Assembly (NCBI RefSeq): GCF_000092285.1 | Contig: NC_014100.1 | Location: 3,162,001-3,226,000 of the forward strand | DNA from: Caulobacter segnis ATCC 21756 | GTDB lineage: Bacteria > Pseudomonadota > Alphaproteobacteria > Caulobacterales > Caulobacteraceae | Direction: 5' to 3' | DNA length: 64,000 nucleotides | Shown here: piece by piece, positions 1 through 64,000 of the stretch | How positions within the stretch are numbered: the first letter of the stretch is position 1 | Layout: every line of letters starts with the position of its first letter | Notes under the pieces: generated by a model | Databases searched by the model: none | Told to the model about the DNA's origin: nothing | Seen by the model: the letters and a program-made list of their open reading frames with translations, nothing else | Translations under genes and position numbers: made by a program

Positions 1-444
1 GACGAGGTCGGCCGATCCCGGCGCGCCCAGGGGACCCGAGGCCGCGCCGAAATTGACGAACAGCGGCTTGCCGTACTTGGCGGCGTCGGAGAAGCGGGCC
101 TCGAAGTCGGCGCGACCCTTGCGCGCGCCTTCCGACAGCTTGGGATTGGAAAGGTCGGCGACGCCGGCGACATAGGTCCCGCCGGTGGCCTTGGCGTAGG
201 GCGCCAGGATCTCGGTCCAATAGCCGCCGCCCGGCGAAATCTCGATCACCGTCTGCTTGGGCTTCAGACCCCAGAAGGTCAGGCTCTCATAGGGGTGACG
301 CGCGCCGTCGCGGGCCACGTCGCCGGCTGGACGGGTGGGCGATGCGATCGCGGCCTTGAGCGCCTGATCGGTCGCGGCGAAGGCGGCGGGAGCGGCGAGG
401 CTGACGGCGGCGGCCAGCAGCAGGACGTGACGACGAAGCGGCAT
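1..444 (-). CDS. Exported class I SAM-dependent methyltransferase (3' end outside window)
   Basis: The first 148 residues are visible; the C-terminus lies beyond the left edge. The start is the ATG at 444. Residues 1-23 form a signal peptide (two Arg, a Leu/Ala core, ending AAFA), so the product is probably periplasmic. Residues 66-76 (VIEISPGGGYW) look like the SAM-binding motif I of Rossmann-fold methyltransferases. This matches a family of secreted proteins annotated as class I methyltransferases whose substrate is unknown. It is transcribed away from the divergent Hsp20 gene, with a 233-bp gap between them. The family is fairly sure; the activity is not. Confidence 0.75.
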   Translation of the reverse strand, partial: MPLRRHVLLLAAAVSLAAPAAFAATDQALKAAIASPTRPAGDVARDGARHPYESLTFWGLKPKQTVIEISPGGGYWTEILAPYAKATGGTYVAGVADLSNPKLSEGARKGRADFEARFSDAAKYGKPLFVNFGAASGPLGAPGSADLV

Positions 445-677
445 GGGGGAAGTGTCCTTCGGCGAGGGGTTGGGCGGCGACCTTAGCCGGGGCGCGCGAC
501 ACGTCAAAGGATTCGCGTTCGATGAAACGGCGCCCCTTGAACCGAAAAATCGGCGCACCAACTACTTTCACGAAGGCGCTGGACATCCGGGCCTTCCGGA
601 CCGCTGGCGACGCCAATTTCGGGTCGCCGAAGGGACGCACACTCAAAGACCTTGCTTGATAAGAAGGATCTGACCCT

Positions 678-1133
678 ATGCGTACGATCGACCTTTCGCC
701 CCTGTACCGCTCGCTCGTCGGTTTTGACCGCCTCGCCGCCCAGTTGGACGCCGCGGCCCGCACGGAAGCCAGCTCGGGCTATCCCCCCTACAATATCGAA
801 CGCACCGGCGAGAACGACTACCGCATCGAGATCGCGGTGGCCGGCTTCAAGCCGGAAGAGCTGAACGTCGAGGTGAAGGAAAACCTGCTGACCGTCACCG
901 GCCGCAAGCCGGCCAACGACGACGCCAAGCAGTACCTGCACCGCGGGCTCGCCGAACGGAATTTCGAGCGCAAGTTCCAGCTGACCGACTACCTGGTGGT
1001 GGTCGACGCCGAGCTGTCGAACGGCCTGCTGTCCGTCTCGTTGAAGCGTGAACTGCCCGAGGCCCTGAAGCCCCGGACCGTGGAGATCAAAGCCAGCGCT
1101 TCGCCGCTGATCGAAGGTGAAAAGGCCGCCTAA
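678..1133 (+). CDS. Small heat shock protein, Hsp20 family
   Basis: This 151-aa protein has the alpha-crystallin domain at about residues 35-135, including the typical IEIAVAGFKPEELNVEV block and the later GLLSVSLKRELPE strand. A short C-terminal tail carries a V-E-I element like the I-x-I motif that links dimers. Small Hsps hold unfolding proteins in the cytosol for refolding by DnaK and ClpB. A GAAGGA ribosome site lies just before the ATG at 678. Upstream there is a CTTGAA sequence at 536-541 resembling a heat-shock sigma -35 element, but I could not match a convincing -10. The gene is monocistronic, with a strong terminator after it. Length is normal for the IbpA class. Confidence 0.93.
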   Translation: MRTIDLSPLYRSLVGFDRLAAQLDAAARTEASSGYPPYNIERTGENDYRIEIAVAGFKPEELNVEVKENLLTVTGRKPANDDAKQYLHRGLAERNFERKFQLTDYLVVVDAELSNGLLSVSLKRELPEALKPRTVEIKASASPLIEGEKAA

Positions 1134-1174
1134 GCGCCCTTCTCCCAAGTCTCCCCCACACCCCTCTGAACTTG

Positions 1175-1201
1175 GGCGGCGCAGTGATGCGCCGCCTTTT
1201 T
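1175..1201 (+). terminator. Rho-independent terminator of the Hsp20 gene
   Basis: A 9-bp perfect stem (GGCGGCGCA / TGCGCCGCC) with a GTGA loop is followed by five T. It lies 42 bp after the Hsp20 stop and just before the convergent pentapeptide gene. Confidence 0.9.
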
Positions 1202-1212
1202 CATGTCCGTCT

Positions 1213-2478
1213 TCAGTCCGGCATGGAGAGGTCGAGACCTTCGACCTGGCTGAGATCCGCGCCGCGCAGGCGCGCCTTGGCCATGCGCGCACCGGTCAGG
1301 TCGGCTCCGCGCAAATCCGCGCCGTCCAGCACGGCGCCCGCGAGATCGGCGGCTTGCGCCTGCGCATAGCGCAGCCGAGCGCCCTCCATGTTGACCAGGG
1401 CCTGGCGCTCGGGGCCGAGGGGAAGCGGCGACAGGGAAGCCTGGCGCAGATCGGCCTTGGTCAGGTTCGCGCCCGTCAGCTTGGCGCCGCGCAGGTCGGC
1501 CCCCTGCAGATTGGCGCCGCGCAGGTCGGCGTTCTGCAGATTGGCGCCCTGCAGGTGGGCGTTCGACAGATCCAGCCCGACCATGCAGGCGGCTCGCGCG
1601 CTCATCGCCGTCAGCCGCAACCCGCGCAGCCGGTCGCCGAGCGGTCGCAGGTCTTCGCCGTCGAGCCGCGCGACCGCGCCCTGCTTGCCGCCGGTCTTGC
1701 ACCAGAGTTGGTTGGCCAAACAGGCTTGGTGCAACTCATCGGCCTTGGCGATGGCCGCGGGGGTCGGGGCGCCGAGCACGCCGACCAGGGCCGAGCGTTG
1801 GACCTTCGCGGTCGAGGTGTCGACACCGGCCATCACGGCGCCGGCGAAATTCACGCCTTCGAAATTGGCGCCGTTGACGTCCGCGCCGTCCAGGATCGCG
1901 CCGGCCAGGTTGGCGTCTTTCAGGTTCGCGCCCGAGAGCTTGGCGCCGCGCAGGGAGCAATCACTGAAGTCGGCCTTGAAGGCCGATACGCCGCTGAACT
2001 CGGAGCCATCCAGGGTCGCGCCGGAGAAGTTGACCTCGTCGACCTCGCCTCGCCGGGTCTCCTGCCTCAGGATCTCGGCGCCGTTGCGCGGGTGCGGAAT
2101 GGCGACCTGGCCTTCGCGAAAGTCGGCCTGGGTGAGATCGGCTTGCGCCAGATTGGCGCCGCGCAGGCAGGCGCCGCGCAGATCGGCGCGCACCAGCGAA
2201 GCCTGGCGCATATCGGACTTGCGCAGGTCGCAGCCGAACAGATTGGCGCGGTCCAGCTTGGTGCGCACCATCCGGCAGTCGTCCAGAATCGAGGCGGAAA
2301 GGTCTGCGTCGGTCAGATTTCGGAACGACAGATCAAGGCCCGACAACTGCACGAAGCGAAGGGAGGCGCGACGGCCACCCGGCTTGCCGGTAACGAATTT
2401 CTCGTGCGCCGTTACGATCATGTCGAGCTCGGCCTGGCTCAGGCGACGACGCCCGGCCACGCTTGGCGCGGCGTTCAT
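1213..2478 (-). CDS. Pentapeptide-repeat protein (first of a tandem pair)
   Basis: This 421-aa protein is mostly A(D/N)LxG pentapeptides (for example ADLRGANLQGADLRGAKL), which fold as a right-handed quadrilateral beta-helix. The repeats fall in two blocks, about residues 70-240 and 290-415, separated by a non-repeat linker. Residues 1-70 form a distinct N-terminal module (LSQAELDMIVTAHEKF...) shared with the next gene upstream, so the two are paralogues from a tandem duplication. There is no signal peptide or membrane segment, so it is probably cytosolic. Pentapeptide proteins range from gyrase-protecting DNA mimics to scaffolds; nothing here decides the role. It is the second gene of a likely two-gene unit. 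Confidence 0.85.
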   Translation of the reverse strand: MNAAPSVAGRRRLSQAELDMIVTAHEKFVTGKPGGRRASLRFVQLSGLDLSFRNLTDADLSASILDDCRMVRTKLDRANLFGCDLRKSDMRQASLVRADLRGACLRGANLAQADLTQADFREGQVAIPHPRNGAEILRQETRRGEVDEVNFSGATLDGSEFSGVSAFKADFSDCSLRGAKLSGANLKDANLAGAILDGADVNGANFEGVNFAGAVMAGVDTSTAKVQRSALVGVLGAPTPAAIAKADELHQACLANQLWCKTGGKQGAVARLDGEDLRPLGDRLRGLRLTAMSARAACMVGLDLSNAHLQGANLQNADLRGANLQGADLRGAKLTGANLTKADLRQASLSPLPLGPERQALVNMEGARLRYAQAQAADLAGAVLDGADLRGADLTGARMAKARLRGADLSQVEGLDLSMPD

Positions 2479-2551
2479 AACGATGGTCCCTATGGTGGTC
2501 TCTATGAATTGGCGAGACCCTATCGAGACGGGGACAGCGAACAGTTAAGCT

Positions 2552-2576
2552 CGCGACGAATTGTCGCGTTTTTTTT
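2552..2576 (+). terminator. Orphan terminator on the + strand
   Basis: The stem CGCGAC/GTCGCG with loop GAATT is followed by eight consecutive T on the + strand. Both flanking genes are on the - strand, so this terminator is in the wrong orientation for them. It may end a short + strand transcript or stop antisense transcription. The stem is only 6 bp. Confidence 0.55.
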
Positions 2577-2586
2577 CGACGGCCTC

Positions 2587-3855
2587 TTAGATCACGTCGT
2601 CGAGGCCGCGCGCGCCCAGCCGGATCGCGCCGGTCACATCGACATCGCGCATCTGGGCGCCGGTGAAATTGGCGCGCGAGAGGTCGGCGCCGGCCATTCG
2701 CGCTTGGCGCAGATCGGCTCGGGCGAAATCCGCATTGGCGAGGATCGCGCCGGTCATGTCGCAGGGCAGCACCCGATCGGCGGTGATCAGCAGCGGCCCC
2801 ATCTGGGCGTCACGCAGGTCCGAGCCGGCCAGCTTCGCGCCCTTCAGGCGCGCGCCGCGCAGGTCCGCGCGCCGAAGATTGCAGGCCCGCAGGTCCGCGC
2901 CCTCCAGCTGGGCGCCCTGCATCTGCACGCCTTCCATGTCGAGGCCGTAGAAGACCGCGCCCTTCGCCGACAGGGCCGTCAGGTTGAAACCCCGAACCGA
3001 CCGCAGATTGCGCAGGTCGGCCTTGTCGAAGACGGAAGGCTTGCCCTCGGCGCCGCCGGTTTCGATCCAGCGCGCATGGTCGGCGATCATCTGCTCGTAG
3101 GGCAGGTCCGCGACGTTGGTGCCCGCCGGCTTGTCGGTCAGGGCGCCTTCCATGTTCGTCTGGCTGACGTTCCAGGACATCGTCTTGGCGCCGACCAGCA
3201 CGGTGTTGCGGAGGTCCGCGCCGGCCAGGTTCGCGCCCGAGAGATCCGCGCCCGCCAGGTTGGCGCCGTTGAAGTTGGCCTGCTTGAGGTTGGCCCGGAT
3301 CAGCTTGGCGTCCTTCAGGATCGCGTCGCTGAAGTCGGCCTTGGTCGCGACGATGCCCGACAGGCGCGAGCGCTCCAGGTTCGCGCCGCTGAGGTTCGCC
3401 CCGATCGCATAGGCCTCGCGCTGGGTCAGCTCGATGACCTTGTAGCCTTCCTTGCGGTCGGCGGCGGCGATGGCCCCTTCACGCAGATCGGCCTCGAACA
3501 TGTCCGCGCCGGTCAGATTCGCGCCGCGCAGGCTGGAGCCGCGCAGGTCCGCCCGGCGCAGCGAGGCGTCCGTCAGGTCCGCGCCCTGCAGGTCGGCGCC
3601 ATAGAGGTTGGCGTTGTCGAGCTTGGTCTTGCGCAGGTCGCAGCCGACCATCATCGCACCGGTGAAGTCGGCGTCGCAGAGGTTTCGGCCCGTCAAGGAC
3701 AGGCCGGACAGATCACAGAACGTAAAGACCGCCCGCGCCCCGCCCAGCTTCGCCGACCACAGGCGGTCGTGCTTGGCGCAGATGATGTCGAGATCATGCT
3801 GCGTCAGGCGCTTGTATTCTTGGGCTGTGGGCGCGTCGGCGCTCATGGGCGGCAT
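2587..3855 (-). CDS. Pentapeptide-repeat protein (second of a tandem pair)
   Basis: This 422-aa paralogue of the downstream gene has the same order: an N-terminal module (LTQHDLDIICAKHDRLW..., residues 13-70), a first beta-helix block with clean LxGADLxGA repeats to about 240, a linker, and a second block to about 410. The lengths of the two proteins differ by one residue, supporting a whole-gene duplication. No export signal is seen. The 108-bp gap to the downstream copy holds a + strand terminator, so the pair may or may not be cotranscribed. The fold is certain; the function is unknown. Confidence 0.85.
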   Translation of the reverse strand: MPPMSADAPTAQEYKRLTQHDLDIICAKHDRLWSAKLGGARAVFTFCDLSGLSLTGRNLCDADFTGAMMVGCDLRKTKLDNANLYGADLQGADLTDASLRRADLRGSSLRGANLTGADMFEADLREGAIAAADRKEGYKVIELTQREAYAIGANLSGANLERSRLSGIVATKADFSDAILKDAKLIRANLKQANFNGANLAGADLSGANLAGADLRNTVLVGAKTMSWNVSQTNMEGALTDKPAGTNVADLPYEQMIADHARWIETGGAEGKPSVFDKADLRNLRSVRGFNLTALSAKGAVFYGLDMEGVQMQGAQLEGADLRACNLRRADLRGARLKGAKLAGSDLRDAQMGPLLITADRVLPCDMTGAILANADFARADLRQARMAGADLSRANFTGAQMRDVDVTGAIRLGARGLDDVI

Positions 3856-3928
3856 GGGATCCTGAATGACGCGTCAACCCTGCGCAGAACAGGATTAACG
3901 CCGTCTTTCCAAGAGCTTCCGCGCTCCG

Positions 3929-4642
3929 TCAGCCAACCTGCGGCAGCGCCTCGGCCCGGCTCTCGTCCAGATAGCGCGCGCCGGTCGGCTTAAGCTGGGC
4001 GTCCAGCTCGATGACCAGCGGATTGCCCGTCGGAATTTCGACGCCGACGATCTTGTCGTCCGGCACCTGGAACAGGTGCTTGACGATGGCGCGCAGCGAA
4101 TTGCCGTGCGCGGCGACCAACACGGTCTCGCCCGCCTTCAGGTGCGGAGCGATATCGCTTTCCCAGTAAGGCAGGACACGCACCAGGGTGGTGGCCAGGC
4201 TCTCGGTCGAAGGCAGGGTCGCGCCCTTGTAGCGGCGATCCTTGGCGAAGTCGTACTCGCCGCCCGGGGCCAGCTCCGGCGGCGGGATGTCGTAGGACCG
4301 GCGCCAGATCGTGACCTGCTCGACGCCGTGCTTCTCGGCGGTCTCGGCCTTGTTCAGCCCGGTGAGGCCGCCGTAGTGACGCTCGTTCAGGCGCCAGTCC
4401 TTGGTCACCGGCACGAAGCTCTGCTTGGCCGCGTCCAGCGCCAGGTTGCAGGTGCGGATGGCGCGGGTCTGGACCGAGGTAAACGCCTGGTCGATGTCGA
4501 GGCCGGCCTTGGCGATCAGCTCGCCGCCCTTGCGCGCCTGGGCTTCGCCCTCGGCCGTGAGGTCGACGTCGACCCAGCCGGTGAAGCGGTTTTCCAGGTT
4601 CCACTGGCTCTGGCCGTGGCGGAGCAGGACGAGGGTCGGCAT
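3929..4642 (-). CDS. gpmA: 2,3-bisphosphoglycerate-dependent phosphoglycerate mutase
   Basis: This 237-aa protein interconverts 3- and 2-phosphoglycerate in glycolysis and gluconeogenesis. The histidine-phosphatase signature LLRHGQSQWN places the phosphorylated His at residue 9. The acid/base Glu87 lies in LNERHYGGLTGLNK, and the second catalytic His179 is in VAAHGNSLRA. Length and motifs match the cofactor-dependent dPGM type. The gene stands alone between the pentapeptide pair and a divergent operon; the ATG at 4642 is preceded by a purine-rich GAAGG. Confidence 0.96.
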   Translation of the reverse strand: MPTLVLLRHGQSQWNLENRFTGWVDVDLTAEGEAQARKGGELIAKAGLDIDQAFTSVQTRAIRTCNLALDAAKQSFVPVTKDWRLNERHYGGLTGLNKAETAEKHGVEQVTIWRRSYDIPPPELAPGGEYDFAKDRRYKGATLPSTESLATTLVRVLPYWESDIAPHLKAGETVLVAAHGNSLRAIVKHLFQVPDDKIVGVEIPTGNPLVIELDAQLKPTGARYLDESRAEALPQVG

Positions 4643-4772
4643 CGGGCTTCCTTCAGAGTGGAGGCGAAGTCGGGCTTATGTCAGGGGCGGGCTAAGGCCA
4701 GCGCCGCCCAGCGTCAAGCGCCGATGGCGCGCGCCCCCTCCCCCTGGCGCTCGCCCGTGCTATAGGCGGGCC

Positions 4773-5006
4773 ATGCCTGATCGCATCTTCATGCCGCTGA
4801 TGGGGCTGATCGCCCTCGTGCTGATCGCCTTCTCTCTTGTTTGGCCACAAGGCCAGGGCGACCGCTCGTGGGGCCCGTTCGGCCACACGCCCATTCAACA
4901 GACGCCCGAGATGAAGGCCAAGATCCAGCGCGAGAAGGACGCCGCCGCCCGCCGCGACGCCGCCGCTCGCAAGGCGGTGGAAGCCGTCCACCAGGCCCAG
5001 CCATGA
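4773..5006 (+). CDS. Small membrane-anchored protein upstream of kdsD
   Basis: This 77-aa protein starts at the ATG at 4773; a longer in-frame reading further upstream is antisense to gpmA and was not used. Residues 6-25 are a hydrophobic segment (IFMPLMGLIALVLIAFSLVW). The remainder is a soluble tail with a charged Ala/Arg/Lys-rich helix (residues 45-75). The topology suggests a single-pass inner-membrane protein. Its stop overlaps the kdsD start (ATGA), so the two are translationally coupled, hinting at a link to LPS precursor synthesis. I do not recognise a family. Confidence 0.7.
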   Translation: MPDRIFMPLMGLIALVLIAFSLVWPQGQGDRSWGPFGHTPIQQTPEMKAKIQREKDAAARRDAAARKAVEAVHQAQP

Positions 5007-5959
5007 GCGCGTTCGACGCCATCGCCGTCGGCCGGCGCGTCCTCAGCGTCGAGGCCGACGCCCTGCGGACGCTGTCCCAGTCGCTGGACGAGGCCTTCGT
5101 CAAGGCCGTCGAGACCCTGTTCAACGCCAAGGGCCGGATTGTCTGCACCGGCATCGGCAAGTCCGGCCATGTCGCGCGCAAGATCGCCGCGACCCTGGCC
5201 TCGACCGGCGCGCAGGCGATGTTCGTCCACCCGGCCGAAGCCAGCCACGGCGACCTTGGCATGATCGGCCCCGACGACGTGATCCTGGCCCTGTCGAAGT
5301 CCGGCGAGGCCCGCGAGCTGTCGGACACGATCGCCTACGCCAAGCGCTTCTCGATCCCGCTGATCGCCATGACCGCGGTCCAGGACAGCCAGTTGGGTCG
5401 CGGCGGCGATATCGTGTTGCGCCTGCCCGACTCCCCGGAGGCGACGGCCGAGGTCAACGCCCCGACCACCTCGACCACGCTGCAGATCGCCCTGGGCGAC
5501 GCCATCGCCGTGGCCCTGCTGGAGCGTCGTGGTTTCACGGCCAGCGACTTCCGGGTCTTCCACCCCGGCGGCAAGCTGGGCGCCATGCTGCGCACGGTGG
5601 CCGACCTGATGCATGGCGATGAAGAGCTGCCGCTGATCGGCGCCGACGCCCCCATGTCTGACGCCCTGCTGGTGATGAGCGAAAAGCGCTTCGGCGCCGT
5701 GGGCGTGGTCGACGGCTCTGGTCGCCTGGCCGGCCTGATCACCGACGGCGACCTGCGCCGCCACATGGACGGGCTGCTGCAGCACACGGCTGGCGAGGTC
5801 ATGACCCGCGCGCCTCTGGTCATAGCGCCCGGGGCTCTAGCGGCCGAGGCGCTGAAGGTGATGAATGATCGCCGGATCACGGTGCTGTTCGTGGTCGAGG
5901 CCGAGCGACCCGTTGGCGTGCTGCATGTCCACGACCTGCTCCGCGCCGGCGTGATCTAG
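5003..5959 (+). CDS. kdsD: D-arabinose-5-phosphate isomerase (KpsF/GutQ family)
   Basis: This 318-aa enzyme converts ribulose 5-phosphate to arabinose 5-phosphate, the first step to KDO for lipopolysaccharide. A SIS sugar-isomerase domain covers about residues 35-175 (CTGIGKSGHVARKIA, then SKSGEARELSDTI). The conserved FHPGGKLGA segment follows, and two CBS domains fill the C-terminus. The ATG at 5003 overlaps the stop of the 77-aa gene. The KdsD and KpsF paralogues cannot be told apart by sequence alone, but no capsule genes are adjacent, which favours the housekeeping enzyme. Confidence 0.92.
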   Translation: MSAFDAIAVGRRVLSVEADALRTLSQSLDEAFVKAVETLFNAKGRIVCTGIGKSGHVARKIAATLASTGAQAMFVHPAEASHGDLGMIGPDDVILALSKSGEARELSDTIAYAKRFSIPLIAMTAVQDSQLGRGGDIVLRLPDSPEATAEVNAPTTSTTLQIALGDAIAVALLERRGFTASDFRVFHPGGKLGAMLRTVADLMHGDEELPLIGADAPMSDALLVMSEKRFGAVGVVDGSGRLAGLITDGDLRRHMDGLLQHTAGEVMTRAPLVIAPGALAAEALKVMNDRRITVLFVVEAERPVGVLHVHDLLRAGVI

Positions 5960-6058
5960 GTCACATCCGGTTTTTTCGAACCTTGTCATGTGATCGCGCT
6001 AGTCGCTCCGAACCTTGGCGGCTAAAGCCACGTCATCACAACTGAAGCGAGCTTCTTG

Positions 6059-7555
6059 ATGTTCTCCGCGCCGCGCGCCGATCTCGTTCCCAATACCGCC
6101 GCCTATGAAAACGAGCCGCTGGTCAAGGCGACGGGCTTTCGCGAGTACGATGCGCGTTGGCTGTTCGGGCCCGAGATCAACCTGCTGGGCGTTCAGGCCC
6201 TCGGTCTGGGTCTGGGGACCTACATCCACGAGTTGGGTCAGTCGAAGATCGTCGTCGGCCACGACTTCCGCTCGTACTCGTCGTCGATCAAGAACGCCCT
6301 GATCCTGGGCCTGATCAGCGCCGGCTGTGAGGTGCACGACATCGGCCTGGCGCTCTCGCCGACGGCCTATTTCGCTCAGTTCGACCTGGACATCCCGTGC
6401 GTGGCCATGGTCACGGCCAGCCACAACGAGAACGGCTGGACCGGCGTGAAGATGGGCGCCCAGAAGCCGCTGACCTTCGGCCCGGACGAGATGAGCCGCC
6501 TGAAGGCGATCGTGCTGGGCGCTGAGTTCGTCGAGCGCGACGGCGGCAAGCTGATCCGCGTCCAGGGCGAGGCCCAACGCTACATCGACGACGTCGCCAA
6601 GCGCGCCAGCATCACCCGTCCGCTGAAGGTCATCGCCGCCTGCGGCAACGGCACGGCCGGCGCCTTCGTGGTCGAGGCCCTGCAGAAGATGGGCGTGGCC
6701 GAGGTCGTGCCGATGGACACCGACCTCGACTTCACCTTCCCCAAGTACAACCCCAATCCCGAAGACGCCGAGATGCTGCACGCGATGGCCCACGCCGTCC
6801 ACGAGCACAAGGCGGACCTGGCGTTCGGCTTCGACGGCGACGGCGACCGCTGCGGCGTCGTGGATGACGAGGGCGAGGAGATCTTCGCCGACAAGATCGG
6901 CCTGATGCTGGCCCGGGATCTGGCCCCTCTGCATCCCGGCGCGACCTTCGTGGTCGACGTCAAGTCGACCGGCCTCTACGCCACCGACGAGATCCTGAAG
7001 GCCCACGGCTGCCAGGTGATCTACTGGAAGACCGGCCACAGCTACATCAAGCGCAAGAGCGCCGAGCTGGGGGCCCTGGCCGGCTTCGAGAAGAGCGGCC
7101 ACTTCTTCATGAACGGCGAGCTGGGCTACGGCTACGACTGCGGCCTGACCGCCGCCGCCGCCGTCCTGGCCATGCTGGACCGCAATCCGGGCAAGAAGCT
7201 CAGCGACCTGAAGAAGGCCCTGCCGGTGGCCTTCACCTCGCTGACCATGAGCCCGCACTGCGGCGACGAGGTGAAGTACGGCGTCGTCGCCGACGTCGTG
7301 AAGGAATACGAGGACCTGTTCGCCGCCGGCGGCTCGATCCTGGGCCGCAAGATCACCGAGGTGATCACGGTCAACGGCGTGCGCGTCCACCTGGAGGACG
7401 GCTCGTGGGTCCTGGTCCGCGCCTCGTCGAACAAGCCCGAGGTCGTGGTGGTGGTCGAGAGCACCCAGTCCGAGGACGACATGCGCGCCCTCTTCCGCCA
7501 GGAGGTCAAGCCGCGCCTGGGCGACCGGGTCGGCAAGTACAATCAGGAGATCTGA
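6059..7555 (+). CDS. Phosphomannomutase/phosphoglucomutase
   Basis: This 498-aa alpha-D-phosphohexomutase interconverts hexose 6- and 1-phosphates for nucleotide-sugar synthesis. The phosphoserine loop TASHNENGWTG puts the catalytic Ser at residue 121. The Mg2+ loop DGDGDR lies at 259-264, and a C-terminal phosphate-binding domain ends the protein. The ATG at 6059 directly follows an in-frame TTG at 6056; ATG is preferred. Mannose versus glucose preference cannot be read from the sequence. It sits just after kdsD in the same direction, so both feed envelope polysaccharide. A good terminator follows. Confidence 0.92.
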   Translation: MFSAPRADLVPNTAAYENEPLVKATGFREYDARWLFGPEINLLGVQALGLGLGTYIHELGQSKIVVGHDFRSYSSSIKNALILGLISAGCEVHDIGLALSPTAYFAQFDLDIPCVAMVTASHNENGWTGVKMGAQKPLTFGPDEMSRLKAIVLGAEFVERDGGKLIRVQGEAQRYIDDVAKRASITRPLKVIAACGNGTAGAFVVEALQKMGVAEVVPMDTDLDFTFPKYNPNPEDAEMLHAMAHAVHEHKADLAFGFDGDGDRCGVVDDEGEEIFADKIGLMLARDLAPLHPGATFVVDVKSTGLYATDEILKAHGCQVIYWKTGHSYIKRKSAELGALAGFEKSGHFFMNGELGYGYDCGLTAAAAVLAMLDRNPGKKLSDLKKALPVAFTSLTMSPHCGDEVKYGVVADVVKEYEDLFAAGGSILGRKITEVITVNGVRVHLEDGSWVLVRASSNKPEVVVVVESTQSEDDMRALFRQEVKPRLGDRVGKYNQEI

Positions 7556-7579
7556 CCGGGCCTCATCGCCGCTCGATCG

Positions 7580-7612
7580 AAGGCCGGGGCGAAAGCCTCG
7601 GCCTTTCTCTTT
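7580..7612 (+). terminator. Rho-independent terminator of the phosphohexomutase gene
   Basis: The stem AAGGCCGGGGC / GCCTCGGCCTT closes on a GAAA tetraloop and runs into a T-rich tail (TTTCTCTTT). It is 25 bp after the stop codon. Confidence 0.85.
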
Positions 7613-7639
7613 GGGCCCAGGTGGTCTACCGACGCGGCC

Positions 7640-8077
7640 ATGATCAAGCTCCGCCCTTCCCGCCCCGATGACGGCCCACGCGTCGTCGAGATCTGGGCCG
7701 CCGCCGTGGACGCGACGCACGATTTCCTGACGCCCGAGGACCGGGCGGCGATCGGGCGCGAGGTCGAGGCCTTCCTGCCGAGCGCGCCGCTGATGCTGGC
7801 CGTCGACGATCGTGATCGGCCGCTCGGCTTCATGCTGGTCAACGACAGCCACATGGAGGCGCTGTTCATCGATCCCGAGCATCGCGGGGCCGGCATCGGC
7901 GCCATCTTGATCGACTACGCCCTGGCGGTGCATCCGATCCTGACCACCGATGTGAATGAACAGAACGCCCAGGCGGTCGGCTTCTACGAGCACATGGGCT
8001 TCGAGCGAACGGGCTGGTCGGCGACCGACGGCCAGGGCCGCGCCTACCCGCTGATCCATCTGCGCTTTGGCGTCTGA
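7640..8077 (+). CDS. GNAT-family N-acetyltransferase
   Basis: This 145-aa protein has the GNAT fold. The acetyl-CoA pyrophosphate loop is HRGAGIGAILIDYAL, about residues 79-93, after the beta-4 strand EALFIDPE. The following VNEQNAQAVGFYEHMGFERTG stretch is the classic motif B. The N-terminal LRPSRPDDGPRVVEIWAAAVDATHDFL start resembles YjaB/PA4866-type small acetyltransferases. The substrate is unknown. It follows a terminator and precedes the amidohydrolase by 45 bp, so it may share a transcript with it. Confidence 0.88.
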   Translation: MIKLRPSRPDDGPRVVEIWAAAVDATHDFLTPEDRAAIGREVEAFLPSAPLMLAVDDRDRPLGFMLVNDSHMEALFIDPEHRGAGIGAILIDYALAVHPILTTDVNEQNAQAVGFYEHMGFERTGWSATDGQGRAYPLIHLRFGV

Positions 8078-8122
8078 GCGGTTCGGGTTTAGCTGCGAGC
8101 CGCACAGCCGAACGAGTCGCCC

Positions 8123-9400
8123 ATGCGCCGCCTGCTCACCGCCCTCGCCCTGATCCTGACGCCCAGCCTAGCGGTCGCCGCTCAGCCGATCCTGCTCAAG
8201 CCCGCCCGTGTCTGGACCGCCGAGGACGCCGGACCGCCCCACGCCGGCTGGGCGGTGCTGGTCAAGGACGACAAGATCGCCGCCGTCGGACCGCTGGCCT
8301 CGATCGACGCGACCGGCGCCGAGGTGATCGACCTGCCGGGCGCCACGGTGATCCCGGGGCTGATGGACCTGCACAGCCACCTTTTCCTGCACCCGTACAA
8401 CGAGACGTCCTGGGACGATCAGGTGCTGAAGGAGAGCCCGATCACTCGGACCCTGCGCGCCGGCGTGCAGGCCAAGGCGACGCTGGAGGCGGGCTTCACG
8501 ACGCTGCGCGATCTCGGCACCGAGGGCGTGGGCGCCGCCGACGCGCCGCTGAAGAAGGCGATCAATGAAGGCCTGATCCCCGGCCCGCGTCTGTTCGTCG
8601 CCACCAAGGCCATCGTGGCCACCGGCGCCTACGGCCCCGCCCGACGCAACTTCAATCCCGAGGCCGAGATCCCGCAGGGCGCGCAAGAGGCCAGCGGCGT
8701 TCCGGAAGTGATCAAGGCCGTCCGCGAGCAGGCCGGCGCCGGGGCGGACTGGATCAAGGTCTACGCCGATTACCGGGTCGGACCGGATGGCTCCACGCAG
8801 CCGACCTTCAGCCTCGAGGAGCTGAAGGCCCTGGTCGACACGGCCCATTCCAGCGGACGCCCGGTGTCGGCGCACGCCTCCAGCGACGAGGGCATGCGCC
8901 GCGCGGTGCTGGCCGGCGTCGACACGATCGAGCACGGCTACGGCGGCTCGGAAGCGACCTTCAAGCTGATGGCCGAGAAGGGCGTCGTCTTCTTCCCGAC
9001 CCTGACAGCGGTCGAGAGCACCTCGACCTATTTCGGCGGCTATGTCGCCGGCCAGACCCCGCCGACGGCCGCCATGCGCAACGCCGACCGGGCCTTCAAG
9101 CTGGCGCTGAAGAGCGGCGTGACCATCGGCATGGGTAGCGACGTCGGCGTGTTCCGCCACGGCGACAACGCCCGCGAGCTCGCCCTGATGGTCAAGGCCG
9201 GCATGACCCCGGTCCAGGCCCTGCTGGCCGCGACGGCGATCGACGCCAAGACGCTGGGCCGCGGCGAGACTCTGGGCCAGTTGAAGCCTGGCTATCTGGC
9301 CGACATCGTCGCGGTGACGGGCGATCCGACGCAAGCGATCGAGGCGACGCGCTCGGTGGTTTTGGTCGTCAAGGGCGGGCAGGTCGTCCGCCGGCCCTGA
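8123..9400 (+). CDS. Exported amidohydrolase, imidazolonepropionase/prolidase-like
   Basis: This 425-aa metal-dependent hydrolase has a signal peptide at residues 1-20 (ALALILTPSLAVAA). The metal ligands of the amidohydrolase superfamily are visible: HSH in MDLHSHLF (near 84-86), a candidate carboxylated Lys in DWIKVYADY, the pair SAHASS and IEHGYG, and the final Asp in GMGSDVG. This pattern fits the group that includes Xaa-Pro or Xaa-Arg dipeptidases, several of them from Caulobacter. The exact substrate is not evident. It is likely periplasmic and is convergent with the hybrid kinase gene, 8 bp away. Confidence 0.88.
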   Translation: MRRLLTALALILTPSLAVAAQPILLKPARVWTAEDAGPPHAGWAVLVKDDKIAAVGPLASIDATGAEVIDLPGATVIPGLMDLHSHLFLHPYNETSWDDQVLKESPITRTLRAGVQAKATLEAGFTTLRDLGTEGVGAADAPLKKAINEGLIPGPRLFVATKAIVATGAYGPARRNFNPEAEIPQGAQEASGVPEVIKAVREQAGAGADWIKVYADYRVGPDGSTQPTFSLEELKALVDTAHSSGRPVSAHASSDEGMRRAVLAGVDTIEHGYGGSEATFKLMAEKGVVFFPTLTAVESTSTYFGGYVAGQTPPTAAMRNADRAFKLALKSGVTIGMGSDVGVFRHGDNARELALMVKAGMTPVQALLAATAIDAKTLGRGETLGQLKPGYLADIVAVTGDPTQAIEATRSVVLVVKGGQVVRRP

Positions 9401-9408
9401 GACCGTCG

Positions 9409-11445
9409 TCAGACCGGACCTCGGGCCGCTCCGCCATTGGCGATCGCCTCGGACATGGCCTGAACCAGACCCGACGCGGTCATCGGCTTGTTCACGTGGC
9501 CGCTGAATAGCGGGTCGGCGATCGGCGCCGATGCGTCCGCCGAGAAGGCCAGGATCGGCTTTCCGCGATTGAGCCCGCGCCCCGTCCGGATGCGCGCGGT
9601 CGCCGTCCGTCCGTCCATCTTGGGCATTCGCAAGTCCATCAGGATGATGTCGAACGGCCTGGCTTCCGCCGCCTCGATCGCCTCGTCGCCGTCGGCGGCC
9701 TCGGTCAGAACGGCGCCGAAGGGCGTCAGGATGGCGCGAACGAGCTGGCGGTTGGCGGTGTTGTCGTCGACGACGAGCACGCGGCAATCCTCGGGCAAGC
9801 TCACGACCTCCGCCGGCGTCGAGGGCTCGCTCGCCGGCTCGGCCAGGATCGCCGGGATCGTGAACCAGAAGCGAGATCCCTGGCCTTGCCGGCTGTCCAC
9901 GCCGATCGACCCGCCCATCGCCTCAACCAGCCCCTTGCAGATCGCCAGCCCCAGGCCCGTGCCGCCGTGCTTGCGCGCCGCCCCCGCGTCGACCTGCGAA
10001 AAGCGCTGGAAGAGGCGCTTGCTCTGGTCCGCGCTCATGCCGGGACCGGTGTCGGAAACCTCGAACACGATGTGATCGGCGCGGGCGTCCAAACGGGCCT
10101 GAACCGCGATCTCGCCGACTTCCGTGAACTTCACGGCGTTGCCGATCAGGTTCAGCAGGACCTGCCTGAGACGATCCGGATCGGCCTCTATCAGGAGCGG
10201 CAGGTCGGACAGGTCGGCCAGGCGCAGCAGGACGCCCTTTTCCCGCGCCTGTGCGGCGAACATGTCGACGGCCTCACGGGTCAGCTCGGCCACCGACATC
10301 GGCTGCGGCTTGATATCGACCTGACCGGCCTCCAGCTTGGAAAAGTCGAGGATGTCGTTGATCGTCGCCCGCAACGCCTTGCCGGCGCTGGTCACGCGCT
10401 GGACGTAGGCGCGCGTTTCGGCGCTGAGTTCGGGCTGTCGCTCGACCAACTGCGCGAAGCCCAGCACCGCGGTGAGCGGCGTCCTGAGTTCGTGACTCAT
10501 ATTGGCCAGGAAATCCGCCTTCACATGAGCCGCCTCCTCGGCCGCGGCTTGAAGGCGGCGGCGCTGGGCGCTGGTCGAGGCCAGAGGCAGGGCCGACAGG
10601 ATCGACACGCCCAGAAACAGCTGCAGGAAAAGCGCCCGTTCCGTCAGATCGCCCTGCACCAGGGTGATCGGCCCAGAGCCGACGCCGGTGAACCAGACCG
10701 CGACGGCGCCGACGATGATCACGCCCAACGCCGCGCCCAGCACCTCCAACTCCAGCGCCAACAGCGCCAAGGCCGGGGGAATGACGAACAGCAGCGGATA
10801 GCGGCTCTGCCCGAAGACGGCGACCGACGTGATCGCCAAGGCCGCCAGAGCCACCCAGCCGCTTCGGGTCACCGGACGTTCCTTGAGGAGCTCGCGGGCT
10901 CGGCTCAGCGCCAGGAGGCACGGAACCAGGGTCAGGAGCCCCAGAGCGTTTCCCGCGATCCAACTGACCGCTCGCAGCGGCAGATGATCACCGCCGCGCA
11001 GGCCAAAAACCAGAGCCGCCAGACCGCCCGAAACGAGGGTGGCGCATAGACAGACCCCCACGAGCAAGGCCAGGTGCCGGGGGCGACCGACCGAAAGGTC
11101 CGGGCCCGCCAGCTTGAGCAGCGCAACGGCGCAGAACAGGCATTCGACCAGGTTGGCGGCGGTCAGGCCGAGGGCCAGGCCCATCGCCGCGCCGAACGCC
11201 ACGGCCGCGCCCCAACAGGCCACGCCGGCGGCGGCGAGCAATATCGGCCATCGATCACGCGACGTCCTCAACAGCGCCGCGGCGATCAGCGCGTTGGGCA
11301 TCCAGACCGGCGAATTGTGCCCGGGCCGCCTGGGCAGTTCGATGGACAGGGCCGCGAGCGCGAACACCGCCAATCCGAAGGCGAGCACAAGCAGCATCGC
11401 CTTCAGCCGTCCCAGGTTCAGCGGCAAGTCTGATCGCTCGGGCAT
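9409..11445 (-). CDS. MASE1-domain hybrid sensor histidine kinase
   Basis: This 678-aa protein starts at the ATG at 11445; a TTG 12 codons upstream is possible but weaker. Residues 1-290 carry eight or so hydrophobic segments with the MASE1 signature RPGHNSPVWMPNALIAAALL, a membrane sensor domain of unknown ligand. A HisKA domain follows (MSHELRTPLTAVLGFAQL, His318), then the ATPase domain with N box (NLIGNAVKFT) and G boxes (DTGPGMS, GGTGLGL). A C-terminal receiver domain has the phospho-acceptor Asp604 in LMDLRMPKMDG. No partner regulator or output protein is adjacent, so the phosphorelay must act in trans. Confidence 0.93.
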   Translation of the reverse strand: MPERSDLPLNLGRLKAMLLVLAFGLAVFALAALSIELPRRPGHNSPVWMPNALIAAALLRTSRDRWPILLAAAGVACWGAAVAFGAAMGLALGLTAANLVECLFCAVALLKLAGPDLSVGRPRHLALLVGVCLCATLVSGGLAALVFGLRGGDHLPLRAVSWIAGNALGLLTLVPCLLALSRARELLKERPVTRSGWVALAALAITSVAVFGQSRYPLLFVIPPALALLALELEVLGAALGVIIVGAVAVWFTGVGSGPITLVQGDLTERALFLQLFLGVSILSALPLASTSAQRRRLQAAAEEAAHVKADFLANMSHELRTPLTAVLGFAQLVERQPELSAETRAYVQRVTSAGKALRATINDILDFSKLEAGQVDIKPQPMSVAELTREAVDMFAAQAREKGVLLRLADLSDLPLLIEADPDRLRQVLLNLIGNAVKFTEVGEIAVQARLDARADHIVFEVSDTGPGMSADQSKRLFQRFSQVDAGAARKHGGTGLGLAICKGLVEAMGGSIGVDSRQGQGSRFWFTIPAILAEPASEPSTPAEVVSLPEDCRVLVVDDNTANRQLVRAILTPFGAVLTEAADGDEAIEAAEARPFDIILMDLRMPKMDGRTATARIRTGRGLNRGKPILAFSADASAPIADPLFSGHVNKPMTASGLVQAMSEAIANGGAARGPV

Positions 11446-11595
11446 GTGATCCACAGTGCCAAGACATACTCGCTCGCGCAACTTCGGTTCTCGCTATGCG
11501 GGCGACCGCTCCACCCATTCCGTGTTTCGGAGCGCTTAGGGCTTTGGGTTGACGCAGGGGGACCGCTAAGTTCGGCGCGTCATTAAGGAGTCGTG

Positions 11596-12489
11596 ATGCG
11601 CCTGCCCGTCCTCGTCCTCGCCTTCGTCGCCCTGTTCGCCTCGCCCGCGCTCGCCCAGCGCCTGGACGAGACGCCGCGCGTGGCGGTGATCTCGGCCTTC
11701 CCGCCGGAGATCGGCGCACTGAACGCCGCGACCCAGGATCAGAAGACCTTCGACGTCCACGGCGTGAAGTTCATGACCGGCCAGATGGAGGGCAAGCCGG
11801 TGGTGGTGTTCCTCAGCGGCGTGTCGATGGTCAACGCGGCCATGACGACCCAGATGGCGATCGACCGCTTCAACATCACCCGCATCGTCTTCTCGGGCAT
11901 CGCCGGCGGCGTCGACGAGGGCCTCGACATCGGCGACGTCGTGGTGGCCGACCGCTGGGCGCAGAACCTGGAGAGCGCCTTCGCCCGCGAGACCGACAAG
12001 GGCTTCGAGGTCTCGTCCAGCATCCGCAACAGCACCCTGCCCAACTACGGCATGATCTTCCCGCGCGCGATTGTCCTGCCCTCGGCGCCGGACGGCCGCG
12101 TGTGGTTCCCGTCCGATCCGGCCCTGCTGGAGACCGCCAAGACGGTCGCCGCCTCGGTCGCCCTGCAGCGCTGCGCCGCCGACAAGTGCCTGGTTCATCC
12201 GCCCAAGGTGGTGATCGGCGGCGCCGGCGTCTCGGCCCCGGTGTTCCTCGACAACGCCGCCTACCGCAAATACCTGCGCTCGGCCTTCGAGGCCCGGCTG
12301 GTCGACATGGAGAGCGCCGCGGTCGCCCACGTGGCCCTGGTCAACAAGACCCCGTTCATCGCCTTCCGCAGCCTGTCGGACCTGGCCGGCGGCGGCGCGG
12401 GCGCCAACGAGATGCACACCTTCATGGCCCTGGCCTCGGACAATTCGGCGACGGTGGTGAAGGCGTTCGTCAAGGCGCTGCCGAACTAG
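11596..12489 (+). CDS. Exported phosphorylase/nucleosidase (MTA/SAH nucleosidase-like)
   Basis: This 297-aa protein is from the purine nucleoside phosphorylase/MTAN superfamily. The ATG at 11596 is chosen over a GTG immediately before it. Residues 1-21 are a clear signal peptide ending ALA-Q. Diagnostic blocks are the N-terminal RVAVISAFPPEIGAL, the FSGIAGGVDEGLDIGDVVVAD turn, and VDMESAAVAHVAL with the ribose-binding MES motif. The late SLSDLAGG segment carries the catalytic-Asp equivalent. Most MTANs are cytosolic, so export is unusual and suggests periplasmic nucleoside scavenging. The substrate is inferred from the superfamily only. Confidence 0.85.
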   Translation: MRLPVLVLAFVALFASPALAQRLDETPRVAVISAFPPEIGALNAATQDQKTFDVHGVKFMTGQMEGKPVVVFLSGVSMVNAAMTTQMAIDRFNITRIVFSGIAGGVDEGLDIGDVVVADRWAQNLESAFARETDKGFEVSSSIRNSTLPNYGMIFPRAIVLPSAPDGRVWFPSDPALLETAKTVAASVALQRCAADKCLVHPPKVVIGGAGVSAPVFLDNAAYRKYLRSAFEARLVDMESAAVAHVALVNKTPFIAFRSLSDLAGGGAGANEMHTFMALASDNSATVVKAFVKALPN

Positions 12490-12492
12490 CCG

Positions 12493-12835
12493 CGCGTCTT
12501 CGCCGCTTCACGCGGGTGGCCCGCTGAAGGGATGGAAGGGGATGCGGAGCGCCCGGACATTCGTCCGGAGTGTGAGTAGTGATTACCGTTTCGACGAAGC
12601 TCGAACGCTCCGCGTAGCCGTTATCCGGTGAGCCTTCGACGCGCGGGGTCTTAACCCGCTTCCGAAAGAGGCCCCCGGCGGGCGGGCCAGGGCTGGCGAC
12701 CCCGGTCCCCGGACCGTCCGGGCGATTTCAGCCCGAACCTAAAGTCCCGCTCGACCACCCCCGACAGCCGTCACGATCGCCGGCCGGACGTCCCTTCCAA
12801 GCCATCGGGTGAGAACAAGTATGGGCGGGGTTTGA
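12493..12835. other. Gene-free stretch with strong secondary structure
   Basis: No convincing protein gene is seen on either strand between the nucleosidase and the Dabb gene; the short open frames have no family character. This first part contains nested hairpin potential: a perfect CCGGAC-ATTC-GTCCGG hairpin near 12558-12573, enclosed by ATGCGGAGCG (about 12542) pairing with CGCTCCGCGT (about 12608). Several GC hairpins follow, including a CTTA loop within a GCGGG/CCCGC stem. It could be a structured RNA, but it matches no RNA family I can name. Confidence 0.4.
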
Positions 12836-12917
12836 ACGCGGATGATACAGCGGCGTGGAAAAGTGAGAAGTCGTTGAAATCGTTCGGTTCGATTCCGTCT
12901 ACGCGGATGATACAGCG
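12836..12917. repeat. 17-bp direct repeat pair, 65 bp apart
   Basis: The sequence ACGCGGATGATACAGCG occurs at 12836-12852 and again at 12901-12917; the next bases are nearly the same (GCG versus CCG). The 48-bp spacer is AT-richer than its surroundings and holds a tRNA T-loop-like GGTTCGATTCC. No gene is present. Confidence 0.8.
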
Positions 12918-12930
12918 CCGCGAACGCTCG

Positions 12931-13046
12931 TACTTGCCCCCTCCGCGCTGACGCGCTCCTCCCCCGGAGGGGGAAGAAGGGCGCTTCCTTCTGCCCCCTC
13001 CGGGGGCGGACGACCACGCGAAGCGTGGTCAGGTGGGGGCCTGCGG
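12931..13046. repeat. GC-rich intergenic repeat-like block with hairpins
   Basis: The block alternates CCCCCTCC and GGAGGGGG arms, with a perfect CCCCCGGAGGGGG palindrome and a GACCACGC-GAA-GCGTGGTC hairpin at 13012-13030. This resembles short interspersed intergenic palindromes found in Caulobacter genomes. The family assignment is recall, not a comparison. Confidence 0.5.
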
Positions 13047-13095
13047 CGCTGGCCGATTAGCGCTTTGAAACCCCTTCCCCAGCGACGGGAGCCAT

Positions 13096-13238
13096 CCTTA
13101 CATCTCACGGCGAGACGATCGCAGGACTGATCAGGTCACTCAAGGATCGCCTTCGGCGACCGCGCCGCGGCGACGCGCAGCGTCGTCCTTGACTGACCTG
13201 ATCAGTCCTGCACGCTGCGGCCTCCAAGAGATGTAAGG
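13096..13238. repeat. 143-bp imperfect inverted repeat
   Basis: Outer arms CCTTACATCTC (13096) and GAGATGTAAGG (13228-13238) are exact complements. Inner arms of 29 bases (13121-13149 and 13183-13211) begin GCAGGACTGATCAGGTCA and its complement, with only a few mismatches. The centre is GC-rich with further short hairpins. No transposase is encoded. It could be a miniature inverted-repeat element or a structured terminator region before the Dabb gene. Confidence 0.8.
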
Positions 13239-13285
13239 TTCGCTCCGACCATGGACGGTCGGACGGCGAACGGAGGAACCAGCCC

Positions 13286-13684
13286 ATGCCACCTTTCGAT
13301 CGCCGCGTCCTGCTCTCCAGCGGCCTCGCGGCCGGCGCCGCCCTCGCCACGCCTGCGAGCGCCGCGAGCGACGCCCCGGTGCTGTTCCATCAGGTGTTCT
13401 TCTGGCTCAAGACCCCTGGCGCCAAGGCCGACCGCGACCAGCTGATCGCGGGCCTGAAGGCGCTGAAGGGGATTGAAGTCATCCAGCAGCTGCACGTCGG
13501 CGTCCCGGCTTCGACGGAGAAGCGCGACGTGGTCGACAACAGCTACGACGTCTCCGAGCTGATGGTCTTCAAGAGCGTCGAGGACCAGAAGCGCTACCAG
13601 GACCACCCGCTGCACCAGAAGTTCGTCGCCGACTGCGGCCACCTCTGGAGCAAGGTCGTCGTCTACGACAGCCTGTCGGTCTGA
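13286..13684 (+). CDS. Exported Dabb (stress-responsive alpha/beta barrel) protein
   Basis: This 132-aa protein has an N-terminal signal at residues 1-27 with a twin Arg ([17 protein letters not shown]), suggesting Tat export. The mature part ([11 protein letters not shown]... through [23 protein letters not shown]) is a Dabb domain, a ferredoxin-like dimeric alpha/beta barrel. Typical marks are the early H-x-V-x-F-W-L-K strand, the central [26 protein letters not shown] block and the closing strand. No catalytic role is defined for most members. An AACGGAGG ribosome site precedes the ATG. Confidence 0.85.
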
Positions 13685-13697
13685 CGCCGCCCGGCTC

Positions 13698-14327
13698 CTA
13701 CCGCGTCCCGAACGTCCGGTCGCCGGCGTCGCCCAGGCCCGGCACGATGTAGCCGTGCTCGTTGAGCTTTTCGTCGATCGCCGCCGTCCAGATCGGCACG
13801 TCGGGGTGCGCCTCGCGCAGGGCGTCGACGCCGGCCTGCGCCGCCAGCAGGCAGACAAAGCGCAGGTTGGTGACGCCGTAGTGCTTCAGGCGCGAGATCG
13901 CGGCGATGGCCGAGTGACCGGTGGCCAGCATCGGATCGACCACGATCGTGAGACGGCCCGAAATGTCCTCCGGCGCCTTGAAGTAGTACTCGATGGCCTC
14001 CAGCGTCTCGTGGTCCCGATAGAGGCCGATGTGCGCCACCCGCGCCGACGGGACGAGGTCCAGCATCCCCTCGCACATGCCTAGCCCCGCCCGCAGGATC
14101 GGGGCGAAGACCAGCTTCTTGCCGGCGATCTCGTAGGCGCTGGCCTTGGCGACCGGCGTCTCGATCTCGACCTTGTCCATGGGCAGGTCGCGGGTGACCT
14201 CGTAGCAGAGCAAGGTGGCCGTCTCGCGCATCAGGGCGCGGAAGGTCTTGGTCGAGGTTGTCTTGTCCCGCATCCGGGTCAGCTTGTGCTGGACCAGCGG
14301 ATGATTGACGACGGTGACCTGGGACAT
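13698..14327 (-). CDS. upp: Uracil phosphoribosyltransferase
   Basis: This 209-aa cytosolic enzyme makes UMP from uracil and PRPP for pyrimidine salvage. Visible motifs are the N-terminal [19 protein letters not shown] typical of Upp, the PRPP-binding loop [16 protein letters not shown], and the uracil-binding C-terminal segment [16 protein letters not shown]. Length equals the usual family size. It is convergent with the Dabb gene, 13 bp away, and downstream of the molybdenum-hydroxylase genes on the opposite side. Confidence 0.97.
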
Positions 14328-14381
14328 GGCGCGGCTCGGCTAGGAACGGGGGCTCCCCGCTCCTAGCACGCGCGTTCTAGC

Positions 14382-16556
14382 TCAGGCCAGTTGGTCGCCG
14401 ATCGGCAGGGACCGGATGCGCTTGCCGGTGGCGGCGAACAACGCGTTGACCAGCGCGGCCGGCGTCGGCGGATACGCCGGCTCGCCCAGGCCCGTCGGAT
14501 TGTTGTCCGACAGCTTGAAGCGCACCTCGACCGGCGGCGCGTCGGCCATCCGCAGCAGCGGGAAGTCGCCGAAGTTGCTGTTCACCGCCGCGCCGTTCTC
14601 GAAGGTCATGCCCTGGTAGAGGGCGGCGCCGATGGCGTCGAGCACCGAGCCCTGCACCTGCTGCTCCGCGCCCGCCGGGTTGACGATCTGACGGCCGCAG
14701 TCGACGGCGGCCCAGACCTTGTCGAGCTTGATCGCCCCGTCCTTGACGGTGGCCTGGATCACCACCGCCACATAGCCGAGGTGGCTGTAGTGGCAGGCCA
14801 CGCCCAGGCCCGTGCCCTTCGGGACCTTGCGCCCCCAGCCGGACATCTCGGCGGCGAGGTCGAGGACCCCGCGCATGCGGCCGGTGTCGAAGCTGTCGCC
14901 CTTACCCGGCTCGCCCAAGAGGCGCGGCGCGCCCAGCATCTCGCGGCGGAAGGCGACCGGGTCCTTGCCGGCGGCATGGGCCAGCTCGTCGGTGAAGCCC
15001 TGGATCACGAAGCCGAAGGCGTTGTTGCCCGGCGCGCGCAGATAGCCCGTAGGGAAGCCCAGCGGCATCACCGAGACGTCGTGGCGATAGTTGGCCACCG
15101 CCCGGCTCGGAAACTGCGTCGAGTTCATGCCGGCGGACAGGTTGAAGGTCTCGCCCTCGCCGAAGGTGACGAAGTGGTCCTTCCAGGCGACCACCGCGCC
15201 GCTCGCGTCGAGGCCGGCGGTGAAGTTGTGCCAGCCGGCGGGACGGTAGAAGTCGTGCTGGATGTCCTCCTCGCGGGTCCAGACCAGCTTGACCGGCGCG
15301 GCGACCTTCGAAGCGATCACCGCGGCCTCGACCATGTAGTCGTTCATCAGACGACGGCCGAAACCGCCGCCGCCGCGGATCAGGTGGATGGTGATGGCCG
15401 AGGGATCGACGTTCAGGGCCTTGGCGACCAGGGCGCGTCCGGCTTCGGGGTTCTGGGTCGGCGCCCAGATCTCCACCTTTCCATTCTCGACCCTAGCGGT
15501 GCAGTTCTGCGGCTCCATCGGCGCGTGGGCGATGAACGGATAGCTGTAGGCCGCGCTGACCGTCTTGGCCGCGCCCTTCAGCGCCGCGTCGACGTCGCCG
15601 TCGTTCTGCAGGGTGCGGTGCGGCGGCGCCTTGGCCAGCTCGGCGGCCTTGGCGGCGAAGCCGGCGCTGCTCTGGCCAGCGGTCGGGTGCGCGGCCCACT
15701 GGATGTCCAGCGCCTCGCGGCCCTTGCGGGCGGACCACCAGCTGTCGGCGACCACGGCGACGCCGGGCATGATGCTCAGCAGGTTGTCGCCGCCCTCGAC
15801 GACGAAGGCGTCCTTGACGCCCTTGACCGCCTTGGCCGGGGCCAGGTCGACGCTCGCGACCTTGGCGCCGTAGACGGGGGCCTTGGCGAAGGTGGCGTAC
15901 AGCATGCCCGGCAGGCGCGTGTCGATGCCGTAGGTCGGCGCGCCGGTCGTGATGGCGTCGAGGTTCTGGCTCTTGTGGCTCTTGCCGATGATCCGGAAGG
16001 CCTTGGGGTCCTTCAGGGTCAGGGACTTGGGATCGGGCGGGGTCAGCTTGGCGGCGTCGGCGGCCAGTTCGCCATACGAGGCGCGGCGCTTGCTGCCGGC
16101 GTGGACCACGACGCCTGGCTCGGTCGAGAGGCTGTCGGCCGGGACGCTCCAGCGGGCGGCGGCGGCCTGGATCAGCAGCGCCCGGACGCTGGCGCCGACG
16201 CGGCGCAGGCCGTCATATTCCAGCGTGGTGGCCATGCTGCCGCCGGCCACCTGGCGGCCGTAGATCTTGCTGTCGGCGATGGCCTGCTCGACGGTCACCG
16301 CCGACCAGTCGACGTCCAACTCCTCGGCGATCAGCATCGGCAGCGCGGTCTTGATCCCCTGCCCCACCTCGGGGACCTTCGAGGCGATCGTGACCTTGCC
16401 GTCCGGCGCGAGGCGGACGTAAGCGTTGACCTGGGTGTCGCCGGCCGCCTGGCCCTCGGCGGTCATGGTGAAGCTCAGCAGCAGGCCGCCGCCAGCGGCC
16501 GCGCCGCTTTGCAGGACGAAGCGACGGGTCGGGTCGCGCAGGATCTCGCCGTCCAT
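14382..16556 (-). CDS. Molybdopterin-binding large subunit, isoquinoline 1-oxidoreductase (IorB) type
   Basis: This 724-aa xanthine-dehydrogenase-family large subunit starts at the ATG at 16556, whose A is also the last base of the small-subunit stop (TGATG). A twin-Arg leader is present (TRRFVLQSGAAAGGGLLLSF), so the complex is probably Tat-exported. Molybdenum cofactor marks include IHLIRGGGGFGRRL, GFPTGYLRAPG and the catalytic Glu in the late GLGEPAYPPTPAALVNAL. The IorB type is a single long chain without the FAD subunit. The substrate is probably an aldehyde or N-heterocycle; it cannot be fixed from sequence. Confidence 0.93.
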   Translation of the reverse strand: MDGEILRDPTRRFVLQSGAAAGGGLLLSFTMTAEGQAAGDTQVNAYVRLAPDGKVTIASKVPEVGQGIKTALPMLIAEELDVDWSAVTVEQAIADSKIYGRQVAGGSMATTLEYDGLRRVGASVRALLIQAAAARWSVPADSLSTEPGVVVHAGSKRRASYGELAADAAKLTPPDPKSLTLKDPKAFRIIGKSHKSQNLDAITTGAPTYGIDTRLPGMLYATFAKAPVYGAKVASVDLAPAKAVKGVKDAFVVEGGDNLLSIMPGVAVVADSWWSARKGREALDIQWAAHPTAGQSSAGFAAKAAELAKAPPHRTLQNDGDVDAALKGAAKTVSAAYSYPFIAHAPMEPQNCTARVENGKVEIWAPTQNPEAGRALVAKALNVDPSAITIHLIRGGGGFGRRLMNDYMVEAAVIASKVAAPVKLVWTREEDIQHDFYRPAGWHNFTAGLDASGAVVAWKDHFVTFGEGETFNLSAGMNSTQFPSRAVANYRHDVSVMPLGFPTGYLRAPGNNAFGFVIQGFTDELAHAAGKDPVAFRREMLGAPRLLGEPGKGDSFDTGRMRGVLDLAAEMSGWGRKVPKGTGLGVACHYSHLGYVAVVIQATVKDGAIKLDKVWAAVDCGRQIVNPAGAEQQVQGSVLDAIGAALYQGMTFENGAAVNSNFGDFPLLRMADAPPVEVRFKLSDNNPTGLGEPAYPPTPAALVNALFAATGKRIRSLPIGDQLA

Positions 16557-17020
16557 CACGCCTTCTCCTGGCCGGCGGCGACCTTGATCGCCTTCTTGAT
16601 ACGGATGTAGGTCGCGCAGCGGCAGAGATTGCCGTTCATCGCCTCGTCGATGTCCGCGTCGGTGGGCTTGGGCTTGCTGGCCAGCAGCGCCGTGGCCGAC
16701 ATGATCTGGCCCGCCTGGCAGTAGCCGCACTGGGGCACGTCGATCGCCTTCCAGGCCTCCTGGACCTTGGCGCCGACCGGTGTCTTGCCGATCCCCTCGA
16801 TCGTCGTGACCGTCTTGCCGCCGATGTCGCTGATCGGCGTGACGCAAGCCCGGATGGGCTCGCCATCCAAGTGCACCGTGCAGGCGCCGCACAGGGCCGC
16901 GCCGCAGCCGAACTTGGCGCCCACGAGGCCCAGGGTGTCGCGTAGCACCCAAAGCAGCGGCGTATCGCCGTCCACGTCGGCTGTCCTGGGTTCACCATTG
17001 ACGGTCAGCGTGAAGGCCAT
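16556..17020 (-). CDS. 2Fe-2S small subunit of the molybdenum hydroxylase (IorA type)
   Basis: This 154-aa protein carries electrons from the molybdenum site to an external acceptor. The plant-ferredoxin-type cluster is bound by Cys residues in [18 protein letters not shown] and the later IRAC. The second cluster uses CGYCQAGQ and GNLCRCATY. The ATG at 17020, with GGGAG upstream, is preferred over a TTG 11 codons earlier. It has no signal peptide, so it would be co-exported with the Tat-signal-bearing large subunit. The stop/start overlap with the large subunit shows one operon. Confidence 0.94.
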
Positions 17021-17198
17021 GCGGAGACTCCCGTTCTCTGAGGTTGCTCGCAATCTGCCTCAACAGCGCCGTTTGCGCGAGAACTGTCACATAAGTTTCA
17101 CAGATAGGATTTGACGGCCAAATCCTTCCGTGGTTCCGGTGCGCCCCGCGTCGATCCGACCACGGACGAACGCGATCTCGCAAGGAAAGACCGACACC

Positions 17199-17843
17199 AT
17201 GCTGGGCTTGTTCAAGGCCGTCATGCCGAAGGAAGACGCGTTCTTCGACCTGTTCTCCGCCCACGCCAAAACGCTGGTGGACGGCGCCGAGGCCCTACGC
17301 GACATGACCGCGGGCGGCGACGCCGTCGAGCCCGCCAGCGCCCGCGTCTACCAGCACGAGGAAGAGGCCGACGAGGTCACCCGGCAGGTGATGCTGGCCG
17401 TCCGCCGCAGCTTCATCACGCCCTTCGACCGCAGCGACATCCAGGACCTGACCACCTCGCTGGACGACGCCATCGACCAGATGCGCAAGACCGCCAAGGT
17501 CGTCAGCCTGTTCGAGGTCAAGAGCTTCGAGCCGCAGATGAAGGACATGGCCGGCGTCATCGTCGAGGCCGCCAAGCTGACCGAGCAGGCCGTCGCCCTG
17601 CTGCCCAAGATGCGCCAGAACGCCCACAAGCTGGGCGAGATCTCGGTCCGGATCCGCGAGATCGAGGAGCAGTCCGACCACATGTACGACCAGGGCCGCA
17701 AGGACCTGTTCCTGGCCAGCCGCCAGGGTGATCCGATGGCCTTCATCGTCGGCATCGACATCTACAGCCACCTCGAGAAGGTCATGGACCGCTTCGAGGA
17801 CGTCGCCAACCGCATCAGCGGCATCGTCGTCGAGCAGGTCTAA
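17199..17843 (+). CDS. DUF47/PhoU-like protein of the Pit phosphate system
   Basis: This 214-aa all-helical protein (MLGLFKAVMPKEDAFFDLFSAHAKTLVDGAEAL...) is a DUF47 member, related to PhoU and usually encoded beside Pit-type transporters. Conserved metal-site-like EExADE (residues 53-58) and a C-terminal DRFEDVANRI segment are visible. The ATG at 17199 has AAGGAAAGA upstream; an in-frame earlier start lacks this. It lies 5 bp before pit and is almost certainly cotranscribed with it, acting as its regulator or partner. Confidence 0.92.
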   Translation: MLGLFKAVMPKEDAFFDLFSAHAKTLVDGAEALRDMTAGGDAVEPASARVYQHEEEADEVTRQVMLAVRRSFITPFDRSDIQDLTTSLDDAIDQMRKTAKVVSLFEVKSFEPQMKDMAGVIVEAAKLTEQAVALLPKMRQNAHKLGEISVRIREIEEQSDHMYDQGRKDLFLASRQGDPMAFIVGIDIYSHLEKVMDRFEDVANRISGIVVEQV

Positions 17844-17848
17844 GCCTC

Positions 17849-18850
17849 GTGGACCCCACGCTCCTGATCCTGGTCTTCCTGGTCGTCGTCGCCCTGGCGT
17901 TCGACTTCCTCAACGGCCTGCACGACGCCGCCAACTCGATCGCCACCATCGTCTCGACGCGCGTGCTGTCGGCGAAGTGGGCGGTCATCTGGGCGGCCTT
18001 CTTCAACTTTATCGCCTTCCTGTTCTTCGGCCTGCACGTGGCCAAGATGGTGGGCTCGGGCATCGTCGATCCGCACGTGATCAGCGACCGGTTGATCTTC
18101 GCGGCCCTGATGGGCGCGATCAGCTGGAACCTGCTGACCTGGTGGGCGGGCATCCCCTCGTCCAGCTCGCACGCCCTGATCGGCGGCCTGGTCGGCGCGG
18201 CCATCGCCAAGGTCGGCGGGCTGTCGGCCATCCAGTGGGCGGGCCTGGGCAAGACCGCGGCCGGCATCGTGGTCTCGCCGACCATGGGCTTCCTGCTGGC
18301 CCTGGTGCTGGTGCTGATCGTCTCGTGGACCTTCGTGAAGACCTCGCCGTTCTTCGCCGACCGCATCTTCCGCAAGGCGCAATTCGTCTCGGCGGCGCTC
18401 TACAGCCTGGGTCACGGCGGCAACGACGCCCAGAAGACCATGGGCATCATCGCCGCCCTGCTGTTCGCCCATGGCGCCACCGACCAGCCGGGGCACATCC
18501 CGTTCTGGGTTGTGCTGGCCTGCCAGACGGCGATGGGCCTGGGCACGCTGTTCGGCGGCTGGCGGATCGTCCACACCATGGGCAGCAAGATCACCCGCCT
18601 GACGCCGATGCAGGGCTTCTGCGCGGAGACGGGCGGCGCGATCACGCTCTTTTTGGCGACCCATGTCGGGGTTCCGGTCTCGACGACTCACACAATCACA
18701 GGCGCTATTGTCGGCGTCGGCGCTTCGCGCCGAGTCTCGGCCGTGCGCTGGGGCGTGGCCAAGGACATCGTTATCGCCTGGATCGTCACCTTGCCGGCGG
18801 CGGCCCTCACGGCGGCGTTGTTCTACTACCTCGGGTTCTGGATGAAGTGA
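17849..18850 (+). CDS. pit: Low-affinity inorganic phosphate transporter, Pit family
   Basis: This 333-aa inner-membrane protein has about ten hydrophobic segments. The duplicated PiT signatures are clear: FLNGLHDAANSIATIVSTR near the N-terminus and YSLGHGGNDAQKTMGII in the middle, plus the ISWNLLTWWAGIPSSSSHAL and VSTTHTITGAIVGVG loops. It imports phosphate, probably as metal-phosphate, with protons. The start is GTG (17849), 5 bp after the DUF47 stop. Its stop overlaps the next gene's start. Confidence 0.95.
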   Translation: MDPTLLILVFLVVVALAFDFLNGLHDAANSIATIVSTRVLSAKWAVIWAAFFNFIAFLFFGLHVAKMVGSGIVDPHVISDRLIFAALMGAISWNLLTWWAGIPSSSSHALIGGLVGAAIAKVGGLSAIQWAGLGKTAAGIVVSPTMGFLLALVLVLIVSWTFVKTSPFFADRIFRKAQFVSAALYSLGHGGNDAQKTMGIIAALLFAHGATDQPGHIPFWVVLACQTAMGLGTLFGGWRIVHTMGSKITRLTPMQGFCAETGGAITLFLATHVGVPVSTTHTITGAIVGVGASRRVSAVRWGVAKDIVIAWIVTLPAAALTAALFYYLGFWMK

Positions 18851-19407
18851 CGGCCCCGCGAGGCAAGCAGGAAGGACGCAAGTCCGGCGGCAAGCGCCGC
18901 CAGGTCGCCGCCCTGCCTTGGCGGGGCGAGGGCGAGGCCTTGCGCATCCTGCTGGTCTCCTCGCGCGAGACCCGCCGCTGGGTGATCCCCAAGGGCTGGC
19001 CGATGAAGGGCAAGACCGACTTCGCCGCCGCCGCCCAGGAAGCCTACGAGGAAGCCGGCCTCGATGGCGTCATCGCCGACAAGCCCGCCGGCGAATACGA
19101 GTACCTCAAGCGCCTGAAGAGCGGCGCGGCCAAGCTGGTCCGGGTTGACGTCTTCCCGCTGCAGGTGACCGGCGAGCACGCGACCTGGCCCGAAAAGGGC
19201 CAGCGCACCTTGCAGTGGATGACGCCTGTCGAAGCCGCGCTCGCCGTCCAGGAGCCGGACCTGCGAGACCTGATCGCCCGCTTCGCCGGGATCGAGCTCT
19301 CGGAAGAAGACCACCCGCCCCCGACCCCCGCCCCGACGCCGGGCCGCGTCACCTTCCAGCGCCTGCGCCGCCGGATCACGGCGCTGTGGGGGCGGTACGG
19401 GCGGTAG
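18847..19407 (+). CDS. NUDIX hydrolase
   Basis: This 186-aa protein begins at a GTG (18847) that overlaps the pit stop by four bases (GTGA). A basic N-terminal tail (about 18 residues) precedes the domain. The Nudix box is the KGKTDFAAAAQEAYEEAGLDG stretch, with the core EAYEEAGL helix, after WVIPKGWPMKG. This arrangement fits diphosphoinositol/diadenosine polyphosphate hydrolases of the DIPP type. The C-terminus is Pro-rich, then Arg-rich. Coupling to a phosphate transporter suggests a role in polyphosphorylated metabolites, which is inference. Confidence 0.9.
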   Translation: MTAPRGKQEGRKSGGKRRQVAALPWRGEGEALRILLVSSRETRRWVIPKGWPMKGKTDFAAAAQEAYEEAGLDGVIADKPAGEYEYLKRLKSGAAKLVRVDVFPLQVTGEHATWPEKGQRTLQWMTPVEAALAVQEPDLRDLIARFAGIELSEEDHPPPTPAPTPGRVTFQRLRRRITALWGRYGR

Positions 19408-19474
19408 GAACTAACCCTCTCTCTCGATGACACGGATTAGATGCCTGTGGACAACTGTCCACGCCGCGCATAAT

Positions 19475-19489
19475 GTTCCCATTATGTTC
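19475..19489 (+). promoter_or_regulatory. SOS (LexA) box
   Basis: GTTCCCATTATGTTC is an exact match to the alphaproteobacterial LexA operator GTTC-N7-GTTC. It ends 17 bases before the ATG of the endonuclease III-like gene, so LexA would cover its promoter or start. Confidence 0.85.
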
Positions 19490-19506
19490 TCGTGCGGCGG
19501 TGTCCC

Positions 19507-20232
19507 ATGCAGCTATCCCTAGCCCTCGCCCGCTCGCCGCTGGAAAGCGTGCGCGACGCCCTGCTCTGCGAGTTCGGGGCCCAGCGGCCTGTCACCCGCA
19601 TGGATCCGATCTCCCAACTGGTGAAGTCGTCGATCAGCGGCCGGACCCAGGACGCCGTCTCCTGGGACGCCTTCCTGCGCCTGCGGGCCGCGTTCAAGAA
19701 CTGGGACGACCTGGCCGACGCGCCGGTCGCCGCCGTGGCGCGGATCATCGAGGACGTCACCTTCCCCGCCGACAAGGCCCGCTACCTGACCACAGCCCTG
19801 CGCATGATCCGCGACAAGGTCGGCTGGCTGTCGCTGAGCCACCTGAAGGGCCTGACGGTCGACCAGGCCCGCTGGGAGCTGCAGGCCCTGCCTGGCGTCG
19901 GAGTCAAGGTCGCCGCCTGCGTGCTGAACTTCAGCGACCTGGCGATGCGCGCCCTCGTCGTCGACAGCCATGTCGACCGCGTCGCCAAGCGGATCGGCCT
20001 GGTGGGCGCCGGCGACACGACCCACACCTATCACACGCTGATGGGCCTGGCGCCCGACGCCTGGACCGCCGACGACCTCTTCGAGCTGCACTGGCTGATG
20101 AAGCGCGGCCTGGGCCAGATGCTTTGCCCGCACGAGGGTCCCAAGTGCGGCGCGTGCCCGGTCAAGGCGATGTGCGCCAAGGTCGGGGTCGGCCACAGCG
20201 CCGATGTGCTGGAATGGCGAGCGCGCGGCTGA
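19507..20232 (+). CDS. Endonuclease III-like DNA glycosylase (HhH-GPD, 4Fe-4S)
   Basis: This 241-aa base-excision-repair protein has the helix-hairpin-helix LPGVGVKVAACVLNF, with the Lys expected for a bifunctional glycosylase/AP lyase, and the catalytic Asp in VVDSHVDRVAKR. Four Cys in the pattern C-x6-C-x2-C-x5-C (CPHEGPKCGACPVKAMC) bind the iron-sulfur cluster. It is divergent from housekeeping Nth proteins, so it is probably a second paralogue. The ATG at 19507 is used; a GTG five codons earlier would overlap the region next to the LexA box. The SOS box immediately upstream indicates DNA-damage induction. Confidence 0.9.
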   Translation: MQLSLALARSPLESVRDALLCEFGAQRPVTRMDPISQLVKSSISGRTQDAVSWDAFLRLRAAFKNWDDLADAPVAAVARIIEDVTFPADKARYLTTALRMIRDKVGWLSLSHLKGLTVDQARWELQALPGVGVKVAACVLNFSDLAMRALVVDSHVDRVAKRIGLVGAGDTTHTYHTLMGLAPDAWTADDLFELHWLMKRGLGQMLCPHEGPKCGACPVKAMCAKVGVGHSADVLEWRARG

Positions 20233-20262
20233 ACCTGTCATGTGCTCATGCGCTGATGGGAC

Positions 20263-20982
20263 ATGACCATCCGCATCGGCACGGCCGGCTGGAGCCTTTA
20301 TCGCGCGGGCGAGGCCTTTCCGGCCGAAGGGACCGTGCTCGAACGCTACGCCGCTCGGCTGAACGCGGTCGAGATCAACACGTCCTTCTACCGTCCCCAC
20401 CAGAGGAAGACCTACGAACGCTGGGCGGCCTCGACGCCGGAGGACTTCCGGTTCGCGGTCAAGGTCCCGCAGGCGATCACCCATGAGCGGCGACTGGTCG
20501 GGGCGGACGACCTGCTGGCGCGGTTCCTCGAGGAGACCGACGGGCTTGGCGCCAAGCGCGGCCCACTGCTGATCCAGTTGCCGCCCAGTCTGGCCTTCGA
20601 GGCCGAGCGGGTCGGCGCGTTCCTGGCGTCCTGGCGCGATCGCACCGACGCCCCGACCGTGCTGGAGCCCCGCCACGCCAGCTGGTTCGAGGACCAGGCG
20701 GATGACCTCCTGGCGGCCCACCACGTCGCCCGCGTCGCCGCCGACCCGGCCGTGGTTCCGTCGGCCGCCGAGCCTGGCGGCTGGCGGAAGCTGATCTACC
20801 ACCGCCTGCACGGCTCGCCGGTGATGTACGCCAGCGCCTATGAGTCCGAGGCGCTAGACGCTCTGACGGCCCGACTGAGCGACGAGGCGAAATCCGTCGA
20901 GACTTGGTGCGTCTTCGACAACACCCGCTTCGGCGCGGCGACCTGGAACGCGCTGGCGCTGCGCGAAATCCCTCTCTCTTAG
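20263..20982 (+). CDS. DUF72 family TIM-barrel protein
   Basis: This 239-aa protein carries the DUF72 (YecE) signature: IRIGTAGWSLYR at the N-terminus, YAARLNAVEINTSFYRPHQRKTYERWA, FRFAVKVPQAITHERRL, and VLEPRHASWFEDQADDLL. The fold is a TIM barrel; no enzymatic activity is established for the family. It follows the SOS-controlled endonuclease gene by 30 bp on the same strand with no terminator between, so it may be co-induced by DNA damage. Its stop codon lies inside a hairpin terminator. Confidence 0.9.
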   Translation: MTIRIGTAGWSLYRAGEAFPAEGTVLERYAARLNAVEINTSFYRPHQRKTYERWAASTPEDFRFAVKVPQAITHERRLVGADDLLARFLEETDGLGAKRGPLLIQLPPSLAFEAERVGAFLASWRDRTDAPTVLEPRHASWFEDQADDLLAAHHVARVAADPAVVPSAAEPGGWRKLIYHRLHGSPVMYASAYESEALDALTARLSDEAKSVETWCVFDNTRFGAATWNALALREIPLS

Positions 20983-20989
20983 AGAGAGG
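20971..20989. terminator. Hairpin terminator overlapping the DUF72 stop
   Basis: CCTCTCTCT and AGAGAGAGG are perfect complements around a single T, giving a 9-base palindrome that includes the TAG stop of DUF72. On the + strand it is followed by an AT-rich TATTTATTTA. It lies between two convergent genes and may serve both. Confidence 0.65.
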
Positions 20990-20992
20990 TAT

Positions 20993-21971
20993 TTATTTAC
21001 CGCCACCCAGCGCCGTGAACGTCTTCGTGCCGATGGCGTACCGTCGCCAGTCCTTGAAGTCGAAGTGCCACCATTCCTCGGCATAGACCTCGAAGCCCTG
21101 GGCGGTCATGGCCTCGCGCAGCACCGCCCGTAACGCCCGCTGCTTCGTCGTACCGCCCACGAAGTCGGCGTGGGCGCGACCGGGAGAACTCGTCGTAGCG
21201 GCTGGGCATCTCGACCACCCGGCCCGTCTTCAGGTCGTACAGCGTCAGGTCTACGGCGCAGCCGCGGTTGTGGCGCGAACCCTTGGCCGGGTTGGCGACG
21301 AACATCCGGGCGTCCGGCGGCGTGGCCTCCCAGAACATCCAGGTGACGAACCAGGGCCGGTAGGCGTCGTGGATCAGCAGGCCATAACCCTGAGCGGCCA
21401 GCGCCGCCTGCGCCTGCTTCAGCGCCTCCGCCGCCGGCCGCTGCAGATAGGCGCCCGCGCGCTCGTAGAGCGGGATGCCCATGAAGTTGTTGGAGCCCGC
21501 GTAGCGGATGTCGAGCTTGATCCGGGGATCGACCGTGGTCAGATCGACGAGGTCGGCGGGCAGAAAGTCGCCCGTCTCGACCGGGGGCGTCGCGGCCAGG
21601 GCCTGGCGACGCAGCGCCTCGGGATCGGCCCGGACACCTGCGTGGATCGCCGCCTCCGTCTCGGCTCCGAAGTCGTGGAAGGCCAGCCGCGTCCCGTTCA
21701 GCTGGACGGCGCCGGGCTCGAGAACCAACTCGCCCCCGCCGGCGATCGCGTAGCGGCCGCGCCCTGTCGCCGTCAGCCGCGCCGAGGCGTGGCCCGCCCC
21801 GTCGATGTGCAGCGCGCCGTCCTTCTCGAACACCGTCACCGGCGCGGCCTTGTCGCCGTACTGGCCGATCGCCGCCCATTCCGCGCGGGTCTGGGCGAAA
21901 GCGGTGGGCGCGGCGAAGCCGGCGGCGCCGAACGCCAGGAAGGATCGTCGTACCAGACCGTTCATCGCCAC
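20993..21971 (-). pseudogene. D-Ala-D-Ala dipeptidase (VanX/DdpX-like, M15D), frameshifted
   Basis: The first frame (from the ATG at 21971) encodes a signal-bearing peptidase. The Zn ligands are visible in GSRHNRGCAVDLTLYD. After the SRYDEFS segment it turns into non-family sequence. Moving by one base at about 21176-21185 restores the expected C-terminus, HADFVGGTTKQR then EEWWHFDFKDWRRYAIGTKTF, ending at a TAA at 20993. EEWWHF carries the catalytic Glu and last Zn His. The unshifted product (stop at 20997) would therefore be inactive. One extra base is the simplest cause, either a sequencing error or a real mutation. The role would be periplasmic D,D-dipeptide hydrolysis. Confidence 0.8.
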
Positions 21972-21987
21972 CGCCCCTCGCCTGGAC

Positions 21988-23484
21988 CTACTTCATCGTC
22001 GGAATGACGAAGCTGCTGTCCGCCATGTCGCCCTCGGGCCAGCGGGCGGTCACCGTCTTGACCTTGGTGTAGAACTTCACGCCCTCGACGCCGTGCTGGT
22101 TGGTGTCGCCGAAGGCCGAGCGCTTCCAGCCGCCGAAGGTGTGATAGGCCACCGGCACCGGGATCGGCACGTTGATGCCGACCATGCCGACATTGACGTT
22201 CGCGGCGAACTCGCGCGCGGCGCGGCCGTTGCGGGTGAAGATCGCGACGCCGTTGCCGTACTGGTGCTCGGACGGCAGGGCCATGGCCTCCTCGACGCTC
22301 TCGGCGCGGACCATCTGCAGCACCGGACCGAAGATCTCCTCGTGGTAGGTCTTCATGCCCTTCTTGACGCCGTCGAACAGCGACGGGCCGATGAAGAAGC
22401 CCTTCTCGAAGCCCTGCAGCTGGAAGTCGCGGCCGTCGACCACCAGCTCGGCGCCCTCCTCCTGGCCGATGCGGATGTAGTCGGCGATCTTGGCGCGGTG
22501 CTGGGCGCTGACCACCGGGCCATAGTGGGCGTCGGGGTCGGTGGAGACGCCGACCTTCAGCGTCCCGATCTCGGCGACCATCCGCTCGCGCAGCTCATCG
22601 CCGGTCTTCTTGCCGACGGGCACCACCACCGGCAGGGCCATGCAGCGTTCGCCCGCCGAGCCGAAGGCCGCGCCCGACAGGTCCTTGACCACCTGGTCGA
22701 GGTCGGCGTCGGGCAGGACGATCCCGTGGTTCTTGGCGCCGCCCATGGCCTGGACGCGTTTCCCGTGCGCCGTTCCGGTCTGGTAGACGTAAGAGGCGAT
22801 GTCCGAGCTGCCGACGAAGCTGACCGCGCGGATCAGCGGATGGGTCAGGATGGCGTCGACGGCGCTCTTGTCGCCATGGACCACGTTCAGCACCCCGGCG
22901 GGGGCGCCCGCCTCCATCATCAGCTCGGCCAGCTTCACCGGCACGGTCGGATCCTTCTCCGACGGCTTGAGGATGAAGCTGTTGCCCACGGCGATCGAGA
23001 TGCCGAACATCCACATCGGGATCATGGCCGGGAAGTTGAACGGGGTAATGCCCGCGCAGACGCCCAGCGGCTGGCGCATCGAATAGACGTCGATGCCCGG
23101 ACCCGCGCCCTCGGTGTACTCGCCCTTGAGAATGTGGGGGATGCCGCAGGCGAACTCGATGACCTCGAGGCCGCGCTGGATGTCGCCCTTGCTATCGGCG
23201 ATGACCTTGCCGTGCTCGGACGACAGGATCTCCGCGAGCGTGTTCATGTCGCGCTCGATCAGGCGCTTGAACTCGAACATCACCCGGGCGCGGCGCTGGG
23301 GATTGGTCTGGGCCCAGCCGACCTGGGCCTTGGTGGCGACCTGGACGGCGGCGTCGAGCTCGGCGTCGGTCGCGAACTGGACGCGCGCCTGGACCTCGCC
23401 GGTGTTGGGATTGAAGACGTCGCCGTAGCGGCCGGACGAACCGACCAGGGCTTGGCCGTTCACGAAATGGGCGATGTCTCGCAT
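21988..23484 (-). CDS. mmsA: CoA-acylating methylmalonate-semialdehyde dehydrogenase
   Basis: This 498-aa aldehyde dehydrogenase converts methylmalonate semialdehyde to propionyl-CoA in valine (and inositol) breakdown. Family marks are the N-terminal HFVNGQALVGSSGRYGDVFNP, the YSMRQPLGVCAGITPFNFPAMIPMWM stretch, and the catalytic Cys in GSAGERCMALPVVVP. The C-terminal GWKRSAFGDTNQHGVEGVKFYT is typical. The ATG at 23484 (MRDIAHF) is chosen; an in-frame earlier start adds 13 non-family residues. No iol genes are adjacent, so a role in valine catabolism is more likely. Confidence 0.95.
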   Translation of the reverse strand: MRDIAHFVNGQALVGSSGRYGDVFNPNTGEVQARVQFATDAELDAAVQVATKAQVGWAQTNPQRRARVMFEFKRLIERDMNTLAEILSSEHGKVIADSKGDIQRGLEVIEFACGIPHILKGEYTEGAGPGIDVYSMRQPLGVCAGITPFNFPAMIPMWMFGISIAVGNSFILKPSEKDPTVPVKLAELMMEAGAPAGVLNVVHGDKSAVDAILTHPLIRAVSFVGSSDIASYVYQTGTAHGKRVQAMGGAKNHGIVLPDADLDQVVKDLSGAAFGSAGERCMALPVVVPVGKKTGDELRERMVAEIGTLKVGVSTDPDAHYGPVVSAQHRAKIADYIRIGQEEGAELVVDGRDFQLQGFEKGFFIGPSLFDGVKKGMKTYHEEIFGPVLQMVRAESVEEAMALPSEHQYGNGVAIFTRNGRAAREFAANVNVGMVGINVPIPVPVAYHTFGGWKRSAFGDTNQHGVEGVKFYTKVKTVTARWPEGDMADSSFVIPTMK

Positions 23485-23560
23485 GATGCGCTCCCTAACG
23501 CTTGTTTTGCGCGTCAATAGCATCCCCGGCTTGCACCGTACCGCGCGAAATTATGCCGCC

Positions 23561-24085
23561 CTACTCCGCATCGACGTGGACCCGCCGGAAGCGGCCCTGC
23601 AGATAGACTAGCGGCTCGTGGTCGGGGTCATAGCGAAGCTTCACGACGCGCCCGACATAGACCCGGTGATCGCCGGCGTCGAAGCTGTGATGCGTCTCGC
23701 ACTCGAAGTTGGCCATGCAGCCCGGCAGGATCGGCACGCCCGTGCGCCAGGACTCGGTCTCGACGCCGGTGAAGCGGTCGATGTCCTTCTGCACGAACTG
23801 GCGGGCCAGCTCCTGGTGCTCGGCGTGCAGGACGTTGACGGCGAAGCGGCCGGCCGCGTCCAGGGCCGGCAGGCTGGAGGATTTCAGGTCCACGCAGATC
23901 AGCGCCAGCGGCGGGTCCAGCGACACCGAGGTGAAGGAGTTCGCCGTCAGCCCCACGCGTCGGCCGTCTTCGGCGAGCGTGGTGACGACCGTCACGCCGG
24001 TCGTGAAGCATCCGAATGCGTTGCGCAGGGCGCGGGCGTCATGGACGCCGCCTTCTCCCAGCTCGATCGTAACCGCCCTACTCAT
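23561..24085 (-). CDS. Flavin reductase-like, FMN-binding split-barrel protein
   Basis: This 174-aa protein resembles HpaC-type NAD(P)H:flavin oxidoreductases that feed reduced flavin to a monooxygenase. The typical strands are visible: LRNAFGCFTTGVTVVTT, GLTANSFTSVSLDPPLALICVD, FAVNVLHAEHQELARQF, and HRVYVGRVVKL near the end. The start is taken at the ATG at 24085 (MSRAVTIEL); the preceding in-frame residues are Pro-rich and not family-like. No monooxygenase gene is adjacent, so the partner is unknown. Confidence 0.9.
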   Translation of the reverse strand: MSRAVTIELGEGGVHDARALRNAFGCFTTGVTVVTTLAEDGRRVGLTANSFTSVSLDPPLALICVDLKSSSLPALDAAGRFAVNVLHAEHQELARQFVQKDIDRFTGVETESWRTGVPILPGCMANFECETHHSFDAGDHRVYVGRVVKLRYDPDHEPLVYLQGRFRRVHVDAE

Positions 24086-24139
24086 CGCCCTAGCAGTGGG
24101 GCAAAGCGGCGGCGGGGGCAAGCCGGGGCGCGCCGGGGA

Positions 24140-24634
24140 TCAAGCGAACGTCGCCTTGAGGATCTTTTCCAGCCAGACTTGGTCGGTCTCGTCGAACGCG
24201 GCGGGCTTGTCGGAGTCGACGTCGAACACGGCGATCAGTCGGCCCTCGGGATCGAACACCGGCACCACGACCTCGCTTTGCGAACGGCTGTCGCAGGCGA
24301 TATGGCCCGGGAAGGCGTGGACGTCGGGCACCAGTTGGGTCTGTCCGGTCTCGGCGGCCGCACCGCAGACGCCGCGCCCGAACGCGATGCGCAGGCAGCC
24401 CAGCGTGCCCTGATAGGGCCCGACCACCAGCTCGCGCGGCTTGGCCGGATCGACGACGTAGAAGCCGGTCCAGAAATAGTGGTCGAAGCTGCTCGCCAGC
24501 ATCGACGCCACCGTCGCCATGCGGGCGGTCAGGTTGCTCTCGCCGTCCAGCACGGACGCGATCTCGTCGGCGACCTCGGCATAGCGGGTCGCCTTGTCGG
24601 CGGAGAGGGTGATGTCGTTGAACGCTTCGGCCAT
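24140..24634 (-). CDS. msrC: Free methionine-(R)-sulfoxide reductase, GAF type
   Basis: This 164-aa single GAF-domain protein repairs free methionine R-sulfoxide. The three Cys of the fRMsr active site are all present: Cys80 in YQGTLGCLRI, Cys90 in GRGVCGAAA, and Cys114 in GHIACDSRSQSEVVVP. The FDHYFWTGFYVVD and VFDVDSDKPAAFDETD blocks are also diagnostic. The gene symbol follows the E. coli enzyme. It is close to, but not overlapping, the flavin reductase gene on the same strand. Confidence 0.92.
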   Translation of the reverse strand: MAEAFNDITLSADKATRYAEVADEIASVLDGESNLTARMATVASMLASSFDHYFWTGFYVVDPAKPRELVVGPYQGTLGCLRIAFGRGVCGAAAETGQTQLVPDVHAFPGHIACDSRSQSEVVVPVFDPEGRLIAVFDVDSDKPAAFDETDQVWLEKILKATFA

Positions 24635-24703
24635 GCCGGGGATATAGCGCGGCCGGCGCGGGATGCGAGGGGGAAGTCGCTTGGCGGCGCGGCGAAAGCG
24701 ATC

Positions 24704-25333
24704 CTACGCCGGCGGTCCCGCCGTCAGCAGCCAGCCGACGATCATGCGCTCGAAATCGACATAGGGAATGTTCGCGGGGTCGAACTCGAGGTCGGCGGCG
24801 AGCGCTGGCAGGTCGGCCATGAAGGACTGGAAGAGCCGCGCGACGCGATCGGCGCTCGGCAGCTGGCGCCGCGAGACGTTGGCCAGCCAGTCGCGCGTCT
24901 TCCGTAGGGCCACGGTGGCGTCGCCGCCGTGGCCGTGGATGTCCATGCCGGCGAGATCGGAAATGAACCGCTGATAGCGATAGCGCTCGACGTCGAGGAT
25001 CAGGAGGCGTTTCGCGCTCTGAGCCTTGCCGCCAAAGCGCTTGGCCCCCAGGAAAATCCCCAGCTCCAAGGGCATGTTGAAGCGCGGGAGCTGGTTGGCC
25101 GCGTCGAGTTCCGTCCGCGATAGGTCGTGGATTCCGTATCGGCACTCGCCGATCAATCCGTAGAGCTTGTCGATGCGTGTCTGGCCGCCATCGTCGAGCT
25201 CCATCGCCGATCGAGGACGGAAGCCGCAGGCATAGATGGCGAAGATCAGCGCCCTGAAGGTCGGGCCGTAAGCGCTGTCGAACGGACAGTTGATGAACAC
25301 GTCATCCGCCGATGTCCCCGCCTTGGCAGCCAA
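24704..25333 (-). CDS. TIR/nucleoside-deoxyribosyltransferase-like protein of unknown function
   Basis: This 209-aa protein has no ATG start. It begins at a TTG (25333) two codons after the TAG of the 57-aa gene and in the same frame. The N-terminal half looks like a Rossmann-like NDT/TIR-type domain: DDVFINCPFDSAYGPTF (residues 10-26), then GIHDLSR (67-73, with Asp70) and FNMPLELGIFLG (85-96). Glu90 sits where TIR and deoxyribosyltransferase folds place the catalytic Glu. The C-terminal half (from about 110) is helical. NADase or nucleoside-cleaving activity is inferred from motif positions only. The pairing with a small gene resembles accessory or defence cassettes. Confidence 0.72.
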   Translation of the reverse strand: MAAKAGTSADDVFINCPFDSAYGPTFRALIFAIYACGFRPRSAMELDDGGQTRIDKLYGLIGECRYGIHDLSRTELDAANQLPRFNMPLELGIFLGAKRFGGKAQSAKRLLILDVERYRYQRFISDLAGMDIHGHGGDATVALRKTRDWLANVSRRQLPSADRVARLFQSFMADLPALAADLEFDPANIPYVDFERMIVGWLLTAGPPA

Positions 25334-25336
25334 GGG

Positions 25337-25510
25337 CTATTTCTTCTTGCTCTGGACGTCCCTGGCGACGCGGCTGACTTCGCGGATCGTGATCGAGCTG
25401 CCCTTCGACGCCGGGCTCAGAACGAAACGCCCGGTCGCGGCGCTACGGCCAGCCACGTGGCTGCCGGACTTGCCCGTCTTGGGGGACGCTGAGTTGGTCG
25501 AGGTCGCCAT
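25337..25510 (-). CDS. 57-aa basic protein encoded directly upstream of the TIR-like gene
   Basis: The reading frame runs from the ATG at 25510 to a TAG at 25337-25339. The N-terminal half is low-complexity Ser/Thr/Gly/Lys. The C-terminal half (GRFVLSPASKGSSITIREVS, then RVARDVQSKKK) looks like a short folded or helix-forming segment. It is strongly basic. The next gene follows in the same frame after TAG-CCC, so the two are translationally coupled or, by readthrough, fused. I do not recognise the family; a binding partner or antitoxin of the TIR-like protein is possible. Confidence 0.6.
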   Translation of the reverse strand: MATSTNSASPKTGKSGSHVAGRSAATGRFVLSPASKGSSITIREVSRVARDVQSKKK

Positions 25511-25563
25511 GCGAAGACTGTGCGTGTTCGCCCCTTAAAGCGCAAGGGACAAAGCGCGAACAC

Positions 25564-27081
25564 CTAGAACTCTTCCCACTCCCCAGGCCGGGAGCTCGGC
25601 GCCACCTTCAGGGCGTTCGCGCCCTGGACATAGCGCTGGCGGAAGCTCTCGCGGGTCGGCGCGGCGACGGTGGGGCGTTGCGGCGGCGCGGCCGGGCGGC
25701 GTTCGACGCGGGCGGGCATCTCGTGCACCTCGGCGCCGACCTGATAGCGGCCGACCAGGCGCTCCAGCTCGGCGGCCTCGTCGGCCAGGGCGCGGCTGGC
25801 GGCGCTGGACTGCTGGACCATGGCCGCGTTCTGCTGGATCACCTGGTCCATCTGGTTCACCGCATGGTTCACCTCGGCCAGGCCCGTGGCCTGCTCCTTG
25901 GACGAGGCGGCGATGTCGCCCACCAGCTCGTTGATCTCGGCCACCTGCACCAGGATCTCGCGCAGGGTGTCGCCGGTCTCGCCGACCAGCTTGACGCCCT
26001 TGCCGACCTGGTCGCTCGAAGCGGTGATCAAGCCTTTGATCTCCTTGGCCGCGTCGGCCGAACGCTGGGCCAGGGCCCGAACTTCCTGAGCGACGACCGC
26101 GAAACCACGACCAGCGTCGCCCGCGCGGGCGGCCTCGACCCCGGCGTTCAGAGCCAACAGGTTGGTCTGGAAGGCGATTTCGTCGATGACGCCGATGATC
26201 TGGGTGATCGACTGGGAGGACTTCTCGATGCCGCCCATGGCCTCGACGGCCTCGTTGACCACCGCGCCGCTGCGCTCGGCCGCGGCCTTGGCGGTGATGG
26301 TCACCTGCCGCGCCCGCTCGGCGCCCTCGGCGCTGCGCTTGACGGTGGCGGTGAGCTGGTCGAGCGACGCGGCGGTCTGGGCCAGGCCCGAGGCCTGCCG
26401 CTCGGTGCGTTGGGCGAGATCTTCGGCCGCCTCGCCCATCTCGACGCAGCCGCCCCGGATGTTGCGGGCCGCGCCCAGGATGCCGGCCAGGGTGGCCTGC
26501 AGGGTCTCGACCGCGGCGTTGAAGTCGCGCGGCATCTGGACGGCGTCACCCTGGAAGGCGTCCTCGCGCATCCGCCAGATCAGGTCGCCCTCGGCCAGGC
26601 GCTCCAGCCCCTCGCCCAGCGCGTCTTCGGCCCGGGCTTGCGCGGCGGCTTGGGCGGCGGCCTCCTGCGCCTGGCGATGGTGCTCGGCCTCGGCGGCGGC
26701 CCACTGGGCCTCGCGCTCGGCCTTCTGGCGCTCGCCGTCGGCCAGGGTGTTGCGGAAGCCGTCGAGGGCGCGCGCGACCACGCCGATCTCGTCGTTGTGC
26801 TCCGTCCCGTAGACCGCCTGGTCGTAGCGGCCGGCGCTCAGGGCGTCGACCGAGCGCGACAGGCCGCCCAGCGGCTTCTTGACCACCGCCTTGGCGGTCA
26901 GGGCCAGGGCGATCAGGACGGCGACCGTGAAGACGCCACCGGCCGCCAGCAGAGTCAGCGCCACGCCGGGGCTCCCCCCCGCCTGCAGCGACACGCCTCC
27001 GGCCGCCGCGATCAGCAGGACCCCCATCGTCAGGCCGGTGGTGAGGATCAGCTTCCGGGCGATGGTCGATCGACGGGACAT
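25564..27081 (-). CDS. Methyl-accepting chemotaxis protein
   Basis: This 505-aa receptor has two N-terminal hydrophobic segments (residues 9-31 and 36-62) with almost no periplasmic part between them, so it probably senses an intracellular or membrane signal. A HAMP region and coiled coil follow. The signalling hairpin tip (EAARAGDAGRGFAVVAQEVR) lies in the C-terminal half. The last five residues are EWEEF, matching the aromatic-x-x-aromatic pentapeptide that tethers CheR methyltransferase in other bacteria. Upstream TTAACC half-sites and GANTC sites suggest cell-cycle control by CtrA and CcrM. Confidence 0.95.
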   Translation of the reverse strand: MSRRSTIARKLILTTGLTMGVLLIAAAGGVSLQAGGSPGVALTLLAAGGVFTVAVLIALALTAKAVVKKPLGGLSRSVDALSAGRYDQAVYGTEHNDEIGVVARALDGFRNTLADGERQKAEREAQWAAAEAEHHRQAQEAAAQAAAQARAEDALGEGLERLAEGDLIWRMREDAFQGDAVQMPRDFNAAVETLQATLAGILGAARNIRGGCVEMGEAAEDLAQRTERQASGLAQTAASLDQLTATVKRSAEGAERARQVTITAKAAAERSGAVVNEAVEAMGGIEKSSQSITQIIGVIDEIAFQTNLLALNAGVEAARAGDAGRGFAVVAQEVRALAQRSADAAKEIKGLITASSDQVGKGVKLVGETGDTLREILVQVAEINELVGDIAASSKEQATGLAEVNHAVNQMDQVIQQNAAMVQQSSAASRALADEAAELERLVGRYQVGAEVHEMPARVERRPAAPPQRPTVAAPTRESFRQRYVQGANALKVAPSSRPGEWEEF

Positions 27082-27111
27082 GAACGAGGTCTCCGGCCAA
27101 AACTATGGCTG

Positions 27112-27155
27112 TTAACCTTGTCTTTGACGATCGATTCCTGAATCGCCCGTTAACC
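27112..27155 (-). promoter_or_regulatory. Possible CtrA half-sites and GANTC sites upstream of the chemoreceptor gene
   Basis: Two TTAACC sequences (27112-27117 and 27150-27155) flank GATTC-CT-GAATC (27133-27144), two CcrM methylation sites. The segment is 30-75 bp upstream of the chemoreceptor ATG. The half-sites are not at the usual N7 spacing, so CtrA binding is uncertain. Confidence 0.35.
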
Positions 27156-27203
27156 ACGTTTGAAGGGCGCGAAATTCTGGCGATCCGCCCCCCGAAATGA
27201 GCC

Positions 27204-29525
27204 TCAGCGCGCGAAACGCGCTTTCACAGGCGCGTAGCTGTCCCACACCTGGCCATCGCTGACCGAGCGCAGCAGCTTGACGTATTCGGCGTGGCTCCAG
27301 GCCAGCGGCGTCGCCGAATCCGTCCCCTCGCCGCGCGCATAGCCGTGCGGGCTTTCCGCCCCGACGCCGTCCCAGACCTGCTCGGGGATCAGGAGACCGT
27401 CGTTGGCGAACAGCTCCATGGCGCGAACATAGGTGTCGCGGATCGTCTTCACCGCCGCCGCGTCCGGCTTGCCCGAGAGTCCCGCCAGCGCCAGCTCATA
27501 GTGCCCGCGCTCGCCGGTGAAGATCGGCCACACCCGGCCGCGCTGGCCGGGACGCATCTGACCGCCTTCGCCATAGTTGGCGCCGGTCTTCACGTCCTCG
27601 CCATAGCCGTCGACGCCATAGCGCCGCCAGCCGGGGAAGCTTCCGGTCTCGCCCGGGAAGGTGAAGTCGTAGCGGACACGATAGAGATCCTGCATCGCCT
27701 GGTCGTCGATCTTGGGCAGGCTGGCGACGATGGCCGGATCGTCGGCGCGGCGCACGCCGTAGCGGACCAGCTCCAGGAAGCCGGCGTCCAGCATCTTGTC
27801 TTCGGGGACCGCCGCCTGGCCGTTGCGCTCCTCGACCGGGCTCTTGTTGTTCGGGTCCTGGTCGCTGTTGAGCCGCAGATAGTAGTGGCCGTCGCCGAAC
27901 GCGCCCTGGGTCGTGACCATGCGGGCCTCGACCTTGGCGGAATAGTCATCGGCGGTCTGGCGATACAGCGTGGCGGAGGCCTGGTCGCCCGCCGCCTCGG
28001 CGATGTCGCCGGCCACCACCAGGCCCGCGATCACGGCGGCGGTCGTCGAGGGCGAGTAGCCGCCCTGCTCTTCCCAGCGCTCCTGCTGAGTGAACGGCGG
28101 GGTGATGGTGGCGCTGTTCCAGCCCAGGCCCACCTTGCCGCCCTTCACCAGGAAGTCGGCGGCGGGTTTCAGCATCCGTCCGTAATAGGCCTTCAGTTCG
28201 GCCTCGGGCAGCCAGCCCAGTTTCCACAGCTTCCAGCCCAGCATGATCGGCATGGCGGTCTGGTCGAGCTGAACGCCGACCCATTCGGGCGTGCCGTCGA
28301 CATGCGACTTCTGCAGGAACCAGCCGCCGGCCCCCGTATTGCCTGGGGTCTTGGGTCCGACCTGCACCGTCGGCAGGTAGTGGAAGGCCGCCAGCGGCGT
28401 CTGCTGGTCGCCCAGCGCCGCCAGGGCCATGGCGCACTGGTAGAAGTCGCGCGGCCAGACGGCCTTGTAGCCCGTCGAGGACTGGGTGGCGTCGACCGTG
28501 TCGCCCCAAGGGTTCGACAGCGAGGCGATCAGGGCGCCGGCATGGGTGCGGTCCTCCTGCACCTTCAGCATCAGGGCCGAGGCCTGGACCAGCTTGCCAC
28601 CGTCCTCGGACGCCTCGCGCAGGCGGTGCAGCTCGGACAGCGAGGCCAGATAGTCCTCCCAGCCGACGCGCTCACCCTCGCCGTTGAAGCGGGCCAGCAC
28701 CTCGGCATAGCCGGTCTTCAGCGTCGCCGAGGCCGAGGCGTCGGCGGTCTTGGCGTCGGGACCGAAGCCCAAGGCGAAGTCGAAGGTCGCTTCCTGGGCG
28801 ACGGTCGGCAGCGTGACGGTCAGGACGATCGCGCCCTTAGCGGAGGTGGTCGTCGCCTTCAGCCCCGTCAAGGCGTCGCCGTCGTGGAGCACGCTGGCCG
28901 AGGCCTTGGCGAAGGGCTTGGCGCCCTTGAGGCTGAGGTGGGCCTTGCCCTCGAAGGCCGTCAGGGCCGTGGTCGAGGCCGCGCCCGCGTCGCCGCCGCC
29001 GGTGTTGGCCATGTGCGGCTCCAGCACCACGGTCGGGGTCACGGGGCCCTTCAGAGCCTTGACGGTCACCCGCACGAACAGGCTGTCGCGGTCGGGATCG
29101 GTGAAGATCCGCTTCTCGATGACGAAGCGACCCTGCTTGTCGGTCGTGGTGATCTTGTAGGCCGGCGACAACGGGCGGCCGGCGGCGTCGACGTGCAGGT
29201 ATTCGGTCTTGGCCGTGGTGTCCGCGCCCTCGACCGCCAGGCCGGTCGGCGTCTGGACGGCGATGCGCATCTGCTTGATCTGGGCCTCGTGGATCAGGCC
29301 GTACATGGTCTCGGTCAGCACGCCGTCGGCGATCGAGAACCAGACCTTGGACACCGCGCCAGTCGGGCCGCCGGGCTTGTAGGCGCCGTCGACATAGGCC
29401 TCGTAGGACGCCCCGACGCCGGTCTTGGCGGCGTAGGCCCAGGTCGTGGCCGGCGCGGCGGCGTGGGCGGCGTGGGCGAGCGCGGAGGCGGCCGAGGCCA
29501 GGGCGATCAGTTTCAGGCGGCGCAT
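27204..29525 (-). CDS. Exported glucoamylase, GH15
   Basis: This 773-aa glucan 1,4-alpha-glucosidase releases glucose from the non-reducing ends of maltodextrins and starch. A signal peptide covers residues 1-22 (ALASAASALAHAAHA). A beta-sandwich domain of about 270 residues is followed by the (alpha/alpha)6 barrel. The general acid lies in RWEEQGGYSPST (about residue 484) and the general base in LLIPEQVWDG (about 713), both typical of bacterial GH15. It lies 37 bp after the malY stop on the same strand and is probably in the malY operon. It likely acts in the periplasm or outside the cell. Confidence 0.95.
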   Translation of the reverse strand: MRRLKLIALASAASALAHAAHAAAPATTWAYAAKTGVGASYEAYVDGAYKPGGPTGAVSKVWFSIADGVLTETMYGLIHEAQIKQMRIAVQTPTGLAVEGADTTAKTEYLHVDAAGRPLSPAYKITTTDKQGRFVIEKRIFTDPDRDSLFVRVTVKALKGPVTPTVVLEPHMANTGGGDAGAASTTALTAFEGKAHLSLKGAKPFAKASASVLHDGDALTGLKATTTSAKGAIVLTVTLPTVAQEATFDFALGFGPDAKTADASASATLKTGYAEVLARFNGEGERVGWEDYLASLSELHRLREASEDGGKLVQASALMLKVQEDRTHAGALIASLSNPWGDTVDATQSSTGYKAVWPRDFYQCAMALAALGDQQTPLAAFHYLPTVQVGPKTPGNTGAGGWFLQKSHVDGTPEWVGVQLDQTAMPIMLGWKLWKLGWLPEAELKAYYGRMLKPAADFLVKGGKVGLGWNSATITPPFTQQERWEEQGGYSPSTTAAVIAGLVVAGDIAEAAGDQASATLYRQTADDYSAKVEARMVTTQGAFGDGHYYLRLNSDQDPNNKSPVEERNGQAAVPEDKMLDAGFLELVRYGVRRADDPAIVASLPKIDDQAMQDLYRVRYDFTFPGETGSFPGWRRYGVDGYGEDVKTGANYGEGGQMRPGQRGRVWPIFTGERGHYELALAGLSGKPDAAAVKTIRDTYVRAMELFANDGLLIPEQVWDGVGAESPHGYARGEGTDSATPLAWSHAEYVKLLRSVSDGQVWDSYAPVKARFAR

Positions 29526-29562
29526 GGCGAGGACCTCGTCAGGCTGAAGGGAAAACAGGGGA

Positions 29563-31056
29563 TCAGGCGGGCTTGGCGTCGCGAACCGCGAAGGTCCCCA
29601 GGGCTGCGATGACCAGGGAGGCCGCGCCCAGGACGAGCGCGTAGATGGCCTGGCTGCCGAAGAAGGTCTTCAGCAGCAGGCCCAGCACCGTCGCCGCCAG
29701 GAGCTGCGGGATGACGATGAAGAAATTGAAGACGCCCATGTAGACGCCCATCTTCCGGGCCGGCAGCGCGCCCGCCAGGATCGAGTACGGGGCCGACAGG
29801 ATCGAGCTCCAGGCGAACCCGACGCCGATCATGCCCACCCACAGCAGGCCCGGCTGGCGGATCAGCAGAAAGGACAGCAAGCCCAGCGCGCCCAGCGTCA
29901 GGCAGACGGCGTGGCTGACCTTGCGGCTGGTGACCTTGACCATCACCGGGATCAGCAGGGCCGCCAGGGCCGCGACGCCGTTATAGACGGCGAACAGCAC
30001 ACCCACCCAGTCGGCGCCTTCGTTGTAGGCCTTGGAGGCGGCGTCCGTCGCGCCGAAGTGGACCGCCGCCACGGCGGGCGTCGTGTAGATCCACATGGCG
30101 AACAGGCCAAACCACGAGAAGAACTGCACCACCGCCAGCTGACGCATGGTGACGGGCATGCGGAAGACGTCCTCCAGCACCTCGGAGAAACCATTGTCGG
30201 TGCGGCCCAGGCGCTTGAACCGCGCGCCGGCCACGCCCGCGACGCCGAACGCCAGCAGCAGCCCCGCCAGGACGTAGAGCTCCTTTTCCAGCCGCGCCCC
30301 CCAGACGATCGCGGCCAGGGCCAGGCCGGCCAGCACGCCGCCGACGCCCAGGGCGATATAGGCGTTGATCGAAGGCGCGGGCTCCTGGCGCGGACCAAAG
30401 CGACGCTCCTCCACGTCGAATGCCTGCAGTTGCTCGGGCGGATATTCGCGGGTGGTGAAGACGGTCCACATCACCGCCGCCAGCAGTCCCGCGCCGCCGA
30501 CGTAGAAGGCGATGCGGACCGCGTCGGGGATCTCGCCCGGCGGAGCCGTGTTGGCGACGTGGAGCCAGTTGGTCAGCATCCACGGCAGGGCCGAGGCCAG
30601 CACCGCGCCCAGGCCGATGAAAAAGCTCTGCATGGCGTAGCCGGTGGCGCGCTGCTCGTCGGGCAGGTTGTCGCCGACGAAGGCCCGGAACGGCTCCATG
30701 GTGACATTGATCGAGGCGTCCATGATCCACAGCGCCGCCGCCGCGACCCACAGGGTCGGCGAATTCGGCATGACCAGCAGGGCCGCCGTGGTCAGGATCG
30801 CGCCCCAGAAGAAATAGGGCCGCCGACGGCCCAGTCGCCCCCAGGTCTTGTCGCTGAGATGGCCGATGATCGGCTGGACCAGAAGGCCCGTGGCCGGCGC
30901 GGCGATCCACAGGATCGCCAGGTGGTTCACGTCGACACCCAGGGTCTGGAAGATGCGGCTGGTGTTGGCGTTCTGCAGGCCGAAACCGATCTGGATTCCG
31001 AAGAACCCAAAGCACATGTTCCAGATCTGCAGGAAAGTCAGCCTCTGCCTGGCCAT
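29563..31056 (-). CDS. malY: Maltose/maltodextrin transporter, MFS (MalY)
   Basis: This 497-aa inner-membrane protein has about twelve hydrophobic segments and an MFS loop (GHLSDKTWGRLGRRRPYFFWGAI), typical of glycoside-pentoside-hexuronide/sucrose-type symporters. The placement and neighbours match MalY of C. crescentus, the cytoplasmic-membrane maltose transporter described with MalA. It is divergent from malI, and the 327-bp region between them carries several TTTGCA-rich sites. Glucoamylase follows as the second gene. The name rests on synteny recall plus family. Confidence 0.9.
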   Translation of the reverse strand: MARQRLTFLQIWNMCFGFFGIQIGFGLQNANTSRIFQTLGVDVNHLAILWIAAPATGLLVQPIIGHLSDKTWGRLGRRRPYFFWGAILTTAALLVMPNSPTLWVAAAALWIMDASINVTMEPFRAFVGDNLPDEQRATGYAMQSFFIGLGAVLASALPWMLTNWLHVANTAPPGEIPDAVRIAFYVGGAGLLAAVMWTVFTTREYPPEQLQAFDVEERRFGPRQEPAPSINAYIALGVGGVLAGLALAAIVWGARLEKELYVLAGLLLAFGVAGVAGARFKRLGRTDNGFSEVLEDVFRMPVTMRQLAVVQFFSWFGLFAMWIYTTPAVAAVHFGATDAASKAYNEGADWVGVLFAVYNGVAALAALLIPVMVKVTSRKVSHAVCLTLGALGLLSFLLIRQPGLLWVGMIGVGFAWSSILSAPYSILAGALPARKMGVYMGVFNFFIVIPQLLAATVLGLLLKTFFGSQAIYALVLGAASLVIAALGTFAVRDAKPA

Positions 31057-31247
31057 CCGTCTCCGCCCCGCCGCGACCGGTTAGCCCGGTCCGTTTTCGC
31101 AATATTTTGCACAAGTTGCGCAAGGCGTATTTGCACATGCCCCGCCGTTTCGCGCAACGGAAAAGGCTGCAAAATATGGAGATGTTGCGCACGATCGTGC
31201 TGAAGCACTCTCGAGACGCCAGATATACGCGCCCCCCTGGCGACATT

Positions 31248-31269
31248 GTTTGCGGTATTTTTCACAAAC
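31248..31269. promoter_or_regulatory. Operator-like site, probable MalI target
   Basis: An imperfect palindrome with arms GTTTG and CAAAC encloses a core that reads TTTGCGGTATTTTTCAC. That core is nearly the same as TTTGCAGTAATTTTCAC found just upstream of malA. Confidence 0.6.
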
Positions 31270-31340
31270 TGCCGATGCGGCTAGCCGCCCGCTGGACGGT
31301 TGCAAATCTCGCCGAACCGGGCCTTATGGCCAATGAAAAA

Positions 31341-31365
31341 CTTTGCAGAAATGTTTGCAGCAAAG
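31341..31365. promoter_or_regulatory. Operator-like palindrome just upstream of malI
   Basis: Arms CTTTGC and GCAAAG are exact complements, with TTTGC repeated once inside. It ends 18 bp before the malI start, a position that would allow MalI autorepression. Confidence 0.6.
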
Positions 31366-31383
31366 CGTTGGGGACGGGCGTAG

Positions 31384-32394
31384 GTGAGCAGAGGCGCGAC
31401 ACGACTTGAGGACCTGGCCAAGCTGGCCGGGGTTTCGATCTCCACAGCCTCGCGGGCGCTGAACGACAGCCCGGCGGTGAACCAGCGCACTAAGCAGCTG
31501 ATCTGGAAGCTGGCGCGCGAGATGGACTATCCGTTCCGCCGCTACATGCCCGCCGGCCCGATCGGCGCCGAGGCCACGATCGCCCTCGTGACCCCCCGCC
31601 CGCAAGGCCGCGACAGCGGCATGTCCGACCCGTTCTTCCTGGAACTGCTGGCCGGGGTCGGCGAGGCGGCCAAGGAGCGCGGCTGCGACGTCATCCTCAG
31701 CCACATCGCTCCGGCTAATTTCGAGGATCTCGCCGCGGCGATGAACACCAGCCGGGCCGAGGGGGTGATCTTCCTGGGCCAGAGCTCGCTGCACGCGGCC
31801 TTCAACCGTCTGGCCGAGACCGAAACCCGCTTCGTGGTCTGGGGCGCCCAGTTCCCGGACCAGGCCTATTGCTCGGTCGGCTCAGACAACATCCAGGGCG
31901 GCCGCCGCGCCACGCTGCATCTGGCGCGCCTGGGCCGCAAGCGCATCGTCTTCCTGGGGGACACCGAGGCGCCCGAGGCCATGCACCGCCACCGCGGCTA
32001 TCTGGAAGCCCTGGAGCAGGCCAAGCTGGGCGTCGATCCGGACCTGATCGTCCCCGCCCACTTCGAGGTCGAGTCGGCCGAGGCCGCCGTCGACAGCCTG
32101 ATCCATCACGGCATCCAGTTCGACGGCGTGGTCGCCGCTTCGGATCTGATCGCCCTGGGCGCCATCCGCGCGCTGAAGCACGCGGGCCTGTCCGTGCCCG
32201 GCGACGTCTCGGTGATGGGCTTCGACAACGTGCCCTTCAGCCGCTACGCCAGCCCCGCCCTCTCGACCATCGCTCAGGACACGGCCAAGGCCGGCCGGCT
32301 GATGGTATCCAAGCTGCTCGACAGCGGCGAGCGCGCCAGCCGATCGGAGCGGGTGCCGACCGACCTGATCATCCGGGAAAGCTGCGGGGGCTAG
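31384..32394 (+). CDS. malI: LacI-family repressor of maltodextrin genes (MalI)
   Basis: This 336-aa regulator starts at a GTG. The N-terminal LacI helix-turn-helix is RLEDLAKLAGVSISTASRAL, with the hinge helix after it. The periplasmic-binding-protein-like effector domain shows LPDQAYCSVGSDN-like and SVMGFDNVPFSRYASPALSTI segments of the family. Gene content matches malI of C. crescentus, which represses malA and malY. It lies between malY (divergent) and the alpha-glucosidase gene (convergent, stops overlapping in CTAG). Direct TTTGCA-rich sites precede it and malA. Confidence 0.92.
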   Translation: MSRGATRLEDLAKLAGVSISTASRALNDSPAVNQRTKQLIWKLAREMDYPFRRYMPAGPIGAEATIALVTPRPQGRDSGMSDPFFLELLAGVGEAAKERGCDVILSHIAPANFEDLAAAMNTSRAEGVIFLGQSSLHAAFNRLAETETRFVVWGAQFPDQAYCSVGSDNIQGGRRATLHLARLGRKRIVFLGDTEAPEAMHRHRGYLEALEQAKLGVDPDLIVPAHFEVESAEAAVDSLIHHGIQFDGVVAASDLIALGAIRALKHAGLSVPGDVSVMGFDNVPFSRYASPALSTIAQDTAKAGRLMVSKLLDSGERASRSERVPTDLIIRESCGG

Positions 32395-33968
32395 CCCCGC
32401 CGCGCGATCAGTCCCGCGCAGGGCGGCATCTCGCCCTCGGCGCCGAGGTTGACGCCGTCGATCAGCGTCCAGCCATCCGGCGGCGACCAACCCACCGCCT
32501 CGTGACCCAGGTTGAAGGCCAGCAGCAGCGCGTCCGCCCCCTCCCCGCGCTGGAAGATCAGCAGCGGGCTGTTGGTGTCGACGAAGGTGATGGCGCCGGT
32601 GCGCAGCGCCGGATGAGCGCGACGCAGGGCGATCAGGCGGCGCGCGACGTGCAGGGTCGAGTTCGGATCGGCCTCCTGGGCGTCCACGGCCAGCGACATG
32701 TGCTCGGGATCGACCGGCAGCCAGGGCTCGACCGCCGAGAAGCCGGCGTTCAGCGCATGAGCCTGCCAGGGCATGGGGGTGCGAGCCCCATCGCGACCCA
32801 GGGTCTGGGGCCAGTTGGCGATGGCTTCCGGGTCCTGCAGCCGCTCGAACGGAACATTCGCCTGGGGCAAGCCCAGCTCCTCGCCCTGATAGACAAAGAC
32901 ATTGCCGCGCAGCCCCATCAGCAGCAGCAGGCACATCTCGGCGAAGGCCTTGCGGTCACGGCCCTCGGCCCAGCGCGACACCGCGCGCGGCGCGTCGTGG
33001 TTGGAGAAGGTCCAGGACGGCCAGCCTTCCCCATCCTCGCCCGGCCACATGGCCGCGCCCTGGGGGATCATGTCGCCGGACAGCTTGTCGGCGTAGAGAT
33101 AGAGGAAGCCGTAGGCGCTGTTCAGCCGATCGTTTCCGGCCGTGAACAGCTTCATCTCGCGATCGGCGTGGTCGCCGCCGACCTCGGCCACCGAGAACCG
33201 CCCGCCCGCCGCGTCGGTCAGGGCCCGGATGCGCGACAGGAACTTCGGGATGTCGGCGTGGCTCTGGTTGTGGATCTTGTCCTGGAAGTCGAACGGCCGC
33301 GTGCGCTTGCCGCCCGGCGGCAGGGGCGGATTGTCGGTCAGCGCCGGGTCGTGCATCGAGAAGTTGATGGCGTCGAAACGGAAGCCGTCCACGCCCTTGT
33401 CGATCCAGAACTGGGTGACGGCCAGCAGGGCGTCCTGGACCGCGGGATTGTGCAGGTTCAGCTGCGGCTGCGAGGCCAGGAAGTTGTGCATGTAGTACTG
33501 GCCGCGGCGCGCGTCCCAGGTCCAGGCGGGGCCGCCGAACACCGACTGCCAGTTGCTGGGCGGGCTGCCGTCGGGCTTGGCGTCGGCCCAGACGAACCAG
33601 TCGGCCTTGGCGTTGGTCCGGTCCTGGCGGCTCTCGGCGAACCAGGGATGCTCCTCGGACGTGTGCGAGAAGACCAGATCGATGATGATCTTCAGGTCCA
33701 GCGCGTGAGCCTTGGCGACCAGGGCGTCGAAGTCGGCCAGGGACCCAAAGATCGGATCGACGTCGCGATAGTCCGAGACGTCGTAGCCGAAGTCCTTCAT
33801 CGGCGACTTGAAGAACGGCGACAGCCAAACGCCCTCGACGCCCAGCGAGGCGATGTGCTCGAGCCGGGCGGTGATCCCCGGCAGGTCGCCGACGCCGTCG
33901 CCGTTCGAGTCGGCGAAGCTGCGCGGATAGACCTGGTAGATCACCGCGCCGCGCCACCACTCGCTCAT
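32391..33968 (-). CDS. Alpha-glucosidase, GH13
   Basis: This 525-aa protein starts at the ATG at 33968 (MSEWWRGAVIYQVYPRSFADSNGDG), the typical opening of oligo-1,6-glucosidase/alpha-glucosidase proteins; the 50 upstream residues of the longer frame are not family-like. The catalytic triad is visible: nucleophile Asp in DGFRFDAIN (about residue 198), acid Glu in VAEVGGD (about 263) and Asp in SNHDAPR (about 322). There is no signal peptide, so it acts in the cytosol on imported maltose and maltodextrins. It is the second gene after the alpha-amylase. Confidence 0.94.
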   Translation of the reverse strand: MSEWWRGAVIYQVYPRSFADSNGDGVGDLPGITARLEHIASLGVEGVWLSPFFKSPMKDFGYDVSDYRDVDPIFGSLADFDALVAKAHALDLKIIIDLVFSHTSEEHPWFAESRQDRTNAKADWFVWADAKPDGSPPSNWQSVFGGPAWTWDARRGQYYMHNFLASQPQLNLHNPAVQDALLAVTQFWIDKGVDGFRFDAINFSMHDPALTDNPPLPPGGKRTRPFDFQDKIHNQSHADIPKFLSRIRALTDAAGGRFSVAEVGGDHADREMKLFTAGNDRLNSAYGFLYLYADKLSGDMIPQGAAMWPGEDGEGWPSWTFSNHDAPRAVSRWAEGRDRKAFAEMCLLLLMGLRGNVFVYQGEELGLPQANVPFERLQDPEAIANWPQTLGRDGARTPMPWQAHALNAGFSAVEPWLPVDPEHMSLAVDAQEADPNSTLHVARRLIALRRAHPALRTGAITFVDTNSPLLIFQRGEGADALLLAFNLGHEAVGWSPPDGWTLIDGVNLGAEGEMPPCAGLIARRG

Positions 33969-34006
33969 CAACGTCTCCGCACGGGGCTTGGCTAGAACTT
34001 CAACGG

Positions 34007-35806
34007 TCACGGTCGTCCCTCGGAAACGCATAGCATGTAGTCGAGCGGCGCAAGCTCGACGGAATAGCCGTCTGGCGCGGCGGCGCTGGACTGGCAGGCG
34101 CCGCGCAGGGCGCGCCACGACGCCGAACGGGCCTCGACCGGCACGTTGGCCTTGATCGGCTCGTCGCTCGTGTTGAAGACAGCCAGAACCTCGGTCCCGG
34201 CCAGCAGCCGCGAGAACGCGAAGAGGCCCGGCTGCTGGTCGGCGACGCGCGTCACCTGGCGGCCGTCTCGCAAGGCCGGCGTCGCGGCCCGGATCCGCGC
34301 CAGCTCGGCGATCTGTCGGTAGAGCGCGCTGTCGGGATCGAACGCCGACCGGGCGCCCTTGGCCGACACCCCGATCAGGCGGTTGTCGTTGTAGCTGGCG
34401 ACCCGGCTCGGGAACATGTCCTCGCGGGAGTCGGCGTAGTCGCCGTCGCCGGTGAAGCCCTGCTCGTCGCCATAGTAGATCGTCGGGACGCCGCGCGCGG
34501 TCAGCAGGACGGCGTTGGCCAGGGTCACGCGAGCCAGCAGTTCGTCATCGCGGATCCCGGGCCGCGCCTTCTGAACGAACCAGCCGATGCGGCCCATGTC
34601 GTGGTTACCCAGGAAGGTCGGCAACTGGCGCGCGGTCGCCTCGCCGCCTTCGTAGACGGGATCCCCGGCGAAGACCCGCGCCAGCCGCTCCGGCCCGGCC
34701 TTGCCGGTGACGACGTTGGTCACCGCCGCCTGGAAGGCGAAGTCCAGCACCGCCGGCAGCTTGTCGACCCGCGTATGGCTGGCCAGGATCGCCACGTCGG
34801 GATCGAAGACCTCGCCGAAGATGTGGAAGTTCGGAATCCCCTTGGCCTTGGCGCGCGCAAGCATGGCGGGCACGAAGGCTCGCCAGAATTCCGGGTTCAC
34901 GTGGCGGGCGGTGTCGATGCGGAAGCCGTCGATCCCGAAGTCGTCGATCCACCGGCCGTAGACCTCGATGAAGCCCGCCACGACGCGCGGGTTCTCGGTG
35001 AAGACATCGTCCAGCGTGGCGAAATCGCCCAGCAGCGAGCTCTCGCCGGCGAACGTGCTCTCGCCACGGTTATGGTAGTAGATCGGGTCGTTCAGCCAGG
35101 CGGGCGCCTTGGCGGCCTCCTGCCCCGCGGGAACGAAGGGCGTATAGGCCCAGTCCGGCCGCTCCAGCTTGCCGAAGTCCTCGCCATCGAAGCCCTCGTT
35201 GATCGTCGGCCCCGCCACGCCGCCCTTGCGCGCGTAGGGATAGTCGGCGACGCCGCGATAGGCGCAATGCCCCTCGGGGCACTCGCGGTACTGGATGACG
35301 TCGGCCGTGTGGTTCACGACGATGTCCATATAGACCTTCAGGCCCCGCGCGTGGGCGGCGTCGACCAGGGCCTTGAAGTCGGCCTTGGTCCCGAAATGCG
35401 GATCGACGTCGGTGAAGTCGGTGATCCAGTAGCCGTGATGCGCCGCCGACTCGCGGCCGGGCGCGCCCTGCACCGCCTTGTTCTTGAAGATCGGCGCCAG
35501 CCAGATCGCCGTCGCGCCCAGGCCCTGGATGTAGTCCAGCCGCCGGGTCACGCCCTTCAGGTCTCCGCCGTGATAGAAGCCGGCGCGCGTCGGATCAAAG
35601 CCATCGACCAGAGGCCCCCGATCCGGCCCGCCGTGGTCATTCCCCCGGTCGCCGTTTTCGAAGCGGTCGGGCAGCAGAAAGTAGATCACCTCGTCCTGCG
35701 GCTTGCGCTGGGGATAGGACGATGGGGCCGCGATCGCCGCCGCGGCCAGCGCGCTTGAGCCCAGCACGGCCAGCAGCGTTCGTCGCCAAGGCGTCATGAC
35801 CGACAT
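34007..35806 (-). CDS. Exported alpha-amylase-family enzyme, GH13
   Basis: This 599-aa enzyme has a signal peptide (residues 1-27, ending AIA). The GH13 regions are VYMDIVVNHTADV, DGFRIDTARHVN (nucleophile Asp, about residue 298), HIFGEVFD (acid Glu, about 329), and FLGNHDMGRI (Asp, about 402). The N-terminal VIYFLLPDRFENGD and the following NDHGG segment resemble cyclomaltodextrinase or CGTase-like amylases. It starts the operon with the alpha-glucosidase gene, divergent from malA. It would cut starch or maltodextrins outside the inner membrane. Confidence 0.94.
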   Translation of the reverse strand: MSVMTPWRRTLLAVLGSSALAAAAIAAPSSYPQRKPQDEVIYFLLPDRFENGDRGNDHGGPDRGPLVDGFDPTRAGFYHGGDLKGVTRRLDYIQGLGATAIWLAPIFKNKAVQGAPGRESAAHHGYWITDFTDVDPHFGTKADFKALVDAAHARGLKVYMDIVVNHTADVIQYRECPEGHCAYRGVADYPYARKGGVAGPTINEGFDGEDFGKLERPDWAYTPFVPAGQEAAKAPAWLNDPIYYHNRGESTFAGESSLLGDFATLDDVFTENPRVVAGFIEVYGRWIDDFGIDGFRIDTARHVNPEFWRAFVPAMLARAKAKGIPNFHIFGEVFDPDVAILASHTRVDKLPAVLDFAFQAAVTNVVTGKAGPERLARVFAGDPVYEGGEATARQLPTFLGNHDMGRIGWFVQKARPGIRDDELLARVTLANAVLLTARGVPTIYYGDEQGFTGDGDYADSREDMFPSRVASYNDNRLIGVSAKGARSAFDPDSALYRQIAELARIRAATPALRDGRQVTRVADQQPGLFAFSRLLAGTEVLAVFNTSDEPIKANVPVEARSASWRALRGACQSSAAAPDGYSVELAPLDYMLCVSEGRP

Positions 35807-35844
35807 CGCTCCCCTCCCCGCGCCCGTTCAGCATCGGGCCGCCG

Positions 35845-35870
35845 TTGCAATTCTTTGCAAGAATTTGCAG
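35845..35870. promoter_or_regulatory. Operator-like palindrome upstream of the amylase gene
   Basis: AATTCTT-TGC-AAGAATT (35849-35865) is a perfect palindrome flanked by TTGC and TGCAG, with three TTGCA words in 26 bases. It lies about 40 bp upstream of the amylase ATG. Confidence 0.6.
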
Positions 35871-35908
35871 AGCTGACGACGCCCTGTCAATCCCGCTTGC
35901 CGGCGCCA

Positions 35909-35924
35909 TTTGCAGCGATTTTCG
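35909..35924. promoter_or_regulatory. Operator-like site, TTTGCA class
   Basis: TTTGCAGCGATTTTCG shares the TTTGCA-N4-TTTTC form of the sites near malI and malA. Confidence 0.5.
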
Positions 35925-36040
35925 CCTCAACATGTGGCTGATGAGTGGGACAAAGAAGCCACATTAGGCCCACGGCTGACGCTTTCCAGCGCCCCGCGAG
36001 TGCGAATTTGCACTTTTTTGGGTTGATTACATCCGATTAA

Positions 36041-36057
36041 TTTGCAGTAATTTTCAC
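36041..36057. promoter_or_regulatory. Operator-like site upstream of malA
   Basis: TTTGCAGTAATTTTCAC is nearly identical to the core at 31250-31265 between malY and malI. It ends 54 bp before the malA ATG, where a repressor could block transcription. Confidence 0.6.
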
Positions 36058-36111
36058 CAACGGCCCGCCGCACCATCCAAAGCGCAGAGCCGGACAGGGA
36101 GGGTGAGACTC

Positions 36112-38838
36112 ATGAGCACTGCAATTTCGCGCCGCCGCGCCTGGTTGATGACCGGCGGAGCCACGGGCTTGGCGCTGACCTTCGCGCTGGCCGGTTCGGC
36201 CCAGGCGCAGACCGCCGCCCCCGCGCCCCAAGACAACGCCCAGGTCGAGGAAGTCGTCGTCACCGGCATCCGTCGCGGCATCGAGGGCGCCATCTCGCTG
36301 AAGAAGGGCTCGACCTCGATCGTCGAAGCCGTGTCGGCCGAGGACATCGGCAAGCTGCCCGACATGTCGATCGCCGAGTCGATCGCGCGTCTTCCCGGGT
36401 TGACCGCACAGCGCCTGGACGGCCGCGGGCAGGTCATCTCGATCCGGGGCCTGGCGCCCGACTTCACCACCGCCCTGCTGAACGGCCGCGAACAGGTCTC
36501 GACCGGCGACAACCGCGGCGTCGAGTTTGACCAGTATCCGTCGGAACTGCTGAGCGCCGTCGTGGTCTACAAGACCCCGGACGCCGGCCTGATCGGCCAG
36601 GGCCTGGCCGGCACCGCCGACATGCGCACCGTCCGCCCGCTGGCCTTCGGCAAGCGCGCCCTGGCCGTCGGCGCCCGCTACGAGTGGAACGACATTGGCG
36701 CCCTGAACGCCGGCACCAAGTCGCACGGCAACCGCTTCAGCGTCTCGTACATCGACCAGTTCATGGACGGTAAGCTGGGCCTGGCGCTGGGCTACGCCCA
36801 CATGGAGTCGCCCTACCAGGCCGAGCGCTGGAACTCGTGGGGCTATCCCACCGATGCGTCGGGCAGCCTCGTCATCGGCGGCGCCAAGCCGTACGTCCAG
36901 TCCAGCATGCTCAAGCGCGACGGCTTCATCGGCGTGGTCGAGTTCGCGCCGACCGACCGTTTCACCTCGTCGCTGGACGTCTTCTATTCGGAGTTCAACA
37001 ACCACCAGATCCAGCGCGGCGTCGAACTGCCGCTGGTCTGGGGCGGCGTGCCGCTGACCAATTCCAAGGTCTCGAACGGCATGGTCGTCGGCGGCGCCTT
37101 CAACGGCGTCAAGGGCGTGGTCCGCAACGACGGCAACGACCGCGACGCGACCATCAAGTCGCTGGGCTGGAACAACAAGTGGGAGCTGGGCGAGGCCTGG
37201 ACCCTGAGCACCGACCTGTCCTGGTCCAAGGTCGAGCGCACCGACCAGATCGTCGAGTCCTACTCGGGGACCGGCCGCAGCGGCGTCGGCGCCACCGACA
37301 ACATGACCTTCACCATCGACGGCGACGGCAAGGCCATCTTCACCTCGACGCTGAACTACGCCGACGCCAACCTGATCAAGCTGACCAGCCCGCAAGGCTG
37401 GGGCGGCGACATCATCACCGGCGGCCAGGACGGCTATCTGAACCAGCCGATGATCGAGGACGAGCTGAAGACCGGCCGCTTCTCGATCATCCGCGATCTG
37501 GACGACGGTCTCTCCAGCTTCGAGCTGGGCGCCAGCTACAACGAGCGCACCAAGGGCCTGGTCAATGACGAGTGGTTCCTGCGCGCCAAGGGCTCGCCGG
37601 CCAGCGTCGCCATCCCCTCCTCGGCCATCGTCGGAACCACCTCGCTGGGCTTCATCGGCCTGGGAAATGTGATCAGCTACGACCCGTTCGCCCTGATCCG
37701 CTCGGGCGCCTACGACCTGGTCCGCAACCCGAACGCCGACGTGCTGGTCAAGAGCTGGGACGTCGAGGAGAAGGTCGCGATCGGCTATGTGAAGGCCAAT
37801 CTCGACGCCGACCTCGGCGGCGTGCCGGTCACCGGCAATTTCGGCTTCCAGATCGTCCACACCGACCAGAGCTCCACCGCCCTGGGCGCCAGCGGCACCG
37901 GCAGCGGCGTCACCCGCGCCAACCTGTCGGGCGGCAAGAAGTACGTCGACTTCCTGCCCAGCGTGAACCTGCGCTTCCAGTTCTCGGGCGAACAGAGCCT
38001 GCGCTTCGCGGTCGCCCGCACCCTGGCTCGTCCGCGCATGGACCAGATGCGCGCCAGCAAGACCTTCAGCTACGACCAGGCCAAGGCCGGCAACAGCAAC
38101 ATCAACTTCTCGCCCTGGAGCGGCAGCGGCGGCAATCCGGAGCTCGAGCCCTGGCGCGCCGACTCCTATGACGTCTCGTACGAGAAGTACTTCGGCCGTC
38201 AGGCCTATGTGTCGCTGGCCGCCTTCTACAAGGACCTGAAGACCTACGTTTACGACCAGAGCGTCGTCTTCGACTTCACCGGCTTCCCGATCGGCGGCGG
38301 GCCGGAGCCGGCCACGCGCCTGGGCCTCGTCACCACGCCGCAGAACGGCAAGGGCGGCGCGGTCAAGGGCGTCGAGTTCGCGGCCTCCGTACCGGGCGGA
38401 CTGCTGACCCCGATCCTGGACGGCTTTGGGGCCACCTTCAGCGCCTCCTACACCGACAGCTCGATCCAGCCGAACCCCGGCGACGACACCCAGCCGATCC
38501 CGGGCCTGTCCAAGACCGTCGCCAACCTGACGGTCTATTACGAGAAGAACGGCTTCTCGTTCCGGGTCAGCGACCGCTACCGCTCCAAGTTCCTGGGCGA
38601 GGTGTCCGGCTTCGGCAACGGCCGCAACTACCGGATGGTCAAGGCCGAGTCCGTCATCGACAGCCAGATCGGCTACACCTTCAACGAAGGGCCGATGCAG
38701 GGCCTCTCGGTGCTGGCCCAGGTCAACAACCTGACCGACGAGCCGTTCACCACCTATCAGAACAACGACCCGCGCCAGGTGATCGACTACCAGCGCTACG
38801 GCCGCACCTACCTGATCGGCCTGTCCTACAAGTTCTAG
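36112..38838 (+). CDS. malA: TonB-dependent maltodextrin receptor (MalA)
   Basis: This 908-aa outer-membrane receptor has a signal peptide at about residues 1-35 (ending AQA). An EEVVVTGIR TonB-box-like segment follows, then the plug domain (AESIARLPGLTAQRLDGRGQ) and a beta-barrel ending in an aromatic strand (GRTYLIGLSYKF). The ATG at 36112 has a GGGAGGG ribosome site at ideal spacing, so it is preferred to the GTG at 36103. In C. crescentus MalA imports maltodextrins by energised transport through ExbBD. The flanking amylase, glucosidase, MalY and MalI genes support this role. Confidence 0.95.
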   Translation: MSTAISRRRAWLMTGGATGLALTFALAGSAQAQTAAPAPQDNAQVEEVVVTGIRRGIEGAISLKKGSTSIVEAVSAEDIGKLPDMSIAESIARLPGLTAQRLDGRGQVISIRGLAPDFTTALLNGREQVSTGDNRGVEFDQYPSELLSAVVVYKTPDAGLIGQGLAGTADMRTVRPLAFGKRALAVGARYEWNDIGALNAGTKSHGNRFSVSYIDQFMDGKLGLALGYAHMESPYQAERWNSWGYPTDASGSLVIGGAKPYVQSSMLKRDGFIGVVEFAPTDRFTSSLDVFYSEFNNHQIQRGVELPLVWGGVPLTNSKVSNGMVVGGAFNGVKGVVRNDGNDRDATIKSLGWNNKWELGEAWTLSTDLSWSKVERTDQIVESYSGTGRSGVGATDNMTFTIDGDGKAIFTSTLNYADANLIKLTSPQGWGGDIITGGQDGYLNQPMIEDELKTGRFSIIRDLDDGLSSFELGASYNERTKGLVNDEWFLRAKGSPASVAIPSSAIVGTTSLGFIGLGNVISYDPFALIRSGAYDLVRNPNADVLVKSWDVEEKVAIGYVKANLDADLGGVPVTGNFGFQIVHTDQSSTALGASGTGSGVTRANLSGGKKYVDFLPSVNLRFQFSGEQSLRFAVARTLARPRMDQMRASKTFSYDQAKAGNSNINFSPWSGSGGNPELEPWRADSYDVSYEKYFGRQAYVSLAAFYKDLKTYVYDQSVVFDFTGFPIGGGPEPATRLGLVTTPQNGKGGAVKGVEFAASVPGGLLTPILDGFGATFSASYTDSSIQPNPGDDTQPIPGLSKTVANLTVYYEKNGFSFRVSDRYRSKFLGEVSGFGNGRNYRMVKAESVIDSQIGYTFNEGPMQGLSVLAQVNNLTDEPFTTYQNNDPRQVIDYQRYGRTYLIGLSYKF

Positions 38839-38853
38839 ACTCCTCCTTCCCCC

Positions 38854-38905
38854 GAGAGCCTGTCCGTTTCTGATGGCGACATCAGAAACGGATCAACAGG
38901 CTCTC
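38854..38905 (+). terminator. Large hairpin after malA
   Basis: A 10-bp outer stem (GAGAGCCTGT / ACAGGCTCTC) and a 12-bp inner stem (CCGTTTCTGATG / CATCAGAAACGG) with loop GCGA are separated only by a 4-base bulge. It starts 15 bp after the malA stop. No T-run follows, so it may stabilise the 3' end or form part of a longer 3'-UTR. Confidence 0.6.
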
Positions 38906-38910
38906 TCACT

Positions 38911-39016
38911 TGGAGCGTTTGGAGCATGGCGGGCGGCCAAACCGCTCACACTTTCGCCTGCCATGCTCCAGGCGCTTGAGCCCTCGCCGGTCCTGCCCGG
39001 CGAGGGTTTTCTTTTT
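38911..39016 (+). ncRNA. Candidate small RNA or 3'-UTR RNA downstream of malA
   Basis: A perfect 10-bp stem (GGAGCATGGC at 38921, GCCATGCTCC at 38960-38969), extended by three pairs, precedes a strong terminator. The segment between the malA hairpin and the next gene has no protein-coding sense. It could be processed from the malA mRNA or made from its own promoter; I see no clear promoter. No known RNA family is recognised. Confidence 0.4.
38981..39016 (+). terminator. Strong Rho-independent terminator
   Basis: A 10-bp perfect stem CCCTCGCCGG / CCGGCGAGGG with loop TCCTGC is followed by TTTTCTTTTT on the + strand. It ends the malA transcript or the small RNA candidate. Confidence 0.88.
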
Positions 39017-39024
39017 CTGGCGGC

Positions 39025-39348
39025 TCACAACTTCTCCGCCCGCTCGGCCGCCCGCCGCTTCACGGCGCTGAACACCAGGGGCAGCAGCTCCCAGCTGAAC
39101 GCGCCGACCGCGAAGCCGAACAGATAGGGCTCGCGCACGGCCGGCCACGGGATGACCGGCAGGGCCGCCTTGACGATGAAAGCCGCGACGATGACGGCCG
39201 CGCCGGTGGCGCAGGCCAGGCGGATCGTCAGGTCGCGCAGGTTCGCGCGCTCGGCCACGCTCAGCGCGCCGATCTGCACCAGGCCGTAGACGGCCACGCC
39301 GCCCAACGCGCCCACGATCGCGCGCAGGCGATCGGGATCGATGTCCAT
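39025..39348 (-). CDS. Small four-helix membrane protein, unknown function
   Basis: This 107-aa protein begins MDIDPDRLRA at the ATG at 39348, with an excellent GGAGGAGG ribosome site upstream. Three or four hydrophobic segments are evident (about residues 11-28, 43-62, 70-95). The C-terminus is basic (KRRAAERAEKL). This topology and size resemble holins, but no lysin is adjacent and the neighbours are chromosomal, so I do not call it phage. A LexA-type box lies about 200 bp upstream of it. The function is unknown. Confidence 0.6.
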   Translation of the reverse strand: MDIDPDRLRAIVGALGGVAVYGLVQIGALSVAERANLRDLTIRLACATGAAVIVAAFIVKAALPVIPWPAVREPYLFGFAVGAFSWELLPLVFSAVKRRAAERAEKL

Positions 39349-39688
39349 CGAGGCCTCCTCCAGCCCGGGATCTTGGGGTGATGGCTCAAGGACTGTTCCG
39401 ATCTTCGCGCCGCGGCCGCGGCTGCGCTCGGAACGTCCTCGCCGTTAACGACTCTGCCTATCGGCGAGGCCGGAGTCGACTCGCTTCGCCGCCCCCTGCG
39501 TCCGCTTTTGACGCCAAATCGGCAAAGGATGTTCGCATCCCCAAATTAGAACAAAATAAGAACAAACGCGAAGCAACGCCACGCTCTTTACGCGAGAAGT
39601 CGCGCAATATACAACTATCGAGAGTTTAAAGGGCTATTGCCCCCGTAGCGTCCACCCGCGTCCCCATCCCGCCTCCGGAGGAAAGACG
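39349..39688. other. Gene-free region carrying a SOS box
   Basis: No supported gene is present. A 26-codon - strand frame begins at an ATG just downstream of the LexA-type box but lacks a spaced ribosome site. A GGATG-TTCG-CATCC hairpin sits at 39528-39541. The end contains the GGAGGAAAG ribosome site of the decarboxylase gene. Confidence 0.6.
39549..39563 (-). promoter_or_regulatory. SOS (LexA) box without an obvious target
   Basis: GAACAAAATAAGAAC is an exact GAAC-N7-GAAC, the reverse complement of GTTC-N7-GTTC. The nearest starts are the membrane protein (200 bp away, - strand) and the PSD-like gene (126 bp away, + strand). It is unusually AT-rich for this genome. Confidence 0.65.
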
Positions 39689-40828
39689 ATGAGCAAGTGG
39701 CATCCCGTGGTCGAGAAGCTGGTCAAGCTGATCAAGGACAAGGGCTGGGAGGCGCGCTTCGAAAAGGCCGTCGCCGAGGCCCGGGCGTGGAACATCCCCG
39801 AGCTGGCGGATCTGAAGGATCTGAACAGCTACCTCGTCTACATCAACGACTTCCTGACCTGGATTCCCAGCGAGAACGAGCCGGGCAAGGAGGTCTACAA
39901 CAAGCTCTGCAAGTTCTACTTCGTGCTGGACCAGAAGGCGGTGATCGACCTGCAGAACAAGGTCGTCCCGCAGGACAAAGCCCCGCCCCTGACGCCCCTG
40001 TCGGCCTGGCTGGTCGAGTACGCCGACGCCCTGGGCGCCTTCCTCGACACGCCGGAGTCGCTGACGCCCAAGTCGCTGGAGAGCTTCCGCAAGTCGCCCA
40101 GCTACAATCTCGGCGACTACATCGAACCGCACGGCGGCTGGAAGACCTTCAACCAGTTCTTCGCCCGCAACTTCAAGCCGGGCTACCGGCCGGTGGCGGC
40201 GATCGCCGACCAGCGGGTCATCGTCTCGCCCGCCGACTCCACCTTCGCCGGCCAGTGGGAGATCCGCACCGACAGCCACGTGACGGTCAAGACCCTGCAC
40301 TGGAAGATCGAGGAGTTGATGGAGGGCAGCCCCTACAAGGACCGCTTCAAGAACGGCCTGTTCATGCACGCCTTCCTGGGCCCCAACGACTATCACCGCC
40401 AGCACGCCCCGGTCGGCGGCACGGTGCTGGAGTCGCGGGTCATCCCCGGCCAGGTCTATCTGCAGGTGGTGGCCGAGAAGGTCGCGGGCGACGAGAACGG
40501 GGTCCACAGGCTCAAGCCCCTGCGCGCCTTCGACGCCCCGGACGACGCCGGATACCAATTCGCCCAGGCCCGCGGCCTGATCGTGCTGGACACCCCGATC
40601 GGTCTCGTGGCGGTGCTGCCGATCGGCATGTGCCAGGTCTCGTCGGTGATCGTCACCGCCGAGGTCGGCGTCACCGTCCGCAAGGGCGAGGAGCTGTCCT
40701 ACTTCCAGTTCGGCGGCTCGGACATCATTGTGCTGTTCGAAGCCAAGTCGAACGTCAGCTTCACCGCCCAGCCGGGGGTGCACTACAAGGTCGGCACGAA
40801 GATCGCGGACGCTTATCCGGTGGTGTGA
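39689..40828 (+). CDS. Phosphatidylserine decarboxylase-related protein
   Basis: This 379-aa protein has the PSD fold in its C-terminal half. The N-terminal ~130 residues (WHPVVEKLVKLIKDKGWEARF...) are extra. Family marks are SYNLGDYIEPHGGWKTFNQFFARNFKPGYRP, the VSPADSTFAG segment, LFMHAFLGPNDYHRQHAPVGG, and the late KGEELSYFQFGGSDIIVLFE. The GGS triplet is where PSD enzymes self-cleave to make the pyruvoyl group. The long N-terminal part and GGSD variant match the PSD-like subgroup rather than classic Psd. The substrate may therefore be a different amino acid or lipid. Confidence 0.87.
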   Translation: MSKWHPVVEKLVKLIKDKGWEARFEKAVAEARAWNIPELADLKDLNSYLVYINDFLTWIPSENEPGKEVYNKLCKFYFVLDQKAVIDLQNKVVPQDKAPPLTPLSAWLVEYADALGAFLDTPESLTPKSLESFRKSPSYNLGDYIEPHGGWKTFNQFFARNFKPGYRPVAAIADQRVIVSPADSTFAGQWEIRTDSHVTVKTLHWKIEELMEGSPYKDRFKNGLFMHAFLGPNDYHRQHAPVGGTVLESRVIPGQVYLQVVAEKVAGDENGVHRLKPLRAFDAPDDAGYQFAQARGLIVLDTPIGLVAVLPIGMCQVSSVIVTAEVGVTVRKGEELSYFQFGGSDIIVLFEAKSNVSFTAQPGVHYKVGTKIADAYPVV

Positions 40829-40846
40829 GGGGCTGCCGGGAGGCGG

Positions 40847-40922
40847 TGGTAGGCCCGGAGGGACTCGAACCCCCAACCAGACCGTTATGAGCGGTCGGCT
40901 CTAACCATTGAGCTACAGGCCC
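40847..40922 (-). tRNA. tRNA with CAU anticodon, probably tRNA-Ile2
   Basis: A full cloverleaf is present: acceptor GGGCCTG / CGGGCCT, D-arm GCTCAATGGTTAGAGC, anticodon arm CCG-CTCATAA-CGG and T-arm GGGGG-TTCGAGT-CCCTC. CCA is encoded. The anticodon is CAU. The ACCGCTCATAACGGT arm resembles alphaproteobacterial tRNA-Ile that becomes lysidine-modified by TilS, rather than elongator tRNA-Met. The choice between them is an inference. Confidence 0.85.
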
Positions 40923-41071
40923 GCGCGGAGTCGCGCCGAGGCGCACGCGAGCCGGCGGATTAGCACGGGCCGAACGCGGCTTAAAGGTCCGGTTCAGGTT
41001 GGGGCTGTCATCAGGGAACCATAGCTGTCTGGCCACGCTTCGCCTGCGCCGGACAGATCTGGAGAAAAACG

Positions 41072-41845
41072 ATGACCAACACCGCTCGCCGCCCCGCCCA
41101 AAGCCCCGTTAGGCTGATGGCCGCCTTCGCCGCTCCCGTCCTGCTGGGCGGCGCCCTGCTGATGGGCGCGGCCGCCCCGGCCCTGGCGCAGACCAGCGCC
41201 GACACGGCGTTCAAGGCCACCACCTTCAACCTGTCGGCCTTTGGCGAGACCCGCGTGGCGCCCGACATGGCGACCATCACCCTGGGCGTGCAGACCGAAG
41301 GCGCCACCGCCGGCGAGGCCCTGAAGGCCAACGGGACGCGGATGAACCTGGCCATGGCCGCGCTGAAGAAGGCCGGGATCGCCGAGCGCGACATCCAGAC
41401 CTCGAACCTGAACCTGAACGCCCAGTACGCCTACGAGCAGAACCAGCCGCCGAAGCTGACCGGCTACCAGGCCTCGAACCAGGTGACGATCACGGTGCGC
41501 GACCTGGCCAAGCTGGGCGCGACGGTGGACGCCGCCGTCGGCGCCGGCGCCAACACCGTCAACGGCATCAGCTTTGGCCTGACGAACCCGCAAGCGGCCG
41601 AGGACGCCGCGCGGCTGGAGGCGGTGAAGGCGCTGCAGGCCAAGGCCGAGCTCTATGGCCGCGCCACCGGCTACAAGGCCGTGCGCCTGGTCAATCTGAG
41701 CGAAGGCGGCGGCTACACGCCCCCCTCCCCGCCGATGCCGGTGTTCGCCATGGCCAAGCGCGAGATGGCCGACTCGACCAGCATCTCGGCCGGCGAGCTG
41801 AAGGTGCGGGTGGATGTCAGCGCCGTGTACGAGGCGGCGCGATAA
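41072..41845 (+). CDS. Periplasmic SIMPL (DUF541) domain protein
   Basis: This 257-aa protein has a signal peptide to about residue 40 (ending PALAQ). The SIMPL domain follows: FNLSAFGETRVAPDMATITLGVQTEG at the start, ALKKAGIAERDIQTSNLNLNAQYAYEQN in the middle, and the GYQASNQVTITVRDLAKLG strand. These match the BP26/OMP28-like group of periplasmic proteins with an 8-stranded barrel-like assembly. The function is poorly defined; stress tolerance is reported for some. It is monocistronic, with a hairpin after it. Confidence 0.9.
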   Translation: MTNTARRPAQSPVRLMAAFAAPVLLGGALLMGAAAPALAQTSADTAFKATTFNLSAFGETRVAPDMATITLGVQTEGATAGEALKANGTRMNLAMAALKKAGIAERDIQTSNLNLNAQYAYEQNQPPKLTGYQASNQVTITVRDLAKLGATVDAAVGAGANTVNGISFGLTNPQAAEDAARLEAVKALQAKAELYGRATGYKAVRLVNLSEGGGYTPPSPPMPVFAMAKREMADSTSISAGELKVRVDVSAVYEAAR

Positions 41846-41857
41846 GGAACGGCGAGG

Positions 41858-41881
41858 CCGCCGCCCCTTGCGGGGCGGCGG
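41858..41881. terminator. Hairpin between convergent genes
   Basis: CCGCCGCCCC / GGGGCGGCGG is a perfect 10-bp stem with loop TTGC. It abuts the stop codon of the convergent lipoprotein gene and lies 12 bp after the SIMPL stop. Confidence 0.65.
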
Positions 41882-42343
41882 TTAAAACCCGGCCTTCTCG
41901 AAGGCGCGCTCGGCGCGTTCCTTGATCTCCAGGCCCGGCAGGGCGCGCTCGCCCTCCATGACCGCCACGTAGGTCAGGTCGCGCTGGGGCTTGCCCTCGC
42001 CGGTCGGCACGGGTCCGACGGCCCAGCCGACGGTGTTGGCGCCGGTCGTCGGGCAGCTGGTGAAGCGGGCCGGCTTGCCCAGGCCCGCCTTGAGCACCTC
42101 GGCCGCCGTGGTCGTCTCGCCGCCCTGGCAGGTCGGCAGGTTGCGCGAGCAGGTGATGTAGCCGCCGCCGCGCCAGACGGTCCGCCCTTGCGCGTCGGCC
42201 ACGATCACGCAGGTCGACGGCGAGCCGATCGACTTGCCGATCGCCTGGGTCAGGGCGGCTTCGTTGATGTCGGCGGGCAGCTTGGCCGAGCAGGCCGAAA
42301 GGCCCGCGGCGGCGATCACGACCAGGGCCAGGCGACGCGCCAC
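41882..42343 (-). CDS. Lipoprotein of unknown function
   Basis: This 153-aa protein has a lipobox (GLSAC, Cys18) after an Ala/Leu-rich leader, so it is likely attached to a membrane. Four further Cys lie in the mature part (CVIVAD, ITCSRNLPTC, SCPTTG), compatible with disulfides in the periplasm. The body contains a roadblock-like AQGRTVWRGGGYITC strand region but matches no family I know. Its start is only 3 bp after panD's stop, so it is translated from the panD mRNA. Confidence 0.72.
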   Translation of the reverse strand: MARRLALVVIAAAGLSACSAKLPADINEAALTQAIGKSIGSPSTCVIVADAQGRTVWRGGGYITCSRNLPTCQGGETTTAAEVLKAGLGKPARFTSCPTTGANTVGWAVGPVPTGEGKPQRDLTYVAVMEGERALPGLEIKERAERAFEKAGF

Positions 42344-42346
42344 GCG

Positions 42347-42703
42347 TCAGGCCGCCTTCTTGATCAGGTTGCCCTCGTCCAGCAGCACGACGGTGGGCGC
42401 GTAGTTGCGCGCCTCCTCGGCCGGCATCTGGCAGTAGGTCACGACGATGACGAGGTCGTTCTTCTGCACCAGGCGCGCGGCCGCGCCGTTGACGCCGATG
42501 ACCTTCGAGCCGCGCGGGGCCTCGATGGCGTAGGTGGTGAAGCGCGCGCCATTGGTGATGTTCAGCACGTCGACCTGCTCGTTGGGCAGGATGCCCGAGG
42601 CGTCCAGCAGGTCGCGGTCGATGGCGATCGAACCCTCGTAGTCGAGGTCCGCCTGGGTCACCGTGGCGCGGTGCAGCTTGGCCTTGAGCATGGTCAGAAG
42701 CAT
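42347..42703 (-). CDS. panD: Aspartate 1-decarboxylase
   Basis: This 118-aa enzyme makes beta-alanine for pantothenate and CoA. The start [20 protein letters not shown] aligns with E. coli PanD and decides for the ATG at 42703 over longer or shorter options. Self-cleavage occurs between Gly24 and Ser25 in DYEGSIAID to make the pyruvoyl cofactor. Catalytic-region residues are in [11 protein letters not shown] and GAAARLV-like segments. Length is normal. It is the first gene of a two-gene unit with a lipoprotein. Confidence 0.96.
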
Positions 42704-42847
42704 GGCGGGGAAGGCTATCCCTTTGACTAGAATGAGATAATTAGGGCCGCCACACACAAGGCCCAGCGATCAGCTCCCGCCATATAGCCACGAAGCCCGC
42801 GCCGTTCAATCACGGCGCAAGGTGACGTAGGGGCAGGCCCGGGCGGT

Positions 42848-44638
42848 CTACAGCTTGTAGCCGCCGGCGTGGATCTTGGCGAAGACGGCCTTGGTGATCT
42901 TCACATAGCCCTTGCTCGGATCGCGGAAGTACAGCGGATCCTTGGTCCGCGTCGGGTCGAAGCCGTCGCCGACCAGATCAACCTTGCGGTACTTGAAGGT
43001 GCCGGTCGTCTCGATCGCCTGCTGCAGCCGCAGGAAGATCGGCCGCGCATAGCTGGGCAGGTGCTCGTCGACATATTTGGCGAAGGCGGCGAGGTCGAAC
43101 TCCGGATCGGCGACCAGGGCCGCCATGCCGGCCTTGCCATCCAGGTCGCCGACCGGCACGCCGTAGACATTGACTTCCAGCACGTGCTCGACGGCGGCCA
43201 GGCGCTCGGCCACTTCGCTGGTCGCGACGTTCTCGCCCTTCCAGCGGAAGGTGTCGCCGATCCGGTCGACGAAATAGATGTAGCCGTCGCCGTCCACCCG
43301 CATCAGGTCGCCGGTGCGGAACCACGAGTCGCCCTTCTGGAAGACGTCGTGCAGCACCTTCTTCTCGGTGGCGGCCTTGTCGGCGTAGCCGACGTAGTTG
43401 GAGCGGGCGTCGCCCCCGATATGGCCGATGCACTCGCCGACCTCGCCGGGCGCGCACTCGATGCAGCAGCCGTCGGGGCCGCGCACCGGCGTCTCGGTCT
43501 CGACGTCGAACTTGACGACGCGGATGTTGAACTTGCCGCGCAGATAGCCCGGCACCCGGCCGATCGCGCCGCGCTTGCCGTCGAAATTGAACAGCGAGAC
43601 GTTGCCTTCGGTGGCGCCGTAGAACTCGAGCACCTCGCCGACCTTGAAGCGGTCCAGCATGTCGTTCCAGACGTCGGGACGCAGGCCGTTGCCGAAGATC
43701 AGACGAATCTTGTGCGCCCGCTCCAGCTCGTGCTCGGGCTGGTTGGCCAGATAGCGGCACAGCTCGCCGATATAGACGAACATGGTGCAGTTCTCGGCGA
43801 CGATCTCGGGCCAGAAGTGCGTGGCCGAGAACTTCTTGCGCAGCACGATCGAACCGCCGTTCAACAGCCCCGCGCCCAGGGCGCAGAGGCCGCCGGTGGC
43901 GTGGTAGAGCGGCAGGGTCACATAGATGCGGTCGGTTTCCTTGGCGCCGGTCGAGCCGGCGAAGCCGCGCATGTAGAGCTGGGCGCGCATGTGGGTGATG
44001 CGCGCGGCCTTGGGCATGCCGGTGGTGCCACTGGTGAAGATGTAGAGCGCGGTGTCGCGGGCCGTCAGCCCTTCACGGGCGGTGACGCGGTCGGGACGCA
44101 GCTGGCTGCAGCTCTTCAGCGCCTTGACCAGGTCGCGCTGCTCGCCATGCACCGGCCCCAGCACCCACTGCTGCATGTGGCGGTCGAGCTGGCCTTTCAC
44201 GTCCTCGAAGCAGGGCGAGGTCTCGGGATCGACGATGCAGTGCAGGGCCTGGGAGATGTTCAGGCAGTGCGCCAGGGCCGCGCCGGTCAGCTGGTTATTG
44301 ATCAGGGCGGTGGCGACCCCGACCTTGGTCAGGCCGTACCAGACCGCGAAATATTCCAGGCGGTTGGGCATGAACAGCGCCACGGTCTGGCCGCGCGTCA
44401 GCCCTTGGCCCTTGGCCCAATGGGCGTAGCGATTGGCCATGCCGTCCAGCTCGGCATAGGTGACCGTCTTGCCCTCGAAGGTCATGGCCGGACGGTCGCG
44501 CCATTTGTCGACGGCCGCCTCGATATCGTCGCAGATCAGATTGGCGCTGTCGGGAGCAATGGATTTCACGCGCTTGAGCGTCCGGGTCAAACCCTTGAGG
44601 AACTTGATCTCGCGACGGATCTTCTGGCGCAAACGCAT
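42848..44638 (-). CDS. Long-chain acyl-CoA synthetase, FATP/FadD6-like
   Basis: This 596-aa AMP-binding enzyme activates fatty acids with ATP and CoA. The P-loop-like YIFTSGTTGMPKAARITH, the FYGATEGNVSLFNFDG adenine motif, the SWFRTGDLMRVDGDGYIYFVDRIGDTFRWKG hinge region, and the FKYRKVDLV C-terminal Lys motif are visible. The ATEGN signature and the basic N-terminal region place it near very-long-chain synthetases/fatty acid transport proteins. It stands alone between panD and the protease gene. No signal peptide is present; membrane association is likely. Confidence 0.92.
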   Translation of the reverse strand: MRLRQKIRREIKFLKGLTRTLKRVKSIAPDSANLICDDIEAAVDKWRDRPAMTFEGKTVTYAELDGMANRYAHWAKGQGLTRGQTVALFMPNRLEYFAVWYGLTKVGVATALINNQLTGAALAHCLNISQALHCIVDPETSPCFEDVKGQLDRHMQQWVLGPVHGEQRDLVKALKSCSQLRPDRVTAREGLTARDTALYIFTSGTTGMPKAARITHMRAQLYMRGFAGSTGAKETDRIYVTLPLYHATGGLCALGAGLLNGGSIVLRKKFSATHFWPEIVAENCTMFVYIGELCRYLANQPEHELERAHKIRLIFGNGLRPDVWNDMLDRFKVGEVLEFYGATEGNVSLFNFDGKRGAIGRVPGYLRGKFNIRVVKFDVETETPVRGPDGCCIECAPGEVGECIGHIGGDARSNYVGYADKAATEKKVLHDVFQKGDSWFRTGDLMRVDGDGYIYFVDRIGDTFRWKGENVATSEVAERLAAVEHVLEVNVYGVPVGDLDGKAGMAALVADPEFDLAAFAKYVDEHLPSYARPIFLRLQQAIETTGTFKYRKVDLVGDGFDPTRTKDPLYFRDPSKGYVKITKAVFAKIHAGGYKL

Positions 44639-44738
44639 TCGGCTCTCCCTTCAAACAACCATTGGAGAGCGCCGCGCGAGCGGTCAAGCGGCCGTTCGCC
44701 GCATCGCAAACCTAACGCCGTTCAAGGAAAGATGCGGT

Positions 44739-45650
44739 TCACGAACGCAGGCGGAAACGCACTTCGTTGCGCCTCAAGTCTATGGAGACCTTGTCGAACG
44801 TGCGCAGCACGTCGGTCCCGATGACAATCGCGGGACGATCCTGAAGGCCCCAGTACTCGAAGGTGTGAATCGAGCCGATCACCAGCGGCAGGTTGCGAAG
44901 CGTCATCGGCCCCAACGTCAGCCGCGTCAGGACAGCCGATCGTCCGTTGAGCACCTGGCCGGTGACGCTGATCAGTTCCTTTGGCCCAGCCCCCCCGACG
45001 AGGGCCCCTCCCGCCCGCGCGGCGTCGAGCAAAGCGAGGTTGCCCGCCGTGGTGGTCGAGCCGCTGTCGATGAAGGCGATGACCCTTTCCCGGGGGATGA
45101 GCGCGTCGATCAGGATCAGGCCGCTGCGCACCAGCTTCGATTTGACGATCACCGTCGCCTCGTCGGGGACCGGCAGGGCCTCTCCAACGACCATCCGACG
45201 CCGACCGAAGTCCAGCAACAGGCTGGCTTGACCCAGCCATTCCAGGCCCAGAATGCCGTCCATCCGCAACTGCGCTCGGGGGAGCACGGCGACCGTCATG
45301 TTCTTGCGCTCGCGCTTGCCGACGGCGAGGCTGGCCACGCGCGCCATTGGCACGGGCTGCGCGCCGGCGATGCTGTGCAACCGCCCAAGCGCCCCCCGCT
45401 CAAGACCTAGCCGGTCGGCGATATCGCTGGTGATGACCGAGGTCGTGGCCCCCGTGTCGACCAGGAAGGCGAAAGGTCCCTGCCCGTTCACATAGGTGGC
45501 CACGGACAGGCGGCTGGCCGCGTCGACATAGCCCAACGGATCAGCCGTCTCGTCCGCGGGCGTCTGGGCGGCTCGGGCTGATCCGCCCGTCAACGCAGCG
45601 CCCGCCATGGACGTGATCAGCGCGCGGCGCGCCATCCGTCGTGAGACCAT
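44739..45650 (-). CDS. Exported retropepsin-like aspartic protease, double domain
   Basis: This 303-aa protein has a Tat-like leader (RRMARRALITSMAGAALTGG, residues 4-23), so it is likely periplasmic. Two aspartyl active-site triads are present in one chain: DTGATTSVITSDIA near residue 67 and DSGSTTTAGN near residue 197. Each is followed by a retropepsin-type hydrophobic-glycine strand (MDGILGLEWL and the later VIGTDVLRTFD). Many bacterial retropepsins are single-domain dimers, so this looks like a fused monomer. The substrate is unknown. Confidence 0.85.
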   Translation of the reverse strand: MVSRRMARRALITSMAGAALTGGSARAAQTPADETADPLGYVDAASRLSVATYVNGQGPFAFLVDTGATTSVITSDIADRLGLERGALGRLHSIAGAQPVPMARVASLAVGKRERKNMTVAVLPRAQLRMDGILGLEWLGQASLLLDFGRRRMVVGEALPVPDEATVIVKSKLVRSGLILIDALIPRERVIAFIDSGSTTTAGNLALLDAARAGGALVGGAGPKELISVTGQVLNGRSAVLTRLTLGPMTLRNLPLVIGSIHTFEYWGLQDRPAIVIGTDVLRTFDKVSIDLRRNEVRFRLRS

Positions 45651-45689
45651 GGGCTTCCTCCCTTGGGAGGAGGCTACAGCCGCGCCCGG

Positions 45690-45711
45690 AACGGCGCCAG
45701 ATAGCGCCGTT
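45690..45711. terminator. Hairpin after aroG
   Basis: AACGGCGC / GCGCCGTT is an 8-bp stem with loop CAGATA. It lies 16 bp downstream of the aroG stop on the - strand; the T-rich tail is on the opposite strand, so its direction is uncertain. Confidence 0.4.
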
Positions 45712-45726
45712 TTCTGACTGGTGGGC

Positions 45727-47106
45727 CTAGCCGGCCGCCAGGCGGCGCTGGTCGTCGCGGGCGGCTTTCAGCTTCTCGGCCACCAGGAAGGCCAGCTCCA
45801 GCGCCTGCTCGCCGTTCAGGCGCGGGTCGCAGTGCGTGTGATAGCGGTCGCCGAGGTCGGTTTCCGACACGGCGCGGGCGCCGCCCAGGCACTCGGTGAC
45901 GTTCTGGCCGGTCATTTCCAGGTGGACGCCGCCGGGGTGCACGCCTTCGGCCTGGGCGATCTCCACGAAGCTCTTCACTTCGCCGAGGATCCGGTCGAAC
46001 GGACGGGTCTTGTAGCCGGTCGAGGCCTTCAGCGTGTTGCCGTGCATAGGGTCGGTGGCCCAGACCACCGAACGGCCCGCGCTCTTGGTCGCCCGCATCA
46101 GGCGCGGCAGGCGGTCGGCGATCTTGTCCGAGCCGAAGCGGCCGTACAGGGTCAGGCGACCGGGTTCGTTGTTCGGGTTCAAGACGTCGATCAGGCGCAG
46201 AAGGTCGTCGCCTTCCATGGTCGGACCGCACTTCAGGCCGATCGGGTTCTTCACGCCGCGCATGAATTCGATGTGGGCGCCGTCCAGCTGGCGGGTGCGC
46301 TCGCCGATCCACAGCAGGTGGGCGCTGGTGTCGTACCAGTCGCCCGAGGTGCTATCGACGCGGGTCATGGCTTCCTCGAAGCCCAGCAGCAGGGCCTCGT
46401 GGCTGGTGAAGAACTCGACGCGACGCAGGTCGGGCTGGGTGTCGGGCGTGACGCCGACGGCCGACATGAAGGTCAGGGCCTCGGAGATCTTTTCCGACAG
46501 CTCGCGGTAGCGCGCGCCCTGCGGGCTGTCGCCGACGAAGCCCAGGGTCCAGCGGTGAATGTTGTAGAGGTCGGCGTAGCCGCCGCTGGCGAAGGCGCGC
46601 AGCAGGTTCAGCGTCGCGGCCGACTGGCCGTAGGCCTTCAGCAGGCGGTCCGGGTCGGGGACCCGCTCGGCCTCGTTGAAGTCCATGCCGTTGATGATGT
46701 CGCCGCGATAGGACGGCAGGGTCACGTCGCCCTGGACCTCGATCGGCTCCGAGCGCGGCTTGGCGAACTGGCCGGCGATGCGGCCCACCTTCACCACCGG
46801 CTTGCCGCCGGCGAAGGTCAGCACCACCGCCATCTGCAGGATCAGGCGGAAGGTGTCGCGGATGTTGTCCGCGTGGAATTCCTTGAAGCTCTCGGCGCAG
46901 TCGCCGCCTTGCAGCAGGAAGGCGCGGCCCTCGGCCACGTCGCCAAGCAGGCTCTTCAGCCGACGCGCCTCGCCGGCGAAGACCAGCGGCGGCATCTGGC
47001 GAAGCGTCTGCTCGACCCGCTCGACAGCGCCCGCGTCCGGATAGTCGGCGGGGATGTGCTTGGCGGGTTTGGCTCTCCAGGCGGCGGGGGTCCAGCGGGC
47101 GGTCAT
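45727..47106 (-). CDS. aroG: 3-deoxy-7-phosphoheptulonate synthase, class II
   Basis: This 459-aa enzyme condenses PEP and erythrose 4-phosphate, the first step of the shikimate pathway. It is the plant-like class II type: [19 protein letters not shown] near the N-terminus, QGGDCAESF with the metal-binding Cys, [38 protein letters not shown] and [15 protein letters not shown] and [12 protein letters not shown] close the active site. Length is typical. The gene symbol follows common usage for this type in alphaproteobacteria. It is monocistronic. Confidence 0.95.
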
Positions 47107-47218
47107 GACAAGCTCAATAACAACAAGGGGCGGCGTAGATACCGCGAATGGAACCGAAAGGCAAAATCATGCGGGCGACGCGCGCGGATCCGCCAAAGCG
47201 AGAAAGTTCGTTGTCGCG

Positions 47219-48454
47219 CTAGCGGGTCGAAGCGCTCGTTTTTTGCGCGACTCCACAAGCGATGACGGCCAGAGCGCCGAGAGCCAGCCACCATTCCTGC
47301 CAGACCCCGAAGCTGAAGCCGCTGACCACCAGATAGGACACCAGGGCGCCGGCCGCCATGGCGCCGTCGCGCCGGTCCACGCCGGTCCACCGCACCACGC
47401 CATAGAGGATCCAGGCGTAGAAGGCGGCCGCCATGGCGGCCCCGAACGCGCCGAGCTCCAGCCAGATCTGCAGGGGCGCGTTGTGAGTGTGCAGCGGAAT
47501 GGCCGCGCCGAAGGTCCGACTGGCGTCGATCCCCCACCCCCGCATCGGATGCTCCAGGATACGGTCGGCCGCGAAAGCCCAGATGTTCAGGCGATGATCC
47601 CAGGACGGCGGGACCAGCCCGTGCAGCCACGCGACGACGCCGGATTTCTCCCCCCAGAGCATCGCCATGGGCGCGAAGATGAAGATGGCCGAGACCAGCG
47701 GGATCAGGGCCCGCGCGACGGGCTTGCCGATCAGGCGCACCCCGAGCCAGACCAGTCCCCCCAGCAGCAGGGCCGCGACCGGCGCGTCGGCGCCGGTGAC
47801 ATGGGCCACCAGCAGGATCAGCGCGAACAGGAGCGCCACAAGGATGTTGCGTCCCTTGAACGTCGAAGCGCCGAGAACCCGTGCGCAGGGCCAGAGCAGC
47901 AGGACCAGCGGATAGGTCCCCATGGAGACCTTCACCATCGCCAGATCAGGCGTCAGCGGATCACCGCTGGCCTTGCGGATCGCCTGGTAGATCGGGGCGC
48001 CGAGCAGGCCATCGAGGCAGATGATGAGCGCCAGCGCACCGGCGCAGACCAGCATGACGCGCGCCGCGCCGCGCGCCGAACGGGCCGACATCTGGCCCAG
48101 CATGGCGACCGCGGCGCCGTAGAGGCCCAGCTGCAGGAAGAGCTTGATCGCCGTGAAGTTCTCCACGGCCCCGAACTTCTTGAGCTTGGCGGGGTCCGGG
48201 AGCGCCGGCGTCCAGGTGAGGCTGACCAGCGACCACAAGGCCAACAGCGCTAGGGCGAACATCGGCAGGAGCGGCGGTCGCCGCCGGAGCAACCCCGGCG
48301 CCGCCAGCAGGCCGACCAGACTGAGCAGCGCCGCGAACTGCTTCGGCGCCAGGTAGCCCAGCAGCGGCGTCATCACCATCATGAAGACGGCGAGGCCGCC
48401 CAGCCACCGCGTGCGGCGCTCCGGAGCGCCCGTCAGCACGCCGACGCCTGTCAT
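47219..48454 (-). CDS. O-antigen ligase/polymerase-like membrane protein
   Basis: This 411-aa protein starts at the ATG at 48454, overlapping the gor stop by four bases (ATGA). About ten to twelve hydrophobic segments are visible. The Wzy_C/WaaL-type motif is HTHNAPLQIWLELGAFG in the large loop, with MRGWGIDASRTFG before it. Such enzymes join or polymerise lipid-linked polysaccharide at the periplasmic face. The family cannot separate O-antigen ligase from polymerase roles. The coupling to gor and rpiA looks fortuitous. Confidence 0.82.
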   Translation of the reverse strand: MTGVGVLTGAPERRTRWLGGLAVFMMVMTPLLGYLAPKQFAALLSLVGLLAAPGLLRRRPPLLPMFALALLALWSLVSLTWTPALPDPAKLKKFGAVENFTAIKLFLQLGLYGAAVAMLGQMSARSARGAARVMLVCAGALALIICLDGLLGAPIYQAIRKASGDPLTPDLAMVKVSMGTYPLVLLLWPCARVLGASTFKGRNILVALLFALILLVAHVTGADAPVAALLLGGLVWLGVRLIGKPVARALIPLVSAIFIFAPMAMLWGEKSGVVAWLHGLVPPSWDHRLNIWAFAADRILEHPMRGWGIDASRTFGAAIPLHTHNAPLQIWLELGAFGAAMAAAFYAWILYGVVRWTGVDRRDGAMAAGALVSYLVVSGFSFGVWQEWWLALGALAVIACGVAQKTSASTR

Positions 48455-49851
48455 CCCACCCCGCCGACTTCGACCGGCACGTACTTCTCGCGCATCGTGA
48501 CGAGTTCCTCGGCTAGGGTCGGATGGACGGCGCAGGTGGAGTCCCACTGTTGCTTGGTCACGCCCATCTTCACAGCGATCGCGGCCATCTGGATGATCTC
48601 GGGCGAGTCGGGCCCCACGATGTGGACGCCCACCACCTTCTGGTCGTCGGCCTTGACCACCAGCTTGATCAGGCACCGCTCCTGGCCGCCGTAGAAGGTG
48701 ATCTTCATCGGACGGAACACCGAGCGGTAGATGTCGACCGCGCCGAACGCGTGCCGCGCCTCGGCCTCGCTCATGCCGACCGCGCCCACCGGCGGCTGCG
48801 AGAAGACCGCCGAGGCGACCATGTCGTGATCGAAGGTGGTCGGATTGTTGTAGAACTCGGTCTGGGCGAAGGCGGCGCCCTCGCGGATCGCCACCGGCGT
48901 CAGGTTGATCCGGTCGGTGACGTCGCCGACGGCCCAGATGCTGTCGACATTGGTCTTGGAATAGGCGTCGACGGCGATCGCGCCGCGCTCGTTCAGCTTC
49001 ACGCCCGCCTTTTCCAGCCCGAGGCCGTGGACGTAGGGCTCGCGGCCGGTGGCGAACATCACCGCCTCGGTCTCGAAGGTCAGGTCGTTATTGAGCACGC
49101 TGAGCAGCGTTCCGTCTTCCTGCTTCTCGATGCGGGTGTGCGAGCAACCCAGCACGACCTTGATCCCGCGCTTGCCCAGCTCGTCGGCCAGGTGCGCGCG
49201 CACATCGTCGTCGAAGCCGCGCAGGATGTTGGCGCCGCGATAGAGCAACGTCGTCTCGACGCCGAGGCCCGCGAAGATGCCGGCGAACTCGACGGCGATA
49301 TAGCCGCCGCCGACGATCATGATGCTCTTGGGGAGCTTGGGCAGGTGGAAGGCCTCGTCCGAGGTGATACCGAACTCCGCGCCTGGGAAGTCGGGCTTCA
49401 CCGGCCGCCCGCCGGTGGCGATCAAGATCTTGCGGGCGGTGTAGGTCCCCGCGTCCTTCGAGCCGTCCTTCGGCAGCACCTCGACCGTGTGGGCGTCGAC
49501 GACCTGGGCGCGGCCGTGCAGCAGATCCGCCCCAGCCTTCTGAAGGTTGGTGACGTAGATCCCCGACAAGCGGGCGATCTCGACGTCCTTGTCGTGGATG
49601 AAGCCCTTCCAGTCGAACTTCGCCTCGCCGATGGTCCAACCATAGCCCTTGGCCGTCTTCAGGTGGCTGGTGACCTCGCTGGCGTAGACCATGAACTTCT
49701 TGGGCACGCAGCCGCGGATCACGCAGGTGCCGCCGACCCGGTACTCCTCGGCCACGCCGACCTTGGCGCCGCTCATGGCCGCCAGACGCGCCGCGCGCAC
49801 GCCGCCCGAGCCCGCGCCGATGACGAAGAGATCATAGTCGTAGTCAGCCAT
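48451..49851 (-). CDS. gor: Glutathione-disulfide reductase
   Basis: This 466-aa flavoenzyme reduces glutathione disulfide with NADPH. The FAD motif is FVIGAGSGGVRAARLAA; the redox Cys pair is Cys43/Cys48 in GGTCVIRGCVPKK; the NADPH motif is MIVGGGYIAVEFAGIFAGLG. The C-terminal HPTLAEELVTM has the proton-relay His. The ATG at 49851 is used; a GTG directly upstream is also in frame. Its stop overlaps the start of the ligase-like gene. It is 42 bp downstream of rpiA on the same strand. Confidence 0.94.
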   Translation of the reverse strand: MADYDYDLFVIGAGSGGVRAARLAAMSGAKVGVAEEYRVGGTCVIRGCVPKKFMVYASEVTSHLKTAKGYGWTIGEAKFDWKGFIHDKDVEIARLSGIYVTNLQKAGADLLHGRAQVVDAHTVEVLPKDGSKDAGTYTARKILIATGGRPVKPDFPGAEFGITSDEAFHLPKLPKSIMIVGGGYIAVEFAGIFAGLGVETTLLYRGANILRGFDDDVRAHLADELGKRGIKVVLGCSHTRIEKQEDGTLLSVLNNDLTFETEAVMFATGREPYVHGLGLEKAGVKLNERGAIAVDAYSKTNVDSIWAVGDVTDRINLTPVAIREGAAFAQTEFYNNPTTFDHDMVASAVFSQPPVGAVGMSEAEARHAFGAVDIYRSVFRPMKITFYGGQERCLIKLVVKADDQKVVGVHIVGPDSPEIIQMAAIAVKMGVTKQQWDSTCAVHPTLAEELVTMREKYVPVEVGGVG

Positions 49852-49893
49852 CACCGGCCTCCGAACCTAAAGCGTGGGGCTCTATGTAGGACG

Positions 49894-50580
49894 TCAGGGA
49901 ACCAGGCGCACCACGCCGTCGTCCGTGCCGACCAAGGCTTCGTCGGCGAGGTCGAGGAACAGGCCATGATCGACCACGCCCGTGACGCTCTTCAGCGCCG
50001 TCGCCAGGGCGGCCGGCTCGTCGATGCGGCCCGAGGCCATGTCGTAGATCAGGTTGCCGCCGTCCGTGACGACAACGCCCCGTTCGGCCGTGCGCAGACG
50101 CGGCGGCGGCAGGTCGAATTCGGCGGCGATGTCGGCCAGGCGATGGCCGGTGTGGACGTGGCCGAAGCGCACGACCTCGATCGGCAGCGGGAACTTGCCC
50201 AGGGCCGGGACGCGCTTGGCGGCGTCGGCGATCGCCACGCACCGGGTCGAGGCCTCCCAGACCAGCTTCTCGCGTAGCAGAGCCGCGCCGCCGCCCTTGA
50301 TCAGGGAGAGGCCCGGCCCGATCTCGTCGGCGCCGTCCACGGTCAGGTCGATCGTCTTGACGTCGTCCAGCGCGACCAGCGGGATGCCCAGCTCCCGCGC
50401 CAGCGCGGCGGTGGCGTCCGAGGTCGGCACGCCCTTGATGTTGGTCAGCTTGCGCGCGGCCAGCGCCTTGACGAACCAGGCGGCCGTCGAGCCCGTGCCC
50501 AGGCCCACCACCATGCCGTTCTCAACGAGTTGCGCGGCGGCCTCGCCCGAGGCGCGCTTCTGATCGTCGGCGCTGCTCAT
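49894..50580 (-). CDS. rpiA: Ribose-5-phosphate isomerase A
   Basis: This 228-aa enzyme interconverts ribose 5- and ribulose 5-phosphate. The substrate loops are [15 protein letters not shown] (near residue 25), [26 protein letters not shown], and [10 protein letters not shown]. The ATG at 50578-50580 overlaps the glmU stop (ATGA), so it is coupled to glmU; a longer frame upstream is inside glmU. It supplies ribulose 5-phosphate, also the substrate of KdsD. Length is normal. Confidence 0.95.
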
Positions 50581-51956
50581 TTCGTCTTCGCGTCCTTCTT
50601 GGCTTGTTTGAGGGCGCGGAACTTGGTCGCCCACCCCGCCTTGATCGTCTGTTCCGGACGCGCCAGGGCCAGCGCCCCGTCCTCGACGTCCTTGGTGATC
50701 ACCGAGCCCGAGCCCGTCATGGCCCCGTCGCCCACCCGCACGGGCGCGACCAGGGCGCTGTTGGAGCCGATGAAGGCCCCCTTGCCGACGTGGGTTTCGA
50801 ACTTCTCGAAGCCGTCGTAATTGCAGAAGATCGTGCCGGCCCCGATGTTGGCCTTCTCGCCGATCGAGCCATCGCCCAGGTAGCTGAGGTGATTGGCCTT
50901 GGCGCCCTTGCCGACCTTGACCTTCTTGACCTCGACGAAGTTGCCGATGTGGGCCTCGGGCCCGATCTCGGCGCCGGGCCGTAGGCGGGCGTAGGGGCCA
51001 ATCAGCGCGCCTTCGCCGACATGAGCGCCTTCCAGGTGGCTGAAGGCCTTGATCACCGCGTTGCTCTCGACGCTGACGCCAGGCCCGAAGACGACGAACT
51101 GTTCCACCACCGCGCCGCCGGCGATCTTCGTGTCCCAGGACAGATGCACGGTCTCGGGCGCCGGCATGGTGACGCCCTCGATCATCAAGGCGTTGCGACG
51201 GGCCTTCTGCCAGACAGCCTCGGCGGCCGCGAGCTCGGCTTGCGAATTGACACCCTGCACCGAGGCCTCCGGCGCGAAGGCGGCGCGGGTGACCAGCTTG
51301 CGGTCATGGGCCAGGCCGACGACGTCGGTCAGGTAGTACTCGCCCTTGGCGTTGTCGTTGCGGACATTGGCCAGGAGATCGAACAGGATCGCGCGGTCGG
51401 CGGCCAGGACGCCGGAATTGCAGTGCTTGACCTGCCGGGTGGCGAGGTCCGCCTCCTTCTCCTCGACGATGCGCAGCAGCACGTGGCCGGGGGCCAGGAT
51501 CAGGCGACCATAGCCCGTCGGGTTATGGGCCTCGAAGCCCAGCACCGCGACATGGGCGCCGCCGGTGATCTGGTCGAACAGAGGCGCGATCACCCCGGCG
51601 GTGGTCAAAGGGCAGTCGGCGTAGGTGACGACCACGTCGCCGTCGAAGCCGGCCAACGCGTCCTTGGCCGCCAGCACGGCGTGGCCGGTGCCCAGCGGCG
51701 GGTCCTGGACCACGGTCGCGTTCGGGCCAAGACGCTTGCCGGCGGCGTCGCCGACCTGCGGGCTGTGGGCGCCGACCACGACGATGATCCGCTCGCAGCC
51801 CAGGCCCTCGGCCGCGTCGATGGCGTGGTCCAGCAGGGTCCGCCCGGCTAGCCTGTGCAGCACCTTGGGCGTCGGCGACTTCATCCGCGTGCCCTGCCCG
51901 GCCGCCAGGATCACGGCGGCGCGCGGCCGGATGGGCTTTGAGACGGGGACGGTCAT
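50577..51956 (-). CDS. glmU: Bifunctional GlcNAc-1-P uridyltransferase/glucosamine-1-P acetyltransferase
   Basis: This 459-aa enzyme makes UDP-GlcNAc for peptidoglycan and LPS. The N-terminal uridyltransferase has the [22 protein letters not shown] signature and [10 protein letters not shown]; residues ~255-459 form a left-handed beta-helix acetyltransferase with hexapeptide repeats ([27 protein letters not shown]) and the [21 protein letters not shown] active-site region. Length equals the family norm. It is the first gene of an operon with rpiA and possibly gor. Confidence 0.97.
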
Positions 51957-52025
51957 GGCTCTCGCGACTCCCTAGAGGCGAACCAAAGTTGCATTAGCCG
52001 CGCAATTGGCCGAAAGGCCAGACCC

Positions 52026-52739
52026 ATGCACGCGCTTCATGACCTGAACGGGGCGACCATCGCCTTCGATCTCGACGGCACGCTGGTGGACACCGCGCCC
52101 GATCTGGTGGGCTCGCTGAACGCCATCCTGGCCGAGGAAGCCCTGCCCGCCCTGCCGTTCGACGAGGTGCGGCTGATGGTCGGACGGGGGGCGCGAGCCC
52201 TGCTGGAGCGCGGTTTCGCCGCGGCCGGCGCGCCGCTGGACGCCGAGCACGCCCCGGCCCTGGTCCAGCGCTTCATCGCCCTCTACCTGACCCGCATCGC
52301 CGACGAGAGCGCGCCTTTCCCCGGCGTGGTCGAGACCCTGACCGACCTGAAGGCCGCCGGCGCGCGCCTCGTCGTCTGCACCAACAAGCTGACACATCTG
52401 TCGGTCGCCCTGCTGGACGCCACGGGCCTGACGCCCTTCTTTGACGCGGTGGTCGGCGCCGACAGCGCCCCGGCCGCCAAGCCGGACGGCCGCCACGTCG
52501 CCGCCGCCGTCGCCGCCGCAGAGGGCGACCTCGCCCGCGCGGTGATGGTCGGCGACAGCATCAACGACGCCCTCGGCGCCCGGAACGCCGGGGTGCCCAG
52601 CGTGCTGGTGTCCTTCGGCTACACCGAGGACCCGGTCGAGACCCTGGGCGGCGATCTGGTCGTCCACAGCTTTTTGGATGTGCCGAAAGCCTGCATCACG
52701 CTTTTGGCCTCTTGCCCCGCGCCGAACACCGGGCTATAG
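52026..52739 (+). CDS. gph: Phosphoglycolate phosphatase (HAD)
   Basis: This 237-aa HAD hydrolase removes phosphate from 2-phosphoglycolate. Motif I is FDLDGTLVDTAPD with the nucleophile Asp15 and acid Asp17. Motif II Thr lies in VVCTNKLTHL, motif III Lys in AAKPDGRH, and motif IV in MVGDSINDALGARNAG. The alpha-helical cap carries MVGRGARALLERG typical of Gph. It is divergent from glmU and is the last chromosomal-type gene before tRNA-Val. Confidence 0.92.
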   Translation: MHALHDLNGATIAFDLDGTLVDTAPDLVGSLNAILAEEALPALPFDEVRLMVGRGARALLERGFAAAGAPLDAEHAPALVQRFIALYLTRIADESAPFPGVVETLTDLKAAGARLVVCTNKLTHLSVALLDATGLTPFFDAVVGADSAPAAKPDGRHVAAAVAAAEGDLARAVMVGDSINDALGARNAGVPSVLVSFGYTEDPVETLGGDLVVHSFLDVPKACITLLASCPAPNTGL

Positions 52740-52786
52740 GCCCCCTCCTCTCGCGGATCGGTCCGTTTCGGACCCCTCCACACGGC

Positions 52787-52861
52787 GGATGCGTAGCTCA
52801 GCGGGAGAGCACCTCGTTCACACCGAGGGGGTCACAGGTTCAATCCCTGTCGCATCCACCA
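52787..52861 (+). tRNA. tRNA-Val (CAC)
   Basis: The full cloverleaf has acceptor GGATGCG / CGCATCC, D-arm GCTCAGCGGGAGAGC, anticodon arm CCTCG-TTCACAC-CGAGG and T-arm ACAGG-TTCAATC-CCTGT; CCA is encoded. The anticodon CAC reads GUG (Val). A T-rich tail follows. Everything to the right looks accessory, so its 3' end is a plausible integration site, but I found no second copy of that end in the window. Confidence 0.95.
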
Positions 52862-53013
52862 TTCTTTTTTCCAAACACTTTCAAATAGTTATCGGTCGCC
52901 ACTCCATCGCGCTAGGCGCTTGGATGACGAGTGCCCACCAAATTGCCCTCCAGATTTAGGCCCGTCGGCTCGAATTGGGGATCGCCGATTGACTCCGTCG
53001 CATTGCAGAACGA

Positions 53014-53028
53014 GAACAATTAAAGAAC
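53014..53028. promoter_or_regulatory. SOS (LexA) box before the first accessory gene
   Basis: GAACAATTAAAGAAC is an exact GAAC-N7-GAAC. A GGAG ribosome-like site and an 18-codon ATG frame (53044-53100) follow directly, then the gene at 53087. Confidence 0.7.
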
Positions 53029-53086
53029 ATCGGAGAAATCGCCATGCAGGCCCAACGCGCCAGGTTGCGCGCGCGAGCGCACGTCC

Positions 53087-53458
53087 ATGTGGCCCGTTAA
53101 GCCCGAACACATCACCTTGCGGGTCTGCGAGGACTTGGGCTGGCGCGTCATGGTCAGTTGCCCGCGCTGCCGCTACGCAGTGGAAGTGAACCTGCGCATT
53201 CTCGCCGGATCGAAGTACGGCGCCCTCCCCGTTTCCGGCCTTCTTGAGCGTGCGCTGTTCAAATGCCGAAGGGCCAAGAGCGGCTCAACACCTTCATGCG
53301 CCGGCGCGCCCGCTGAACGGCTCAGCGTGAGCTGCATGGACGTGGGCAATCACCGGACGGTCGCCGAGTGGGTGCTTCTTTCGCCTGGCGCAGCCGCACG
53401 CCTGACGAAGTGCGACCTGCAGCGCTGCGTCGAACCAACCCCGCTCTCCACACGCTAG
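53087..53458 (+). CDS. Zinc-ribbon-like protein of unknown function, probably SOS-regulated
   Basis: This 123-aa protein opens with KPEHITLRVCEDLGWRVMVSCPRCRYAVEVNLR, where CPRC looks like one half of a zinc knuckle; a second CRR and later Cys could complete it. The C-terminal part is basic and loosely structured. No family name can be given. The start at 53087 overlaps a tiny 18-codon frame that follows a LexA box, so a leader peptide or a different start is possible. It lies just right of tRNA-Val. Confidence 0.6.
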   Translation: MWPVKPEHITLRVCEDLGWRVMVSCPRCRYAVEVNLRILAGSKYGALPVSGLLERALFKCRRAKSGSTPSCAGAPAERLSVSCMDVGNHRTVAEWVLLSPGAAARLTKCDLQRCVEPTPLSTR

Positions 53459-53480
53459 GCACCGGCGAGGCGACGCTGCT

Positions 53481-53756
53481 CTAAGCCTTCGGCTCCAGGT
53501 CGAAGTAAGGCGCGCCCTCGCCGCCGCCCTCGGCGCGGTTCAGAACCTTGTCCTCGCGCGCCCTGGCGACACGGACCTGCACGCCGCGATACCGGATGCC
53601 ATGAAGGATGTTCGTGCACCGCGCCCGCCCGGTCGGAAGCCGCGCGAAGCTGTCGGCCGCCATGCTGATCACGCCAGGAAGAAGGGCTTCGTCGCCCTTT
53701 TCCTTGGCCTCGCTGGCCATCAGGTCGAGCAGGTGGTCGATGTCGTCGAAGGTCAT
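53481..53756 (-). CDS. 91-aa acidic hypothetical protein
   Basis: The protein (MTFDDIDHLLDLMASEAKEK..., ending YFDLEPKA) has a helical N-terminal part, rich in Asp and Glu, and a basic middle (RYRGVQVRVARARED). There is no signal or membrane segment. It converges on the zinc-ribbon gene with 22 bp between. I do not recognise it; coding is supported by codon usage and a clean frame only. Confidence 0.5.
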   Translation of the reverse strand: MTFDDIDHLLDLMASEAKEKGDEALLPGVISMAADSFARLPTGRARCTNILHGIRYRGVQVRVARAREDKVLNRAEGGGEGAPYFDLEPKA

Positions 53757-53886
53757 GACCGGCGTCTACGTGATCGTGCGACGCTGTGCCACGCCGTTTA
53801 GCTTGACGTTTCACGATGTATTAGCGCACCAGCGGCACTCTGCGGGCGAGCCTAAACAACCAACCTCTGGACTAGCTTTCGCCTAT

Positions 53887-54003
53887 ATGAAGCCCATCTT
53901 CGAGATCCATATAGGAACCAACGAAGGACAGGTTGGTTGGTTAAAGCGCGACGAGACCGCACGAGTTTTGGCAGCTATCCGTCCGACGAAGAGGATGTTA
54001 TGA
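53887..54003 (+). CDS. 38-aa protein, first gene of an unknown three-gene operon
   Basis: The frame encodes MKPIFEIHIGTNEGQVGWLK and continues RDETARVLAAIRPTKRML. Its TGA overlaps the next gene's ATG (ATGA), a hallmark of coupled translation that supports it being real. It is too short for a family call. It might act as a leader, an inhibitor or a subunit of the next protein. Confidence 0.5.
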   Translation: MKPIFEIHIGTNEGQVGWLKRDETARVLAAIRPTKRML

Positions 54004-54593
54004 GAGCGGCAAAGCTTAAAGAGTCGGGGGGCTTCATGGCGCTAGGAAACAGCGAGGCGGCTCGCTACCGCGCCGAGATCGCGAAGGTCATGTCTGGAGA
54101 GTCTTCCGACGTGGTCTTTAACGGCACTCTCGAACACGCATGCATCGTAATCGAAGAGGCATTCGAGGCGGCTCGCTCACACGTTCGAATCCTGACGAAC
54201 CGGCTCGACTGCAACTGCTACGACCGGGACACGATTGTTGACTCCATGAGGCGCTTTTTAGATCGACCGGGGATGCGTCTGGACGTCTTGGTCGAAGACG
54301 AGACCAGCGCCGCAACCGCCATGGGCCGTCGGTTTATCGAGGAAGCTGAAAGCGCCGCAGGCGAACGCTTCACCATCCTCGCCGTGCCGCAGCGGATCGT
54401 GGAGCAATACAAGTACAACTTCCTGTTAGTCGACGACGTCGCCTTGCGCTTTGAAGAGGATCGACGCGCTCCGGTTGCTGTTGTCAGCGGCGGCAATGAA
54501 GCACTTCCGGTTGTGAAAAACCTGTTGCGCGTATTCAACGCTATTCAATCAGCCTCCAGGCCACTTGCTAAGCGAGTAGCCCAAGCAGCCTAG
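54000..54593 (+). CDS. Degenerate phospholipase-D-like protein
   Basis: This 197-aa protein starts at the ATG at 54000 with GAGG upstream; the longer frame from 53937 overlaps the 38-aa gene and was not chosen. The arrangement resembles one PLD-fold half: a helix (HACIVIEEAFEAARSHVRIL), a strand-turn (LDVLVEDE), and YKYNFLLVDDVALRFEEDRR then VAVVSGGN. In the PLD HxKx4D motif the His and Lys are replaced here (YKYNFLLVDD), so catalysis by that route is doubtful. The base composition is less GC-biased than that of the flanking chromosome. Confidence 0.62.
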   Translation: MRAAKLKESGGFMALGNSEAARYRAEIAKVMSGESSDVVFNGTLEHACIVIEEAFEAARSHVRILTNRLDCNCYDRDTIVDSMRRFLDRPGMRLDVLVEDETSAATAMGRRFIEEAESAAGERFTILAVPQRIVEQYKYNFLLVDDVALRFEEDRRAPVAVVSGGNEALPVVKNLLRVFNAIQSASRPLAKRVAQAA

Positions 54594-54626
54594 ACTTAAC
54601 GGTTGAGTTTTTGACCAAAGCAGGTC

Positions 54627-55490
54627 ATGAAACTCGACGTTGGGGCGGGGGCTCGGTTGATTAAGCGGAAGCATATTCTAGCGCTGGCCGTCGTTCTAGC
54701 GCCTCTTACAGTCGCATTTTGGGTGTGCGGGTTTACCGGCAAGGTTAGCCGGGTCGATCTCGCGGCGATCAGTGGAAGCACTGAGGTCGCGATCGGGATA
54801 TGTGCGTCCTATCTCGCGTTCGACCGCTTCCGCTTTCATGCGAGATTTAACTATATTGCGAGACGGATCACGCGCGAGAAGGCATCCGGGCCAGATGTCC
54901 TTATCGCCTCTCGAAGCGACGGAGCGATGAACTCGGACGAGATCGGGCTTCTGTCAGTTTACTACCTGGCTGGCGACGAGCAGGTCGTCAAGTACTTCAA
55001 AAGCCACGAGCACTTACTGTCTCAGAGCGAATTTCTCGACTCAGTTACCGGGAAGGCCCTCGCGCTACTACTTCAGACCCAGATCGATCGCATGCTGATC
55101 ATGGCGCTCGCGGCCGTTCTTTGCGCATGGGAGATGGCTTCTGCTGTTTTCCAACTCCAGCACTCTCTAGTGACGGCATGGCTCCCTCCGGCGAAAATCC
55201 TGTGCGCGGCTCTGATCGGCACAGGTGCCGGCTATCTGCTCCCCGCATTGTTCTTCGTCAGCTCCAAATTACTTTTTGATAACGTGGAGCGCTACATGGA
55301 CCGACGCTTCAAAAGTATGGCGGTCACGATGAAACGAGAGGCAGAGACCGTTTCTCCGCCAAAGCTCACCCCCGCGCCGAAAACTGCAGCATCCAGGTCG
55401 GTGAAAAGGCCAATTCGGCCAACAGCCACCAAACCCAACCCATCCGCCACGCGACCAATCCGGCCAAAGAAACCGAGTGGCCCCCGATAG
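54627..55490 (+). CDS. Membrane protein with a long basic, Pro-rich tail
   Basis: This 287-aa protein has hydrophobic segments at about residues 17-38, 45-62, 153-175 and 190-213. The region between (about 63-150) is soluble and contains KASGPDVLIASRSDG. The last 60 residues are Pro/Lys/Arg-rich with repeated RPIRPT/K units and lack structure. Its gene follows the PLD-like gene by 33 bp on the same strand and ends the operon. No family is recognised. It could anchor the PLD-like protein at the membrane. Confidence 0.62.
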   Translation: MKLDVGAGARLIKRKHILALAVVLAPLTVAFWVCGFTGKVSRVDLAAISGSTEVAIGICASYLAFDRFRFHARFNYIARRITREKASGPDVLIASRSDGAMNSDEIGLLSVYYLAGDEQVVKYFKSHEHLLSQSEFLDSVTGKALALLLQTQIDRMLIMALAAVLCAWEMASAVFQLQHSLVTAWLPPAKILCAALIGTGAGYLLPALFFVSSKLLFDNVERYMDRRFKSMAVTMKREAETVSPPKLTPAPKTAASRSVKRPIRPTATKPNPSATRPIRPKKPSGPR

Positions 55491-55511
55491 AAGGCGTGCG
55501 GCCCGCAACGA

Positions 55512-55745
55512 TTACTGTGGCGCTTCCGTCTCCCACGGGCGGACCCAGAGCAGCCCCACCGCAACCCCTATGGCGGCGACGACGCCCAGCTCGATCGCCG
55601 AAGGCCGCCGCCCCATGAACGCGAGCGCCGCGAACAGCACAGCGCCGACAAAGAGGCCGACCAGCGCAACGCCGATCGCGCCCATGACCAGCTTCTCTCC
55701 GCGCGAAAGCGGCTGTTCCCCGCCGTCAGGCCAGTTGTTCGCCAC
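55512..55745 (-). CDS. 77-aa two-helix membrane protein of the phage lysis region
   Basis: The start is a GTG at 55745 with an excellent GGAGGGGGGAGG upstream; a longer frame to 55826 has no such site. Two hydrophobic segments (about residues 22-44 and 52-70) suggest a small membrane protein. Its C-terminus ends RPWETEAPQ. It is the last gene of the - strand set of phage-type genes; a spanin or second holin function is possible but unproven. Confidence 0.6.
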   Translation of the reverse strand: MANNWPDGGEQPLSRGEKLVMGAIGVALVGLFVGAVLFAALAFMGRRPSAIELGVVAAIGVAVGLLWVRPWETEAPQ

Positions 55746-55864
55746 TGCCGCCCTCCCCCCTCCAGTCAGGCCACAATAGCAAAAGGGCCCGCCACGCCGA
55801 AGCGCAGCGGGCCGGTTGGCGCTCAAACCTCGGAGGGCGAGCGGGTAGGTGTCAGGCAGAGCGG

Positions 55865-56113
55865 TCAGGTCCCGCCCGGCGGGGTCGCCGGTTTGACGCC
55901 GGCTTCGCTTGACGGCGCTGGATCACAGATGATCCGGAACGAGCCGGTGACGCCTGCGCCGATCGCGCCGCTGTATTCTCGGTGGCAGCCTTCGAGATTG
56001 GTCAGGACCTTCTCGCCAACACCGCCGGGCTGCAGGGCAGCGTCAAAGCTCGAACAGGCCGACAGCGACAGACATGCGAGCGCGACGCCCGCCAGGAAGA
56101 TGGCGCGCTTCAT
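55865..56113 (-). CDS. Small lipoprotein of the prophage remnant
   Basis: This 82-aa protein has a lipobox LSAC at residues 17-20 (Cys20). The mature part carries two further Cys (GCHREY and IICDPAP) that could form a disulfide, and ends Pro-rich. Small lipoproteins next to phage lysis genes are often outer spanins (Rz1-like), but no matching inner spanin is clear. Confidence 0.65.
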   Translation of the reverse strand: MKRAIFLAGVALACLSLSACSSFDAALQPGGVGEKVLTNLEGCHREYSGAIGAGVTGSFRIICDPAPSSEAGVKPATPPGGT

Positions 56114-56157
56114 GGGAAGCCTCCATGTGGGATTGCCGGCTGCCGGCCGGCGCGGGT

Positions 56158-56541
56158 TCAGGCGGTGACGACCAGGTCGCGGTCGCCGGACTTCCAGATC
56201 AGTTCGCGCACCACGCGCGGCAGGATGATGCAGCCCTTCGACGCCGTTCCGGGCGCCTTGATGCTATCGCCGTGGATGCGGAACGCGCCCCGCCCCGTCC
56301 GCTGATCGATGTCGTCCCCGGGGTTGGCGTCGATGGCGTCCAGCACCAGCGTGTAGGGCCCGACGCTACCGCTGTCGTAGGGCGCGCCGATCCGGTAGCG
56401 GCCGGCCGGGATCGGCCCTATGCCGGGCATGCCCTCCAGGGTGGGGTTGTTCTTCCCTCGGCCGTTGCCGCTATAGCCACGCGAGACCAGCTTCCCGTCG
56501 CGCGACAGGGTCCCAGCCGATTGGTCCCAGGTCCAGGTCAC
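56158..56541 (-). CDS. Tlde1/DUF2778-like peptidoglycan-acting enzyme
   Basis: This 127-aa protein reads WDQSAGTLSRDGKLVSRGYSG at the N-terminus, then PIPAGRYRIG, FRIHGDSIKAPGTASKGCIILP. The HGD and S-x-GCI arrangement (His91 and Cys105) is the L,D-transpeptidase-type active site used by Tlde1 effectors and DUF2778 proteins. In this setting it may be the phage's wall-degrading enzyme. Its start overlaps the preceding gene's stop (ATGA), and no secretion signal is present. Confidence 0.82.
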   Translation of the reverse strand: MTWTWDQSAGTLSRDGKLVSRGYSGNGRGKNNPTLEGMPGIGPIPAGRYRIGAPYDSGSVGPYTLVLDAIDANPGDDIDQRTGRGAFRIHGDSIKAPGTASKGCIILPRVVRELIWKSGDRDLVVTA

Positions 56542-56849
56542 CGGCCACCTCTACGGTGCGCGCGGGCCGGCCGGTGCTTGATCACCCAGGCCAGGACCGC
56601 GAAGCCGCCCAGCGCGAAGGCGGCCGCGAAGAACACAGTCACGGGCGTGATGACGGCCGCCGGATGGCGCATGGCCACGAACGCCGCCACCAACCAGAAC
56701 ACCGCCACCAGGTGCAGGATCTGGCGCAGCCAGATTGGCGCGTCACGCCAGCCGCGGGCGCTGGCGCCCAGCAGATAGCCAGACATCAGGAACGTCCCGA
56801 CCGCCACCATGGCCAGCACGACGCTCAGGGGCTGCAGGAAGGCGCTCAT
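56538..56849 (-). CDS. 103-aa three-helix membrane protein (holin-like)
   Basis: The ATG at 56849 is chosen because it overlaps the stop of the upstream gene (ATGA); a longer frame runs antisense to real sequence. The protein has hydrophobic stretches at about residues 9-30, 42-60 and 67-90 and a basic C-terminus (HRPARAHRRGGR). Small size, several helices and a charged tail beside a lysin-like gene make it a holin candidate. Confidence 0.65.
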   Translation of the reverse strand: MSAFLQPLSVVLAMVAVGTFLMSGYLLGASARGWRDAPIWLRQILHLVAVFWLVAAFVAMRHPAAVITPVTVFFAAAFALGGFAVLAWVIKHRPARAHRRGGR

Positions 56850-57214
56850 TGGACCACTCCCGCCTTGCCCTTCAGCCAGGCGAACAGGCGCGCCCTGGCG
56901 TCCGGATTGGCGATCAGCAAGACCGTTAAGCTGGCCAGCAGCGCCACGGCGGTCAGGTGATCGACCTTGAACCCGACCTTCACCGGGCTGAGGCCCAGCG
57001 CCCAGTTGACCAGGTCCGCCGCCCACGGCGCGCACAACGGCGCGGCGAAGGTGACGGACGCGACCGTCAGGATCGCCTCGAGCACGCGGCGGATGACCGG
57101 CCGTCGCTCGGGTGGCGGCTCGCCGAAGATAAAGGCCACCATCTGAAATCCGACCCATAGGGCGGACACGATGAAGGCCACGGCCCCAGCTTGAAGCCGG
57201 TGCTTGTCGTCCAT
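56846..57214 (-). CDS. 122-aa membrane protein in the lysis cassette
   Basis: The protein (MDDKHRLQAGAVAFIVSALW...) has four hydrophobic segments, with a loop EPPPERRPVIRRVLE after the first. Its stop overlaps the start of the next gene. It is the first gene of the unit with the 103-aa membrane protein and the Tlde1-like enzyme. A role in holin/antiholin control fits the position but the sequence alone does not prove it. Confidence 0.62.
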   Translation of the reverse strand: MDDKHRLQAGAVAFIVSALWVGFQMVAFIFGEPPPERRPVIRRVLEAILTVASVTFAAPLCAPWAADLVNWALGLSPVKVGFKVDHLTAVALLASLTVLLIANPDARARLFAWLKGKAGVVQ

Positions 57215-57310
57215 TGCGGACCTCCAGATTTTCGGGAAGCGCGGCCTAGAGGCCCAGGGCCAGGCGCGGCGGCCTAGCCCTCAGATAAAGTAGGGGCGCG
57301 GGGATCTAGG

Positions 57311-57544
57311 TCAGCGCGGTAGATACCAGCGCGTTGCGCCAGCGACGTAGCCCCTGGGCCCCAAGCCGCCGACTTCAACTTCACCGCGTGAGGCGCCGCG
57401 GTCGACAAGGCAACTAATCACCGGGCCATCGAGCAAGGCGGTGACGGTTGCTGGAAACTCATTCCCTTGCTGGTCAACGTCGATGTCTGGCGCATGAACC
57501 CTGATTTTGTCGCCGATCACGAGGTTCGTTTCGTGCTCAGTCAT
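57311..57544 (-). CDS. 77-aa small beta-strand protein of the phage region
   Basis: This protein (MTEHETNLVIGDKIRVHAPD..., ending ATRWYLPR) alternates short strands and Gly-rich turns and looks like a small SH3-like or accessory tail protein. It begins 1 bp after the SGNH gene's stop, so it is cotranscribed with it. I do not recognise the family. Confidence 0.55.
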   Translation of the reverse strand: MTEHETNLVIGDKIRVHAPDIDVDQQGNEFPATVTALLDGPVISCLVDRGASRGEVEVGGLGPRGYVAGATRWYLPR

Positions 57545-57545
57545 C

Positions 57546-58763
57546 TCACCACCCCCTCGAAGTGATCTCGTTGGCTTGGAACAGCGACTTCATGTCATAG
57601 CCTGCGTCGTTCAGGTGAGTGCTGTCCGCGCGCAGGGAGGTGGGGATCGTGTCGTTGGCGATGTCGGTCAAGTCCTGAGTGGTCGGCGTGATACCAGCCT
57701 GCGCGAGCCCGTGCTGGATCATCCAGGTGCGGTAATCAGAGAACTTGTCGCCGTATGTCGACTGAAGCTGGGCGTTGATCGCCATGATGCGATCGTACAT
57801 GGCGGTGCCGGGGATTTCGTCGGTCTTGTTGATCACCGGCGAGATCAAATAGCGCGGTTCGCGCGGCCGCAACATCGCCACCATGGCGGCGAGGTCATCG
57901 AATAGGGTCGTCCCCTCTTCAGGGTTGTTCCGTCCGTACTCAAAAATGTTGATGCGATCGAGTAGGTCCGTGTTGAAATATGGAATGATGGCGGCATTTA
58001 CGGGTGTATCAACAGCGACACCAGCAGCGGATCGCGTGAACGAAGCCCCCTCACTGGCATTTTTCGTGAACGTCCCTTGGACGCCCTCGCAAATGCAAGT
58101 CATTGAACGCGACACGCCCGGGCTGAATAGCGGGTTCGGCGTCGACACGAAATTAATCGTGTTAGCTCCGGTATCAGCCCTTATTTGAGCTGCTGTTGGT
58201 GAACTGATCTGAACACTAACAGGAATAGCGCCGAACCTGGCCGCCCCCTGCGCAGAGGATTGGCCGCCGACAGCGTCGACCGAGACGGTACGCTGGAGCC
58301 GCGCAGCCAAGCGCTGCCCCAGCGTGGCAGCACCCCCGCTGCTCCCAGCGCTCTCCGTTAGGCTGTCGCCGCGCAGGACGATGGTGGAAAGGCTGTGATC
58401 CAGACCGTCGCCGTACTCCACGCACTCCCACTGCTGACCAAGGGTCTTACCGATGATCTGCCATGAGCCTTCGTAGCGCGTTTGAATAAACCGCGCCTCG
58501 CCCGCTTTGATCAGGAGCGAGGGAGGATTGTAGCCCGCGCGATAGCGGCTAACCCACAGATCTCCCGCCGAGATATTTCTCAGCAGGATACCACGCCGGT
58601 TCTGTCGAGCCGCCAGTAGGACCTGAGCTACGCCCGCCGCCGCCAGGGATCCAGGGCGCGAAATTTCTTCGAAGTAGTAACCGGACCGGGATGGCTCGGT
58701 AAGGCCATTCAATCGACCCCGGATTGCACCCCAGGTCTCATCAACGCCAATCAGATCAACCAT
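57546..58763 (-). CDS. Phage SGNH/GDSL-type esterase or tail protein
   Basis: This 405-aa protein has the block-I signature LRGDSLTES (Ser near 155) and the C-terminal block-V DSTHLNDAGY (Asp and His near 384-387), which make a GDSL/SGNH catalytic pair. The N-terminal ~150 residues form a separate virion-attachment-like part. Tail-associated SGNH proteins deacylate capsule or surface polysaccharide during adsorption. The gene lies between a 40-aa gene (8-bp overlap) and the 77-aa gene, in a tail-fibre cluster. Confidence 0.8.
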   Translation of the reverse strand: MVDLIGVDETWGAIRGRLNGLTEPSRSGYYFEEISRPGSLAAAGVAQVLLAARQNRRGILLRNISAGDLWVSRYRAGYNPPSLLIKAGEARFIQTRYEGSWQIIGKTLGQQWECVEYGDGLDHSLSTIVLRGDSLTESAGSSGGAATLGQRLAARLQRTVSVDAVGGQSSAQGAARFGAIPVSVQISSPTAAQIRADTGANTINFVSTPNPLFSPGVSRSMTCICEGVQGTFTKNASEGASFTRSAAGVAVDTPVNAAIIPYFNTDLLDRINIFEYGRNNPEEGTTLFDDLAAMVAMLRPREPRYLISPVINKTDEIPGTAMYDRIMAINAQLQSTYGDKFSDYRTWMIQHGLAQAGITPTTQDLTDIANDTIPTSLRADSTHLNDAGYDMKSLFQANEITSRGW

Positions 58764-58878
58764 TGTCGGTCAGCCTTTGCGTGTCGCGCAGAACGAGAGC
58801 GTCGCGCATGATCGTGAGTGTGCGGATGACCCCACCACCCTTAGAGAGGGCGGCAAGGGAAAGAGAAATTGCGATCAT
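58756..58878 (-). CDS. 40-aa protein between tail genes
   Basis: The frame from the ATG at 58878 encodes MIAISLSLAALSKGGGVIRT and ends RDTQRLTDNG. It overlaps the SGNH gene by 8 bp and starts 3 bp after the upstream stop, so it fits tightly in the operon. Short proteins of this type are found at such positions in phage tail clusters. Function unknown. Confidence 0.45.
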   Translation of the reverse strand: MIAISLSLAALSKGGGVIRTLTIMRDALVLRDTQRLTDNG

Positions 58879-58881
58879 GGG

Positions 58882-59154
58882 TCACGCCGCGTCGAAGGCG
58901 ACAATGTCGGCGGCGGTCGTTCCGGTCGACTTCACCCTGAAAGCGAAGACCGGAAGAATCGTGCCGCTGGGCACGTTCGCAAAGGTGATGCTCGTAGTGC
59001 CGTCCATCGACACGATAGCGAGGTCGCCGCCGGTGCCGACGTAGAGGCCGCGCGCGTTCACTTCTGTCGTGTCATGCGGCGTGATCGCGATGGGATATCG
59101 GCCAGGATCGATGTTCTTTCCAACGCCTGCGGAAATCGTCTTTGGGGCGGGCAT
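58882..59154 (-). CDS. 90-aa phage structural-type protein
   Basis: This protein (ISAGVGKNIDPGRYPIAITP...TGGDLAIVSMDGTTSITFAN, ending IVAFDAA) is all-beta with Gly/Thr-rich turns. It resembles small spike or decoration proteins often called phage structural protein. The ATG at 59154 has a strong AAAGGAGG site. It follows the large tail-fibre gene in the same direction and is probably cotranscribed. Confidence 0.65.
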   Translation of the reverse strand: MPAPKTISAGVGKNIDPGRYPIAITPHDTTEVNARGLYVGTGGDLAIVSMDGTTSITFANVPSGTILPVFAFRVKSTGTTAADIVAFDAA

Positions 59155-59193
59155 GTGTGGCCCTCCTTTCGTTTTAGGATGATTTTCTGTTGG

Positions 59194-60963
<1,770 letters not shown>

Positions 60964-61013
60964 GCTGCCTCATGGGCTGTCGCCTCGCGGGTGGCCGCGA
61001 GGTGTGGTAGACG

Positions 61014-61262
61014 TTGGGGATGCGCTATTTCTGGTTTGCCGCGCTGGTCTGGGCGCTCATCACGGCCTCAGACCCGCTTGCCATGGCGATGGTGCCTATC
61101 GGCTTTGCGGTTCACCGGCTGCTGGTGCGGCTACAGGCATGGATGCTTGTTGCAGGACCAATTTCGCCTGAGCAAGCAGAGGAACTAGACCGGCGTTGGC
61201 CTTCGAGGCGGTCTCGAGCCGCGCAACGGTCGCTGAGTACGCCGCAGGGTTCCGCGCGCTAG
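61014..61262 (+). CDS. Possible 82-aa membrane protein, antisense to a phage gene end
   Basis: The frame encodes an N-terminal hydrophobic stretch (WFAALVWALITASDPLAMAM). From about 61096 it overlaps the - strand phage gene remnant, and there its codon use becomes poor, suggesting that only the first part, if any, is real. It is listed because the gap between two phage genes is otherwise empty. Confidence 0.3.
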   Translation: MGMRYFWFAALVWALITASDPLAMAMVPIGFAVHRLLVRLQAWMLVAGPISPEQAEELDRRWPSRRSRAAQRSLSTPQGSAR

Positions 61263-61450
61263 CCTGGCCCAGGCGGGCCAGCCAGCGGACGGCAAGCGGG
61301 TTGGTCAGGATCTCGCCGACCGCGGCGGCGCCGCCCAGCCCCCCAGCGGTCGGGACCATCGTCTTCGGATTGAGCAGAAGTCCAAGCGTGCCGATGCTTT
61401 GCAGCGAAACAGCGCTGTTGGAGGCGTTGGCCCCCTTCTGGACTTCCTGG
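61096..61450 (-). pseudogene. 5'-truncated phage virion gene (C-terminal remnant)
   Basis: The frame is coding-like well before its first ATG (61359): GANASNSAVSLQSIGTLGLL leads into NPKTMVPTAGGLGGAAAVGE and LVPLLAQAKLVLQQASMP. No start codon with a ribosome site exists upstream, and the sequence becomes non-phage-like near 61450-61470. Such Ala/Leu-rich repeats end large internal virion proteins. It is probably the broken edge of the prophage. Confidence 0.6.
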
Positions 61451-61459
61451 GGTGGGCGG

Positions 61460-61854
61460 CGAAAAGCGACCGGAGAGGCCCGCGGCAGCGGACGTCGGCA
61501 CCCGAAGGGCCGGAACGTCAGTGGAGGAGCCGGCCAGAGGCCGGCTTGCCGATGTTCGCGGCGGGCCTAGAAGGGCGCGCCGCCCACCCCCCTTTTTGGG
61601 GAAAGGAAAAGAAAGAGAGTCATCGCGCGACGCGCGATGGCCGCGACCGGACCGCGAGGTCCGGCTCAGCGCCAGCGATCGTGACCCGAGAGGGACGAGA
61701 CCCGCGACGCCAGGCGTGGGGCTCGGCGGCGTCCGCCTTGCCGGCGCCGTAGAGCGCGGTCGCGCCATGCGCGAGGCGCCCATGCTTGCGGTTCAAGCCG
61801 CCTGACGCGCCAAACACGGCAAGAGTTCGCCAGCGACGGATATCCGCATCACCG
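61460..61854. other. Gene-free junction between prophage remnant and exonuclease gene
   Basis: No convincing gene is present; several open frames on both strands are Arg/Pro-rich shadows. GC hairpins occur (GCCGGC-CAGAG-GCCGGC near 61530; GGACC-GCGA-GGTCC near 61653) and a C6T5 homopolymer tract near 61597. This segment should hold the junction of two pieces of mobile DNA. Confidence 0.55.
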
Positions 61855-62748
61855 TCAGCAGCGGTCGGAAAACCGGTCGAACGCATCGATCCGGCGTGTG
61901 AGCAGGTCGACCTCGCCGCCATAGATCTCTTCACGAAGAAACGCCATTTCGGCGTCCTTCCGCTCTTCGCCGACATCCGTGTACCAACAGCGCGCGGGAA
62001 CGCTGTCGTCGCCGCTCCAGCGATAGCCGCGCTCCTTGAGCCTGTCTTTCATGGCGAAGGGAGAATTCTGCGCCCAGATCCGCCACTGGCTCGCCCGGGC
62101 GCGCTCCAGGAGATGACTAAGCGCCGTGCGTTTGCTGCGCTGCATTTCCGTCGCCAGCAACTCGATCGCCGCCAAGCAGTCGTTCGTCGCCCGATGGCGG
62201 TCGTAGAAAAAGCCAGCGCCAGCGGCCAGCCAGACGAGCTTTGCGCCTTCGTGCCCCTCGGCGCTCCAGTCGACCTCTCGCATCGAGCAAGCCCAGGGCT
62301 TGGTGGTGAAGGTCGCGCAAAAGCGCTCCAGGAAACGCCGGTCAAAGCCCGCGTTGTGGGCGATGATCAAGGCGGCGGGCGCGGCCGCGGCCGCCACGGC
62401 GTCAGGATTGATGCTCTGACCGGCGACCATGGCGTCATCGATCCCCGTCAGGGCGGTGATCTCGGGCGGGATGGGTCCGGAAGGCTGACGAAACCCGTGG
62501 AAGGGCTCGAGCACCTCGTAAATCACGCCATCGAGGCCATAGCGGAAGGGGATCATCGCCAGTTCGATGATCTCGTGCTGCTTCGGGTCGAGCCCCGTCG
62601 TTTCGACGTCAACGAAAAGCCCGATCCGTGTGGGCGCGTCGGCGGGAACGGGCAACCGAGGCCGAGGGGAAAGCCGCCGCAGCACCCTGTAGTCGTCGCT
62701 CGCCTCCAGGGCCGCGGCCATGGCGGCCAGGTCAGCGGTGAGGGTCAT
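61855..62748 (-). CDS. DnaQ-like 3'-5' exonuclease (DEDDh)
   Basis: This 297-aa protein resembles the DNA polymerase III epsilon exonuclease. Exo I is LFVDVETTGLDPKQHEIIEL (Asp and Glu), Exo II IAHNAGFDRRFL (Asp), and Exo III HRATNDCLAAIELL (Asp, with the DEDDh His). The C-terminal ~90 residues have an SERGYRWSGDD-type strand, a typical add-on in mobile-element versions. It follows the YjbR-like gene by 12 bp. Stand-alone epsilon-type exonucleases are common on plasmids and islands. Confidence 0.88.
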   Translation of the reverse strand: MTLTADLAAMAAALEASDDYRVLRRLSPRPRLPVPADAPTRIGLFVDVETTGLDPKQHEIIELAMIPFRYGLDGVIYEVLEPFHGFRQPSGPIPPEITALTGIDDAMVAGQSINPDAVAAAAAPAALIIAHNAGFDRRFLERFCATFTTKPWACSMREVDWSAEGHEGAKLVWLAAGAGFFYDRHRATNDCLAAIELLATEMQRSKRTALSHLLERARASQWRIWAQNSPFAMKDRLKERGYRWSGDDSVPARCWYTDVGEERKDAEMAFLREEIYGGEVDLLTRRIDAFDRFSDRC

Positions 62749-62760
62749 GGCGCGGGCCGG

Positions 62761-63098
62761 TCAGCTCGCCTTGGCCAAGGCGACGGGCGCGCCCTGGGCG
62801 TGGCGCCAGGCGGCGATGAGCGCGCGGTTGGCGACAGCTTCGCTGACCTGCAGCAAATGGACGAGCGTGACGCCTTTCTTGCCGCGCGCCGCCCCGGCTC
62901 GCGGGCGAGCGCTTGGGAGAGGGGCAGGAGTTCAGCCTGGTCCGAAGGGTGAAGCCTGATCACCGCCCAACCGACTTCCGGCCAGCCGACGGTGGCGAAG
63001 GTCTTGCCGTGAACGGCCAGACGAACCGCGCCCATCACGGTGTGGGCCTTGACCATCGCCAAGCCGCTGGCGAGCGAAATGAAGGTTTCCGGCGTCAT
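62761..63098 (-). pseudogene. MmcQ/YjbR-like DNA-binding protein, frameshifted
   Basis: The ATG at 63098 has GGGAGG upstream. The first frame gives MTPETFISLASGLAMVKAHT then FATVGWPEVGWAVIRLHPSDQ, a clear MmcQ/YjbR N-terminus. After SQALAREPG it leaves the family. A change of frame at about 62882-62898 (a GC-rich run) restores KKGVTLVHLLQVSEAV... and a tail ending LAKAS at the TGA at 62761. Uncorrected, the frame runs to 62745. A sequencing indel or a real mutation is possible. Confidence 0.7.
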
Positions 63099-63418
63099 TG
63101 GCGCCTCCCGACGTATTCCGACGGCGGACAACACCATGAGTCGCCTTGCTCGCCGAAACGGCTGCGGAGCCTTGGCCATAAGGATGGCAAGCCGCCGAGC
63201 GGTCGCCTTCCCGCAAGCGCCTGACATGGCGAACCATCGCCATTCTTTGCCATTTCCGTGTTTTGCCGCCCGTCGAGGCCCCATTGAATCGGGTCGTGGG
63301 CCGTCAATAGTTCAGGCTTCGCTAGGCAGGAGCGCAAATAAACCCATGGCCCCACCGCCCGCCTTCACGCGCTTGGTCGTCTCAAGGGCGACGACACCGA
63401 CCAGCAAGGGCCTACGCC
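63099..63418. other. Control region before the excisionase/integrase genes
   Basis: No gene is supported. An inverted repeat ATGGCGA-ACCA-TCGCCAT (63226-63243) lies in the middle, with TGGCAA and TTGCCAT words around it, as expected for an excisionase or repressor operator. Confidence 0.5.
63226..63243. promoter_or_regulatory. Operator-like inverted repeat
   Basis: ATGGCGA and TCGCCAT are perfect 7-bp complements separated by ACCA. It lies between the divergent YjbR-like and excisionase-like genes. Confidence 0.5.
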
Positions 63419-63847
63419 ATGGCCGGCGCTGATCGGGTCGCCGCCCGCCCCTTTCCCGAGGACTGGGCGGAGGACGAGCCGATGAGGCTGAACGAGGCCG
63501 TGGCGGTGTTCGCCGGCAAGCTGCCGATCACGACGCCGATGTTGCGGACCGAGATCGCCAAGGGCCGGCTCGTCCCCGCCCGGGTCGCGGGGAAGCTATT
63601 CGTCACGCCCGCGCAGCTTCGAGAGCTTTTTCGCCCATGCCCCGCCCCGCCCAAGGTCCTCGGCTCTATCTCCGCACCGGTCGCATCGACCCGCGCACGA
63701 AGCTCGCCCTCCCCGACGTCTACGTCATTCGGGACGGATCGACTCAAAAGAGCACGGGATGCGGCCCAGACCGCCTGCGAGAAGCTCAGCTCGCCTTCGC
63801 CCGCTATCTCGCGGGGCAGGCGGTCCGCGCCAGCGCCGCCGACTTGA
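63419..63847 (+). CDS. Excisionase-like helix-turn-helix protein
   Basis: This 142-aa protein has a winged-helix/AlpA-like DNA-binding part (MRLNEAVAVFAGKLPITTPM, then EIAKGRLVPARVAGKLFVTPA) followed by a Pro/Ser-rich tail. It may start at 63419 or at the ATG at 63482. Its last 70 residues overlap the integrase gene in another frame. In related islands the same arrangement of small DNA-binding protein and integrase is common. It probably sets the direction of recombination. Confidence 0.62.
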   Translation: MAGADRVAARPFPEDWAEDEPMRLNEAVAVFAGKLPITTPMLRTEIAKGRLVPARVAGKLFVTPAQLRELFRPCPAPPKVLGSISAPVASTRARSSPSPTSTSFGTDRLKRARDAAQTACEKLSSPSPAISRGRRSAPAPPT

Positions 63848-64000
63848 GCCGTCCCTCGCCCGGCCCCCTGGAGCCCATTAGGGATCGATCAGAGCCCATC
63901 CCCGTGGCCGAGGTCCTGGCGCTCTACGCGCAGGAGCGCGCGCCGGAGTTGGCGAGCTCTCCCGTGACGATGGCGGGCTTCATCCGAGCGCTCCTGTCGT
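63637..64000 (+). CDS. Tyrosine-type site-specific integrase, N-terminal part
   Basis: The frame starts at the ATG at 63637 and stays open to the right edge (121 residues visible). The opening GPRLYLRTGRIDPRTKLALP and DVYVIRDGSTQKSTGCG is typical of integrases of alphaproteobacterial islands, where an N-terminal DNA-binding domain precedes the catalytic Arg/His/Tyr domain. The catalytic residues lie outside the window. It overlaps the excisionase-like gene by 211 bp. The direction suggests the attachment site is to the right. Confidence 0.75.
   Translation, partial: MPRPAQGPRLYLRTGRIDPRTKLALPDVYVIRDGSTQKSTGCGPDRLREAQLAFARYLAGQAVRASAADLSRPSPGPLEPIRDRSEPIPVAEVLALYAQERAPELASSPVTMAGFIRALLS

What the first reader, a model, noticed from the sequence alone, without database searches (positions are those of the whole stretch)
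53887..55490. Unknown three-gene operon: 38-aa protein, degenerate PLD-like protein, membrane protein with basic tail
The first two genes overlap in ATGA and the third follows by 33 bp. The middle protein has a PLD-like fold half in which the HxKx4D position reads YKYNFLLVDD. The third has four helices and a 60-residue Pro/Arg/Lys tail. It sits right of tRNA-Val beside a prophage remnant and has less GC-biased codons. This could be a defence or phage-exclusion module. Seen: the arrangement and motifs; inferred: the function.
Basis: partly seen in the sequence, partly recalled or inferred. Interest (0 to 1): 0.7.

Follow-up and report, generated by a model that had tools for sequence, protein, structure and literature searches.

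The report
Prophage pseudo-phospholipase and membrane-protein gene pair
A damaged bacterial virus in this genome carries two neighbouring foreign-looking genes, one for a dead relative of the enzyme phospholipase D and one for a membrane protein; in the few relatives found the two kinds of gene sit together, often in other bacterial viruses, which suggests an undescribed module that may protect the host from rival viruses.

The parts
52787..52861 (+). tRNA-Val (CAC); its 3' part with 2 further bases (52814-52863) is the probable left attachment site
   Evidence: 50-bp exact repeat of 52814-52863 at G000:C1:3369959-3370008
53887..54003 (+). 38-aa ORF upstream of A; probably not a conserved part of the module
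   Evidence: no similar ORF at 7 of 7 other loci, by eye
54000..54593 (+). gene A: DUF7931-type pseudo-phospholipase D (alternative start 54036)
   Evidence: Pfam PF25559 34.2 bits, cut-off 27; PLD fold
54411..54434 (+). degenerate HxKx4D position (K138-x-N140-x4-D145)
   Evidence: alignment; catalytic His absent in 9 of 9 family members
54627..55490 (+). gene B: membrane protein with Pro/Arg/Lys tail
   Evidence: hydrophobicity and pI 10.0; membrane-type ORF at the same position at 9 of 9 loci
55512..57214 (-). end of the phage late region: small membrane and lipoprotein-like ORFs and a Tlde1-domain gene (56158-56541)
57546..60963 (-). tail-fibre genes of the prophage remnant
   Evidence: PHROG tail hits
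63637..64000 (+). start of a tyrosine recombinase gene, which runs past the window end to window-equivalent 64878
   Evidence: PF00589 at G000:C1:3226339-3226827; ORF

Best explanation
A and B are a two-gene accessory ('moron') module of a temperate phage, kept by the remnant at tRNA-Val. A is a cytosolic, catalytically dead, single-lobe PLD-fold protein, possibly a dimer as the single-motif enzyme Nuc is, and acts as a sensor or adaptor. B is an inner-membrane protein with a middle domain and a basic tail, and acts as the effector. Most likely the pair is expressed from the prophage; when another phage infects, A binds a phage-made ligand (protein, nucleic acid or nucleotide) and switches B, which disturbs the membrane and aborts or excludes the infection. 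Shown: gene arrangement, pseudo-PLD fold, pairing at the loci found, phage context at 5 of 9, foreign composition. Inferred: expression in lysogens, A-B contact, sensing, membrane damage, defence.
Against: No functional data. No PADLOC hit below E 0.01 (3 proteins; 10 proteins, best E 0.013). Window B is not significantly similar to the other B proteins: hhalign probability 6.8%; HMM E 0.046, best-ranked outside the five training proteins but close to unrelated ORFs at 0.54 and 0.58; and with a profile of the G418 and G314 B proteins it ranks among unrelated ORFs (E 3.3). The B proteins of G418 and G314 are not shown to be related to the core five either. The nine loci are not all independent: three are one genus, and the A proteins of L036 and L057 are 63% identical. 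Four of 9 loci show no phage genes by eye in the stretches read (L055, G418, G314, G1021). One tail gene of the remnant also has lowish G+C (59.4%). The remnant is decayed, so the pair could be a relic. No sigma-70-like promoter was found, 0.4 being expected by chance.
Confidence: 0.45

Rival explanations
1. Toxin-antitoxin pair: B is a membrane toxin and A its neutralising partner, kept by addiction rather than defence.
For: Two adjacent small genes with A first, on mobile DNA and also in three genomes of one genus; L036 carries a RES-domain gene in the same stretch.
Against: A has an enzyme-derived fold with residues conserved in the six closer members (N41, H46, E52, Y74, D145, R150, E152; H46 and D145 change in the diverged ones), more than a simple neutraliser should need; B (199-287 aa) is larger than most membrane toxins (recalled).
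Confidence: 0.2
2. Superinfection exclusion at the membrane: B blocks DNA entry or an entry receptor, with A as its cytosolic anchor, and no abortive killing.
For: Prophage location and membrane protein; P22 SieA is a known prophage exclusion protein (PMC10883804, search listing only).
Against: Such proteins usually work alone (recalled; the SieA listing says SieA is necessary and sufficient); the pairing with A is then unexplained.
Confidence: 0.15
3. Late phage function: the pair belongs to the lysis or release module.
For: It lies downstream of amidase genes in L036 (4.3 kb, other genes between) and L037 (1.2 kb) and next to the lysis-side end in the window.
Against: In the window it is on the opposite strand to the late genes and of lower G+C; four loci show no phage genes by eye.
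Confidence: 0.07
4. Lipid or envelope housekeeping function acquired by chance, with no conflict role.
For: Four of 9 loci without visible phage genes; the ordinary DUF7931 branch sits mostly beside a cupin gene.
Against: Rarity and phage carriage at 5 of 9.
Confidence: 0.13

Closest known systems
RexAB-type prophage exclusion (lambda RexAB, Sbash gp30/gp31, P. putida RexABpp)
   Same: Prophage-borne two-gene unit: a cytosolic protein plus a multi-span membrane protein; Sbash gp31 has a cytoplasmic region between spans 2 and 3 (PMC6426596, PMC12894663, passages).
   Different: A is DUF7931/PLD-fold; no DUF4747 or RexB-type Pfam match in the 8 A and 8 B proteins scanned; function untested.
DUF7931 (PF25559)
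   Same: Window A scores above the family cut-off (34.2 vs 27 bits); five relatives score 43.8-51 bits.
   Different: The 30 ordinary loci, from other classes of the phylum, have no downstream ORF with 2 or more hydrophobic segments; 27 of 30 have a cupin gene nearby (RoxA/YcfD-like, name recalled), 24 of 27 when the three used to build the profile are left out. The two diverged A proteins scanned (G418, G314) do not match PF25559.
FAM83 (DUF1669) pseudo-PLDs and TrmB/TrmBL2 PLD-fold domains
   Different: Sequence identity 16% or less; vertebrate or archaeal proteins; a membrane partner gene is not known to me.
Single-lobe PLD nucleases Nuc and NucT, and the PLD domain of the restriction enzyme SauUSI
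   Different: HxKx4D lost in 9 of 9 family members.

Membership tests
DUF7931 (PF25559) | score above the curated cut-off | tested here: met
   window A 34.2 bits, cut-off 27
Catalytic PLD superfamily | PLD fold | tested here: met
Catalytic PLD superfamily | HxKx4D motif | tested here: not met
   His absent in 9 of 9, Lys absent in 9 of 9, Asp kept in 6 of 9 (read)
RexAB-type exclusion | RexA-type sensor (DUF4747 in lambda RexA and Sbash gp30) | tested here: not met
   Pfam scans of 8 A proteins give DUF7931 in 6 and no DUF4747 in any; that the library holds a DUF4747 model is recalled
RexAB-type exclusion | multi-span membrane partner encoded next to the sensor in a prophage | tested here: met
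   phage context at 5 of 9 loci
RexAB-type exclusion | both genes needed for phage exclusion; membrane effector activated by the sensor | not testable with these tools
   needs experiment
Known defence systems in PADLOC-DB 2.0.0 | match to a model | tested here: not met
   no match below E 0.01 for 13 proteins; the G418, G314 and G1021 proteins were not scanned there
SLATT / CBASS-type membrane effectors | 2TM effector domain with a cyclic-nucleotide or SLOG partner | tested here: inconclusive
   no Pfam or PADLOC hit of weight for B; no dedicated SLATT profile was run

The most novel reading that the evidence does not exclude
An undescribed class of prophage-borne anti-phage module in which a catalytically dead PLD-fold protein, derived from the DUF7931 family, has become an infection sensor that gates a fast-evolving (or exchangeable) membrane effector.
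Probability: 0.33. Interest if true: 0.68.

Novelty: new variant of a known kind. Interest (0 to 1): 0.5.

Why it matters
DUF7931 has no assigned function in Pfam, and the term was in 0 papers of the library searched. The pairing gives a testable hypothesis for one branch of it, and a pseudo-PLD would be an unusual sensor for a prophage exclusion system. If confirmed it would add a RexAB-like system with an unrelated sensor, from Alphaproteobacteria (class inferred from L057, whose contig is that of same-class genome G340).

Tried and rejected
Searches without result: tblastn in plasmids with the window, L004 and L037 A proteins and the window and L004 B proteins, tblastn in phages with the window and L037 A proteins; viral contigs with window A and window B, genome contigs with window A; viral contigs with the L056 B protein. 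Found by profile or alignment; by single protein only L038, a second view of the L036 contig. A hit to B in relative G010 (E 1.5e-4, 3 stops inside) lies across reading frames of other genes and was dropped. Weak domain matches not used: DUF7436 on L055 A and L004 A (E 0.021, 0.076), DUF5504 on L037 B (0.0093), PRIMA1 on G314 B (0.0061, Pro-rich tail), UPF0302 on window B (0.047).

Three-gene operon: rejected for the 38-aa ORF, with the leader caveat given under the observation check. Enzymatic PLD or nuclease: rejected because the catalytic His is absent in 9 of 9. RexAB membership: rejected on family match, kept as a 'works like'. RexA was not among the listed structure matches for A, which excludes nothing.

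Site: no repeat of the tRNA end of 13 bases or more was found near the integrase, so the right edge of the remnant is not defined; the 50-bp repeat is 155 kb away.

Full report
Observation. The three ORFs are at the stated places, right of a tRNA-Val. Genes A and B have 57.9% and 56.9% G+C in a window of 67.6%, and GC3 of 0.67 and 0.65; 36 long ORFs left of the tRNA have a GC3 median of 0.92 and a 5% value of 0.68 (the choice of ORFs favoured high GC3). The eight prophage genes measured have 59-71% G+C, the lowest being one tail gene at 59.4%. No ORF similar to the 38-aa one was seen, by eye, upstream of A at the 7 other loci examined; unrelated ORFs of 19-30 aa end at or near the start of A at 4 of the 7. 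The closer relatives of A start near window Met13. I therefore treat the finding as a two-gene module, with an untested possibility of a short leader.

Site. The 3' part of the tRNA-Val (52814-52863, two bases past its end) is repeated exactly over 50 bp at G000:C1:3369959-3370008, 155 kb to the right, with a third, degenerate copy at 3363658. A tyrosine recombinase gene begins at 63637 and ends beyond the window. Between tRNA and recombinase lie the module, a lysis-side cluster with a Tlde1-domain gene, tail fibres and a DnaQ-like exonuclease on the minus strand. I noticed no capsid, portal or terminase gene, but only 12 stretches of the window were scanned against PHROGs (10, 2). The module sits between the late-region end and the tRNA, a common place for cargo genes (general knowledge).

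Protein B. Hydrophobic stretches near 17-35, 43-63, 157-175 and 191-209, a middle region of about 90 residues, and a basic Pro-rich tail, pI 10.0. The other B proteins have 2-3 strict segments in a similar layout. Within the core five, two subgroups are clearly related (hhalign 98%, E 7.7e-14). Window B is not significantly related to them: hhalign probability 6.8%, HMM E 0.046, ranked just above unrelated ORFs; with a profile of the G418 and G314 B proteins it ranks among unrelated ORFs (E 3.3), and the G314 B scores only E 0.29 against the core five. Window B has a weak match to a PHROG 'moron' membrane protein (E 0.0084). So B is a positional and architectural counterpart; common descent of all B proteins is not shown, and exchange of unrelated membrane partners is possible. 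Its structure model is poor (pLDDT 61).

Relatives. I found eight other loci of A: L057 = L004 (Alpha proteobacterium Mf 1.05b.01), two IMG/VR contigs (L036, L037), Kiloniellales and Rhodospirillales MAGs (L055, L056), and three genomes of one genus (G418, G314, G1021). The last group is diverged: the G418 protein is 19-23% identical to the six closer members, and G418 and G314 do not match Pfam DUF7931; the A5 profile found them at E 3.3e-10 and 6.8e-8. At all 9 loci, window included, an ORF of 199-287 aa with 2 or more hydrophobic segments starts between -37 and +103 bases of the end of A. At the 30 ordinary DUF7931 loci, none does by the same test. The nine are not fully independent (one genus gives three; A of L036 and L057 are 63% identical). 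A last scan with the B profile returned only the two viral loci already known, so no B without A was seen there.

Context of the relatives. L036: Amidase_2 gene, later a RES-domain gene, then the pair about 1 kb from the contig end. L037: Amidase_2 gene, DUF6471, then the pair; a PHROG head protein is in the same stretch. L056: Phage_capsid_2 and a tail gene before, a tail gene after. L057: 1327-aa tail protein and DUF2793 before, host-type genes after (by eye). With the window this is 5 of 9 in phage DNA. L055 and the three genomes of one genus show no phage genes by eye in the stretches read.

Distribution. By protein A: the window's own genome alone among 199. By Pfam DUF7931: 1 of 384 other genomes of the class. 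By the family profile: 3 of 386 other genomes of the class; none of the 39 others in the family of G340; 3 of 3 in the family of G418. By DNA in 75 genomes of the genus, window included: matches in the others lie within the first 305 bases of the query, that is on the neighbouring gene 53481-53756, save two of 30 and 34 bases inside A; at most 4 candidates per genome were scored.

Mechanism. The most likely reading is a lysogenic-conversion pair: pseudo-PLD sensor or adaptor plus membrane effector, directed against competing phages. It rests on layout, pairing, phage carriage and foreign composition. The published analogue is the RexAB type: in Pseudomonas putida the membrane protein is the growth-suppressing effector stimulated by the DNA-binding partner (PMC12894663, passages), and Sbash gp30/gp31 has the same plan (PMC6426596, passages). 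The window pair fails RexAB membership because A is not of the RexA family by Pfam. No PADLOC model matches below E 0.01. Defence is therefore inferred. Toxin-antitoxin, entry exclusion, late phage function and neutral cargo remain as rivals.

Novelty. DUF7931 appears in no paper of the library, and a search for PLD-like, prophage, anti-phage defence and two-gene terms (at least 3 of 4) listed nine papers, none of whose titles or listed abstract openings describes such a pair; I did not read them. I call it a new variant of a known kind, the two-gene prophage accessory module, with moderate interest.

Noticed in passing
52814-52863 and G000:C1:3369959-3370008: A 50-bp exact repeat of the tRNA-Val 3' end lies 155 kb away, with a third degenerate copy at 3363658: the prophage remnant may sit at one end of a much larger island or of stacked insertions.
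   Followed up: partly
L006-L035 (DUF7931 loci from other classes of the phylum): At 27 of 30 loci a cupin protein (RoxA/YcfD-like, name recalled) is encoded near DUF7931 (24 of 27 without the three used to build the profile), which hints at a functional link for ordinary DUF7931.
   Followed up: partly
56158-56541: Tlde1-domain protein (PF10908, E 1.9e-14) at the lysis-side end of the prophage remnant, where an endolysin might be expected.
   Followed up: no
53481-53756: 91-aa minus-strand ORF with DNA-level relatives in several genomes of the genus and a second, 67% identical stretch in this genome at G000:C1:2722666.
   Followed up: no
L036:2364-4483: RES-domain gene (PF08808, E 7.8e-14) beside an unassigned 300-aa gene, in the same stretch as the pair: possibly a toxin-antitoxin or defence unit (inference).
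   Followed up: no
L066, L067, L072: In three genomes of one genus the pair lies near a thioredoxin-like gene (read directly in L072; in the other two inferred from a matching antisense ORF), so it may be chromosomally inherited there.
   Followed up: partly
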